Source of the DNA: Pseudomonadota bacterium
GTDB taxonomy: Bacteria; Pseudomonadota; Gammaproteobacteria; Xanthomonadales; Xanthomonadaceae
Direction of reading: 5' to 3'
NCBI GenBank assembly: GCA_018241125.1
Contig: JAFEEL010000012.1
Location: forward strand, 1 to 42,975
DNA length: 42,975 nt
Shown here piece after piece: positions 1 to 42,975 of the stretch. Positions within the stretch are counted from its first letter, which is position 1; every line of letters starts with the position of its first letter. A program made the position numbers and the translations under genes. The notes below the pieces were generated by a model. It was not told the DNA's origin and did no database searches. It saw only the letters and a list, made by a program, of their open reading frames with translations.

Positions 1-141
1 AAGGCGTATATCGGCGCTATACAACGCGACCGGGCGCGCACGGTGGCCGCGCAGGCGCAGGCGATTGCGCTGGGGTGCGGCATGGCCTTCGGGTCAAAGG
101 AAGCCGCGCAGGCCGTCAAGGGGCTAGCCGAAGGGACGTGA
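1..141 (+). CDS. Phage tail-region protein, 3' end only (partial)
   Basis: The frame is open from the first base and stops at TGA 139-141, giving the last 46 residues of a protein that begins left of the window. The tail is Ala/Gln/Lys-rich and predicted helical (…AQAQAIALGCGMAFGS…). Its position just ahead of a tape-measure gene is the place where tailed phages carry a tail-assembly chaperone or minor tail protein, so I suggest that by position only. The last 18 nt overlap the end of the reversed gene at 124-534. No family could be assigned from 46 residues. Confidence 0.45.
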   Translation, partial: KAYIGAIQRDRARTVAAQAQAIALGCGMAFGSKEAAQAVKGLAEGT

Positions 142-534
142 TGGCCACGGCTTTTTTGCTTTATGCAATGCCTTGAGCCATAGCCATCCTATGTGGTCAT
201 AGGCGTCTGGGCCGGCACCGTCAATCAGCGTTCGCGCAAGCGCCAATCCATATCCGTTGATATGGATGATCGCGAGAATTTTGTAGTGCAAGTTTTCCGG
301 CTCCATTTGGCACGACCCGGTGTATTTGATTTCTTCCGGTGTGCGCGGAACCGGCAACCCAAGGTGGTAACTGAAAAGATTCATCGCTTCCACGGTGCTG
401 CAAATCATTGCCACCTCGGACGTTACATCATCCCCCACGGCCAACGAGGGCTTTGCAATGCAAGTCGAACTGGCCGCCGCGAGCAATCCCGCGAGCAACA
501 CCCTCTGCAACACCCATCCCGTGAACCGTTTCAT
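124..534 (-). CDS. Small exported protein inside the prophage remnant, unknown function
   Basis: The gene encodes 136 residues from ATG at 532-534. The N-terminus (MKRFTGWVLQRVLLAGLLAA…) is a Sec signal peptide: two basic residues, a hydrophobic core and a small-residue region ending near STCIA-KP. An SxC motif there could be a weak lipobox, but simple Sec cleavage is as likely. The mature part keeps two cysteines and several conserved-looking aromatic residues; I do not recognise a family. The gene lies opposite to the phage tail genes and between two of them, the arrangement of a phage moron, a gene carried for the host's benefit. A longer frame upstream of this Met is discarded because it would remove the signal peptide and run antisense into the tape-measure gene. 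Confidence 0.55.
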   Translation of the reverse strand: MKRFTGWVLQRVLLAGLLAAASSTCIAKPSLAVGDDVTSEVAMICSTVEAMNLFSYHLGLPVPRTPEEIKYTGSCQMEPENLHYKILAIIHINGYGLALARTLIDGAGPDAYDHIGWLWLKALHKAKKPWPSRPFG

Positions 535-553
535 TGCTGGCCTCCGGTGACCC

Positions 554-1426
554 ATGGCTGATATGCAAATCGCGATGCGCCTGTCGCTGGCCGATCTGGC
601 CAGCGCGCCGCTCGCGCAGTTCATGGAAAAACTGCAAGGGCTGACCGCGCTTGCCGATAAGGCCAGTGCCAGCGTCAAGAAGCTCGGCACGGGCGCAACG
701 TCGCTTGGGCATTCAGCATCCGCCGCAGGTCAAGGCATTGTCAAGCTAACCGAAACCCTGAGCACGCTGGCGCAGCCGTTGGGCGGACTGGAAGCCAAAC
801 TTGGCGCGGTGGTCGAATCGTTCACGCTGCTGGGCCGCTCGACGGTCACCAGCGCCGCCGGCATGCGTGCGGGCACCGAAGCGATGGAAGGGGCGACGCT
901 GGCCGCTGGGCGCTTGCACGGCAAACTGTCAGACGTGAGTTCATCGCTCAAGGGCATGGTCGAACTGTGGGCCGCGTTCAAGATCGAGCACGGCCTCACG
1001 AAGTCGTTCGAGGCGGCTTCGGACATGCAATCGCAGATGGCGCAGATGCGTCTGGCCGGGTTCTCGCAGGATCAAGCGGAGTTCGCGCGCGCCACTGCCA
1101 ACCGCTTGGCGCAGCAGAATCCGCAGGTGAGCAGTCTGGATGCGATGGAAGCCTATGAAGCGCCGGCCCCCGCGAAGGCGGGGGTGCCCCGCAGGGGTCG
1201 ATGCGGGGCGAGGGATGCGGGGCGAGGGATGCGGGGCGGAAGGCACGGCCATTGCCAAGCGTGCCACGCGGTGACGAACGATCAGGGCACCAGCCCAGAG
1301 CCGGCATGGAATCCGACCTGGAACTGGCCTTGCCGAGGCTGGCCGGGGCGGATGCCCTGTTTGCGCAGTGCCAGTACGGTCGGCCGCATCTGCTCGATCA
1401 ATGCTTCCACCCGCGCCCGCTCGTAG
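554..1426 (+). pseudogene. Phage tail tape-measure protein, truncated
   Basis: From ATG 554 the frame encodes about 200 residues with the look of a tape-measure N-terminus: long amphipathic helices rich in Ala, Leu, Ser, Thr and Gly (e.g. SVKKLGTGATSLGHSASAAG) and no Cys. Tape-measure proteins normally run 600 to more than 1000 residues and set tail length. Here the phage-like sequence ends around residue 202 (…SLDAMEAYEAP). Past that the frame enters a GC-rich repeat and continues antisense into the end of bepA, with Arg/Gly/Cys-rich composition typical of a shadow frame, stopping at 1426. I infer a deletion that fused the start of the gene to chromosomal DNA. The predicted product is not functional as a tail protein. 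Confidence 0.65.
1199..1240. repeat. 14-bp tandem repeat at the prophage/chromosome junction
   Basis: The 14-bp unit GATGCGGGGCGAGG occurs twice and is followed by a third, incomplete copy. Just left of it (1163-1195) is a GC-rich inverted segment (CCCCCGCGAAGGCGGGGG) of the kind scattered between genes in this order. Together they fill the 120 bp between the broken tape-measure gene and bepA. Confidence 0.7.
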
Positions 1427-2952
1427 TAATCCAGATCGGTGCGACGCTTGAGCGCTTCGAGCTGGTTGAGGCCGTCCTCGGCGCGGCCATTGAGGAACGC
1501 GGCTACCGCGTAGGCTTCGCTGGCGCGCGCGGTGTCGCCGGCGATTTCACAGGCGCGGGCAAAGGTTTGCTGGAACTCGGGGTCGTCGCCGCTGGCGTCG
1601 TTGAGGGGGCGCAGAACCTCCTGCGCGCGCCGCCCCGCCGCCACCGTACCGATCTGGCCGAGGGTTCCGGCGTAGATCAGGATGGCCGCGCGGTTGCCCG
1701 GCCAGCGCGCGAGGATGCGGTCGTAGTCGGCCAGAGCGGTGGCCTGCTGCCCGGCGTGGAACTGCGCACCGGCGATCGCCAGATCCAGCCAAAGCACATC
1801 CGGATGGCGTTGCGCCAACTGGCGCAGATCGGCCAGCGCCGTGGCAGCCTCGCCGTGGTCGATCAGTGCCAGATCCAGCCCATAGCGCTGGGCGTCGCCG
1901 AACGCTGCCGGGTTGGCGTTGCGGATCTTCTGGTATTCAGAGATCGCCGCGCTGCTGCTTTCGGCACTGAGCAAGCGCAGGCGCTCGCGAGCCCACAGGT
2001 AGTCGGTGCCCACCCGATCGGCGGCGCCGGCTCGGGCCAGCGTGGCCGTGCCCAGTCCCGGAGGCAGCAGCAGGTTTGCCGAAGGCCCGAGCGTGCCGGC
2101 GGGCAGGTCGGTCCGGGGCCGGTTTTTGATCTGCCGTGCGCGATCGAAGGCGTCGCTGATGCGGGTGGAGGTAACCGGGTGGTCCTGCAGGAAGTCGGGC
2201 ACCTTGTACTTGCCGTAGCCCTCGTCGCTGCGGTAGGCCACCTGCATGCGCTGGAAGAAGGTAGCCATCGCCACCGGATCGTAGCCAGCACGGGCCAGCG
2301 TCTGGATACCCAGGTGGTCGGCTTCGGTCTCGTTGTCGCGGGTGAAGTTGATCGCCATCTGCGCCATCAGCCCGCTGCCGGCCGCCAGGGCCGCTTCGGC
2401 GGCATTGCCCGAGGACGACGACGTGGAGCGCGAAGACAGCACCACTGCCGCCAGCATCGCCAGCACGATCGGCACTGCCGCCTTGCTTTGCGCCTCCACG
2501 GCGCGCAGCACGTGATTCTGGGTGACGTGCGCGAACTCGTGCGACATCACGCCGGCCAGTTCGTCTTCGCGGGTGGTGGCCAGGATCAGCCCGGCGTTGA
2601 CCCCCACGTAGCCGCCCAAGGTGGCGAACGCATTGATGTCGCGGGATTTGACCACGAACAGGTGGAACTTCTGCGAGGGCTTGTTGCTGGCGGCGCCGAG
2701 GCGGTCGCCGATTCCCTGCAGCCAGTCCTCCAGAAGCGGGTCTTCCAGTACCAAGCCTTCATTGCGAAGCTCGCGGTAGGTCATCAACCCGTATTGATCC
2801 TGTTCGGCAGGGGTGATGATCTGCCCGGCTGACGAACCGATGTCCGGCAGCGAGGTTTCGGCGCTTTGCGCCCACGCCGGGCTGCCGCAGGCCAGAGCGG
2901 CGCTGGCGAGGCAGGCGAGGATGGCCGATGGCAGGCGTGCGCGGTACGGCAT
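1282..2952 (-). CDS. bepA: BepA/YfgC-type periplasmic M48 metallopeptidase with TPR domain
   Basis: This 556-residue protein is a zinc protease and chaperone-like factor of the periplasm. In E. coli, BepA helps LptD and the BAM complex assemble outer-membrane proteins and degrades stalled substrates. The chosen start (2952) gives a clear signal peptide MPYRARLPSAILACLASAAL… cut near AWA-QS; an in-frame ATG 11 codons upstream (2985) is possible. The zinc site HEFAH is at residues 138-142 and the third ligand E210 lies in the motif NETEAD, both as in BepA. A hydrophobic stretch follows the HExxH helix. The C-terminal half is helical with TPR-like repeats (about residues 300-520). Length is longer than E. 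coli BepA (487) mainly in the tail. It is transcribed away from the grx gene and its 3' end faces the prophage remnant. Confidence 0.9.
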   Translation of the reverse strand: MPYRARLPSAILACLASAALACGSPAWAQSAETSLPDIGSSAGQIITPAEQDQYGLMTYRELRNEGLVLEDPLLEDWLQGIGDRLGAASNKPSQKFHLFVVKSRDINAFATLGGYVGVNAGLILATTREDELAGVMSHEFAHVTQNHVLRAVEAQSKAAVPIVLAMLAAVVLSSRSTSSSSGNAAEAALAAGSGLMAQMAINFTRDNETEADHLGIQTLARAGYDPVAMATFFQRMQVAYRSDEGYGKYKVPDFLQDHPVTSTRISDAFDRARQIKNRPRTDLPAGTLGPSANLLLPPGLGTATLARAGAADRVGTDYLWARERLRLLSAESSSAAISEYQKIRNANPAAFGDAQRYGLDLALIDHGEAATALADLRQLAQRHPDVLWLDLAIAGAQFHAGQQATALADYDRILARWPGNRAAILIYAGTLGQIGTVAAGRRAQEVLRPLNDASGDDPEFQQTFARACEIAGDTARASEAYAVAAFLNGRAEDGLNQLEALKRRTDLDYYERARVEALIEQMRPTVLALRKQGIRPGQPRQGQFQVGFHAGSGLVP

Positions 2953-3101
2953 GTGGCTATCCGGACGGTCGTCGGGGTCGAGCATGCGCCCGGCAACCCG
3001 GCCGCAGCGTGAATCAGCGAAGCCGGTGCAACCGCCGGAGGCCGTGGGGCGCTAGAATTCCACCCATCCGCTAGACCACGCCGGCAGGCACAAGGTTCCC
3101 C

Positions 3102-3371
3102 ATGAGCGAGCAACCACCGATCACCCTGTATACCACTGCCAGCTGCCCGTATTGCGTCGCCGCCAAGAACTTTCTGAGAAGCCGCGGTCTGGAGTGGGTG
3201 GAAGTGCGCGTGGACACCGATCCGGCGCAGCGCGCGGTGATGCGCGAGCGCAGCCGTCGCACCAGCGTGCCGCAGATTTTCATCGGCCCAACCCACGTTG
3301 GCGGATACGACGACCTGATCGCGCTTGATCGCCGTGGCGGCTTGCAAGCACTGCTCGCAGGTGCGGCATGA
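3102..3371 (+). CDS. grxC: Glutaredoxin, dithiol CPYC type (Grx3-like)
   Basis: An 89-residue glutaredoxin that uses glutathione to reduce protein disulfides and mixed disulfides in the cytoplasm. The active site CPYC is at residues 15-18, followed by the usual T-V-P cis-proline segment (TSVPQIFI, about 56-63) and the GGYDDL glutathione-binding turn. This is the full normal length of the family. An AAGG six bases before ATG 3102 serves as ribosome-binding site. Its stop overlaps the start of the next gene (ATGA, 3368-3371), so the two are very probably made together. Confidence 0.92.
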   Translation: MSEQPPITLYTTASCPYCVAAKNFLRSRGLEWVEVRVDTDPAQRAVMRERSRRTSVPQIFIGPTHVGGYDDLIALDRRGGLQALLAGAA

Positions 3372-3763
3372 GTGCGCCGGCGTCCGGCGATCGCAGCGCC
3401 GAGTTCACGGCCTTCCGGCAACGCATGAACGAGCGCATCCTGAGCCAGGACAATCAGGTCGTGCGGCGCTTCTTCGCGCTCGATACGCAGACTTACAAGC
3501 CCGGTGCGCTGGCTGGCAAGACCAAGGAACTGCTCGGTCTGGTCGCCTCGATGGTGCTGCGCTGCGACGATTGCATCAGCTACCACGTGGCGCAGTGCAA
3601 GGATGCCGGCGTGAACCGCGACGAGTTCTTCGAGGCGTTCTCGGTGGCCCTGGTGGTCGGCGGCAGCATCGTCATCCCGCACCTGCGGCGCGCCGTGGAT
3701 TTTCTCGATCAACTCGAAGGCGGTGCGGGGGCCCCATCGGCCAGCGCGCATCCGCACGCCTGA
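3368..3763 (+). CDS. Carboxymuconolactone decarboxylase/AhpD-like protein
   Basis: A 131-residue all-helical protein of the AhpD-like superfamily. The diagnostic C-x2-C-x3-H motif is present as CDDCISYH (C66, C69, H73). In AhpD this motif carries out thiol-disulfide exchange that feeds alkyl hydroperoxide reductase; other members are decarboxylases without the Cys pair. The intact Cys pair and the direct translational overlap with a glutaredoxin suggest a thiol-redox role, perhaps with Grx as its reductant; this pairing is an inference. The Ala/His-rich last 15 residues are probably disordered. Confidence 0.82.
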   Translation: MSAPASGDRSAEFTAFRQRMNERILSQDNQVVRRFFALDTQTYKPGALAGKTKELLGLVASMVLRCDDCISYHVAQCKDAGVNRDEFFEAFSVALVVGGSIVIPHLRRAVDFLDQLEGGAGAPSASAHPHA

Positions 3764-3852
3764 TGCGCCGGTTGCGCGACCAGCATCGGCGCCAACCGCC
3801 GATCTGATCGCACCATTTTGCGCAAGATCAATGGCTGCGGGCGTCGCTCGGG

Positions 3853-3858
3853 CATAAT
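3853..3858 (+). promoter_or_regulatory. Possible -10 element for the isocitrate dehydrogenase gene
   Basis: CATAAT lies about 50 bp upstream of the chosen start. No good -35 is seen at 16-18 bp, so this is a weak call resting on the -10 match and its position in the gap after the AhpD-like gene. Confidence 0.3.
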
Positions 3859-3910
3859 GAGCGGCTTTCCCGCGGCCATTTCGTCCGCACTGTCCCGGAA
3901 GCCACACCCC

Positions 3911-4915
3911 ATGACGCACACCATCGCAGTGATCCGCGGCGACGGCATCGGCCCGGAAATCATGGACGCCACCTTGCACGTGCTCGACGCGATGCATCTG
4001 GATCTGCAATACGTGTTCGTGGAAGCCGGCATGGCCGCGCTGGACAAGCATGGTTCGCTGTTGCCCGAGTCCACGCTCGATGCCATCGGTACGCACCGCG
4101 TCGCGCTCAAGAGCCCGCTGACCACCCCGGTCGGCGGCGGCTTTTCCTCGATCAACGTCGAACTGCGCAAGCGCTTCGACCTGTACGCCAACGTGCGCCC
4201 GGCGATCAGCTTCCCCAACACCAAGGCACGCTACGAGAACATCGACATCATCACCGTGCGCGAGAACACCGAAGGGGCGTACATCGGCGAGGGGCAAGCG
4301 ATCTCGGCCGACGGCACCACCGCGACCTTGCAGCAAAAGGTGACGCGCAAGGGTTCCGAGCGGATCGTCCGCTACGCCTTCGACATGGCGCGCAAGATCG
4401 GCCGCAAGAAGGTGACGATCGTGCACAAGGCCAACATCCTCAAGACCACGTCGGGCCTGTTTCTCAAGGTCGCCCGCGAGGTCGCTGCGTTGTATCCGGA
4501 CATCGGCTGCAACGAGATGATCGTGGACAACACCTGCATGCAACTGGTGATGCGCCCGGAGCAGTTCGACGTGATCGTGACCACCAACTTGTTCGGCGAC
4601 ATTGTCTCCGACCTGTGTGCGGGCCTGGTCGGCGGCCTGGGCCTGGCGCCGGGCGCCAACATCGGCGCCGATACGGCCATTTTTGAGGCGGTGCACGGCT
4701 CGGCCCCGGACATCGCCGGGCAGGGGATCGCCAATCCCTGCGCCTTGTTGCTGGGCGCGGCGCAGATGCTCGATCATCTGGGTATCCCGGCCGATGCCGA
4801 GCGCCTGCGCAAGGCGATCCGGGCGACGCTGGCAGCGAAGGACAGCCTCACGCCCGATCTGGGCGGCAGCGGCGACACGATGGGCTTCGCCAAGGCGATT
4901 GCGGCGCGGGCGTAA
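3911..4915 (+). CDS. Isocitrate dehydrogenase, NAD-dependent type (IMDH/IDH family)
   Basis: A 334-residue beta-decarboxylating dehydrogenase that oxidises isocitrate to 2-oxoglutarate and CO2 in the TCA cycle. Seen directly: the N-terminal IRGDGIGPEI, the substrate loop ALKSPLTTPVG with the SSIN helix, VRENTEGAYIGEGQ, the KANILKTTSGLF lysine segment, the metal-binding NLFGDIVSDL and the nucleotide loop HGSAPDIAGQG. The sequence closely follows the short NAD-type enzyme known from Xanthomonas rather than the 420-residue NADP enzyme of E. coli. Start 3911 is chosen because the family begins MT(H/Q)TI-VIRGDG; the 31 codons upstream are not conserved in character and cover the probable promoter. 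Homoisocitrate or isopropylmalate dehydrogenase are less likely given the SPLTTPVG loop. Confidence 0.88.
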   Translation: MTHTIAVIRGDGIGPEIMDATLHVLDAMHLDLQYVFVEAGMAALDKHGSLLPESTLDAIGTHRVALKSPLTTPVGGGFSSINVELRKRFDLYANVRPAISFPNTKARYENIDIITVRENTEGAYIGEGQAISADGTTATLQQKVTRKGSERIVRYAFDMARKIGRKKVTIVHKANILKTTSGLFLKVAREVAALYPDIGCNEMIVDNTCMQLVMRPEQFDVIVTTNLFGDIVSDLCAGLVGGLGLAPGANIGADTAIFEAVHGSAPDIAGQGIANPCALLLGAAQMLDHLGIPADAERLRKAIRATLAAKDSLTPDLGGSGDTMGFAKAIAARA

Positions 4916-5023
4916 CGTGACGCGGGCGTAATGTGGCGGGCGCGATCCTCCGGCCGGGCATGGGTGAGGGAGTGTTCGCGTCGTGCCCACGCAGTGCCGA
5001 TGCGGACGTTGGCGGCGTGACGC

Positions 5024-5518
5024 TCAGTGCGGAATCGTCGGGGAGGCCGGGGCGGCGTCGTGTTCCAGGTAGCGGCGCAACCCAGCCTCACCCGAGCGCA
5101 TGACGCCGTCGTGGTTCCAGCGGAACATCGGTGCCAGCAACGGCGACAACCAACGCATCCAGCGGCGCTGCAGTCGCACTCGCCAGACATAGGTGACGTC
5201 GGTGAAGCCCGGTTCGTCGCGGAGCAACCACACGCCTTCGCCGTCGAGCTGGCCGTGCGCGCGACCACGCAGCCGTCGATGGCGAACGCACTCGATGCTC
5301 TCGACCTCGATGACGATGCGATAGGGCAGGCGGGTGGCCCAGTCGATCCGGCGCAGCGTGCCCACGCCGTCCGCCCCGCCTTCACGCAGGGTGTGCACGG
5401 CGCGTACGTACGGCCACCAACGCGGCCACGCCGCCGGGTTGGTGAGCGCTTCCCACACGCGATCGACCGGCGCGTGGATGCGCCAGTGGCTTACCAGATC
5501 GAAATGATCGCAAGGCAT
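5024..5518 (-). CDS. SRPBCC (START-like) domain protein
   Basis: A 164-residue single-domain protein with the helix-grip pattern of polyketide cyclase/dehydrase-like SRPBCC proteins. The opening SHWRIHAPVDRVWEALTNPA is the typical first strand and helix, followed by WPRWWP. The middle strands (GTLRRIDWATRLPYRIVIE) and the last long helix (NHDGVMRSGEAGLRRYLEH) complete the fold. These proteins bind hydrophobic ligands; no catalytic residues can be read from sequence, so a substrate cannot be given. The long frame upstream of this Met (to 6403) is antisense to the sigma-factor gene and is ignored. It is divergent from the ECF sigma gene with 247 bp between. Confidence 0.75.
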   Translation of the reverse strand: MPCDHFDLVSHWRIHAPVDRVWEALTNPAAWPRWWPYVRAVHTLREGGADGVGTLRRIDWATRLPYRIVIEVESIECVRHRRLRGRAHGQLDGEGVWLLRDEPGFTDVTYVWRVRLQRRWMRWLSPLLAPMFRWNHDGVMRSGEAGLRRYLEHDAAPASPTIPH

Positions 5519-5765
5519 GGCGGCAGTTGGCTGCGGTGGACGATTTGGCGGGTGGGCAGCGCGGTCGAACACGCCGTGTCCGGCCGGGGTGTGTCGCGTG
5601 TGACTGGTACGCGGCCGCGGCGCGGGTGGATGCATCGACAAGGCGGGTGGTCGCGTGGCGTCTGCGTGCATCCGTGGTGACGGGTTTTTCGTATAGTGAC
5701 CATCGCACTGACCGCCGCGCCGGGAAATCCGTGCGTTTTCCACGCTGGCCCATGAAGGTTGCCGC

Positions 5766-6479
5766 ATGACCCCCGTCATCAGCAGAACCCGTCGGTCCGG
5801 GCAGGAACATCCGCCTGCCGCCCCTGAGTCGGAGCCGCCTGCCGCGCCGCCGGGTGCGATGGGTGAACACCGGTCTTCGCGCCCCGAGGGGATGGGCGCG
5901 GCCACCGCCGCCGATGCGCAGTTCGGCCACTGGATCGAGGCTATCGTCGGTGGCGACCAGCGGGCGTTGGCGGCGCTGTACGACGCCACCTTTGCGCGGG
6001 TTTTCGGGCTCGTGCAACGCATCGTGCGCGACACCGCCACCGCCGAGGAGGTGGTGGAGGACGCGTATTTCCAGGTCTGGCGACAGGCCGTGCGTTTCGA
6101 TCCGAAGCGCGGCAAGGCACTGACCTGGGTGCTGGCCATCGCCCGATCGCGCGCAATCGACGCCTTGCGGCGGCAGGTGCGCTTCCAGCACGTCGAGCTG
6201 GACGATGCCGCCGGTGCGGGCGTCTTCGACGAGGCGCCCGAGTCGGACGAGTTGCTGGATCTGGCGTTGCGCACGGCCGAGTTGCAGCACGCCTTGACCC
6301 TGCTGGGCGAACAACCGCGCCAGTTGGTATCGATGGCTTTCTTCCGTGGGCTGTCGCACGAGCAGATCGCCGCGCACACCCGCCTGCCTCTGGGCACCGT
6401 CAAGTCGCAGATTCGCCGGGCGCTGCTGGCGTTGCGGCAAATACTCGGCGGCGACGGTGCCGTCCTGGTGGCGCCATGA
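5766..6479 (+). CDS. ECF-type sigma-70 family RNA polymerase sigma factor
   Basis: A 237-residue group 4 (ECF) sigma factor. The sigma2 region spans about residues 55-135 (ALAALYDATFARVFGLVQRI… with VWRQAVRFDPKRG and WVLAIARSRAIDALRR for -10 recognition). The sigma4 helix-turn-helix spans about 175-225 (LPLGTVKSQIRRALLALR). The first 45 residues are Pro/Glu-rich and extra to the family core. A GAAGG seven bases ahead of ATG 5766 supports this start, though ATGs at codons 32 and 43 would still give a full core. The stop overlaps an ATG of the next gene (ATGA 6476-6479). The cupin neighbour recalls the RpoE-ChrR pairs that respond to singlet oxygen or peroxides. TATAGT at 5692-5697 may be its -10. 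Confidence 0.9.
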   Translation: MTPVISRTRRSGQEHPPAAPESEPPAAPPGAMGEHRSSRPEGMGAATAADAQFGHWIEAIVGGDQRALAALYDATFARVFGLVQRIVRDTATAEEVVEDAYFQVWRQAVRFDPKRGKALTWVLAIARSRAIDALRRQVRFQHVELDDAAGAGVFDEAPESDELLDLALRTAELQHALTLLGEQPRQLVSMAFFRGLSHEQIAAHTRLPLGTVKSQIRRALLALRQILGGDGAVLVAP

Positions 6480-6529
6480 CTGGCTCATCGCGCCGCCGCT
6501 CCCCCGGACTACGCAAGGACCAGCACACC

Positions 6530-7381
6530 ATGCGCAACGATGCCTTGCCTGAACCCATCACGCCCGCGCCCGACCCGGTCGACCCGACGGCCGAGGTGTT
6601 GTTGGCCGAGCCATTTGCCAGCGCGTGGGCCACCGATGCCGCTGGCGCTGCCGACATTGCCCGGGATGTGCGCAATCGCCTGCTCGAGCGGCTGGCGGCG
6701 TCACGCCGCGAAGCATCGACGATGTTCACCCGCCGATTGAACCATGCCCCCGGCATCCAGCTGGCACCCGGGGTCGTCGCGAAGACCTTGTACACCGCTG
6801 GCCACCATCGCCCCTTGCGCGCGGGTGAGCCGCTGTGTGCCCGCATCATCGAACTTGCCGCCGGCGCGCGGTGGTCGGGGCCGGACAGTGACAGTCATCG
6901 CGAGTGGCTCGTGCTGCGCGGTTCGGTGCGTATCGGAGCGGTCGATTTGACCCTGCGCGACTACCACGTGCAGCCGATGGGCGCGGCCGGCGGTGGGCTT
7001 GCCTGCGCCCATGCGACGCGCTTGTTCTTGCGTCAGTCCGATTGTGTGGCGTTACCCGGCGACGCGCCGTCGACCGTGCGCGATGCGCAGGCGGGCTGGC
7101 CGGAGTTCGCGCCGGGCATACGGCGCCGCGTGCTCTGGCAGCGCGGTGACGAGGCCGCCCTGCTGTACAACGCCCGCGCCGGTGCGGCGGTGCCCTTGCA
7201 CACCCATGGCCATGACGAAGAGTGTCTGATGGTGCAGGGCGAGCTGTATCTCGATGACCTGCTGCTGCAAGAGGGCGACTATCAGTTGGCGCCGGCGGGA
7301 ACCGGCCATCGCGTCACCCAGACCGACACCGGGGTGGTGATCTACGCCCATGGCGACATGGACTTCCGGTTCGTGGCGTGA
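6530..7381 (+). CDS. Bicupin protein, ChrR-like, probable partner of the ECF sigma factor
   Basis: A 283-residue protein with two cupin folds. The second (about residues 195-280) carries a good metal motif, VPLHTHGHDEECLMVQGEL, i.e. HxHxxxE then GD and H (GTGHRV). The first (about 80-160) has the fold pattern but few metal ligands (SDSHREWLVLRGSV). ChrR of Rhodobacter has an N-terminal zinc anti-sigma domain with His/Cys ligands; here the first 80 residues contain no Cys, so that domain is absent or greatly altered. Start 6530 is preferred because AAGGA lies ten bases upstream; the alternative ATG at 6476 overlaps the sigma stop. I infer a sensor or anti-sigma role from gene pairing; a separate cupin enzyme is possible. 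The GC hairpin GCCCGG-N6-CCGGGC at 7398-7415 follows the gene. Confidence 0.75.
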   Translation: MRNDALPEPITPAPDPVDPTAEVLLAEPFASAWATDAAGAADIARDVRNRLLERLAASRREASTMFTRRLNHAPGIQLAPGVVAKTLYTAGHHRPLRAGEPLCARIIELAAGARWSGPDSDSHREWLVLRGSVRIGAVDLTLRDYHVQPMGAAGGGLACAHATRLFLRQSDCVALPGDAPSTVRDAQAGWPEFAPGIRRRVLWQRGDEAALLYNARAGAAVPLHTHGHDEECLMVQGELYLDDLLLQEGDYQLAPAGTGHRVTQTDTGVVIYAHGDMDFRFVA

Positions 7382-7495
7382 TCGCAATCGGCCGGATGCC
7401 CGGTACACGCCGGGCCGGTGGCGGGAAGCGGCAGTACCAATGCCAGTCGCAGGCAAGCCGGCGATCGTCCCCGGGTGGCGCTGGCCTGGCAGCAT

Positions 7496-7551
7496 GTTGA
7501 AAAAGGGCCTTCCCCCCACCTGCGCGGGGGCAGGCTCTGCTCTTTTTCAAC
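7496..7551. repeat. Inverted repeat with GTTGAAAAAG arms
   Basis: The 13-nt arms GTTGAAAAAGGGC (7496-7508) and GCTCTTTTTCAAC (7539-7551) match at 12 of 13 positions. They enclose a second GC-rich hairpin (CCCC…GGGG). Size and form suggest a small non-coding palindromic repeat. It lies in the 333-bp gap 7382-7714, which has no gene I can support. Confidence 0.7.
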
Positions 7552-7568
7552 GCGCCCAGTCCGGTACA

Positions 7569-7666
7569 TGCCCGTACCCGGCTCCGCCCAAGCAAACACT
7601 TGCGTGTTTGATTGGCGTGCCCGTACCCGGCTCCGCCCAAGCAAACACTTGCGTGTTTGATTGGCG
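7569..7666. repeat. Perfect 49-bp tandem duplication, each unit with a hairpin
   Basis: Bases 7569-7617 are repeated exactly at 7618-7666. Each unit contains the palindrome CAAACAC-TTGC-GTGTTTG (7593-7610 in the first copy), extended by an imperfect CCAA…TTGG stem. There are no spacers and only two units, so this is not CRISPR. The 49-bp unit reads like a palindromic intergenic repeat that was duplicated in place. Confidence 0.85.
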
Positions 7667-7690
7667 TGCGATCCGTCCATGGACCGCATC

Positions 7691-7716
7691 AGCAGGCTGA
7701 TTTTCAACAGTCTGCT
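7691..7716 (-). terminator. Hairpin repeat at the end of the cytochrome c gene; possible terminator
   Basis: AGCAGGCTG (7691-7699) and CAGTCTGCT (7708-7716) form a 9-bp stem with one G-T mismatch and an 8-nt loop. The stop codon of the cytochrome gene (7715-7717) overlaps the stem. The same 26-nt sequence occurs in the opposite sense at 39744-39769, so it is a repeat family member that may act as a terminator here. There is no downstream T run. Confidence 0.5.
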
Positions 7717-8083
7717 AATGCCGTTGCGGGGGTAACGTGCGAAGGTAGGCGATGATGTCGGCCCGCACCTGCGGATCGGCTACCTGATAGCCCATGCGTT
7801 GGCCGGGGACGAGCGCCTCGGGGTTGGTCAACCAGCGATCGAGCAGCGCTGGATTCCAGACCAGCCCGCTGTTGCGCAAGGCATCGGAATAGGCAAAGCC
7901 CGGCACGCTGCCGGCACGGCGACCGACGATGCCCGCATGCCGTGGCCCGACGCGGTCGGTGTCGACCGAATGGCAGGCGCCGCAGCGGGCTTCATAGGCG
8001 AGCTTGCCGCGCTGCGCATCGCCTCCGGCCCAGGCCGGATGCGATGCAATGGCCAGCGTGACAGCGACGATTGCGCGCCGCAT
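7715..8083 (-). CDS. Exported class I c-type cytochrome
   Basis: A 122-residue periplasmic monohaem cytochrome c. The signal peptide MRRAIVAVTLAIASHPAWA is followed by the mature N-terminus GGDAQRG. The haem site CGACH (C34, C37, H38) and the distal Met in GQRMGYQ, plus the final helix DIIAYLRTLPP, match the cytochrome c2/c550-like fold with a GPRHAGIVGRRAG loop. Start 8083 lies one base after the stop of the upstream ferritin-like gene, so the two form an operon. A 15-codon longer start (8128) would overlap that gene and spoil the signal peptide. Likely role: electron carrier to or from the neighbouring ferritin-like protein or a respiratory oxidase; not shown by the sequence. Confidence 0.9.
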   Translation of the reverse strand: MRRAIVAVTLAIASHPAWAGGDAQRGKLAYEARCGACHSVDTDRVGPRHAGIVGRRAGSVPGFAYSDALRNSGLVWNPALLDRWLTNPEALVPGQRMGYQVADPQVRADIIAYLRTLPPQRH

Positions 8084-8084
8084 G

Positions 8085-8663
8085 TCAGGCGCCGAAGCTG
8101 AGCGCACCGGCGGGCAGCATCTGCCCAAGGGCCTGCGTCAGGACGGTGAAGTGCATCGTCTCGTCGGCGGCCAGACGCGCAGCGACCTGCCCGAGGTGGT
8201 TGTCCTTGAAGGCCGGGATCACTCCCAGGTAAGCGTTCGTTGCGCCCAGTTCGAGCCGGCGCGCCAGCATCAGGACATCGGTCTGGTTTTTCAGCCCATC
8301 GGCGTTGAGCGACGCGGCGTACTGGGCCAATGACTTTTCCGCGACCGCGGTGCCACCCATCTTGCGAATGGTCGCGGCAACTGCGTCGCGGTGGGCCTTG
8401 TGTTGCGACTGGAACGACACGGCCACGGCGAGCACGGGTTTTTGCAGCAGCCCGCTGCCGGCACCGAGTTGGTACGCGTTGATCGCTTCGTGCTCCAGCC
8501 CGAGGGCGACGTTGAGGATGTTCACGTCCGATGCGGTCGCCGTGGCCGATTGGGCGCTGGCCACGGGGGCGCGTCCGAGCAGCGCGATGGCGGCCGCGGA
8601 CAAGGTCACGTGCCCGGAACGCACGAGAAATCCGCGGCGGTTGAGGGAGGGAATCGGTGACAT
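8085..8663 (-). CDS. Tat-exported ferritin-like domain protein
   Basis: This 192-residue protein starts with a twin-arginine signal (LNRRGFLVRSG) followed by a hydrophobic run ending near VASAQS, so it is probably folded with cofactor before export. The mature part is four-helical with ferritin_2/DUF4439 character: helix 1 has ALGLEHEAINAYQLG, helix 2 SQHKAHRDAVAATI, and the last pair ELGATNAYLGVIPAF and AADETMHFTVLTQALG. These contain the E..H/E-H residues usual for a di-metal site. Start 8663 is chosen because GGAG stands six bases before it; an ATG four codons upstream (8675) is an alternative. It is followed by the cytochrome gene in the same operon. A redox or metal-storage function in the periplasm is likely, but the substrate is unknown. 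Confidence 0.82.
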   Translation of the reverse strand: MSPIPSLNRRGFLVRSGHVTLSAAAIALLGRAPVASAQSATATASDVNILNVALGLEHEAINAYQLGAGSGLLQKPVLAVAVSFQSQHKAHRDAVAATIRKMGGTAVAEKSLAQYAASLNADGLKNQTDVLMLARRLELGATNAYLGVIPAFKDNHLGQVAARLAADETMHFTVLTQALGQMLPAGALSFGA

Positions 8664-8828
8664 TGAGTACTCCATGGGGTAGGTGGGTTGTTGCGCAGTG
8701 TCTTACGCCGACGCCGGTGGTTTGGATGCATGGGACCGCGCTGGTCGTGCGCACGCGGCAGGTCTGCATCCAGCGCTCGGCGTGGTGCGTATCTGCCAGT
8801 CCGACCTCACCAAAAATGGAGCAAACCC

Positions 8829-9236
8829 ATGGCCACCCCCATCGAGATCGTGCAGCACGCCTACGCCGCGTTCGGTCGTGGCGACGTTCAGGCTTTGATC
8901 GGCCTGTGCAGCCGGGTTGTCCGCTGGCAGTTCGTCGCCGACCGGCACGCTCCGTACAACCGGGAAGCGATCGGCCCGATCCAGCTCGGGCAATGGTTCG
9001 CGGCGGTCGCCAGCAGTGACGACATCCACCAGTTCGAACCGCAACGGATGTTCGCCGGTGCCGATCACGTGACCGTCATCGGGCATGAACGCACCACCAT
9101 CCGGGCCACCGGCAACACCTTCGAGTGCCCGTGGGTGCACGTGTTTTCCATTGAAAACGGCGTGATCTGCGGGTTTTGGGGCATGCTCGACACGCAGGCG
9201 GTCGCAGAAGCGCGCGCTGCGGCCGCGACGGCGTGA
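8829..9236 (+). CDS. SnoaL/NTF2-like protein
   Basis: A 135-residue small alpha/beta-cone protein. It opens with the typical IVQHAYAAFGRGDVQALIGL helix pair, then the strand VVRWQFVAD, and ends with strands VHVFSIENGVICGFWGMLD. This is the NTF2-like superfamily, often annotated as ketosteroid isomerase-related; many members bind small ligands or are stress-linked, without conserved catalysis. GGAG seven bases ahead of ATG 8829 sets the start. It is divergent from the ferritin-like gene (165 bp between) and converges on the oxygenase gene with nine bases between stops. Confidence 0.82.
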   Translation: MATPIEIVQHAYAAFGRGDVQALIGLCSRVVRWQFVADRHAPYNREAIGPIQLGQWFAAVASSDDIHQFEPQRMFAGADHVTVIGHERTTIRATGNTFECPWVHVFSIENGVICGFWGMLDTQAVAEARAAAATA

Positions 9237-9245
9237 CGCCCGCAG

Positions 9246-9974
9246 TCAGTCGAAATGCGCTTTGTCGGGGTCGCGGAGCGCGCCGATATGCCGATCCAGC
9301 GGACCGAGCAAGCGCTTGAGCCAACGGGTCGCACGCCCGCGCCGCGTCTTGCGTCGTAGTTCGTTCTCGCCGGTCAGCCAGGCGATCTGGATCACCCGGC
9401 GCTGGCCGGCGAACGGCAGGTGGCCGTGGAAGGAATTGTCGGCGCGGCCGAATGCGGCCAGATTGCCGAACACCGGCGGCAGTTCCGGCGCCAGCGTGGA
9501 GCCGATGTCGTCGCTTCGGGAAAGAAACCGCAGGCAACCGGCGCTGCCGTGCGGCCACTGGCTTTCCAGATACACCAGCGCCGTGACGACTTTGGAGCGG
9601 CTGTCGGTGTGGATGGTGCCGTGGCGACGATGCAGTCGCGAGCACAGGGTTACCAGCGCCGGCAAGGCAGACATCTTCGCGATCCCGACCAGATCGCCGA
9701 GCGTATCGACGAACGTCGGCGCGGTCAGCTCGTCGATCAGGCGGTTGACCGCCGGTCCGCAATCGCTACGCTGGTACGGAAAAAAACCGGCTTGCCGGTA
9801 GCGCGGAAAATCGCGCTGCAATCCCGCCTGTGCGTCCAGGCGCAACATCCCGGTGGCAATCAGGAAGGCGAATGGTTCGGCATGCACCTGCACGCCCGCG
9901 CCGGACAGGCGCGTATTGCGCAACATCGACTCGAGCGCAACGGCCGTGGATTCGGTGGGCGAGGCAGCGGGCAT
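9246..9974 (-). CDS. 2-oxoglutarate/Fe(II)-dependent oxygenase family protein
   Basis: A 242-residue protein with the jelly-roll iron motif of 2OG-Fe(II) oxygenases: HTD (H122, D124) followed after about 60 residues by SFHGH (H183 or H185) and a basic pair RR (192-193) suited to bind 2-oxoglutarate. The strand pattern (KVVTALVYLES, FGRADNSFHGHLPF, RRVIQIAWL) matches the P4H/2OG-FeII_Oxy_3 group. The last 40 residues are Arg-rich. Substrate unknown; protein or small-molecule hydroxylation are both possible. Start 9974 has no strong ribosome-binding site and a later Met (codon 17) is possible. Confidence 0.72.
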   Translation of the reverse strand: MPAASPTESTAVALESMLRNTRLSGAGVQVHAEPFAFLIATGMLRLDAQAGLQRDFPRYRQAGFFPYQRSDCGPAVNRLIDELTAPTFVDTLGDLVGIAKMSALPALVTLCSRLHRRHGTIHTDSRSKVVTALVYLESQWPHGSAGCLRFLSRSDDIGSTLAPELPPVFGNLAAFGRADNSFHGHLPFAGQRRVIQIAWLTGENELRRKTRRGRATRWLKRLLGPLDRHIGALRDPDKAHFD

Positions 9975-10025
9975 GGTCGGGATTGTAGTGCGCCCTGAAC
10001 GCTACCGGCGCTGCTGGCCGGCATG

Positions 10026-10046
10026 TCCCGTCTCCCGTCTCCGTCC
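10026..10046. repeat. Short TCCCGTC heptamer run upstream of carA
   Basis: Two perfect TCCCGTC units and a third with a one-base loss. This is the reverse complement of the GGGAGAC heptamer found five times at 39690-39724. It lies in the 208-bp gap between the oxygenase gene and carA, which also has a hairpin at 10105-10137 (CTTCC and GCCCG pairing with CGGGC and GGAAG) about 45 bp before carA. That hairpin might act in the leader but shows no attenuator features. Confidence 0.55.
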
Positions 10047-10182
10047 TCTGGAATGGACTTCCATCGCCCCGACCTTTATCATTCCCGCTCGCCCCGATCC
10101 CTTCCTTCCGGCCCGCGCTGACGGTCCGGGCGGGAAGCCCTGTATCCGACGCCCGCCGCGGCGTTCCACCTGAGGCGAGAAC

Positions 10183-11397
10183 GTGAGCCGACCCGGATTC
10201 CTTGCGCTCGAAGACGGCAGCGTGTTCGAGGGCCTCGCCGTGGGCGCCGACGGCCACAGCGTCGGCGAGGTGGTGTTCAACACCGCCATGACCGGGTATC
10301 AGGAAATCCTGACCGACCCGTCCTACGCGCGGCAACTGGTCACCCTGACCTATCCGCACATCGGCAACACCGGTTGCACCGATGCGGACGACGAAGCGTC
10401 GCGGGTGTGGGCGGCTGGATTGATCGTGCGTGACGTGCCGCGACGGGCCAGCAACTGGCGCAGCCAGACGCCGTTGCCCGAATGGCTGGCGGCGCGCGGC
10501 GTGGTGGCGCTGGCAGGAATCGACACGCGCAAGCTCACGCGCCTGCTGCGCGATGGCGGCGCGCAGAACGGCTGTCTGGTCGGCGGCGATGCCATCGACC
10601 GCGAACATGCGATCGAACTGGCGCGCAAGTTCCCCGGACTGGACGGCATGGATCTGGCGAAGCAAGTCAGCACGAAGCAGAGCTTTGCCTGGACCGAGGG
10701 CTCGCTGGATCTGGATCGCGGCGTGTTCGCGCAAGTGGGCTCGCCGGAGCTGCCGGAAAAATTCCATGTGGTGGCCTACGACTTCGGCGTCAAGCGCAAC
10801 ATCCTGCGCCTGCTTGCCGACCGCGGCTGCCGCCTCACGGTGGTGCCGGCGCAAACGCCGGCCGCCGATGTGCTCGCGCTCAAGCCCGACGGCGTGTTCT
10901 TGTCCAACGGCCCGGGCGATCCTGCTGCGTGCGAATACGCCATCGAAGCTACGCGCACGTTCCTTGATTCGCGCATTCCGTTGTTCGGCATCTGCCTCGG
11001 CCATCAATTGATGGGGCTGGCGCTCGGCGCGAAGACGTTGAAGATGAAGTTCGGCCATCACGGCGGCAATCATCCGGTAAAGGATCTGGATTCCAATCGA
11101 GTGCTGATCACCGCGCAGAACCACGGTTTCGCGGTCGATCCGGCGAGCCTGCCCGGCAACACGCGCCCGACCCACGTCTCGCTGTTCGACGGCAGCTTGC
11201 AGGGCTTCGAACTCATCGACCGCCCCGCGTTTTGTTTTCAGGGCCATCCCGAAGCGAGCCCGGGGCCGCACGATATCGGCGGGTTGTTTGATCGGTTTGT
11301 GGCGATGATGGGGAGCTCGGGACTCGGGACTCGGGACTCGGGACTCGGAAGTGCAAGTTCCAGCGATCGGGCGACGATCGCGTGGGTGCCCCGATGA
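10183..11397 (+). CDS. carA: Carbamoyl-phosphate synthase small (glutaminase) subunit
   Basis: This 404-residue subunit releases ammonia from glutamine and passes it to CarB for carbamoyl phosphate, feeding arginine and pyrimidine synthesis. It starts with GTG (10183) seven bases after a GAGG. The N-terminal domain has [12 protein letters not shown] and the [12 protein letters not shown] motif. The class I glutaminase domain has the nucleophile C271 (FGICLGHQL) and the pair H355/E357 (GHPEASPGP). The body is conserved through residue 378 (FDRFVAMM). The last 26 residues ([12 protein letters not shown]…) are encoded by a heptamer repeat and cassette DNA, not by native carA, whose family members end about there. 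The stop TGA overlaps the ATG of the inserted gene (ATGA, 11394-11397). Confidence 0.97.
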
Positions 11398-11790
11398 ACG
11401 CGTCCCATTTTCGCGAACTGGAAGTTTGGCAGTTGGCGATGTCGTTGACCAAGTCCGTGTATGGCCTGACTGCGAGCATGCCGCGGGAGGAGCGCTATGG
11501 CCTGTCTTCACAACTCCAGCGTGCTGCGGTATCGGTGCCATCCAACGTCGCAGAAGGAAATGCACGGGCATCAGCCAGGGACTACGCACGCTTTGTCTCG
11601 ATGGCGCTGGGTTCGTGTGCCGAGTTGCAAACGCAACTTTTGCTTGCGCGAGACCTTGGGTTGGGAGCGGCGGATGCTTGCGACGATGCGCTCGATCTGT
11701 GCGACAGAGTTGGGAAAATGTTGCTGCGACTACACCAAGCGTTGTCACGTCGCCTGACTTCCGAGTCCCGAGTCCCGAGTCCCGAGTCCC
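11319..11790. mobile_element. Four-helix-bundle cassette with 33-bp perfect inverted repeats
   Basis: The left end (11319-11351) is four GGGACTC heptamers plus GGAAG. The right end (11758-11790) is CTTCC plus four GAGTCCC heptamers, the exact reverse complement. The 406 bp between contain the body of one gene, for a four-helix-bundle protein. The whole lies between carA and carB, which are normally adjacent, and replaces the natural end of carA. I infer a small repeat-bounded cassette moved by an activity encoded elsewhere. No transposase motif or target-site duplication is evident. Confidence 0.7.
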
Positions 11791-11821
11791 GTGTTTCGGA
11801 AGAATCCGAGGAGTACCGGTA

Positions 11822-11822
<1 letters not shown>
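11394..11822 (+). CDS. Four-helix bundle protein (S23/IVP family) inserted in the car operon
   Basis: The product has 142 residues and the signature of the four-helix bundle family first seen in 23S rRNA intervening sequences and related to the Avd protein of diversity-generating retroelements. Markers seen: [20 protein letters not shown] at the start, the [16 protein letters not shown] turn, [20 protein letters not shown] and the last helix [20 protein letters not shown]. Family members form pentameric basic barrels and some bind nucleic acid; no enzyme activity is known. The C-terminal 22 residues ([12 protein letters not shown]…) come from the right heptamer repeat. The ATG overlaps the carA stop and the TAA stop overlaps the carB ATG (TAATG 11820-11824). 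A GTG at 11382 is a less likely start. Confidence 0.85.
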
Positions 11823-15067
<3,245 letters not shown>

Positions 15068-15100
15068 CCGCCGCATCGACCAGAATTCCAGGAACCCGCC

Positions 15101-15577
15101 ATGCGCATTCCATTGACCACCAAGGGCGCCTCGCGCCTTCGCGCCGAACTCGAACGGCTCAAATCCACCGAGCGCCCGCGGGTGATCGCCGCCATCGCCG
15201 AGGCGCGCGCCCACGGCGACTTGAGCGAGAACGCCGAGTACCACGCCGCGCGCGAGCAACAAAGCTTTCTCGAAGGCCGCATCAAGGAACTCGAAGGCGC
15301 GCTGGGCAACGCGCAACTGATCGACGTGGCCACCCTCAACGCCGGCGCGAAGGTCGTGTTCGGCGCCAGCGTGGATCTGGCCGACGTGGAAACCGACGAG
15401 CGCCGCGGCTACCAGATCGTCGGCGACCTCGAGGCCGACATCAAGCAGAACCTGATTTCGATTTCCTCGCCGATCGCGCGCGCGCTGATCGGCAAGCACG
15501 AAGGCGACACCATCACCATCAACGCCCCGGCTGGGCAGCGCGAGTTCGAGATCGTGGGCGTGCGTTACGAGGGCTGA
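15101..15577 (+). CDS. greA: Transcription elongation factor GreA
   Basis: A 158-residue cleavage factor that enters the RNA polymerase secondary channel and rescues backtracked complexes. The N-terminal coiled coil (residues 8-75) carries the tip acidic pair in [16 protein letters not shown] (D41 and E44). The C-terminal FKBP-like domain follows ([25 protein letters not shown]). It lies 33 bp after carB and one base before the rpfE-like gene, the Xanthomonas order, so it is probably also carried on the car transcript. Confidence 0.97.
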
Positions 15578-15578
15578 G

Positions 15579-16517
15579 ATGCCTCGCCTGACCCTGCTGC
15601 TGCCCCTCCGTGAACGCTTGCGCGGCCAGCCCCCGCCGGCGGAACTTGGCAAGCTGCTGGCGCGCGCCGATCGCGGCGTCGGCGATGCCGGCGTCAAGCC
15701 GCAGTTGCAGCGCCACGTCGACGTGATCCCGCGGCAGTGCCCGGTCGCGCCGATCACTCGGCATCTGGATGCGCCCGGCGCCGAGCAGCAGGCGTGGCTG
15801 CGCGCCGATCCGGCGTGGGTGCAGGCCGACATCAACGGCGGGCGGATGCTCGCCTGCGGCGACATGGGTTTGACGATGGGCGAGGCGCAGGCGCTGATCG
15901 CGCCGTTGCGCACGCTGTTCGGCGACGAAGGGTTCCCGATTTCCGCGCCCACGCCCTCGCGCTGGTACCTGATGTTGCCGCGCGAGGCGAAGTTCCCCCC
16001 GTTTCCGCCGCCCGAGGACGTGCTTGGCGACGACCTCGTCGAGCACCTGCCGCAGGGCGATGCCGGGCGACGCTGGCGGCGACTGCTCAACGAGGCGCAG
16101 GTGATCTTGCACAATCACCCGCTCAACGAGCAGCGCATGGCGCAGGGCAAGCCGCCGGTGAACTCGCTGTGGTTCTGGGGCGGCGGCGTGCTGCCGGATT
16201 TCGTGCGCATCGAGGGCCGCGTGTTCGGTGACGACATCGTGTTGCGCGCACTGGCCGATCTGGCCAAGTCGCCGCTGCAACCGGCACCGGCACGCTACGA
16301 ATCGGCGTTGCGCGAGGCGCCGGCGTTGGTGGACTTGCGCGGTGCGCGCGAGTTGGCGACGTTGGCGCGCGATTGGTTCGCGCCGGCGGCGGCATCCTTG
16401 CGCCGCGACGACGAACTGCGACTGGATTTCGCCGATGGCGCGCAGTTCACGATCCGCCGTACCCAACGCTGGCGTTTCTGGCGGCGTGCGTTGGCGCAGT
16501 TGGCGTCACCGGAATGA
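15579..16517 (+). CDS. rpfE: RpfE-like protein of unknown function
   Basis: A 312-residue protein that I identify mainly by synteny and by the character of the family found between greA and recJ in the Xanthomonas rpf region. Visible features: a middle part with NGGRMLACGDMGLTMGEAQ, a PTPSRWYL strand, and the conserved-looking QVILHNHPLNEQRMAQGKPPVNSLWFWGGG. The last phrase (NHPLN-R—G—-NS-WFWG) is also seen in cofactor-independent phosphoglycerate mutase-like annotations of this family, so a phosphatase/mutase fold has been suggested by others; no phosphoserine or metal motif of iPGM is visible here. RpfE was named for its place in the virulence-regulation cluster and has no proven activity. 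It is one base after greA and four bases before recJ. Confidence 0.65.
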   Translation: MPRLTLLLPLRERLRGQPPPAELGKLLARADRGVGDAGVKPQLQRHVDVIPRQCPVAPITRHLDAPGAEQQAWLRADPAWVQADINGGRMLACGDMGLTMGEAQALIAPLRTLFGDEGFPISAPTPSRWYLMLPREAKFPPFPPPEDVLGDDLVEHLPQGDAGRRWRRLLNEAQVILHNHPLNEQRMAQGKPPVNSLWFWGGGVLPDFVRIEGRVFGDDIVLRALADLAKSPLQPAPARYESALREAPALVDLRGARELATLARDWFAPAAASLRRDDELRLDFADGAQFTIRRTQRWRFWRRALAQLASPE

Positions 16518-16521
16518 CTGC

Positions 16522-18294
16522 ATGAACCATGCCCGGATCGTCCGTCGCGACAGCGACGCGCAAGGCGACTGGCCCGCCGACCTGCACCCGGTGCTGCGCC
16601 GCATCTTTGCCGCGCGCGGCGTGCATTGCATGCAGGCTGCGCGCCCAAAACTCACCGACCTGCTGCCGCCATCGGCTCTGGGCGGAATCGATGCGGCCAG
16701 TGCGTTGCTGGCCGAGGCGATCCGTGGCGATCGACGGATCGTCGTCGTGGGGGATTTCGATTGCGACGGCGCCACCGGGGTGGCGGTGGGCGTGCGCGGG
16801 CTGCGCCTGCTCGGTGCGCAGCACGTCGCCTACCAGGTGCCGCAGCGCATGGTGCACGGCTACGGTCTGAGCCCGGCGCTGGTGGAGGCGATGCAGCCGC
16901 TGCGCCCGGATCTGTTGGTGACCGTGGACAACGGCATCGCCTGTGTCGCCGGCGTGGCGGCGGCCAAGCAGCGTGGCTGGCAGGTGCTGGTCACCGATCA
17001 TCATCTTCCAGGGCCTGCATTGCCGCTGGCCGATGCGATCGTCGATCCGAACCTGTTGGCGTTCGCGCGCTGTCGGCACGACTTGGTGCAGTGCGCGCAG
17101 TGCGAACGCGATGTGCGGGCCAATGCCGCGTTTGCCAGCAAGTCGCTGGCCGGGGTGGGCGTGCTGTTCTACCTGCTGCTGGCCACGCGCGCGCGGCTGC
17201 GCGATGAAGGCTGGTTCGATGCGGGCCGGCGCGAGCCGGATTTGTCGGTCCTGCTCGATCTGGTCGCGGTCGGCACCGTGGCCGACATGGTGGCGCTGGA
17301 TGTCAACAATCGCGCACTGGTCGCTGCTGGTCTGCGCCGCCTGCGTTCAGGCCGGTGCCAACCCGGCTTGCGTGCGCTCGCCGAAGTGTCCGGGAGCGCG
17401 CTGGAGCGCCTGACCTCCGCCGACATCGGGTTTTCCATCGGCCCGCGCATCAATGCCGCCGGACGCCTGGAGGACATGGCGATCGGCATCGAATGCCTGC
17501 TGAGCGACGATGCCGAGCACGCGCTGGAACTGGCGCGTACGCTCGACGGCATCAATCGCGAGCGCCGGCAGGTGCAAGACCAGATGCTGGAGGAGGCCAT
17601 CGCCATCGCCGCGGCGAGCGTGGATGCGGCCACCGCGGGCGTGTGCGTGCACGACGAGGGTTGGCATGCGGGCGTGGTCGGGCTGGTGGCTTCGAAGCTG
17701 AAAGAACGCCTGCACCGGCCGGTGGTGGCGTTCGCGCCGGCCGGTTCGGAGGGCGGTGAATGGCGTGGCTCGGCACGCTCGATTCCCGGATTCCACATCC
17801 GCGACGCGCTGGCGGAAATCGACACCCGACATCCGGGATTGATCCTGCGTTTCGGTGGGCACGCGATGGCGGCCGGGCTCGGCTTGGCGCGATCGGATCT
17901 GCCGCGATTCGCCGCGGCATTCGACGCGCTGGCGCGCGAGCGCATCGCGGCGGAGCTGCTGGAGGCCGTCTTGCTCAGCGATGGCGAACTCGACCCCACC
18001 GCGATGTCGCTCGATCTGGCGCAGCAGTTGCGCGATGCCGGGCCGTGGGGGCAGGGCTTCCCCGAGCCGCTGTTCGACGGCCGGTTTACCGTGATGGACT
18101 GGCGCGTGGTCGGCGAGCGCCACCTGAAACTGGTGCTGCAAGCCGGTGGGCGAACCTTCGATGCCATCGAGTTCGGTGGTTGGCTCGGGCAGCCACCGCC
18201 GGCCGCCGTGCACATCGCTTATCGTCTCGACATCAACCACTGGCGCGACACCGCGGCACTGCAACTGCTGATCGCGCATCGCAGCGACCCCTGA
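16522..18294 (+). CDS. recJ: Single-stranded-DNA exonuclease RecJ
   Basis: A 590-residue 5'-3' ssDNA exonuclease of the DHH phosphoesterase family, used in recombination and mismatch repair. Motif I is VVGDFDCDGATG (D78, D80, D82), motif II TVDNGI (D135) and motif III TDHHLPG (D159-H161). The DHHA1 domain has RFGGHAMAAGL near residue 455, and an OB-fold and C-terminal part follow. An unusual segment between residues 183 and 205 contains C184-x-H186-x4-C191-x2-C194, where many RecJ proteins have a short PGC-F-SK loop. Start 16522 is four bases after the rpfE-like stop and gives the normal N-terminus; the open frame further upstream lies inside that gene. Confidence 0.95.
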   Translation: MNHARIVRRDSDAQGDWPADLHPVLRRIFAARGVHCMQAARPKLTDLLPPSALGGIDAASALLAEAIRGDRRIVVVGDFDCDGATGVAVGVRGLRLLGAQHVAYQVPQRMVHGYGLSPALVEAMQPLRPDLLVTVDNGIACVAGVAAAKQRGWQVLVTDHHLPGPALPLADAIVDPNLLAFARCRHDLVQCAQCERDVRANAAFASKSLAGVGVLFYLLLATRARLRDEGWFDAGRREPDLSVLLDLVAVGTVADMVALDVNNRALVAAGLRRLRSGRCQPGLRALAEVSGSALERLTSADIGFSIGPRINAAGRLEDMAIGIECLLSDDAEHALELARTLDGINRERRQVQDQMLEEAIAIAAASVDAATAGVCVHDEGWHAGVVGLVASKLKERLHRPVVAFAPAGSEGGEWRGSARSIPGFHIRDALAEIDTRHPGLILRFGGHAMAAGLGLARSDLPRFAAAFDALARERIAAELLEAVLLSDGELDPTAMSLDLAQQLRDAGPWGQGFPEPLFDGRFTVMDWRVVGERHLKLVLQAGGRTFDAIEFGGWLGQPPPAAVHIAYRLDINHWRDTAALQLLIAHRSDP

Positions 18295-18371
18295 GGCCGC
18301 CGCCAACGCGAAACCCCGTTTGTTCCGGATGAGCGTTGCAAGCTGTCGTCATCCACCGGGGAGAGTTCCAC

Positions 18372-21278
18372 ATGCATACCCATGCCCGCCTCGCGGTCGC
18401 CATCTTGCTGGCCTTGGCAGCCGTGCCGTCCAACCTGCTCGCACAGACCGGCACAGTTCCGGCGCGCCCTCCGCTGCTGATCGTCCGCGACGCGGAACGG
18501 CCGGTGGAAGTGTCGTCCCTGGCCGTCGCGACGGAAGTCGAAGGCGGGCTGGCGCGCACCACCATCCAGTTGAGCATCCGCAATCCCAATGGCCGGCGCC
18601 TGGAAGGGCAATTGCAGTTTCCACTCGAACCCGGGCAGCAGGTCAGCGGTTTTGCGCTGGACGTCGATGGGCAGATGCGCGCGGCGGTGCCGGTGCCCAA
18701 GCAAAAAGGCCAGGAGGTATTCGAGGCGGTCGAGCGCCGCGGGATCGATCCGGGCCTGCTTGAGCAAACCGCCGGCAACCAGTTCAAGTTGCGCGTCTAC
18801 CCGATCCCGCCCAACGGCGAGCGCCACGTGCGCATCGTCGTCGATCAGCCGCTGCGCCGTGATGGCGATGGCTGGCTGCTGCATCTGCCGCTGGCATTCG
18901 CGCGCGGGATCGAGCGCGTGCCGCTGCGCGTGTTGGCGCGTGGGCAGGCGCAGGCGCCACGGATCGTCGATGGCTTCGTGCGGACGCCGTTGAATCGCGA
19001 CGGCGACGGCTGGTCGCTGGCGCTCGATGGCCGTGCCGCCGGGCTTGGCAAGGGCTTGACCTTGCGTTTTGCTGCCACCGCGCAACCGCAGGCTTTCGTG
19101 CAGGAGTTCGACGGGCAACGGTATTTCCATGCGGACGTTGCGCTGGCCGATGCCAGCGCGCCGCGCCCGCTGCCGCACACGATCGGCTTGCTGTGGGACA
19201 GTTCGGGTTCGGCCCGCAAGCGCGATATCGACAGCGAGCTGGCGCTGCTGGATCGCTATTTAGCCGCAGTGCGCACCGCCCAGGTGCGCCTGACCCGCCT
19301 GCGCGATGTGCCCGAGGCCACGCGCACGTTCGAGATTCGCAATGGCGATTGGTCGGCACTGCGGCGCGAGCTGCGCGCCACCGTGTACGACGGCGCCAGC
19401 GCACTGGAAGATTGGAAGCCGCAGGCGGACGTGCAGGAATATCTGCTGGTGAGCGATGGCTTGGCCAACTACGGGCTGGCCGCGCAGATGCCGTCGCTCG
19501 CCGCCGGCCAGCGTCTGTATGCGCTCGACTCGGCTGGGGCCGATGCCGATGCGGTGCGCCTGTCGGCATGGGCCGATGCGCGCGGTGGGCGCCTGATCGC
19601 GTGGCAGGGCATGGCTGGGGTGGCGCAGGCCGCCAATCAGCTCACCCTCGAAGGGTCGCGCTTGCTGCGCATGGAAGGCGTCGGTGCGGCCGATCTGGTC
19701 GCCGACTCGGCGTACCCGCAGCAAGGACTGCTGCGCGTCGCCGGTCGCCTGAAGCAAACGGCGGCGAGCGTGACCTTGATCGTCGGGCAGGCCGGGCGCG
19801 AGCGCCGGATCGTCGTGCCGATCAGTGGCGACACGCCAGCCAGTACGCTGGTCGCCGGGCTGTGGGCGAGCTACCGCATGCACGCGCTGTCGGCCGAGCC
19901 GGTGGGCAACGCGCAGGTGCTGCGCGACCTGGGCGAGCACTTCGGGCTGGTCGGCCCGGGAACGTCCCTGCTGGTGCTGGAAAACGCCGCCGACTACGTG
20001 CGCTACGACATCGCCCCGCCCGCTGAACTGCGTGCCGAAGTGGCCGACCTGAAGAACAAGGCCGCGCAGCAATCGGCCGCCGATGCGAAAGCGCACATGG
20101 CGCGTGTGCGCGCCGAGTTCGCGCAGAAGATCGCGTGGTACGAAAAGCCCTGGCCGAAAGGCGCGCCGAGCTTGCAGGTCGCGCCCGGAAAGCCGGCCGC
20201 TGCGCGGGAAGAAGCGCGCGGGGCGATGGCGATGCCGGCCCCGGCACCGCCTGCACAAGCGGCGGCACCACTCCCATCGGCGGATCGGGCCAGCGCGCTC
20301 GAAAGCGCGGCCGTGACCGGCTCGCGCGTTGCCCGCAAGGCGGCGGACGCCGGCGGCGGGCAAGGCGCGAACATCGGCATCGCCTTGCAGCCGTGGCAGC
20401 CGGCTTCACCGTTCGCCCGCACGCTGCGCGCCGCGCCGGCGGCGCAGATGTATGCGCTGTATCTGGGCGAACGCGCCGCGCACGTCGACAGCGCCGCGTT
20501 CTACCTCGACGTTGCGGGCATCTTGTTCGAGCGCGGGCAACGCGAGCTGGCGCTGCGCGTGCTCTCCAATCTGGCCGAGATGGATGTGGAAAACCGGCAA
20601 CTGCTGCGTGCGCTCGGCTATCGCTTGCTGGAAGCGCGTGCCTACGGGCTGGCGATCGGCGTATTCGCGCACGTGCGTCGGATCGCCGACAACGAACCCC
20701 AAAGCTGGCGCGACCTGGCGCTGGCGCAAATTGCCGACGGCCGCGAGCAGGAGGCGGTGGACAACCTGTGGCGGGTGGTGTCGGGCAGTTGGGATTCGCG
20801 TTTTCCGAGCATCGAGCTGATCGCGCTCGGTGAACTCGATGCGATCGTCGCCAACGCGAGAAAGCCGCTGGACGTGCGCGCCATTCCCGCCGACTTGCGC
20901 CGCAACCTGCCGCTGGATCTGCGGGTGGTGCTGTCCTGGGACACCGACAACACCGACCTCGACCTGTGGGTGACCGACCCCAACGGCGAGAAGACCTTCT
21001 ACGGGTCGCCACACAGTTACCAGGGGGGCTGGTTATCGCACGATTGCACGCAAGGCTACGGGCCGGAGGAGTTCATCCTGCGCAATGCCAAGCCGGGCAA
21101 GTACAAGGTCGAGGTCAACTTCTTCGGCGACCGCCAGCAGCTGATCACCGGGCCGACCACATTCAAGGTCAACTTGTTCACCGGTTTTGGCACCCGCCAA
21201 CAAAAGACGCAGGCGGTGACCTTGCGCCTGAGCGACGTCAAGGCCACCACCTTCGTCGGCAACTTCGATGTGAAGTAG
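18372..21278 (+). CDS. Exported VIT / von Willebrand A protein with C-terminal DUF2135-like domain
   Basis: A 968-residue exported protein. The start at 18372 follows GGGGAGAG by eight bases and gives the signal peptide MHTHARLAVAILLALAAV…LLAQ; an ATG 12 codons upstream is rejected for that reason. Residues about 40-160 are a VIT domain (LARTTIQLSIRNPNGRRLEG, VFEAVERRGIDPGLLEQ). Then comes a vWA domain beginning TIGLLWDSSGSARKRD with a MIDAS-type DxSxS. About 560-600 is a coiled coil, followed by an Ala/Pro linker, a helical repeat part with TPR character (about 690-830), and a final beta domain with DTDNTDLDLWVTDPNGE typical of DUF2135/YfaP. Such proteins are related to inter-alpha-trypsin inhibitor heavy chains; role in bacteria unclear, perhaps envelope protein interactions. 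It is 77 bp after recJ and may be separate. Confidence 0.85.
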   Translation: MHTHARLAVAILLALAAVPSNLLAQTGTVPARPPLLIVRDAERPVEVSSLAVATEVEGGLARTTIQLSIRNPNGRRLEGQLQFPLEPGQQVSGFALDVDGQMRAAVPVPKQKGQEVFEAVERRGIDPGLLEQTAGNQFKLRVYPIPPNGERHVRIVVDQPLRRDGDGWLLHLPLAFARGIERVPLRVLARGQAQAPRIVDGFVRTPLNRDGDGWSLALDGRAAGLGKGLTLRFAATAQPQAFVQEFDGQRYFHADVALADASAPRPLPHTIGLLWDSSGSARKRDIDSELALLDRYLAAVRTAQVRLTRLRDVPEATRTFEIRNGDWSALRRELRATVYDGASALEDWKPQADVQEYLLVSDGLANYGLAAQMPSLAAGQRLYALDSAGADADAVRLSAWADARGGRLIAWQGMAGVAQAANQLTLEGSRLLRMEGVGAADLVADSAYPQQGLLRVAGRLKQTAASVTLIVGQAGRERRIVVPISGDTPASTLVAGLWASYRMHALSAEPVGNAQVLRDLGEHFGLVGPGTSLLVLENAADYVRYDIAPPAELRAEVADLKNKAAQQSAADAKAHMARVRAEFAQKIAWYEKPWPKGAPSLQVAPGKPAAAREEARGAMAMPAPAPPAQAAAPLPSADRASALESAAVTGSRVARKAADAGGGQGANIGIALQPWQPASPFARTLRAAPAAQMYALYLGERAAHVDSAAFYLDVAGILFERGQRELALRVLSNLAEMDVENRQLLRALGYRLLEARAYGLAIGVFAHVRRIADNEPQSWRDLALAQIADGREQEAVDNLWRVVSGSWDSRFPSIELIALGELDAIVANARKPLDVRAIPADLRRNLPLDLRVVLSWDTDNTDLDLWVTDPNGEKTFYGSPHSYQGGWLSHDCTQGYGPEEFILRNAKPGKYKVEVNFFGDRQQLITGPTTFKVNLFTGFGTRQQKTQAVTLRLSDVKATTFVGNFDVK

Positions 21279-21417
21279 GCTCACGCAGGCCAAGCCGGTA
21301 CAGCGTCCGACGCATGGAACGCTGCGGGTGGGTCGGCGGGACTGTGGATGGCCGCGTTCGCCCGCATATTGCTGCGACGATCCGCGGGCACGGCCCCGCA
21401 TGCAGCGGAGAACGGCA

Positions 21418-22284
21418 ATGAAAAAGATCATCGGCGTGCACGACGCCCCGCAAGGGCACTGGGTGGGCGACGGGTTTCCGGTGCGCTCGCTGTTTTCCTA
21501 CGACGGCCTGGGTCGCCAGCTCAGCCCGTTCCTGCTGCTCGATTACGCCGGGCCGCACGAGTTTTCGCCGACCACGCAGCGGCGCGGCGTCGGCGAACAC
21601 CCGCACCGTGGTTTCGAGACGGTCACCATCGTCTATCAGGGCGAAGTCGATCACCGCGATTCCACCGGTGCCGGCGGCCACATCGGTCCGGGCGACGTGC
21701 AGTGGATGACCGCCGCCGGCGGCATCGTGCATGAGGAGTTCCATTCGCAAGCCTTCGCCCAGCGCGGCGGCACGCTGGAGATGGTGCAGTTATGGGTGAA
21801 CCTGCCGGCCCGGGACAAGCTGGCGCCGCCGCGCTACCAGACCTTGCTGGACGCCGATATTCCGTCCGTCGCGTTGCCCGATGGAGCCGGGCACGTGCGG
21901 GTGATCGCCGGCCAGTTCGCCGGCCAGCACGGGCCGGCGCGCACATTCACGCCGATGGACGTGTGGGACGTGCGCCTGGGGCAGGGCAAGGCCGCCGAGT
22001 TCACCGTGCCCGCAGGCCATAGTTTGGCCCTGGTGGTGTTGCACGGCACGCTGCAGGTGAATGGCGAGCAGCTCGCGCGACGGGCACAGGTAGTGCAGTT
22101 CGAGCGCGCCGGCAGCGCGCTGCGCGTCGAGGCGAACACCGATGCCTCGTTGCTGCTGCTTGCCGGGCAGCCATTGGACGAGCCGATCGTCGGATATGGG
22201 CCGTTCGTGATGAATACCCGTGAGGAGATCGTGCAGGCGGTGAATGACTTCAATGCCGGCAAGTTCGGGCGGATGGCGAGCTGA
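21418..22284 (+). CDS. Pirin family protein
   Basis: A 288-residue bicupin of the pirin family. The metal site of the N-terminal cupin is complete: H61 and H63 (GEHPHRGFETVTIVYQGEV), H105 and E107 (GGIVHEEFH). The C-terminal cupin (about 170-260) lacks metal ligands. Bacterial pirins include quercetinases and redox-linked regulators; no substrate can be read. The GGAG seven bases before ATG 21418 fixes the start. The terminator at 22307-22330 follows within 25 bp. Confidence 0.92.
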   Translation: MKKIIGVHDAPQGHWVGDGFPVRSLFSYDGLGRQLSPFLLLDYAGPHEFSPTTQRRGVGEHPHRGFETVTIVYQGEVDHRDSTGAGGHIGPGDVQWMTAAGGIVHEEFHSQAFAQRGGTLEMVQLWVNLPARDKLAPPRYQTLLDADIPSVALPDGAGHVRVIAGQFAGQHGPARTFTPMDVWDVRLGQGKAAEFTVPAGHSLALVVLHGTLQVNGEQLARRAQVVQFERAGSALRVEANTDASLLLLAGQPLDEPIVGYGPFVMNTREEIVQAVNDFNAGKFGRMAS

Positions 22285-22306
22285 CGCCATCCTTGCGGGA
22301 AACGAA

Positions 22307-22330
22307 AAACCCCGCATGGAAGCGGGGTTT
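22307..22330 (-). terminator. Rho-independent terminator, bidirectional
   Basis: AAACCCCGC (22307-22315) pairs perfectly with GCGGGGTTT (22322-22330) around a 6-nt loop. Read on the minus strand the stem is followed by TTCGTTT, so it best serves the tRNA-Leu transcript. On the plus strand it ends in TTTC and can also stop the pirin transcript. Confidence 0.88.
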
Positions 22331-22386
22331 CGGAAGTCTTCTTCGGATGTCTTCGGACGGTGCTGGATGTCGTCGGAAGGGTGAAA

Positions 22387-22471
<85 letters not shown>

Positions 22472-22491
22472 AGGTGTCGAGCGAGCCGCAA

Positions 22492-22520
22492 AGCTTAGTG
22501 GCCGATGCGGGGGTTGTCAA
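22492..22520 (-). promoter_or_regulatory. Sigma-70 promoter of tRNA-Leu
   Basis: On the minus strand a perfect -35 TTGACA (22520-22515) is followed after 17 bp by TAAGCT (22497-22492). The expected start lies about 14 bp before the mature tRNA 5' end. Confidence 0.7.
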
Positions 22521-22552
22521 TTGCGACTGGGCCGGCGCGTGCATCGGTACCG

Positions 22553-23521
22553 TCAGGGCGGCGGTGCCGTCTCGTATACGCCGTACCCGCGCAGGCGTTG
22601 GTAGCGTTTTTCCAGCAGGGCATCGCGGTCGATCAGCAGCAGCGCGTCGAGTTCGCGGGTGAGCACGCCCTTGAGGCGCTCGGCCATCGCCTGCGGATGC
22701 CGGTGCGCACCGCCCAGCGGTTCCTTGACGATCTTGTCGATCAGGCCCAGCTCCAGCAGGCGCGGGGCGGCGATGCCCATCGCTTCGGCGGCGTCACGCG
22801 CCTTGTCCGGCGATTTCCACAGGATCGACGCGCAGCCCTCGGGGGTGATCACCGAATAGGTGGAGTATTCGAGCATCAGCGTGCGGTCGCCCACGCCGAT
22901 CGCCAGCGCGCCGCCGGAGCCGCCCTCGCCGGTGACGGTGCACACGATCGGCACGCGCAACTGCGCCATTTCGATCAGGTTGCGGGCGATGGCCTCGGAC
23001 TGGCCGCGTTCCTCGGCCCCGACTCCGGGATAAGCGCCCGGGGTGTCGATGAAGGTCAGGATCGGCAGGTCGAAGCGCTCGGCCAGCTTCATCAGCCGCA
23101 GCGCCTTGCGATAGCCTTCCGGGCGTGGCATGCCGAAGTTGCGGCGGATCTTGGTTTTGGTGTCGCGGCCCTTCTGGTGGCCGATCACCAACACCGCGCG
23201 GCCTTCGATGCGCGCCAGCCCGCCGACGATGGCCGCGTCGTCGGCAAAGGCACGGTCGCCCGCCAGTTCGTGGAACTCCTCACACATCAGGCTCAGGTAA
23301 TCGAGCGTGTATGGCCGCCCCGGGTGACGGGCGAGCTGCGAAACCTGCCACGACGTGAGGTTGCGGAAGATCTCGCCGGTGCGCGTGCGCAGCTTTTCCT
23401 GCAACACCTGGATTTCCGCCTCGATGTCGACCGCCGGGCCGTGGCTGGCGTGGCGCAATTCCTGGATCTTGGCCTCCAGGTCGGCGATGGGTTGCTCGAA
23501 GTCGAGAAAGTTCGGGTTCAT
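22553..23521 (-). CDS. accA: Acetyl-CoA carboxylase carboxyltransferase subunit alpha
   Basis: A 322-residue subunit that with AccD transfers the carboxyl group from biotin to acetyl-CoA, the first step of fatty acid synthesis. It starts [19 protein letters not shown] with the N-terminal coiled coil, then shows [12 protein letters not shown], the crotonase-fold core [20 protein letters not shown] and the oxyanion-type [15 protein letters not shown]. Normal length for the family. The frame open upstream of this Met is non-conserved and covers a 13-bp tandem repeat, so it is not part of the gene. It is the last gene of the reverse group before tRNA-Leu. Confidence 0.97.
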
Positions 23522-23670
23522 GCGGGCAGCGATCGGCACCGATACCGGCGCGAGGTGCGCAGGATAGCCCGGGCAGGACATTTGCGCGAGCGGCACGACC
23601 TGCCGCTGTTGCCGTGATGCCTTCGGCGCCCGGCGGGTGCGTGGCGCCCGCGTGTGGCGAGGCGCACGAT

Positions 23671-23735
23671 CGCAACGATCAAGCGCAACGATCAAGCGCA
23701 ACGATCAAGCGCAACGATCAAGCGCAACGATCAAG
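23671..23735. repeat. Five perfect 13-bp tandem repeats between accA and the 3HAO gene
   Basis: CGCAACGATCAAG is repeated five times without change. The last unit contains the TGA stop of the 3-hydroxyanthranilate dioxygenase gene (23731-23733, minus). The rest fills the gap ahead of accA. Identity between units implies recent expansion by slippage. Confidence 0.93.
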
Positions 23736-24264
23736 CGCGGTCGCCGTCATCGAAGTGCGCCGGCCGCGGGTGCAGGGCGCCGCAGGCTTGGCAGGTGCGG
23801 TGCTCGGTGCTGCGATAGAAGCGCTCGAACACCGGCGGAAAGTCGTGTTCGACGCTGCCGAGCTGGAATTGCTCCTCGTACACCTTGTGGTTGCAGGACT
23901 GGCAATACCACTGCAGGCCGTCGAGCTCGTGCGGCAGGCGCTTGCGTTCGATCACCAGGCCGACGCTGTGCGCGCTGCGCTGCGGTGAATGCGGCACCCG
24001 CGGTGGCAGGTAGAAGATTTCGCCGGCCTTGATCGGAATGTCACGCGCTGCGCCATCTTCCTGGATGCGCAGCACCATGTCGCCTTCGAGTTGATGGAAG
24101 AACTCGGGGCCTTCGTCGACGTGGTAATCGGTGCGCTGGTTGGGCCCGCCGACCACCATCACGATGAAATCTTCATCGACGATGCATTTGTTGCCGACCG
24201 GTGGCTTGAGCAGGTGGCGGTGCTCGTCGATCCAGCGCTGGAAATTGAAGGCAGGGGTGAGCAT
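23731..24264 (-). CDS. nbaC: 3-hydroxyanthranilate 3,4-dioxygenase
   Basis: A 177-residue iron enzyme that opens the ring of 3-hydroxyanthranilate in the kynurenine pathway, giving 2-amino-3-carboxymuconate semialdehyde. The single cupin holds the Fe ligands H48, E54 and H92 ([25 protein letters not shown]) and the substrate Arg R44. The C-terminal rubredoxin-like second iron site is intact: C121/C124 (YCQSC) and C158/C161 (TCQAC). This is the bacterial short form. A purine-rich stretch (GGGGGAGAAAGTCC) stands before ATG 24264, within a GC hairpin repeat (about 24270-24300). The product can cyclise to quinolinate for NAD or enter the 2-aminomuconate route suggested by the neighbours. Confidence 0.95.
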
Positions 24265-24328
24265 GGACTTTCTCCCCCTCCCCTGCGTGCGGGGGAGGGT
24301 TGGGGTGGGGGGTGAGATGTTCACGCAA

Positions 24329-24796
24329 TCAAATGGCGCTTCCACACTGGCATTTCCCTGCAAGCGAGGCCGGGGATTGGAGGATTGCCACGCATTTGAG
24401 CTCGATGGCGATGGGCGTGGGCAGGGCGGTGATGCCCAGAGTGGTACGGCAGGGCGCTTTGGCAGGGTCTGGAAAATACTGTGCCCAGACTGCGTTGCAG
24501 GCCTTGAAATCGGCGGCCATGTCGGTCAGGAACACGGTCACGTCGAGCAGGTCGTCCCAGCGCGCACCGGCCGCTTCCAGCACCGCGCGCACGTTGGCGA
24601 ACACCGCGTGGCATTGCGCGATGATGTCGTAGCTGCGCAGCCGACCATCGGCGTAATAGTCGTTGCCGGGGATCGAATCGTCCTGCGCGTCGCGCGGGCC
24701 GATGCCGGACAAGAACAGCAAGTCACCGACCCGACGTGCATGCGGGTAAGCGCCCACGGCCCTGGGCGCGGCGGCGGCGTGGATGGACTGGTTCAT
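24329..24796 (-). CDS. nbaF: RidA family deaminase, probable 2-aminomuconate deaminase
   Basis: A 155-residue RidA/YjgF-type protein. The fold markers are [16 protein letters not shown] near the start, [26 protein letters not shown] in the middle and [23 protein letters not shown] at the end, with the Arg of the RidA active site in the segment APCRTTLG. Within this superfamily the longer members found beside 3HAO and ALDH8-type genes are 2-aminomuconate deaminases, converting 2-aminomuconate to 4-oxalocrotonate. The gene context and the [15 protein letters not shown] insertion fit that, but a general imine deaminase is possible. The start 24796 is 13 bp after the carbonic anhydrase stop. Confidence 0.78.
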
Positions 24797-24809
24797 CGCG
24801 GGTTCTCCT

Positions 24810-25475
24810 TCAGCGTTTCGCAGCGCGTGCGTGCACGCTGGCGATGGCCGACTCATAGACCGGATGCAACGCAGCGTGCGAGTCCACGTCCATGCCCAGT
24901 TCCCGTATGCGCCCGTCGAGCAGGTCGTACACCAATCCGTGGACGGCCAACTGCTGGCCGCGCGCCCAGGCGTCCTCGATCACCGTGCTTTCGCAAACGC
25001 TGGCCGCCTGCTCGATCGCATTGAGTTCGCACAACATGGCGTGCCGATCGTGTTCCGATGGCGAGGCGGCGAGCAGGTCGGCGTGCTTCTTGGCGACGTC
25101 GCCGACGTGCCGCAGCCAGTTGTCGGCCAAACCCACGCGTGCACCGGTCAGACATGCGTGCACGCCGCCGCAACCGTAGTGGCCAACCACCAGGATGTGT
25201 TCGACCCGGAGCAAGTCGACGGCGAACTGGATGGCGCTCAGGCAGTTCAAGTCGGCATGCACCACCACGTTGGCGATGTTGCGGTGGACGAACACCTCGC
25301 CCGGAGCCATACCGAGAATCTGGTTCGCCGGTACGCGCGAATCCGAGCAACCGATCCACAGGAACTTCGGTGCCTGTTGCAGGGAAAGGCGCTTGAAGAA
25401 ATCCGGATCGTCCGCGCGGACGCGGGCCGCCCAGTCGCGGTTGCTGTCGAGCAGATCCTTCAATGAATGATTCAT
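24810..25475 (-). CDS. can: Beta-class carbonic anhydrase
   Basis: A 221-residue beta carbonic anhydrase that interconverts CO2 and bicarbonate. The zinc ligands are C43, H99 and C102 with the catalytic dyad D45/R47 (IGCSDSRVPANQI; VVGHYGCGGV). It matches the Can/CynT2 type in length and motif spacing. The gene is placed between the ALDH and RidA genes of the kynurenine-type group, six bases after the ALDH stop, so it is very likely co-transcribed. A link with CO2 release or with bicarbonate supply for AccA-containing carboxylase is conceivable but inferred. Confidence 0.95.
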   Translation of the reverse strand: MNHSLKDLLDSNRDWAARVRADDPDFFKRLSLQQAPKFLWIGCSDSRVPANQILGMAPGEVFVHRNIANVVVHADLNCLSAIQFAVDLLRVEHILVVGHYGCGGVHACLTGARVGLADNWLRHVGDVAKKHADLLAASPSEHDRHAMLCELNAIEQAASVCESTVIEDAWARGQQLAVHGLVYDLLDGRIRELGMDVDSHAALHPVYESAIASVHARAAKR

Positions 25476-25481
25476 GGGTTC

Positions 25482-26948
25482 TCAGTCGATTCGCAGGCAG
25501 ACGTTCTTGGGCTCGGTGAAAAAACGCATCGCCTCCAAGCCGCCCTCGCGGCCCATGCCCGATTGGCCGATGCCGCCAAACGGCGTGCGCAGGTCGCGCA
25601 GCAGCCAGGTGTCGATCCAGACGATGCCCACGCGCAGTTGTGCGGCAAGCCGATGGGCGCGATCCAGGCGTTGCGTCCACACGCTGGCCGACAATCCGTA
25701 GGGCGCAGCGTTGGCCAGCGCCAGCGCGTGGTCATCGTCGTCGAAGGCTTGCAGGGTGACCACCGGGCCGAAGATCTCCTCGGTGTTGCTGCGGCAATCG
25801 GGCCCCAGGCCGTCGATCACCGTTGGGGCGACGAACCAGCCGCCTTGGCAACGTCCCTCCACGTGCAGCACCTCGCCGCCGCACAATACGTGGCCGCCCT
25901 CGGCGCGCACCAGCTCGATGCAAGCCAGCACTTTCTCGCGATGGGCGTGGGAAACCAGCGGGCCCAGATCGGTATGCGGATCGAGTGGATCGCCACAGCG
26001 CAGCGCGCGCACGCGCGCGACGAAGGCGTCGCGGAACGATTCGTACACGCGCCGTTCGATCAGGATGCGTGAACCGCACAGGCAGATCTGGCCGCTGTTC
26101 TGGAAGGCCGCGCGCACCACGGTGTCGAGCAGGCGTTCGCGCTGCGTGGCATCGGCGAACGCATCGGCGAACACGAGGGTGGCGTTCTTGCCGCCCAGTT
26201 CCAGCGAGGTCTTCTTCAACGCCGGTCCGCAGTGCGCGGCGATCTGCCGGCCGACCGCGGTGCTGCCGGTGAAACTCACCGCCTTCACCTGTGGGTGCTC
26301 GACCAATGCCTTGCCCACGGTCGATCCCAAGCCCTGCACGATGTTGAGCACGCCCGCCGGAAAGCCGATGTCGCGTGCCAGCTCGCCGAGCATCCACGCG
26401 CTGACCGGCGTGACTTCCGACGGTTTGGCGACCACGCAATTACCCGCGGCCAGAGCCGGCGCGATCTTCCACGTGAACAGGTACAACGGCAGGTTCCACG
26501 GGCTGATGCAACCGACCACGCCCAGCGGCTGGCGCAAGGTGTAGTTCAGCCCGGCCTGACCGTGGTGGGACTCGCTGGCGAACTGCGTCGCGGCGCTGGC
26601 GAAAAAACGCAGGTTTTCGACCGCGCGCGGAATCTCCACGTCGCGCGCCAGCTTCAGCGGCTTGCCGCCATCGCGCGATTCGGCCTGCGCGAACTCCTCC
26701 ACGCGCGCTTCCAACGCGTCGGCCAGCCGCTGCAGCCAGCGGGCGCGGGCGTCGTTGGACAACCCCGACCATGCGGGAAATGCCGCCTGCGCGGCGCACA
26801 CGGCGGCTTGCACGTCGCCGTCGGCTCCCGTCGGGCACGCGGCATACGCCTGCCCGGTCGCCGGCTCGAACACCGGCAGCGTCGATGCGCCGGCGTCCAG
26901 CACTGCCTGGCCATCGATCAGATGGGTCAATCGGAGCGGTGCGGTCAT
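25482..26948 (-). CDS. nbaE: Aldehyde dehydrogenase, probable 2-aminomuconic semialdehyde dehydrogenase
   Basis: A 488-residue NAD(P)-dependent aldehyde dehydrogenase. Catalytic residues seen: nucleophile C289 in QNSGQICLCGSRI, general base E250 in SLELGGKN, and N152 in SPWNLPL, with the Rossmann phrase VSFTGSTAVGR. The nucleophile region GQICLCGSRI closely resembles the ALDH8 family (ICLCTSRI in human 2-aminomuconate semialdehyde dehydrogenase). Together with 3HAO and RidA neighbours this points to oxidation of 2-aminomuconate semialdehyde. Hydroxymuconic semialdehyde dehydrogenase is the next best call. Confidence 0.85.
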   Translation of the reverse strand: MTAPLRLTHLIDGQAVLDAGASTLPVFEPATGQAYAACPTGADGDVQAAVCAAQAAFPAWSGLSNDARARWLQRLADALEARVEEFAQAESRDGGKPLKLARDVEIPRAVENLRFFASAATQFASESHHGQAGLNYTLRQPLGVVGCISPWNLPLYLFTWKIAPALAAGNCVVAKPSEVTPVSAWMLGELARDIGFPAGVLNIVQGLGSTVGKALVEHPQVKAVSFTGSTAVGRQIAAHCGPALKKTSLELGGKNATLVFADAFADATQRERLLDTVVRAAFQNSGQICLCGSRILIERRVYESFRDAFVARVRALRCGDPLDPHTDLGPLVSHAHREKVLACIELVRAEGGHVLCGGEVLHVEGRCQGGWFVAPTVIDGLGPDCRSNTEEIFGPVVTLQAFDDDDHALALANAAPYGLSASVWTQRLDRAHRLAAQLRVGIVWIDTWLLRDLRTPFGGIGQSGMGREGGLEAMRFFTEPKNVCLRID

Positions 26949-26999
26949 GGATGCAGCGCGACGCTCTCGTGTTTGCGGAGGACGATGCGCATTGTCGCA

Positions 27000-27788
27000 T
27001 CACAACGAGCGCGTGCGCCCGCCGTCCACCGGCAGGTTGATGCCGGTGATGTAGGACGCGGCCGGCGAAGCCAGAAAGGCCACCGCAGCGGCGATTTCGG
27101 TCGGCTCGGCGAAGCGCCCCATCGGCACCTCGCCGGCCATTTCTGCGGTCACTGCCTCGGCGCTGGTGCCGGTCTTGGCGGCGCGGGCGGCGACGATCTG
27201 CTCGATGCGCGGGGTATGGGTGGAACCGGGCAGCACGTTGTTGACGGTGATGCCGTGCGGGGCCAGCTCGCGCGCCAGCGTCTTGGCCCAACTCGCCACC
27301 GCGCCGCGGGTGACGTTGGATACGCCGATGCCGGGGATGGGCTCTTTCACCGAGGTGGAGATGATGTTGACGATGCGCCCGTAACTGCTGGCGAGCATGC
27401 CCGGCACCAGCGCCTCGGCCAGCGTCTGATTGGCGAGCAGGTGCGCGCGGAAGGCGGCAAGAAAAGCGTCTTCGCTCGCGCCGCGCACTGTGCCCGGCGG
27501 TGGGCCGCCGCTGTTGTTGATCAGAATCTGCACCGGATGTGCGGCTGTCAAAGCGCTGACCTTTGCATGCAGGTCGGCGGTGTCGTGCGCATCGACGACG
27601 ACGAAGTCGTGGCGCTGCGCGGCGTGCGTGCGCGGCAGTTGCGCAGCGAGTTGTTCCAGCACCTCGGCCCGTCGCGCGAGCAAGGTCACGTCCGCACCCA
27701 GCTTGGCCAGTTCGATGGCCGATGCCAGGCCAATGCCTTGCGATGCGCCGCAGACCAGTGCGTGCTTGCCGGCGAGATTCAAGTCCAT
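27000..27788 (-). CDS. Short-chain dehydrogenase/reductase-like protein without the YxxxK motif
   Basis: A 262-residue SDR fold. The cofactor motif is GASQGIG (residues 14-20), the NNSGG motif replaces NNAG (91-95), and S144/S146 stand at the catalytic serine position (IISTSVKEP). The expected Tyr-x3-Lys is replaced by S157-NVT-R161 in GVSNVTRGAVASWAKTL, so classical SDR chemistry is unlikely. The C-terminal end LPVDGGRTRSL is normal. AAGGAG six bases before ATG 27788 is a strong ribosome-binding site. Its stop is 51 bp before the ALDH gene in the same direction, so it probably belongs to the same operon; its role there is unknown. Confidence 0.82.
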   Translation of the reverse strand: MDLNLAGKHALVCGASQGIGLASAIELAKLGADVTLLARRAEVLEQLAAQLPRTHAAQRHDFVVVDAHDTADLHAKVSALTAAHPVQILINNSGGPPPGTVRGASEDAFLAAFRAHLLANQTLAEALVPGMLASSYGRIVNIISTSVKEPIPGIGVSNVTRGAVASWAKTLARELAPHGITVNNVLPGSTHTPRIEQIVAARAAKTGTSAEAVTAEMAGEVPMGRFAEPTEIAAAVAFLASPAASYITGINLPVDGGRTRSL

Positions 27789-27820
27789 TTCCAGCTCCTT
27801 GGCGATGCCATCGCGGACGA

Positions 27821-28543
27821 TTATTCCGGCGCGGCGGGTTGATCCAGCCGCGCGCGCATCAGCTCGGCCAGTGCCAACCGCGCGTCGCCGCCGTGTGCGG
27901 TCAAGCCGGCGATGACGCCGCGCCGATTGGCTTCCGGGTGGTTCTGGTTGAGTTTGAACTTCAGCTCGATGTGGCTGGCGACGAGGCGGAAGCCGACGAT
28001 GCCCTTGAGCTGCACGCGGTGATCGGTGCGCTCGGGCTCGAAGCGCCAGTGCAGGCCGTGCGCGGCTTCATGCACGTCGCTCAACTCCGACACCAGCGTG
28101 CCCAGCGAATCGGTGTCGTCGAACACCTCCAACTCGCCGTGCAGATGTGCCACGGCGTAGTTCCAAGTCGGTACCCGCGCCGCCTCTTCTTTATCGGGAT
28201 ACCACGATGGCGAGACGTAGGCGTGCGGGCCGCGCAGGATCAACAAGGCTTCGGAGAGGGGAATGTCGCGGCTGGAAGCTGCTCCCACAGAAGCCGCTCC
28301 CACAGAAGTCGCGCCCACAGAAGCCGCTCCCTCAGACATTGCCGAGGCACGCCATTGCGGATTGGCGCGTGCCCAGTGGCCGCGAATGGTCACCCGCGCG
28401 CCATCGCGGGCGTACAGCACCGGCAGGTGGGTGGCGAATGGTGCGCCGTCGCGCACGGTGATCAAGGTCGCAAACGGATGGGCTGCAGCGAGGCGGTCGA
28501 GTTCGGCCAGATCGTTTTCGCGGTAATACGCTGGGGAATACAT
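27821..28543 (-). CDS. PaiB-type FMN-binding protein
   Basis: A 240-residue flavin-binding split-barrel protein of the PaiB (FMN-binding negative transcriptional regulator) family. Family markers are the start MYSPAYYRENDLAELDRL, HPFATLITVRDGAPFATHLPVLY, the loop ISPSWY-like AYVSPSWYPDKEEAARVPTWNY, and the end LNQNHPEANRRGVIAGL. Despite the family name, few members are proven regulators. Residues about 69-90 (the pentapeptide ASVGA repeated) are encoded by a 15-bp repeat at 28281-28340 and interrupt the conserved H-AR-NPQW…LIL region. Start 28543 fits the conserved N-terminus; the longer open frame is antisense-type sequence. Confidence 0.88.
   Translation of the reverse strand: MYSPAYYRENDLAELDRLAAAHPFATLITVRDGAPFATHLPVLYARDGARVTIRGHWARANPQWRASAMSEGAASVGATSVGAASVGAASSRDIPLSEALLILRGPHAYVSPSWYPDKEEAARVPTWNYAVAHLHGELEVFDDTDSLGTLVSELSDVHEAAHGLHWRFEPERTDHRVQLKGIVGFRLVASHIELKFKLNQNHPEANRRGVIAGLTAHGGDARLALAELMRARLDQPAAPE
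28281..28340. repeat. 15-bp repeat inside the PaiB-type gene
   Basis: Three units of GCTCCCACAGAAGCC (the second and third each with one change) followed by a fourth, decayed one. The length is a multiple of three, so the reading frame is kept. The reverse complement (GGCTTCTGTGGGAGC) is the core of an interspersed repeat often seen between genes in pseudomonads and xanthomonads. Confidence 0.88.
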
Positions 28544-28551
28544 GGCGACCG

Positions 28552-28884
28552 TCACTGCCGCGACGGCAGACGCTGGCTCATCAGTGTGCGCAGCTCGTCC
28601 ACGTCTGCGCCCTCGATGCCGTCGGGCGGTGATATCGCGTCGAGGTCGAAGCCCAGTGCATCGGCGTCGTCGCCATCCAATCCGTCGTAGGCGCGGAAGT
28701 CGGCGTCCAGCAGCGCCGCCTGCGCGGAGTCCTCGCTGTCGTACACGTCGGTACGGCCATCGCCGTCGAGGATCTCGGCGATGCCCGACTCGCGCACACG
28801 CAACCGCGCCCACACCAGCAAGTTGCCGACGGTGGCCAGCCACCATTGCTCGGATGCACAACCGGACTGGTCGTCAGCAAACAT
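28552..28884 (-). CDS. Small acidic protein, unknown function
   Basis: A 110-residue acidic protein with no recognised family. The middle and end are rich in Asp/Glu (DGDGRTDVYDSEDSAQAAL, YDGLDGDDADALGFDLD), and the N-terminal third has EQWWLATVGNLLVWARLRVRES. The repeated D-x-D-G patterns are short and do not form a clear EF-hand. An AGGAGG five bases before ATG 28884 is one of the best ribosome-binding sites in the window and fixes this start; an ATG eight codons upstream (28908) touches the stop of the previous gene. It is eight bases from the PaiB-type gene. Confidence 0.75.
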   Translation of the reverse strand: MFADDQSGCASEQWWLATVGNLLVWARLRVRESGIAEILDGDGRTDVYDSEDSAQAALLDADFRAYDGLDGDDADALGFDLDAISPPDGIEGADVDELRTLMSQRLPSRQ

Positions 28885-28908
28885 CGCGGCCTCCTGCTCG
28901 TTTTGCAT

Positions 28909-29229
28909 TCAGGGCTTGAGCCACCACGCCACCGCGCCAAACACGAGCGCGCTGGCCAAGCCCAGCAGCAACACGCACAAGGCGATGCGCGCCGGCGTGG
29001 CCAAGCCGTTCACGCCCGGGTCGCGCAGTGCATGGTAACGCCCGGCGAGCAGCCAGCGCAGCGTGGACGGCGCCATCGTCCCGGCGACGACCAGCCGCGC
29101 GTGCACGTCGTGGTGGCGATCGCGCAGGTGCACCACGCTCATCGGCCAGAAGAACACGAACCCCATCAGGCCGGTGATGGCGACCGCCACGCCGAGCAGG
29201 CTGAAGGTGAGGGCGAGGGAGTAGCTCAT
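28909..29229 (-). CDS. Small inner-membrane protein with two predicted membrane segments
   Basis: A 106-residue protein. Hydrophobic segments are at about residues 5-30 (LALTFSLLGVAVAITGLMGF) and 81-103 (IALCVLLLGLASALVFGAVA), joined by a hydrophilic, His/Arg-rich loop (VVHLRDRHHDVHARL, LLAGRYHALRDPGV). The topology resembles UspB, but I cannot claim homology. It begins 13 bp after asnS and abuts the next small gene, so it is probably expressed with asnS. Confidence 0.75.
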   Translation of the reverse strand: MSYSLALTFSLLGVAVAITGLMGFVFFWPMSVVHLRDRHHDVHARLVVAGTMAPSTLRWLLAGRYHALRDPGVNGLATPARIALCVLLLGLASALVFGAVAWWLKP

Positions 29230-29242
29230 CGCGGCGTGGCGA

Positions 29243-30649
<1,407 letters not shown>

Positions 30650-30723
30650 GCCGTCGTCTCCAGAAGATTGCGTTGCGTGGTGCCCAGCCGCACATGATAA
30701 CCAAGACCCGCCACGGCCACGGG

Positions 30724-30729
30724 TATAAT
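30724..30729 (+). promoter_or_regulatory. Perfect -10 TATAAT just before the IscA-like gene; possible leaderless start
   Basis: TATAAT stands only six bases before the ATG at 30736. A start seven bases downstream of the -10 would fall on the A of that ATG, so the mRNA may lack a leader. No good -35 is seen and no ribosome-binding site fits between. Confidence 0.65.
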
Positions 30730-30735
30730 GGCCGC

Positions 30736-31065
30736 ATGAGCATCTCCTTCACTCCCGCCGCGCTCGCGCGTGCGCAAACCTTTCTGGCCGCCCATCCCGA
30801 CAAGATCGGCCTGCGCTTCGGCGTGCGCCGTTCGGGTTGCTCGGGCTGGGGCTACCAGATCGATCTGGCCGATGCGCAGGTCGCGGGCGACACCGTGTTC
30901 GAGGTCGATGGCGTGCGCGTGCTGATCGACGCCGACAGCCTGCCGCTGCTCGATGGCACCGTGATCGATTTCGTCAAGCAGGGCCTGAACGCGCAGTTCG
31001 CGTTCGCCAATCCCAACGTCACCGATGCCTGCGGCTGCGGCGAGAGTTTCGCGGTCGGGCATTGA
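30736..31065 (+). CDS. IscA/ErpA-type iron-sulfur assembly protein
   Basis: A 109-residue A-type Fe-S carrier. The three ligand cysteines are C35 ([10 protein letters not shown]), C99 and C101 (CGCGESF) in the family pattern C-x(63-65)-CxC. The central [17 protein letters not shown] is also typical. It hands Fe-S clusters to apoproteins. It stands alone rather than in an isc or suf operon, nearest to the SufA/IscA-like stand-alone type; the exact orthologue is not decided. Confidence 0.92.
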
Positions 31066-31073
31066 GCTTGCGC

Positions 31074-31102
31074 TTGCCGACGCACGCCAGAACCGCCATA
31101 AT
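31074..31102 (+). promoter_or_regulatory. Sigma-70 promoter of the rpsF operon
   Basis: TTGCCG (31074-31079) and CATAAT (31097-31102) are separated by exactly 17 bp. The predicted start near 31109 gives a leader of about 100 nt before rpsF. Confidence 0.75.
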
Positions 31103-31108
31103 GCGCGG

Positions 31109-31157
31109 CTGCATCGAGTGTCTGATGCAGACCTTGCCCCACCGCCCTGCGGGGGGC
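31109..31157 (+). promoter_or_regulatory. Two leader hairpins ahead of rpsF
   Basis: A perfect 7-bp stem CTGCATC/GATGCAG (31109-31130) is followed by a 9-bp stem GCCCC-A-CCGC/GCGG-GGGGC with a bulged A and a CCT loop (31136-31157). rpsF leaders in many bacteria bind the S6:S18 complex for autogenous control. The CCG-containing stem here could be such a site; I infer this from position and base content only. Confidence 0.4.
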
Positions 31158-31209
31158 TGATCCGGCCAGTGTTCTTGCGAGCCCGCGCCGACAACCACAA
31201 GGAACATCC

Positions 31210-31635
31210 ATGCGACATTACGAAGTCGTGTTCATGGTCCATCCGGACCAGAGTGAACAGGTGCCTGCGATGATCGAGCGCTACAAGACGCTCATCCAGG
31301 CCGACAATGGCGAGGGCGCCGGCAAGGTGCATCGCCTGGAAGATTGGGGCCGCCGGCAGTTGGCCTATCCGATCGAAAACCTCGTCAAGGCCCACTACGT
31401 GCTCATGAATATCGAGTGCGGGCAAAAAGTGCTCGGCGAGTTGGTCGACGGTTTCCGCTTCAATGATGCGGTGCTGCGCCATCTGGTGATCGGCCGCGAG
31501 GCGGCGGACACCGAGCAGTCCTTCATCATGAAGAGCAAGGACGAGAAGAACGAGCGCGGTGACCGCCCGGAACGCGGCGACCGCCCGCGCCGTGACGATT
31601 CCTTCGAGGCCAGCAACGGGAGTGCCGACGCATGA
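31210..31635 (+). CDS. rpsF: 30S ribosomal protein S6
   Basis: A 141-residue S6 that pairs with S18 on 16S rRNA. It begins [18 protein letters not shown] and shows [24 protein letters not shown], both classic. The last 35 residues are highly charged with a repeated ERGDRP unit, an extension common in this group. AAGGA seven bases before ATG 31210 is the ribosome-binding site. Its stop overlaps rpsR (ATGA, 31632-31635). Confidence 0.97.
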
Positions 31636-31919
31636 AGCCCAAATCCAAAGGCAAGGCCAAGACCAAGCCCGCCGGTGGCGGCGCGGCTGGCTCGAAGTTC
31701 TTCCGTCGGCGCAAGTTCTGCAAGTTCACTGCCGAGGGCATCACCGAGATCGACTACAAGGATCTGGGCACCTTGCGCCAGTACCTGACCGAGACCGGCA
31801 AGATCGTGCCCAGCCGCATCACCGGCACCAAGGCGCGCTATCAGCGCCAGTTGCAGGCAGCGGTCAAGCGCGCGCGCTTCCTGGCGCTGATCCCGTACTG
31901 CGACAGCCACAGCAGTTGA
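31632..31919 (+). CDS. rpsR: 30S ribosomal protein S18
   Basis: A 95-residue S18 with [11 protein letters not shown], the [26 protein letters not shown] core and the [14 protein letters not shown] end. E. coli S18 has 75 residues; the extra 20 are a Lys/Gly/Ala-rich N-terminal extension ([16 protein letters not shown]). An ATG 4-base overlap couples it to rpsF. The next gene rplI follows after a 204-bp repeat-rich gap. Confidence 0.97.
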
Positions 31920-31932
31920 TTCTTGCGGTCGT

Positions 31933-32078
31933 CCCCGCCGTGGCGGGGGTCCGGTGGCTGGCCCGCAGCGGCCAGCACGTTCGCACAGGATCCTCGTGGC
32001 GGCGGGAATGACGAACTGCCAGTTGCGCCCGGGACACATGTCCGTCCTGGGCGCGAACCCGACCTGTCATTCGGACAG
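31933..32078. repeat. Palindromic intergenic repeats between rpsR and rplI
   Basis: Three stems lie in this gap: CCCCGCC-GT-GGCGGGG (31933-31948), GCGCCCGGGAC pairing with GTCCTGGGCGC (32025-32054), and CTGTC-N5-GACAG (32064-32078). The first is of the same kind as the element near 1165-1185. They may shape processing or partial termination between rpsR and rplI. No gene is seen in the gap. Confidence 0.6.
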
Positions 32079-32123
32079 CCACAGTTGCGGACTGCGATCC
32101 GCTAACGAATACGGAGCAATGTA

Positions 32124-32573
32124 ATGGAACTGATTCTTCTGCAAAAAGTCGTCAACCTCGGCGGCCTCGGCGACAAGGTCAAGGTCAAGCCCGGCTATGG
32201 CCGCAACTTCCTGATCCCCTACGGCAAGGCGGTGCCGGCCACGGCCAAGAACGTCGCCGAGTTCGAAGCCCGTCGCGCCGAGTACGAGGCCAAGGCCAGT
32301 GCCGCGCTGGCGGCCGCGCAAGCCCGTCTGGCCAGTTTCGAGGGCGCCGCGGTGACCATCAAGGCCAACGCTTCCACCGAAGGCAAGCTGTACGGCTCGG
32401 TCGGCCCGCGCGACATCGCCGAGGCGTTCACCGCCGCCGGCCACGCGCTGGCCAAGAGCGAAGTGGTGATGGGCGAAGGCCCGATCCGCCGCATGGGCGA
32501 GTTCGACATCCACCTGCACCTGCACGCCGACGTGGCCTGCGTGGTGAAGGTGACGGTGGTCGCCGAAGCCTGA
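32124..32573 (+). CDS. rplI: 50S ribosomal protein L9
   Basis: A 149-residue L9. The N-terminal domain reads [36 protein letters not shown], the long connecting helix runs about residues 42-75, and the C-terminal domain has [14 protein letters not shown]. Normal length. The GGAG ahead of ATG 32124 is the ribosome-binding site. The terminator at 32602-32630 follows. Confidence 0.97.
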
Positions 32574-32601
32574 GCGGCCGGCAACCTCGATGTGCGCGTT
32601 C

Positions 32602-32630
32602 GACGGGCGCTGCGGCGCCCGTCGTCGTTT
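32602..32630 (+). terminator. Rho-independent terminator after rplI
   Basis: GACGGGCGC and GCGCCCGTC form a perfect 9-bp stem with a TGCG tetraloop, followed by GTCGTTT. It closes the rpsF-rpsR-rplI transcript. Confidence 0.8.
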
Positions 32631-32721
32631 GCGCGTAGGAGTCGTCGGGTGGTCTGCCGCGCAGCACCGCCCCGTCCGTCGGAAACTGGCGCCGCATCTC
32701 ACCGCGTGAGATGCGCACCGG

Positions 32722-32760
32722 TTATCCACAAGGTTGTCTGCAACGCTGTGTGCAACAACC
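32722..32760 (+). promoter_or_regulatory. Perfect DnaA box and inverted repeat upstream of dnaB
   Basis: TTATCCACA (32722-32730) equals the strongest DnaA-box consensus. A weak box (TTGCACACA, two mismatches) lies on the other strand at 32747-32755. GGTTGT (32732-32737) and ACAACC (32755-32760) form an inverted repeat. The possible -10 TATGAT (32765-32770) follows at once, so DnaA bound here could act on dnaB transcription. Confidence 0.6.
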
Positions 32761-32808
32761 CTTCTATGATTTGGCGATGCTCGTTTTGACCCGCAGGTGA
32801 CCGCCGCA

Positions 32809-34212
32809 ATGTCCTCGCGCCCGGCTTTTCGCAACGACGAACGCGCCACCGATGCGCGCATCGAAGCCCTGCGCGTACCGCCGCATTCGGTGGAAGCCGA
32901 GCAAGCCGTGATCGGCGGGTTGATGTTGGCGCCCGAGTCGCTCGATCTGGTCGGCGACCTGCTCGAACCGGAGGATTTCTACCGCCGCGACCACCGCCTG
33001 ATCTACGAGGCGATCCGCGGGTTGTCGGCGCGCGACAAGCCGTTCGACGTGGTCACGCTGGGCGAGTGGTTCGACGCGGCCGGTACCGCCGAGCAGATCG
33101 GCGGCAGCGCCTACCTGATCGAGCTGGCCAGCAGCACGCCCAGCGCCGCCAACATCGCCGCCTACGCCCAGATCGTGCGCGACAAGGCGGTACTGCGCGG
33201 CCTGATCGAGGCCGGCACGCAGATCGTCAACGATGGTTTCCAGCCCGGTCAGGCGCCGATCCGCGAGGTGCTCGACAAGGCCGAGGAGCGCGTGTTCAAG
33301 ATCGCCGAGAGCGGCGACAAGGGGCGCAAGGAATACGTCAGCCTGCGCGAGGCGATGAAGGATGCCTTCCAGGTTCTGCAAGAGCGCTACGAGAATCAGC
33401 AGGATGTCACCGGGTTGCCTACCGGCTTCCACGATCTGGATTCCATGACCGCCGGCTTGCAGCCGACCGACTTGATCATCCTCGCCGCGCGCCCGTCGAT
33501 GGGCAAGACCACGCTGGCGGTGAACATGGCCGAGTACGCGGCGTTGAAGTCGAAGAAGGCGGTGGTGATCTTCTCGATGGAAATGTCCGCCTCGCAGCTG
33601 GCGTTCCGCCTGATCTCCTCGATGGGCCGCGTCAACGCCCAGCATCTGCGCACCGGGCGGCTGGCCGACGAGGATTGGTCGCGGGTCAACAGCGCGATCG
33701 CCATGTTGTCGGAGGTCAAGATCTTCATCGACGACAAGCCCGGACTGAGCCCGCTGGAGCTGCGCGGGCGCGCACGCCGCCTCAAGCGCGACCACGACCT
33801 GGGGCTGATCGTGGTCGACTACCTGCAGCTGATGCAGGTACAGGGCACGCAGGAGAACCGCGCCACCGAGATCGCCGAAATCTCGCGCAGCCTCAAGGCG
33901 CTGGCCAAGGAGCTCAAGGTGCCGGTGCTGGCGCTGTCGCAGCTCAACCGCAGCCTGGAATCGCGCACCGACAAGCGCCCGGTGATGTCCGACCTGCGCG
34001 AATCGGGCGGCATCGAGCAGGATGCCGACGTGATCATGTTCATCTACCGCGACGAGGTCTACAACAAGGACAAGGCCGAGGTCAAAGGCCTGGCCGAGAT
34101 CATCATCGCCAAGCAGCGCAACGGCCCGACCGGCTCGATCGACTTGCGCTTTGCCGGCGAGTTCACCCGTTTCGACAACCTCGCGCGCGATGCCGAGGGG
34201 CACTACGAGTGA
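32809..34212 (+). CDS. dnaB: Replicative DNA helicase DnaB
   Basis: A 467-residue hexameric helicase that unwinds DNA at the replication fork. The N-terminal collar domain begins VPPHSVEAEQAVIGGLML. The RecA-like motor has the Walker A ARPSMGKTT (K233), Walker B LIVVDYLQLM and the arginine-finger region AKQRNGPTG. No intein is present. AGGTGA eight bases before ATG 32809 is a good ribosome-binding site; a GTG four codons upstream lies within it. Followed by alr after 45 bp, the usual order. Confidence 0.97.
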   Translation: MSSRPAFRNDERATDARIEALRVPPHSVEAEQAVIGGLMLAPESLDLVGDLLEPEDFYRRDHRLIYEAIRGLSARDKPFDVVTLGEWFDAAGTAEQIGGSAYLIELASSTPSAANIAAYAQIVRDKAVLRGLIEAGTQIVNDGFQPGQAPIREVLDKAEERVFKIAESGDKGRKEYVSLREAMKDAFQVLQERYENQQDVTGLPTGFHDLDSMTAGLQPTDLIILAARPSMGKTTLAVNMAEYAALKSKKAVVIFSMEMSASQLAFRLISSMGRVNAQHLRTGRLADEDWSRVNSAIAMLSEVKIFIDDKPGLSPLELRGRARRLKRDHDLGLIVVDYLQLMQVQGTQENRATEIAEISRSLKALAKELKVPVLALSQLNRSLESRTDKRPVMSDLRESGGIEQDADVIMFIYRDEVYNKDKAEVKGLAEIIIAKQRNGPTGSIDLRFAGEFTRFDNLARDAEGHYE

Positions 34213-34257
34213 ACCCGTCGTTCCGGTCGGGGTGGATGCGACGCTAGACTGCACGCG

Positions 34258-35346
34258 ATGGCCCGCCCGACCTCCGCCACCATCCACATCGACGCCCTGC
34301 GCCACAATCTGGCGCGCGTGCGTGCGCTGGCGCCGCGCAGCAAGATCATGGCGGTAGTCAAGGCCGATGGCTACGGGCATGGGCTTGAGCGGGTGACGCG
34401 TGCGCTGGCCGGCGCCGATGCCTTCGGCGTGGCCACCATCGCCGATGCCGAACGCATCCGTGCCGCCGGGCTGAGCAACCGCATCGTCCTGCTTTCGGGC
34501 ATGGACGACCCGTTCGACCTGCCGTTGCTGCATGGGCTGGACGTGGACACCGTGGTGCACCACGACAGCCAGTTGGCGATCCTGGAAGCCGACCGCGAGC
34601 GCACGCCGGTACGCGCCTGGCTGAAGATCGACACCGGCATGCACCGCCTCGGATTCCCGCCGACGCGCGCGGCCGAGCTGCGCGCGCGCTTGCTGGCACT
34701 GCCGCAGGTGTCCGAGGTGGTGTTGATGACCCACTTGGCCAGTTCCGACGAGTTCGGTGGCACCCAGACCCCCGCCCAGATCGCGGCCTTCGATGCGGTC
34801 GATGGCGTGCCCGGCGAGGCGTGCTCGTTGTCGAACTCGGCCGCGGTACTGGGCTGGCCCGGCGCCCACCGCGACTGGGTGCGTGCCGGCGGTGCGCTGT
34901 ACGGGTTGTCGGTGGTGGCCGGCAAGACCGGCGCCGATTTCGGCCTGCGCCCGGCGATGACGCTGGCCACGCGCCTGATCGCGATCAACCGTGTGGCTGC
35001 CGGCGAGCCGATCGGCTATTCCGCGACGTGGGTCTGCCCCGAGGACATGGACATCGGCGTGGCGGCGATCGGTTACGGCGACGGTTATCCGCGTTCGGCA
35101 CCGGCGGGCACTCCGGTGATCGTGCGCTGCGCGCACGGCGGCGACGTGCGGGTACCGATCGTCGGCCGGGTGTCGATGGATCTGATGACGCTCGACCTGC
35201 GCGGCGCAGCGCACGCCCGCGTTGGCGACCCGGTGGTGCTGTGGGGCCCGCAGTTGCCGGCCGAAACCATCGCCGCTGCGGCCGGCACCATCGCCTACGA
35301 GCTGACTTGCTCAATCACCCGCCGGGTGCGGTTTTTCGAGGCGTGA
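34258..35346 (+). CDS. alr: Alanine racemase
   Basis: A 362-residue PLP enzyme that makes D-alanine for peptidoglycan. The PLP lysine is K35 (VVKADGYGHG), the second base Y254 (IGYSATW). The TIM-barrel motif LKIDTGMHRLGF and the C-terminal GRVSMDLMTLDL are clear. Full length. Start 34258 gives the family N-terminus (RPTSATIHIDALRHNL). Confidence 0.97.
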   Translation: MARPTSATIHIDALRHNLARVRALAPRSKIMAVVKADGYGHGLERVTRALAGADAFGVATIADAERIRAAGLSNRIVLLSGMDDPFDLPLLHGLDVDTVVHHDSQLAILEADRERTPVRAWLKIDTGMHRLGFPPTRAAELRARLLALPQVSEVVLMTHLASSDEFGGTQTPAQIAAFDAVDGVPGEACSLSNSAAVLGWPGAHRDWVRAGGALYGLSVVAGKTGADFGLRPAMTLATRLIAINRVAAGEPIGYSATWVCPEDMDIGVAAIGYGDGYPRSAPAGTPVIVRCAHGGDVRVPIVGRVSMDLMTLDLRGAAHARVGDPVVLWGPQLPAETIAAAAGTIAYELTCSITRRVRFFEA

Positions 35347-35361
35347 GCCTGCGGCGTTCGC

Positions 35362-35631
35362 TCACGTGAAGTCGCCGCTGTCGGAGTCGTCCTGGGCGTC
35401 GTCTTCCCAGCGGACTTCGATTCCCTCCGACAGCCCGAGCGCTTCGCGCAACAGCCCGAGCAGATGCGGGGACGCTTTGCGGGTGGCGAAGTAGTCCAGC
35501 GTCGCGGCATCGACGTAGTAGTCGCGGTCGTGGAGGCTTTCCTCCTCCAGTTCGTCGATCAAGAACTGCAACTCGCCTTCGGAAATATCGCCGATGCGGC
35601 GGTCGGTCTGCTTGTCGAACAGGGTGATCAT
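35362..35631 (-). CDS. Small acidic protein, unknown function
   Basis: An 89-residue acidic protein beginning MITLFDKQTDRRIGDISEGEL and ending in an Asp/Ser-rich tail (DDAQDDSDSGDFT). The pattern FLIDELEEESLHDRDYYVDAATLDYF looks conserved: small proteins of this kind are common in Proteobacteria and have carried uninformative or wrong names. No enzyme motif is seen. It converges on alr (16 bp between ends) and lies 57 bp after dxs in the same direction. Confidence 0.8.
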   Translation of the reverse strand: MITLFDKQTDRRIGDISEGELQFLIDELEEESLHDRDYYVDAATLDYFATRKASPHLLGLLREALGLSEGIEVRWEDDAQDDSDSGDFT

Positions 35632-35687
35632 GGTGCGCCCTTGGGCTTCGTGCCGAGGGCAATTGTGCGCACAAACGCGCGAAAACG

Positions 35688-37598
35688 TCAGCCGGCGGCG
35701 ATGCGCGGGCCGATGGGCGGCGCGGCCAGCAGGGGCCAGCGGGCGAGCAGGGCGGTGCGTACGGACGGCGCGTCCAGTCCGGCCTGCGCGAGCACCTGTT
35801 CGCGGCTGGCGTGTTCGAGAAAAACGTCCGGCAGGCCCAGATGCTGGATCGGCAGCTTGATGCCTTCGCCGGCGAGCAGTTCGGCCACCGCGCTGCCGGC
35901 CCCGCCCATGATCGCGTTGTCTTCCAGTGTCACCAAGCCGCCATGGTTGCGTGCCAGATCGAGCAGCAGCGCGCGATCGAGCGGCTTGATGAAGCGCATG
36001 TTGACCACGGTCAGATCCAGCTCGCGGCCGACTTCCTCGGCCACCGGCACCATCGCCCCGAACGCCAGCAGCGCCAGCCGGGTGCCGCGCCGGCGCACCA
36101 GCGCCTGGCCGATGGGGATGGTGTCCAGGCCCGCTTCCAGCGCCACGCCCGGCCCGCTTCCGCGCGGGTAACGCACCGCTGCCGGGCCGGCGTATTCGAA
36201 GCCGGTGGTGAGCATCTTACGGCATTCGTTTTCGTCCGCCGGGGCCATCACCACCATGTTGGGGATGGCGCGCAGGTAGGACAGGTCGAAGCTGCCCGAG
36301 TGCGTCGCACCGTCGGGGCCGACCACGCCGCCGCGGTCGATGGCCAACAGCACATCCAGATTCTGCAAGGCCACGTCGTGGATGAGCTGGTCGTAAGCGC
36401 GTTGCAGGAAGGTCGAATAGATCGCCACCACCGGTTTGGCGCCTTCGCAGGCCATGCCGGCAGCCAGCGTCACCGCGTGCTGTTCGGCGATGGCCACGTC
36501 GAAGTAGCGCTCGGGATATTCCTTCGAAAAACGCACCAGCCCGGAGCCTTCGCGCATCGCCGGGGTGATGCCCATAAGACGCGGATCGGCGGCGGCCATC
36601 TCGCACAGCCAATCGCCGAAAACATCGGTATACGTCGGCTTTTTCGCGCCGGGCTTGCTCGCCAGACCCTTGGCCGGGTCGAACGGGCCCACCGCGTGGT
36701 AGCCGATCTGATCGCCCTCGGCGGGCTCGAAGCCCTTGCCCTTGGTGGTGATGACGTGCAGCAGCTGCGGGCCGTTGAGGGTCTTGAGGGTTTTCAGCGC
36801 GGTGAGCAAGGCGGGGATGTCATGGCCATCGAGTGGGCCGGTGTAGTGGAAGCCCATTTCCTCGAACAAGGTGGACGGCACGAACATGCCCTTCCAGTGT
36901 TCCTCCCAGCGGCGCACGAAGCGCCCGGCCGGACGGCGGCGGCCACCGAGCAGCTTCTTGCCGTGTTCGCGCACGGTGTTCATCGCCCGGCTGGTCATCA
37001 GCCGGCCGAGCATGCGCGTCAGGCCGCCGACGTTCTCCGAGATCGACATGCGGTTGTCGTTGAGGATCACCAGCAGGTTCGGCTCGGGATCCATGCCGCC
37101 GGCGTGGTTGAGCGCCTCGTAGGCCATGCCGGCGGTCATCGCGCCATCGCCGATCACCGCCACCACGCGGCGCGGGTCGCCGGCGCGCGCCAGCGCCACC
37201 GCCATGCCCAATGCGGCGGAGATCGAAGTCGAGGAATGGCCGACGCCGAAGGTGTCGTATTCGGACTCGTCGCGGCGCGGGAACGGCGCTACGCCATCCT
37301 TCTGTTTCACCGTGGCGATTTCATCGCGGCGCCCGCACAGGATCTTGTGCGGGTAGCACTGGTGGCCGACATCCCACACCAGCCGATCGGTCGGGGTGTC
37401 GAACAGATAATGCAGCGCCACCGTCAACTCGATCACGCCCAGCCCGGCACCGAAGTGGCCGCCGGAGGAGGCGACCGATTCGATCAGGTACGCACGCAAC
37501 TCCGCCGCCACTGCCGGCAGTTCGGCTTCGCCGAACTGCCGCAAGTCGACCGGGGAATCGATGCGGGCGAGCCGCGGATAGCGCTGGGCGTCGATCAT
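35688..37598 (-). CDS. dxs: 1-deoxy-D-xylulose-5-phosphate synthase
   Basis: A 636-residue thiamine-diphosphate enzyme that joins pyruvate and glyceraldehyde 3-phosphate in the first step of the MEP isoprenoid pathway. Seen: [33 protein letters not shown], the TPP/metal motif [18 protein letters not shown]…N, and the transketolase-like [17 protein letters not shown] with its catalytic Glu. [17 protein letters not shown] and the C-terminal [13 protein letters not shown] are normal. ATG 37598 gives the usual N-terminus. Confidence 0.97.
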
Positions 37599-37668
37599 GA
37601 CCGTCTATTGTCGCGCCCGGGCGGTCGTCGCGGCAAGAAAACCGTCGGTGGGGACGCTGCGAGGGCCG

Positions 37669-38757
37669 TCAGCGCCCGCCGCGCAAGCGACCGAGCAGGC
37701 CGCCCGACTTGGCGGCCGGCGCCGGCGCCGACGGCGGGGCGACGACTTCGGCAAAGCCGGAGACCAGGCTGGCGTTGATGAAGTCGTTGACGTCGGCCAG
37801 CGGCGTATCGGACTTCATCGCGATCTCCGCCGGGCGCCCCGGGCCTTGCATCATGGTGGTGGCGATGCGCAGGTGCTTGGGGAACTCGCGCTCGTTCTTC
37901 GGGTATTTGGTGAGGCGGAACTGCTGTTCCGGGTCGTAGCCCGGCGCCAGTTCGCCCTGGCCCTGGATGAGTGCGTACAGCCAGCGCAGCCGTCCCAGCG
38001 GTTGCATGACGTTGGCGCCGGTCAGATGATGGTTCACGTCGGCACCCGAAAGGGTTTTCCAGCGGTCGGCGCGTACCGTGCCCAGTTCGCAATAAGGGAT
38101 GTAGGGTTTGAGTGCGGGCCCGCCGATGTAGCTGTCCGAGCGCGGATCGATCACCAGCGCCGGCGCGCCGGGGATGTCGAGTTGCGATGGGCTGTGCAGG
38201 CCGCCGGGTTGCAGGAAGTCCCACAGCACTGGATCGCGGCTGGCCGGCGCTTGCCGGACCGGCGCCGGCGTCGGCACCGCCGCGGGCTGTGCTGGCGTCG
38301 GTGGGGCCGGTGGCGGCGGTACCGGTCTGCTGGGCGCGGGCGCGGCGGTGGGAGTGTGCGCTGGCGCTGCCGGAGCCGGCGGCGCTGGGGCGCTCGCCGG
38401 TGCCGCCGGTGCGTCGAGGGCTGGATGCGAGCCGGTAATCGCCGCACGGTCGGTGACGTGGCCACCGGCGACCCGGGCGAGGGCTGCGGCCAGCGCTTCG
38501 ACCGTCACCGGGCGCACCAAGGTGACTTCTGCCTCGGAATCGGGGTGCGAGCTGATCGCGATCACCCGCTTGGTCTTGTGCGCCTTCAGCCAGGTCATGT
38601 GCCCGTACATGGACTCCATGTCCACCACCAGCACCTTGGCCTGCGCCTCGGCCACCACGGTCCAGTCGCCGCCAAGGCGCGCGTTGGCGTCGGCGAACAG
38701 TGCCTTGATCCTGGCCTCTTCGGCCCGATCCATCCCGGTAAAACACACGGTAGCCAT
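37669..38757 (-). CDS. Two-domain protein of unknown function with Pro/Ala linker
   Basis: A 362-residue protein in three parts. Residues about 1-105 look like a Rossmann or receiver-like domain (CFTGMDRAEEARIKALF, KVLVVDMESMYGHMTWL, RVIAISSHPDSEAEV, LVRPVTVEALAAAL), but a full response-regulator phosphorylation site cannot be assigned. A 75-residue Pro/Ala linker follows. The C-terminal domain has LVIDPRSDSYIGGPALKPYIPYC and LAPGYDPEQQFRLTKYPKNE, with strongly conserved-looking aromatic residues. I do not recognise the family. AAGGGG nine bases ahead supports ATG 38757 over the ATG eight codons upstream (38781). It reads into dxs after 70 bp. Confidence 0.78.
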   Translation of the reverse strand: MATVCFTGMDRAEEARIKALFADANARLGGDWTVVAEAQAKVLVVDMESMYGHMTWLKAHKTKRVIAISSHPDSEAEVTLVRPVTVEALAAALARVAGGHVTDRAAITGSHPALDAPAAPASAPAPPAPAAPAHTPTAAPAPSRPVPPPPAPPTPAQPAAVPTPAPVRQAPASRDPVLWDFLQPGGLHSPSQLDIPGAPALVIDPRSDSYIGGPALKPYIPYCELGTVRADRWKTLSGADVNHHLTGANVMQPLGRLRWLYALIQGQGELAPGYDPEQQFRLTKYPKNEREFPKHLRIATTMMQGPGRPAEIAMKSDTPLADVNDFINASLVSGFAEVVAPPSAPAPAAKSGGLLGRLRGGR

Positions 38758-38942
38758 GACTGCGATCCCCTTGGGCGACAACGCCGCACGCTATGGGGTT
38801 CAGTTTCGTCCCAACCACGTCGGTGAGTCAACGCGCCTGCACCTCGTCTGTGACGGCATGCGCACTGGCACCGGCCCGCAGGGGTCGCGGGCAGGACGCC
38901 AGTGCGATGGCACACCCAGGCCCTTGCGGGCACTGGCGAACA

Positions 38943-39647
38943 TCAACTGCCGCGCGGGTTGTTCTTGGGCAGGTGGCTTTTCAGGAACGCCATCTGGTCG
39001 GCGAGGATGCGCCGGTTCGACAAGATCAGGTGCTCGACCCAACTGGGTCGATAGGGCACCGCCAGCAACGGCATGCCGGCTTGTTGCGGGTTGCGCCCGC
39101 CCTTGCGCGAGTTGCACACGAAGCAGGCGCTGACCACGTTCTCCCAGATGTCGCGACCGCCGCGTGACAGTGGCTGCACGTGGTCGCGGGTGAGATGGTG
39201 GCGGCTAAACTGGCGACCGCAATACAGGCACAGGTGGGCGTCGCGGGCGAACAGCGCGGTATTGGTCAGCGCGGGGGACGGGGCTCTGGCGCTGCCGCGT
39301 GCGTGCCCGCGAGCGGCCACGATCGGGTGCAACTCCAGGACGCTTTGCGTGCCCAGCAGGCGGTTGTGCCCGCCGTGCAGGACGATGCACGGATCGCCCA
39401 GCGTCCACGCCACGGCCTCACGCACGTACAAGTGCGCGGCGTCACGCCAGCTGATCCAGTCCAGAATCCGCCCGTGTGCATCCAGCGCCAGCACCCGTGG
39501 GTAGGTAGCTCCGGACTCCTCGAGGCCATCGACGACGGCGTGTGCCTGGCGGATGCGCTCGTCGATGGATGGCAACACGAACAACTTGCCGCTGCCGGCG
39601 CGGTGGCCGACGTGGGGATCATGGAAATGTGCCGGATCGGGCTCCAT
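38943..39647 (-). CDS. HNH endonuclease
   Basis: A 234-residue protein whose C-terminal half is a zinc-supported HNH nuclease domain: C140-x2-C143 (LCLYCG), the RDH core H156 (HLTRDHVQPLSRGG), N170, and C175-x2-C178 (CFVCNSRKGG). The N-terminal part (VLALDAHGRILDWISWRDAAHLY… WTLGDPCIVLHGG) is the leader domain of a widespread chromosomal HNH family of unknown role. ATG 39647 is chosen; a GTG six codons upstream (39665) is possible. A GGGAGAC heptamer run lies just ahead of the gene. Confidence 0.88.
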   Translation of the reverse strand: MEPDPAHFHDPHVGHRAGSGKLFVLPSIDERIRQAHAVVDGLEESGATYPRVLALDAHGRILDWISWRDAAHLYVREAVAWTLGDPCIVLHGGHNRLLGTQSVLELHPIVAARGHARGSARAPSPALTNTALFARDAHLCLYCGRQFSRHHLTRDHVQPLSRGGRDIWENVVSACFVCNSRKGGRNPQQAGMPLLAVPYRPSWVEHLILSNRRILADQMAFLKSHLPKNNPRGS

Positions 39648-39689
39648 GAACCCCGATGTATACACCTGTCGCGATGGTTTGAGTAGGGC

Positions 39690-39724
39690 GGGAGACGGGA
39701 GACGGGAGACGGGAGATGGGAGAC
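39690..39724. repeat. Five GGGAGAC heptamers upstream of the HNH gene
   Basis: Four exact units and one with GGGAGAT. The unit matches the short run at 10026-10046 (reverse complement) and resembles the GGGACTC units that bound the carA/carB cassette. It lies in the 326-bp gap 39648-39973 between the HNH and Rhs genes, which contains no gene I can support. Confidence 0.9.
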
Positions 39725-39743
39725 GGCGCTCGAGCGTTGGGTT

Positions 39744-39769
39744 AGCAGGCTGTTGAAAAACAGCCTGCT
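39744..39769. repeat. Perfect hairpin repeat AGCAGGCTG-N8-CAGCCTGCT
   Basis: A 9-bp perfect stem with loop TTGAAAAA. It equals the reverse complement of 7691-7716 at 24 of 26 positions and shares the GTTGAAAA core with 7496-7551. Confidence 0.85.
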
Positions 39770-39973
39770 GATGATCCAGACGCCGAAGGCATCACGCTGC
39801 GACGCATGGCTGCGCCACTGGGCGTTCGTCTGATCGCTCCCGACACGCAACTGATACGCGGCGAGCCCCGTAGCCACCTACACGAAGGCCGATTTAACGC
39901 CCCGCCCGGATAATCGCGCACTGCGCGATGCGCATTGGTCGCCCGCATTGTTCGCTTTAGGGGAATTCCTGTC

Positions 39974-42900
39974 ATGTCGATTCGATTCGCGGCCGGGGCG
40001 GCCGCTGCTGCCGTGCTGGCGGTCGTGGCCGTACTGCCGCTGTCGGCCCTGGCCGATGCCAACTCAAGTCCGGATCTGGAATACAACCGCCTGAGTCGCC
40101 CGTCGGACGCGATCGGTGCGATCGGCAACAACCTGTTCGGCGAGCAGGTCGACCTGTACAACGGCCAGACATCATTCGACGTCACCGACATTTCCATTCC
40201 GGGCAACAGCAAGTTGCCGGTCAGCCTGGGCCGCCACTTGGACGTGGCCGAGCCGGATCAGTCCGGCCCGCTGCCCAGCTTCGCCAACTGGGAAGTCGAT
40301 GTCCCCTACCTGCAGGCGTATTACACCACCTCCGGCTGGATGGCCACCGGCCCGGGCGGGACAGGAACCATGCAGCGCTGCTCGGTCGCCAACACGATGG
40401 GCGCGCAAGCGCCGAGCATCTTCGTTCAATTCGGCGGTGCCACCTACACGTTCTATGGCGATCAGTACTGGAGCGGGATCAGCATGCACGTGCCAGGTGC
40501 CGGCACGCAAGAGCTGCTCCTCAACAACAGCGCCAGCCCGCATCCGTCGGCCGGCGCTTCCACGCACTGGATCACCAAGAACCTGTGGACGGTGAGCTGC
40601 CTGCCCAGCCTTTCGGCAGATACCACCGGCCAGGGTGGCGAAGGTTATCTGGCCACCAGCCCGGACGGCACCCAGTACTACTTCGACATCCTGACCTCGC
40701 TCCGAGCTCCGATTACCTACGTCCCATATGGCGCGTGCAGTCTTCACTGCGACCCCTATTGGATTTTCGGTCGCGCCAAGTACTTCATGCTCGCCAGCCG
40801 GGCCGTGGATCGGTTCGGCAACTGGGTGCAGTATCACTACAACGGCAACCAGCTGGCCGCGATCACCGCCAGCGACGGCCGCGAGATCGACGTGGCCTGG
40901 GGCGCGGACGGCAATATCCAGCAGGCTACGGCGCACAACCCGTCCAACCCGTCGGACACTTCGCGCACGTGGACTTATTCCTACACGACGAAAGCCTATC
41001 CCAACCCTGACAACGACAACCCGAACCCGAAGATCCTGACGGACGTGACAGCACCCGACGGCTCGGCTTGGGCTTATCAATACGGTGGGAGTCTGGTACT
41101 GCATTTGGCACCTCCGCCGCCGGGTGGCGGCTCGGATGGCAAAGAGCCGGGGATGCAGCCGGGGTGTGGCGACGTGGATCCGACACCGGACGCACTCGTT
41201 CCGCCGACCGGCTCGCCGATCGGCTACGGCACTTTCACCCTCATCGCCACCCACCCTTCCGGCGAGCAGGGTGTGTTCGTGTTCAAGCCGCTGATCCGCG
41301 GCTTGTCGAGCGCGCCGTATTGCACCGGGCCGGATCCCTTTTACCCGTGGACGCGCAAGCAGTTCGCGCTCTTCAGCAAGACGCTCACGGATCCGACCCG
41401 TGCCGACCCGGTGTCGCACATCGCGCCAGCCACCACGTGGACGTATTCCTACTCGACTCCGAACGAGAGCTTCGCCGGCCACACCTGCGCCGGCGCGCCC
41501 TGCCCCACCTCGGTCTGGACCGACGTGCAGGCGCCCGACGGCACACACGTGCGCAGCACCTTTGGCAACGTGTTCGAGCAGACCGAAGGGCAGTTGCAGG
41601 AGGTCATGACTTATCTAGCCGACAGTAGCGGCAACGTGCAGACGGTGCTGGACGACGACGCCACGACCTACGTGGGCGTCCCGTCCGGCGCCAGACAGCC
41701 GTATCCGCAGTTCATCGGCGATGCACCGCAGCCGCGCGCGAACGTCTTCCTCACCGAGGAGCTGCACCCGCAGCTCACCCACGTGCAGACCCGCGACGGC
41801 GTGGCGTTCCAGTCGAAGGTCAACACCTTCGATGGCTATGCCAACCCGTTGAGCACCACCCGCACGTCGGCGTGCGCCGCATCCGGCTGCGGCCTGCCGG
41901 GCTTCACCCGCACGGATGTGGCCACGCTGTACAGCGACACCACCCACTGGGTACTCGGCCAGCCGGCGACGCTGACCAATGCCGACACCGGCACGCAGGT
42001 CTACAGCAAGACCTACGACCCGACCACCGCGCTGCCGACCCGCATCAGTTCCTACGGCCTGCTCGACGCGAGCTACACCTTTTTCGCCGACGGCAACCTC
42101 GCCACCGTCACCGACGGCAACGGCCATGTCACCACGCTGGGCAACTACTACCGCGGCGTGCCGCAGTCGCTGCGCTATGCCGATGGCACCACGCGCACGG
42201 CCGTGGTGGACGACTTCGGCCACATCACCTCCATCACCGACCCGATCGGCACGACGCCGGCGGACACCACCACCACGGCGACCACCGCGTTCGGCTACGA
42301 CGTGATGGGCCGGTTGAACGCGATCACCCCGCCGACTGGCGACAGCGTGGCGTGGCTGCCGACCACCATCGCCTTCGCCCCGGTTGCCAGCGCCGAGTAC
42401 GGCCTGGCCGCCGGCCACTGGAAGCAGACGGTGACCACCGGCAACGCCGTCAAGGTCACTTACCTCGATGGCCTGTGGCAGCCGGTGCTGAGCCAGACCT
42501 ACGACGCCGCCAACGTGGGCGGCACGCAGCATTTTTCCGCGCAGGCGTTCGACTTCGCCGGGCGCACGGTGTTCGCCTCCAGCCCGGTCGCGGCCGTCAC
42601 GAACTACAACGACCCGCTGGCCGGCGTGCACTCGGCCTACGATGGCCTCGGTCGTCCGACGGCGAGCACGCAGGACTCCGAGTTGGGGCCGCTGACCACG
42701 AGCTACGCCTACCTGCCGGGCTTCGTCACCCAGGTCACCAACCCGCGCGGCTACAGCACGGGAACGGGCTACCAGGTGTTCGACGCGCCCGACACCGGCC
42801 ACCCGACCGCGATCGTATCGCCCGAGGGCGTGACCACCACCATCGCCCGCGACGTGTTCGGCAAGCCGCTGTCGATCACCCGCAGCGGGACGTGGAACGG

Positions 42901-42975
42901 CAGCCCGATCAGCGAATCCCGCCGTTACGTCTACGACACCCACCAGCGGCTGTGCAAGCGGGTGGAGCCGGAGAG
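39974..42975 (+). CDS. Exported Rhs/YD-repeat protein, 3' end beyond the window
   Basis: The frame is open from ATG 39974 to the window edge: 1000 codons without a stop. It opens with a signal peptide (MSIRFAAGAAAAAVLAVVAV…LSALA-DANS). The N-terminal 300 residues have the beta-rich Rhs shell start (LFGEQVDLYNGQTSFDVTDISIPGNSKLPVSL). YD-type repeats then follow: FGNWVQYHYNGNQLAAITASDGR, DGNLATVTDGNGHVTTLGNYY, FGYDVMGRLNAITPP, AYDGLGRPTAST, YVYDTHQRLCKRVE. Rhs proteins form a hollow shell that often holds a C-terminal toxin, which would lie right of the window; toxin or cell-surface role cannot be judged. GATAAT (39909-39914) may be its -10, about 60 bp upstream. Confidence 0.88.
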   Translation, partial: MSIRFAAGAAAAAVLAVVAVLPLSALADANSSPDLEYNRLSRPSDAIGAIGNNLFGEQVDLYNGQTSFDVTDISIPGNSKLPVSLGRHLDVAEPDQSGPLPSFANWEVDVPYLQAYYTTSGWMATGPGGTGTMQRCSVANTMGAQAPSIFVQFGGATYTFYGDQYWSGISMHVPGAGTQELLLNNSASPHPSAGASTHWITKNLWTVSCLPSLSADTTGQGGEGYLATSPDGTQYYFDILTSLRAPITYVPYGACSLHCDPYWIFGRAKYFMLASRAVDRFGNWVQYHYNGNQLAAITASDGREIDVAWGADGNIQQATAHNPSNPSDTSRTWTYSYTTKAYPNPDNDNPNPKILTDVTAPDGSAWAYQYGGSLVLHLAPPPPGGGSDGKEPGMQPGCGDVDPTPDALVPPTGSPIGYGTFTLIATHPSGEQGVFVFKPLIRGLSSAPYCTGPDPFYPWTRKQFALFSKTLTDPTRADPVSHIAPATTWTYSYSTPNESFAGHTCAGAPCPTSVWTDVQAPDGTHVRSTFGNVFEQTEGQLQEVMTYLADSSGNVQTVLDDDATTYVGVPSGARQPYPQFIGDAPQPRANVFLTEELHPQLTHVQTRDGVAFQSKVNTFDGYANPLSTTRTSACAASGCGLPGFTRTDVATLYSDTTHWVLGQPATLTNADTGTQVYSKTYDPTTALPTRISSYGLLDASYTFFADGNLATVTDGNGHVTTLGNYYRGVPQSLRYADGTTRTAVVDDFGHITSITDPIGTTPADTTTTATTAFGYDVMGRLNAITPPTGDSVAWLPTTIAFAPVASAEYGLAAGHWKQTVTTGNAVKVTYLDGLWQPVLSQTYDAANVGGTQHFSAQAFDFAGRTVFASSPVAAVTNYNDPLAGVHSAYDGLGRPTASTQDSELGPLTTSYAYLPGFVTQVTNPRGYSTGTGYQVFDAPDTGHPTAIVSPEGVTTTIARDVFGKPLSITRSGTWNGSPISESRRYVYDTHQRLCKRVEPE

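Follow-up and report, generated by a model that had tools for sequence, protein, structure and literature searches.

The window, by which we mean the whole stretch of 42,975 nucleotides that was analysed, carries a single small gene inserted between carA and carB, and all features of this insert lie on the forward strand. The carA gene (10183..11397), assigned by NCBIfam models, is followed by an IVP gene of the PF05635/TIGR02436 type encoding an Avd-like four-helix bundle (11394..11822), assigned by profile matches, and by carB (11822..15067), assigned from the open reading frame list and NCBIfam models. An inverted-repeat search delimited a left arm of GGGACTC heptamers (11318..11352) and a right arm of GAGTCCC units (11757..11791), of which the left is an inverted copy; the arms are 35 nt each, 100% complementary and spaced 404 nt apart. 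The original prediction of perfect inverted repeats made of GGGACTC heptamers was therefore correct in all but their length, which had been given as 33 bp. The sequence GGGACTCGGGACTC, with up to two mismatches, was found eight times in the window, in every case inside or edging the two arms, against 0.44 occurrences expected, and none of 100 shuffles reached eight. The IVP reading frame starts with an ATG at 11394, crosses the right arm in its 3' part, and ends with a TAA at 11820-11822. According to the sequence and the open reading frame list, the stop of carA and the start of the IVP gene overlap in ATGA (11394-11397), and the stop of the IVP gene and the start of carB in TAATG (11820-11824), both as predicted. 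The predicted 26-residue tail of CarA was also observed: the protein has 404 residues and the two best NCBIfam CarA models stop at 376 and 378, leaving 26-28 additional C-terminal residues, part of which is encoded by the left arm. The third-position GC content is 0.63 in the IVP gene (11394-11756), 0.82 in carA and 0.87 in carB.

The product of the inserted gene matched PF05635 (23S_rRNA_IVP) with an E-value of 4.8e-36 and 123.6 bits, passing the curated cut-off of 33.8, and TIGR02436 (four helix bundle protein) with 2.3e-33 and 114.6 bits, passing the cut-off of 24, with a weaker match to the PHROG family "Avd protein of DGR" (5.4e-07). These matches agree with the S23/IVP-type gene related to Avd that had been proposed. 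The protein also matched PDB 2gsc (2e-47), and an excerpt of PMC4990558 describes the X. campestris homologue as a homopentameric toroid and the PF05635 "four helix bundle proteins" as a family without known function. Apart from one sub-threshold Beta-lactamase match, all profile matches were of the IVP/Avd type, and no transposase-family match was obtained in the PF05635-, TIGR02436- and PHROG-type profile searches. Neither this protein nor the GxxExxY protein of the relative G008, described below, matched the PADLOC anti-phage defence models at 0.01. Inspection by eye of the window junctions alone revealed no target duplication; the insertion is old and a duplication may have decayed. The sole Rfam match in the whole window was a tRNA. 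ARAGORN called a tRNA-Leu(caa) at 13730-13819, inside carB, and this call is doubtful because Rfam gave no confirmation.

The genome from which the window derives contains three IVP genes, each within inverted short repeats, whose words are GGGACTC, GGTGAGC (only 13 nt long) and GTGAATC. In this genome and 99 relatives, 66 IVP matches were spread over 44 of the 100 genomes, and all 66 were scored for matched inverted arms. For this, the 270 nt upstream were aligned locally with the reverse-complemented 360 nt downstream, and the best alignment was given one point per match, from which two points per mismatch and the gap costs were subtracted. Matched arms were found at a score of at least 15 in 57 of the 66 and at a score of at least 13 in 60. 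A second set came from the GTDB contig collection, where there were at least 585 relatives; the best 80 were taken, and their organism names represent many phyla. Ten of these loci were dropped for lying near contig ends, and 54 of the 70 usable ones had inverted arms at a score of at least 15. Arms at score 15 were thus missing from 9 of the 66 matches and from 16 of the 70 named loci. Only 1.3% of cross-locus arm pairs in the named set reached the same score, and direct instead of inverted repeats did so at 6 of the 70 loci. When the same geometry was slid along the loci, 1 of 310 placements scored at least 15, compared with 49 of the 64 gene-centred loci, that is, those whose match begins at base 2001. 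With both sets pooled, 116 of 136 cassettes scored at least 13 and 111 at least 15. Cassettes scoring at least 13 fit closely between their neighbors, with a median of 2 nt from the end of the upstream open reading frame to the arm and of 8 nt from the arm to the downstream start; all three genes were co-directional at 56 of 102 loci, a count obtained with a crude caller that misread some neighbors, including carB of the window. A plasmid search returned an IVP relative in 26 records, mostly cyanobacterial. These results show an element family defined by its architecture, a single gene between matched inverted tandem-repeat arms. A family of repeat-bounded single-gene cassettes without a transposase match had been suspected from the window, and it proved to be far wider than suspected.

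The arms are arrays of short units. Among arms of at least 18 nt, the best internal lag was 7 in 100 of 114 and 8 in another 8. In the arms of the IVP cassettes L051, L135, L164 and L293 the units were 8 nt rather than 7 nt long. Unit counts, taken from 100 cassettes in which arrays were called left and right, were four in 36 left and 44 right arrays and five in 26 left and 21 right arrays. The polarity is largely fixed, with more G than C in the upstream array of 85 of 95 cassettes whose arrays were called independently on each side. In 13 genomes holding at least two cassettes, the two arms of one cassette matched each other in 31 of 35 cases, compared with 2 of 76 for the left and right arms of different cassettes in the same genome; similarly, 84 of 95 own pairs of independently called arrays scored at least 12, against 4.6% of cross pairs. 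The arm words are private to each cassette and differ between cassettes of one genome. GGGACTC, the word of the arms in the window, is therefore ruled out as a family-wide end, since nearly every cassette has its own heptamer. Across 109 cassettes, the identity between arms was 0.92 in register and 0.67 when slid by 7 nt, and because the arms match in register they are inverted copies of each other, including their irregular units, and not two independent arrays of one word. We know of no transposon whose two ends agree within each copy while differing from one copy to another. Formation of a G-quadruplex was also considered as a general function of the arms and was rejected, because only 27 of 111 arms could form a four-tract one.

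The history of the gene was followed in a tree of 72 IVP sequences (the 66 matches and 6 named ones; 130 columns), in which many forks are unresolved. A branch (97) had all 18 residents of the accB-accC site on the same side, and of the 14 residents of carA-carB, 11 grouped in a clade (99). L110, L043 and L121 (Ramlibacter), the remaining three, lie outside this clade, so that the carB label requires four changes on the tree, which suggests that these three may have been inserted at carA-carB independently. The window copy has long resided at the carA-carB junction and is not a fresh insertion. The closest IVP pairs were almost all from the same site; five of 70 such pairs (68-75% identity) had no flank similarity, and among them were two IVP copies of the genome G037, with different words in their arms. 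No fresh insertion was seen among the IVP cassettes compared. From the differing sites in the gene tree and the rare related copies at different sites, we infer that cassettes may have moved, and it is in this form, without a fresh jump, that the mobile cassette of the original prediction stands. The prediction had named as evidence against mobility a gene stable at this place and without matching ends elsewhere; the first part is true of the carA-carB clade and the second is not. The IVP gene had a dN/dS of 0.05-0.21 in those 7 of ten pairs for which dS was computable, values made uncertain by several dS above 1, and a raw pN/pS of 0.12-0.32 in all ten pairs.

The arms were compared with orthologous arms at the same site. 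In these comparisons arrays were called independently on each side, and two of the 18 accC-site cassettes, in which no array was called, and L058, a carB-site cassette without arms, were left out. The similarity between a cassette's own left and right arms exceeded its mean similarity to the orthologous arms in 9 of 10 cassettes at the carB site and in 15 of 16 at the accC site. The median score of the left arm was 27.5 against its own right arm and 13 against the left arms of its orthologues at the carB site (10 cassettes), and 19 and 13, respectively, at the accC site (16 cassettes). At both sites, carA-carB and accB-accC, vertical inheritance of the gene predominates, under purifying selection, and the two arms of a cassette change in concert.

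The carA-carB junction was surveyed by reading 30 loci from 59 genomes with a carB match. Ten of the 30 junctions were short and gene-free, including those of the congeners G001 and G004, which are empty sites of the kind that the original prediction had proposed to look for in relatives. An IVP cassette was present at two junctions (G000 and its congener G003), other inserts at ten, and at seven loci no CarA motif was recognised by the script. The remaining junction, of the congener G002 (L064, about 1225-1510), contained a decayed insert bearing CGCAAAGA-type repeats in inverted order. A C-terminal signature was noticed in it by eye, and it was considered as a GxxExxY remnant; the PF13366 search made no such call. 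Inserts of about 560-580 nt were present at carA-carB in L074, L075 and L086. Since further relatives have other inserts there, this site seems to be permissive. In G008, an intact GxxExxY gene (TIGR04256, 1.5e-38) is located immediately upstream of carB. There were 36 PF13366 matches, 10 in 8 of 60 relatives and 26 in 18 of 143 genomes of the class, of which two were dropped for broken frames. Matched inverted arms at a score of at least 15 were present at 26 of the 34 usable loci, compared with 3 of 132 shifted controls and 4.5% of cross pairs, and the best periods at the 28 loci scoring at least 13 were 8 (11 loci), 9 (10), 10 (6) and 12 (1). From these arm counts and the G008 gene at carA-carB, it follows that two families of small genes, unrelated to each other, have the same architecture and in at least one case landed at the same site.

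Heptamer arrays are also found away from the cassettes. At least 20 matches to arrays of the GKGANNN type were present in 28 of 44 IVP-positive genomes versus 4 of 56 IVP-negative ones, and within the family in 22 of 30 versus 4 of 30, both being raw counts that ignore kinship. AGGGC arrays were found in 11 of 100 genomes and were abundant solely in G093 (829 matches), G081 (107) and G036 (75), all of which are IVP-positive; the cassette arms fit AGGGC in G093 and G036 and not in G081. Similarly, GGAACGAG was dispersed in G007 (15 matches), whose cassette arms contain no exact copy, and the attempt to forecast cassette arms from the dispersed arrays of a genome was therefore wrong for G081 and G007. 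In G040, GGAACGAG was found at the cassette only, so that arms do not need a genomic background of arrays. Copies of the cassette word as arrays elsewhere were found in G000 and G065; a dispersed match in G069 was the cassette itself and was not counted. In sampled stretches, period 7 was found in 27 of 36 arrays in G000, 18 of 24 in G065, where the stretches were partly selected near known arrays, and 8 of 8 in G093, and the number of period-7 arrays was 0 in G017, 0 in G040 and 1 in G013. Five of the 27 own-genome arrays had an inverted partner, two of the five being the arms of the window. At 39689-39723 the window also contains a lone array of five GGGAGAC units with no partner within 800 nt.

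Some of the dispersed arrays form hairpins without a gene. For short-loop GGGANNN hairpins in convergent order, 154 matches, overlapping registers included, were obtained from 20 of 60 genomes, and the divergent order gave two matches at one place, across an N. The convergent order is the polarity of the cassettes, and 17 of the 20 hairpin-bearing genomes were IVP-positive, compared with 30 of the 60 searched. The own genome has a ferredoxin-like gene (L184:3427-4242) that contains a GGGAGAC hairpin (L184:3627-3711) and keeps its reading frame through it; this gene has no heptamer run in the congeners G004 and G002 and a one-sided run in G001 and G003. Forty dispersed hairpins, hand-picked from the listed matches, gave the inner consensus GGGATTCG(C)AAGAGCG, which scored above the 95% null in 14 of 17 left and 7 of 15 right arms of accB-accC cassettes, 2 of 11 left and 1 of 9 right arms at carA-carB, and 11 of 24 left and 3 of 20 right arms of other cassettes. 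Common descent of the hairpins and the cassette, which this motif might suggest, is not proven, because the motif also resembles the starts of REP sequences; the same resemblance weakens a reading of the hairpins as MITEs. In G093 (L203:2380-2960), REP-like palindromes (GTAGGAGCCTGC...) are flanked by AGGGC arrays.

The reading that we prefer, to which we would give somewhat less than an even chance, is that this locus exemplifies a widespread single-gene element, a heptamer-armed IVP cassette, whose arms are copied at the DNA level, putatively with promotion by IVP. Copying of one arm into the other, either by template switching or by conversion between the inverted repeats, would keep the arms alike. 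The IVP protein, a pentameric ring by homology, might bind the single-stranded repeats of an arm, perhaps with one heptamer per subunit, and this putative binding would promote the copying from arm to arm and, on rare occasions, help arms or the entire unit to reach new sites. The cassette would thus act as a REP/RAYT pair does, but with no transposase domain in its own protein. The TRAP protein winds its RNA on a ring in which each subunit takes up one unit, and since the arms mostly have four or five units and the homologue is pentameric, we hypothesize a repeat wound on a ring in the same manner.

An alternative, which we consider unlikely, is that the cassette is to mRNA what the intervening sequence (IVS) is to 23S rRNA: the stem formed by the arms would be cut by RNase III in the polycistronic transcript, freeing or insulating the IVP segment with little harm to the host operon, and pairing in the RNA would keep the arms alike. 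The gene family, the size and the layout are those of the Coxiella IVS (PMC4990558, as far as its text was available), the cassettes fit tightly in operons, the arm polarity is fixed, and the RNA fold of the window includes a predicted 35-bp arm stem with a z of -6.8, none of 100 shuffles being as stable. However, differences between arms did not have an excess of G-U-compatible transitions (58 versus 74 incompatible, p 0.19), this alternative leaves the dispersed heptamer arrays without explanation, and a crude k-mer check revealed no IVP locus beside 23S rRNA among the loci collected. Selection on an RNA stem as the force that matches the arms was set aside because this wobble test gives it no support, and we infer that copying at the DNA level fits their likeness best; given the strong predicted stem, the arms may nevertheless have a part in RNA processing.

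Copying at the DNA level could also proceed without IVP, if the arrays arose by replication slippage and the pairs were perfected by template switching, as in quasi-palindrome correction, with IVP a bystander to passive repeats. Heptamer microsatellites are indeed known in Xanthomonas and Nostoc (excerpt of PMC4692102), and many own-genome arrays are unpaired, with an inverted partner in 5 of 27. We nevertheless regard this as quite unlikely, because the arms accompany the gene (the 49 of 64 versus 1 of 310 shifted given above), are present in a genome without such arrays (G040) and across many phyla, and the abundance of arrays follows the presence of IVP. It is also conceivable, and to us distinctly improbable, that the dispersed hairpins are REPs moved by RAYT and decorated with heptamer runs, the IVP arms being look-alikes. 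The inner motif resembles the REP starts of Pseudomonas and Stenotrophomonas (GTAGGAGC-like; PMC3686654, in part), and G093 has the REP-like palindromes between AGGGC arrays; however, the IVP arms of most other phyla are, by eye, without the inner motif or REP-like starts, and the REP definition in the available part of PMC3686654 does not include heptamer units.

It is possible, although in our view less likely than not, that bacteria widely carry a new minimal class of elements, formed by small genes of unrelated families (IVP and GxxExxY) in private, self-matching arms whose word is free and which are rewritten together, with the encoded protein taking part; the same process would seed the arrays and hairpins of Xanthomonas and Nostoc, and rRNA IVSs would be copies in rRNA genes. 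Self-matching, fast-changing arms provide a concrete handle on what PF05635 proteins may act on, and the tie between IVP and the arms provides a possible source of the heptamer arrays in genomes of the Xanthomonas type and suggests a general element of which the intervening sequences of rRNA are one special case. With a second, unrelated family (GxxExxY) of the same layout, the question becomes general and directly testable.

Several known systems resemble the cassette in part. Avd of diversity-generating retroelements has a related fold, a likeness that is also stated in an excerpt of PMC10053308, and matches the window IVP weakly (PHROG, 5.4e-07; NF033474, 0.001), at 19.3 bits against an Avd equivalog cut-off of 80. 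GxxExxY (TIGR04256/PF13366) shares the layout in an unrelated protein family, with units of 8-10 nt. DNA transposons and MITEs depend on a transposase, for which the cassette has no match. In Xanthomonas, GGGAATC arrays are abundant microsatellites, as are those of GGGGA(C/T)T in Nostoc, and 70 convergent inverted heptamer pairs have been counted in Xcc and 75 in Xac; these GGGNATC microsatellites resemble the cassette arms in the kind of unit and in having about four units per array, and are treated in the available part of the same source as stand-alone G-quadruplex repeats without a link to IVP (PMC4692102). A link between IVP and heptamer arms was absent from the accessible portions of PMC4692102, PMC4679880, PMC4990558, PMC8934634, PMC10053308, PMC10910872, PMC5524665 and PMC3686654, a coverage outside which lie preprints and most subscription journals.

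The closest parallels are the rRNA intervening sequences and the REP/RAYT system. The IVS of the 23S rRNA of Coxiella and Leptospira has the same protein family, a similar length and inverted-repeat ends around one gene, that of Coxiella being 428-444 nt long with a 28-bp stem, an S23p open reading frame and excision by RNase III (PMC4990558, in the part available). The window likewise has complementary 35-nt ends around a PF05635 open reading frame, but its cassette lies between carA and carB, outside rRNA, and unlike those of the rRNA IVS its arms are tandem heptamers whose word varies from copy to copy. By position the cassette is no rRNA IVS, yet the two are probably of one kind. Like the cassette, REP/RAYT consists of a single gene in inverted repeats that is mostly inherited vertically, with dispersed repeats that tend to accompany the gene, and its ends are a conserved tetranucleotide and a palindrome (excerpt of PMC3686654), whereas the cassette ends in tandem short words, its gene has no match to the RAYT (Y1-type) transposase, and the words of its arms and of the dispersed arrays agree only in part. 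The best reading of these comparisons is therefore a widespread type of element that is REP/RAYT-like in outline, akin to the rRNA IVS, and formally neither.
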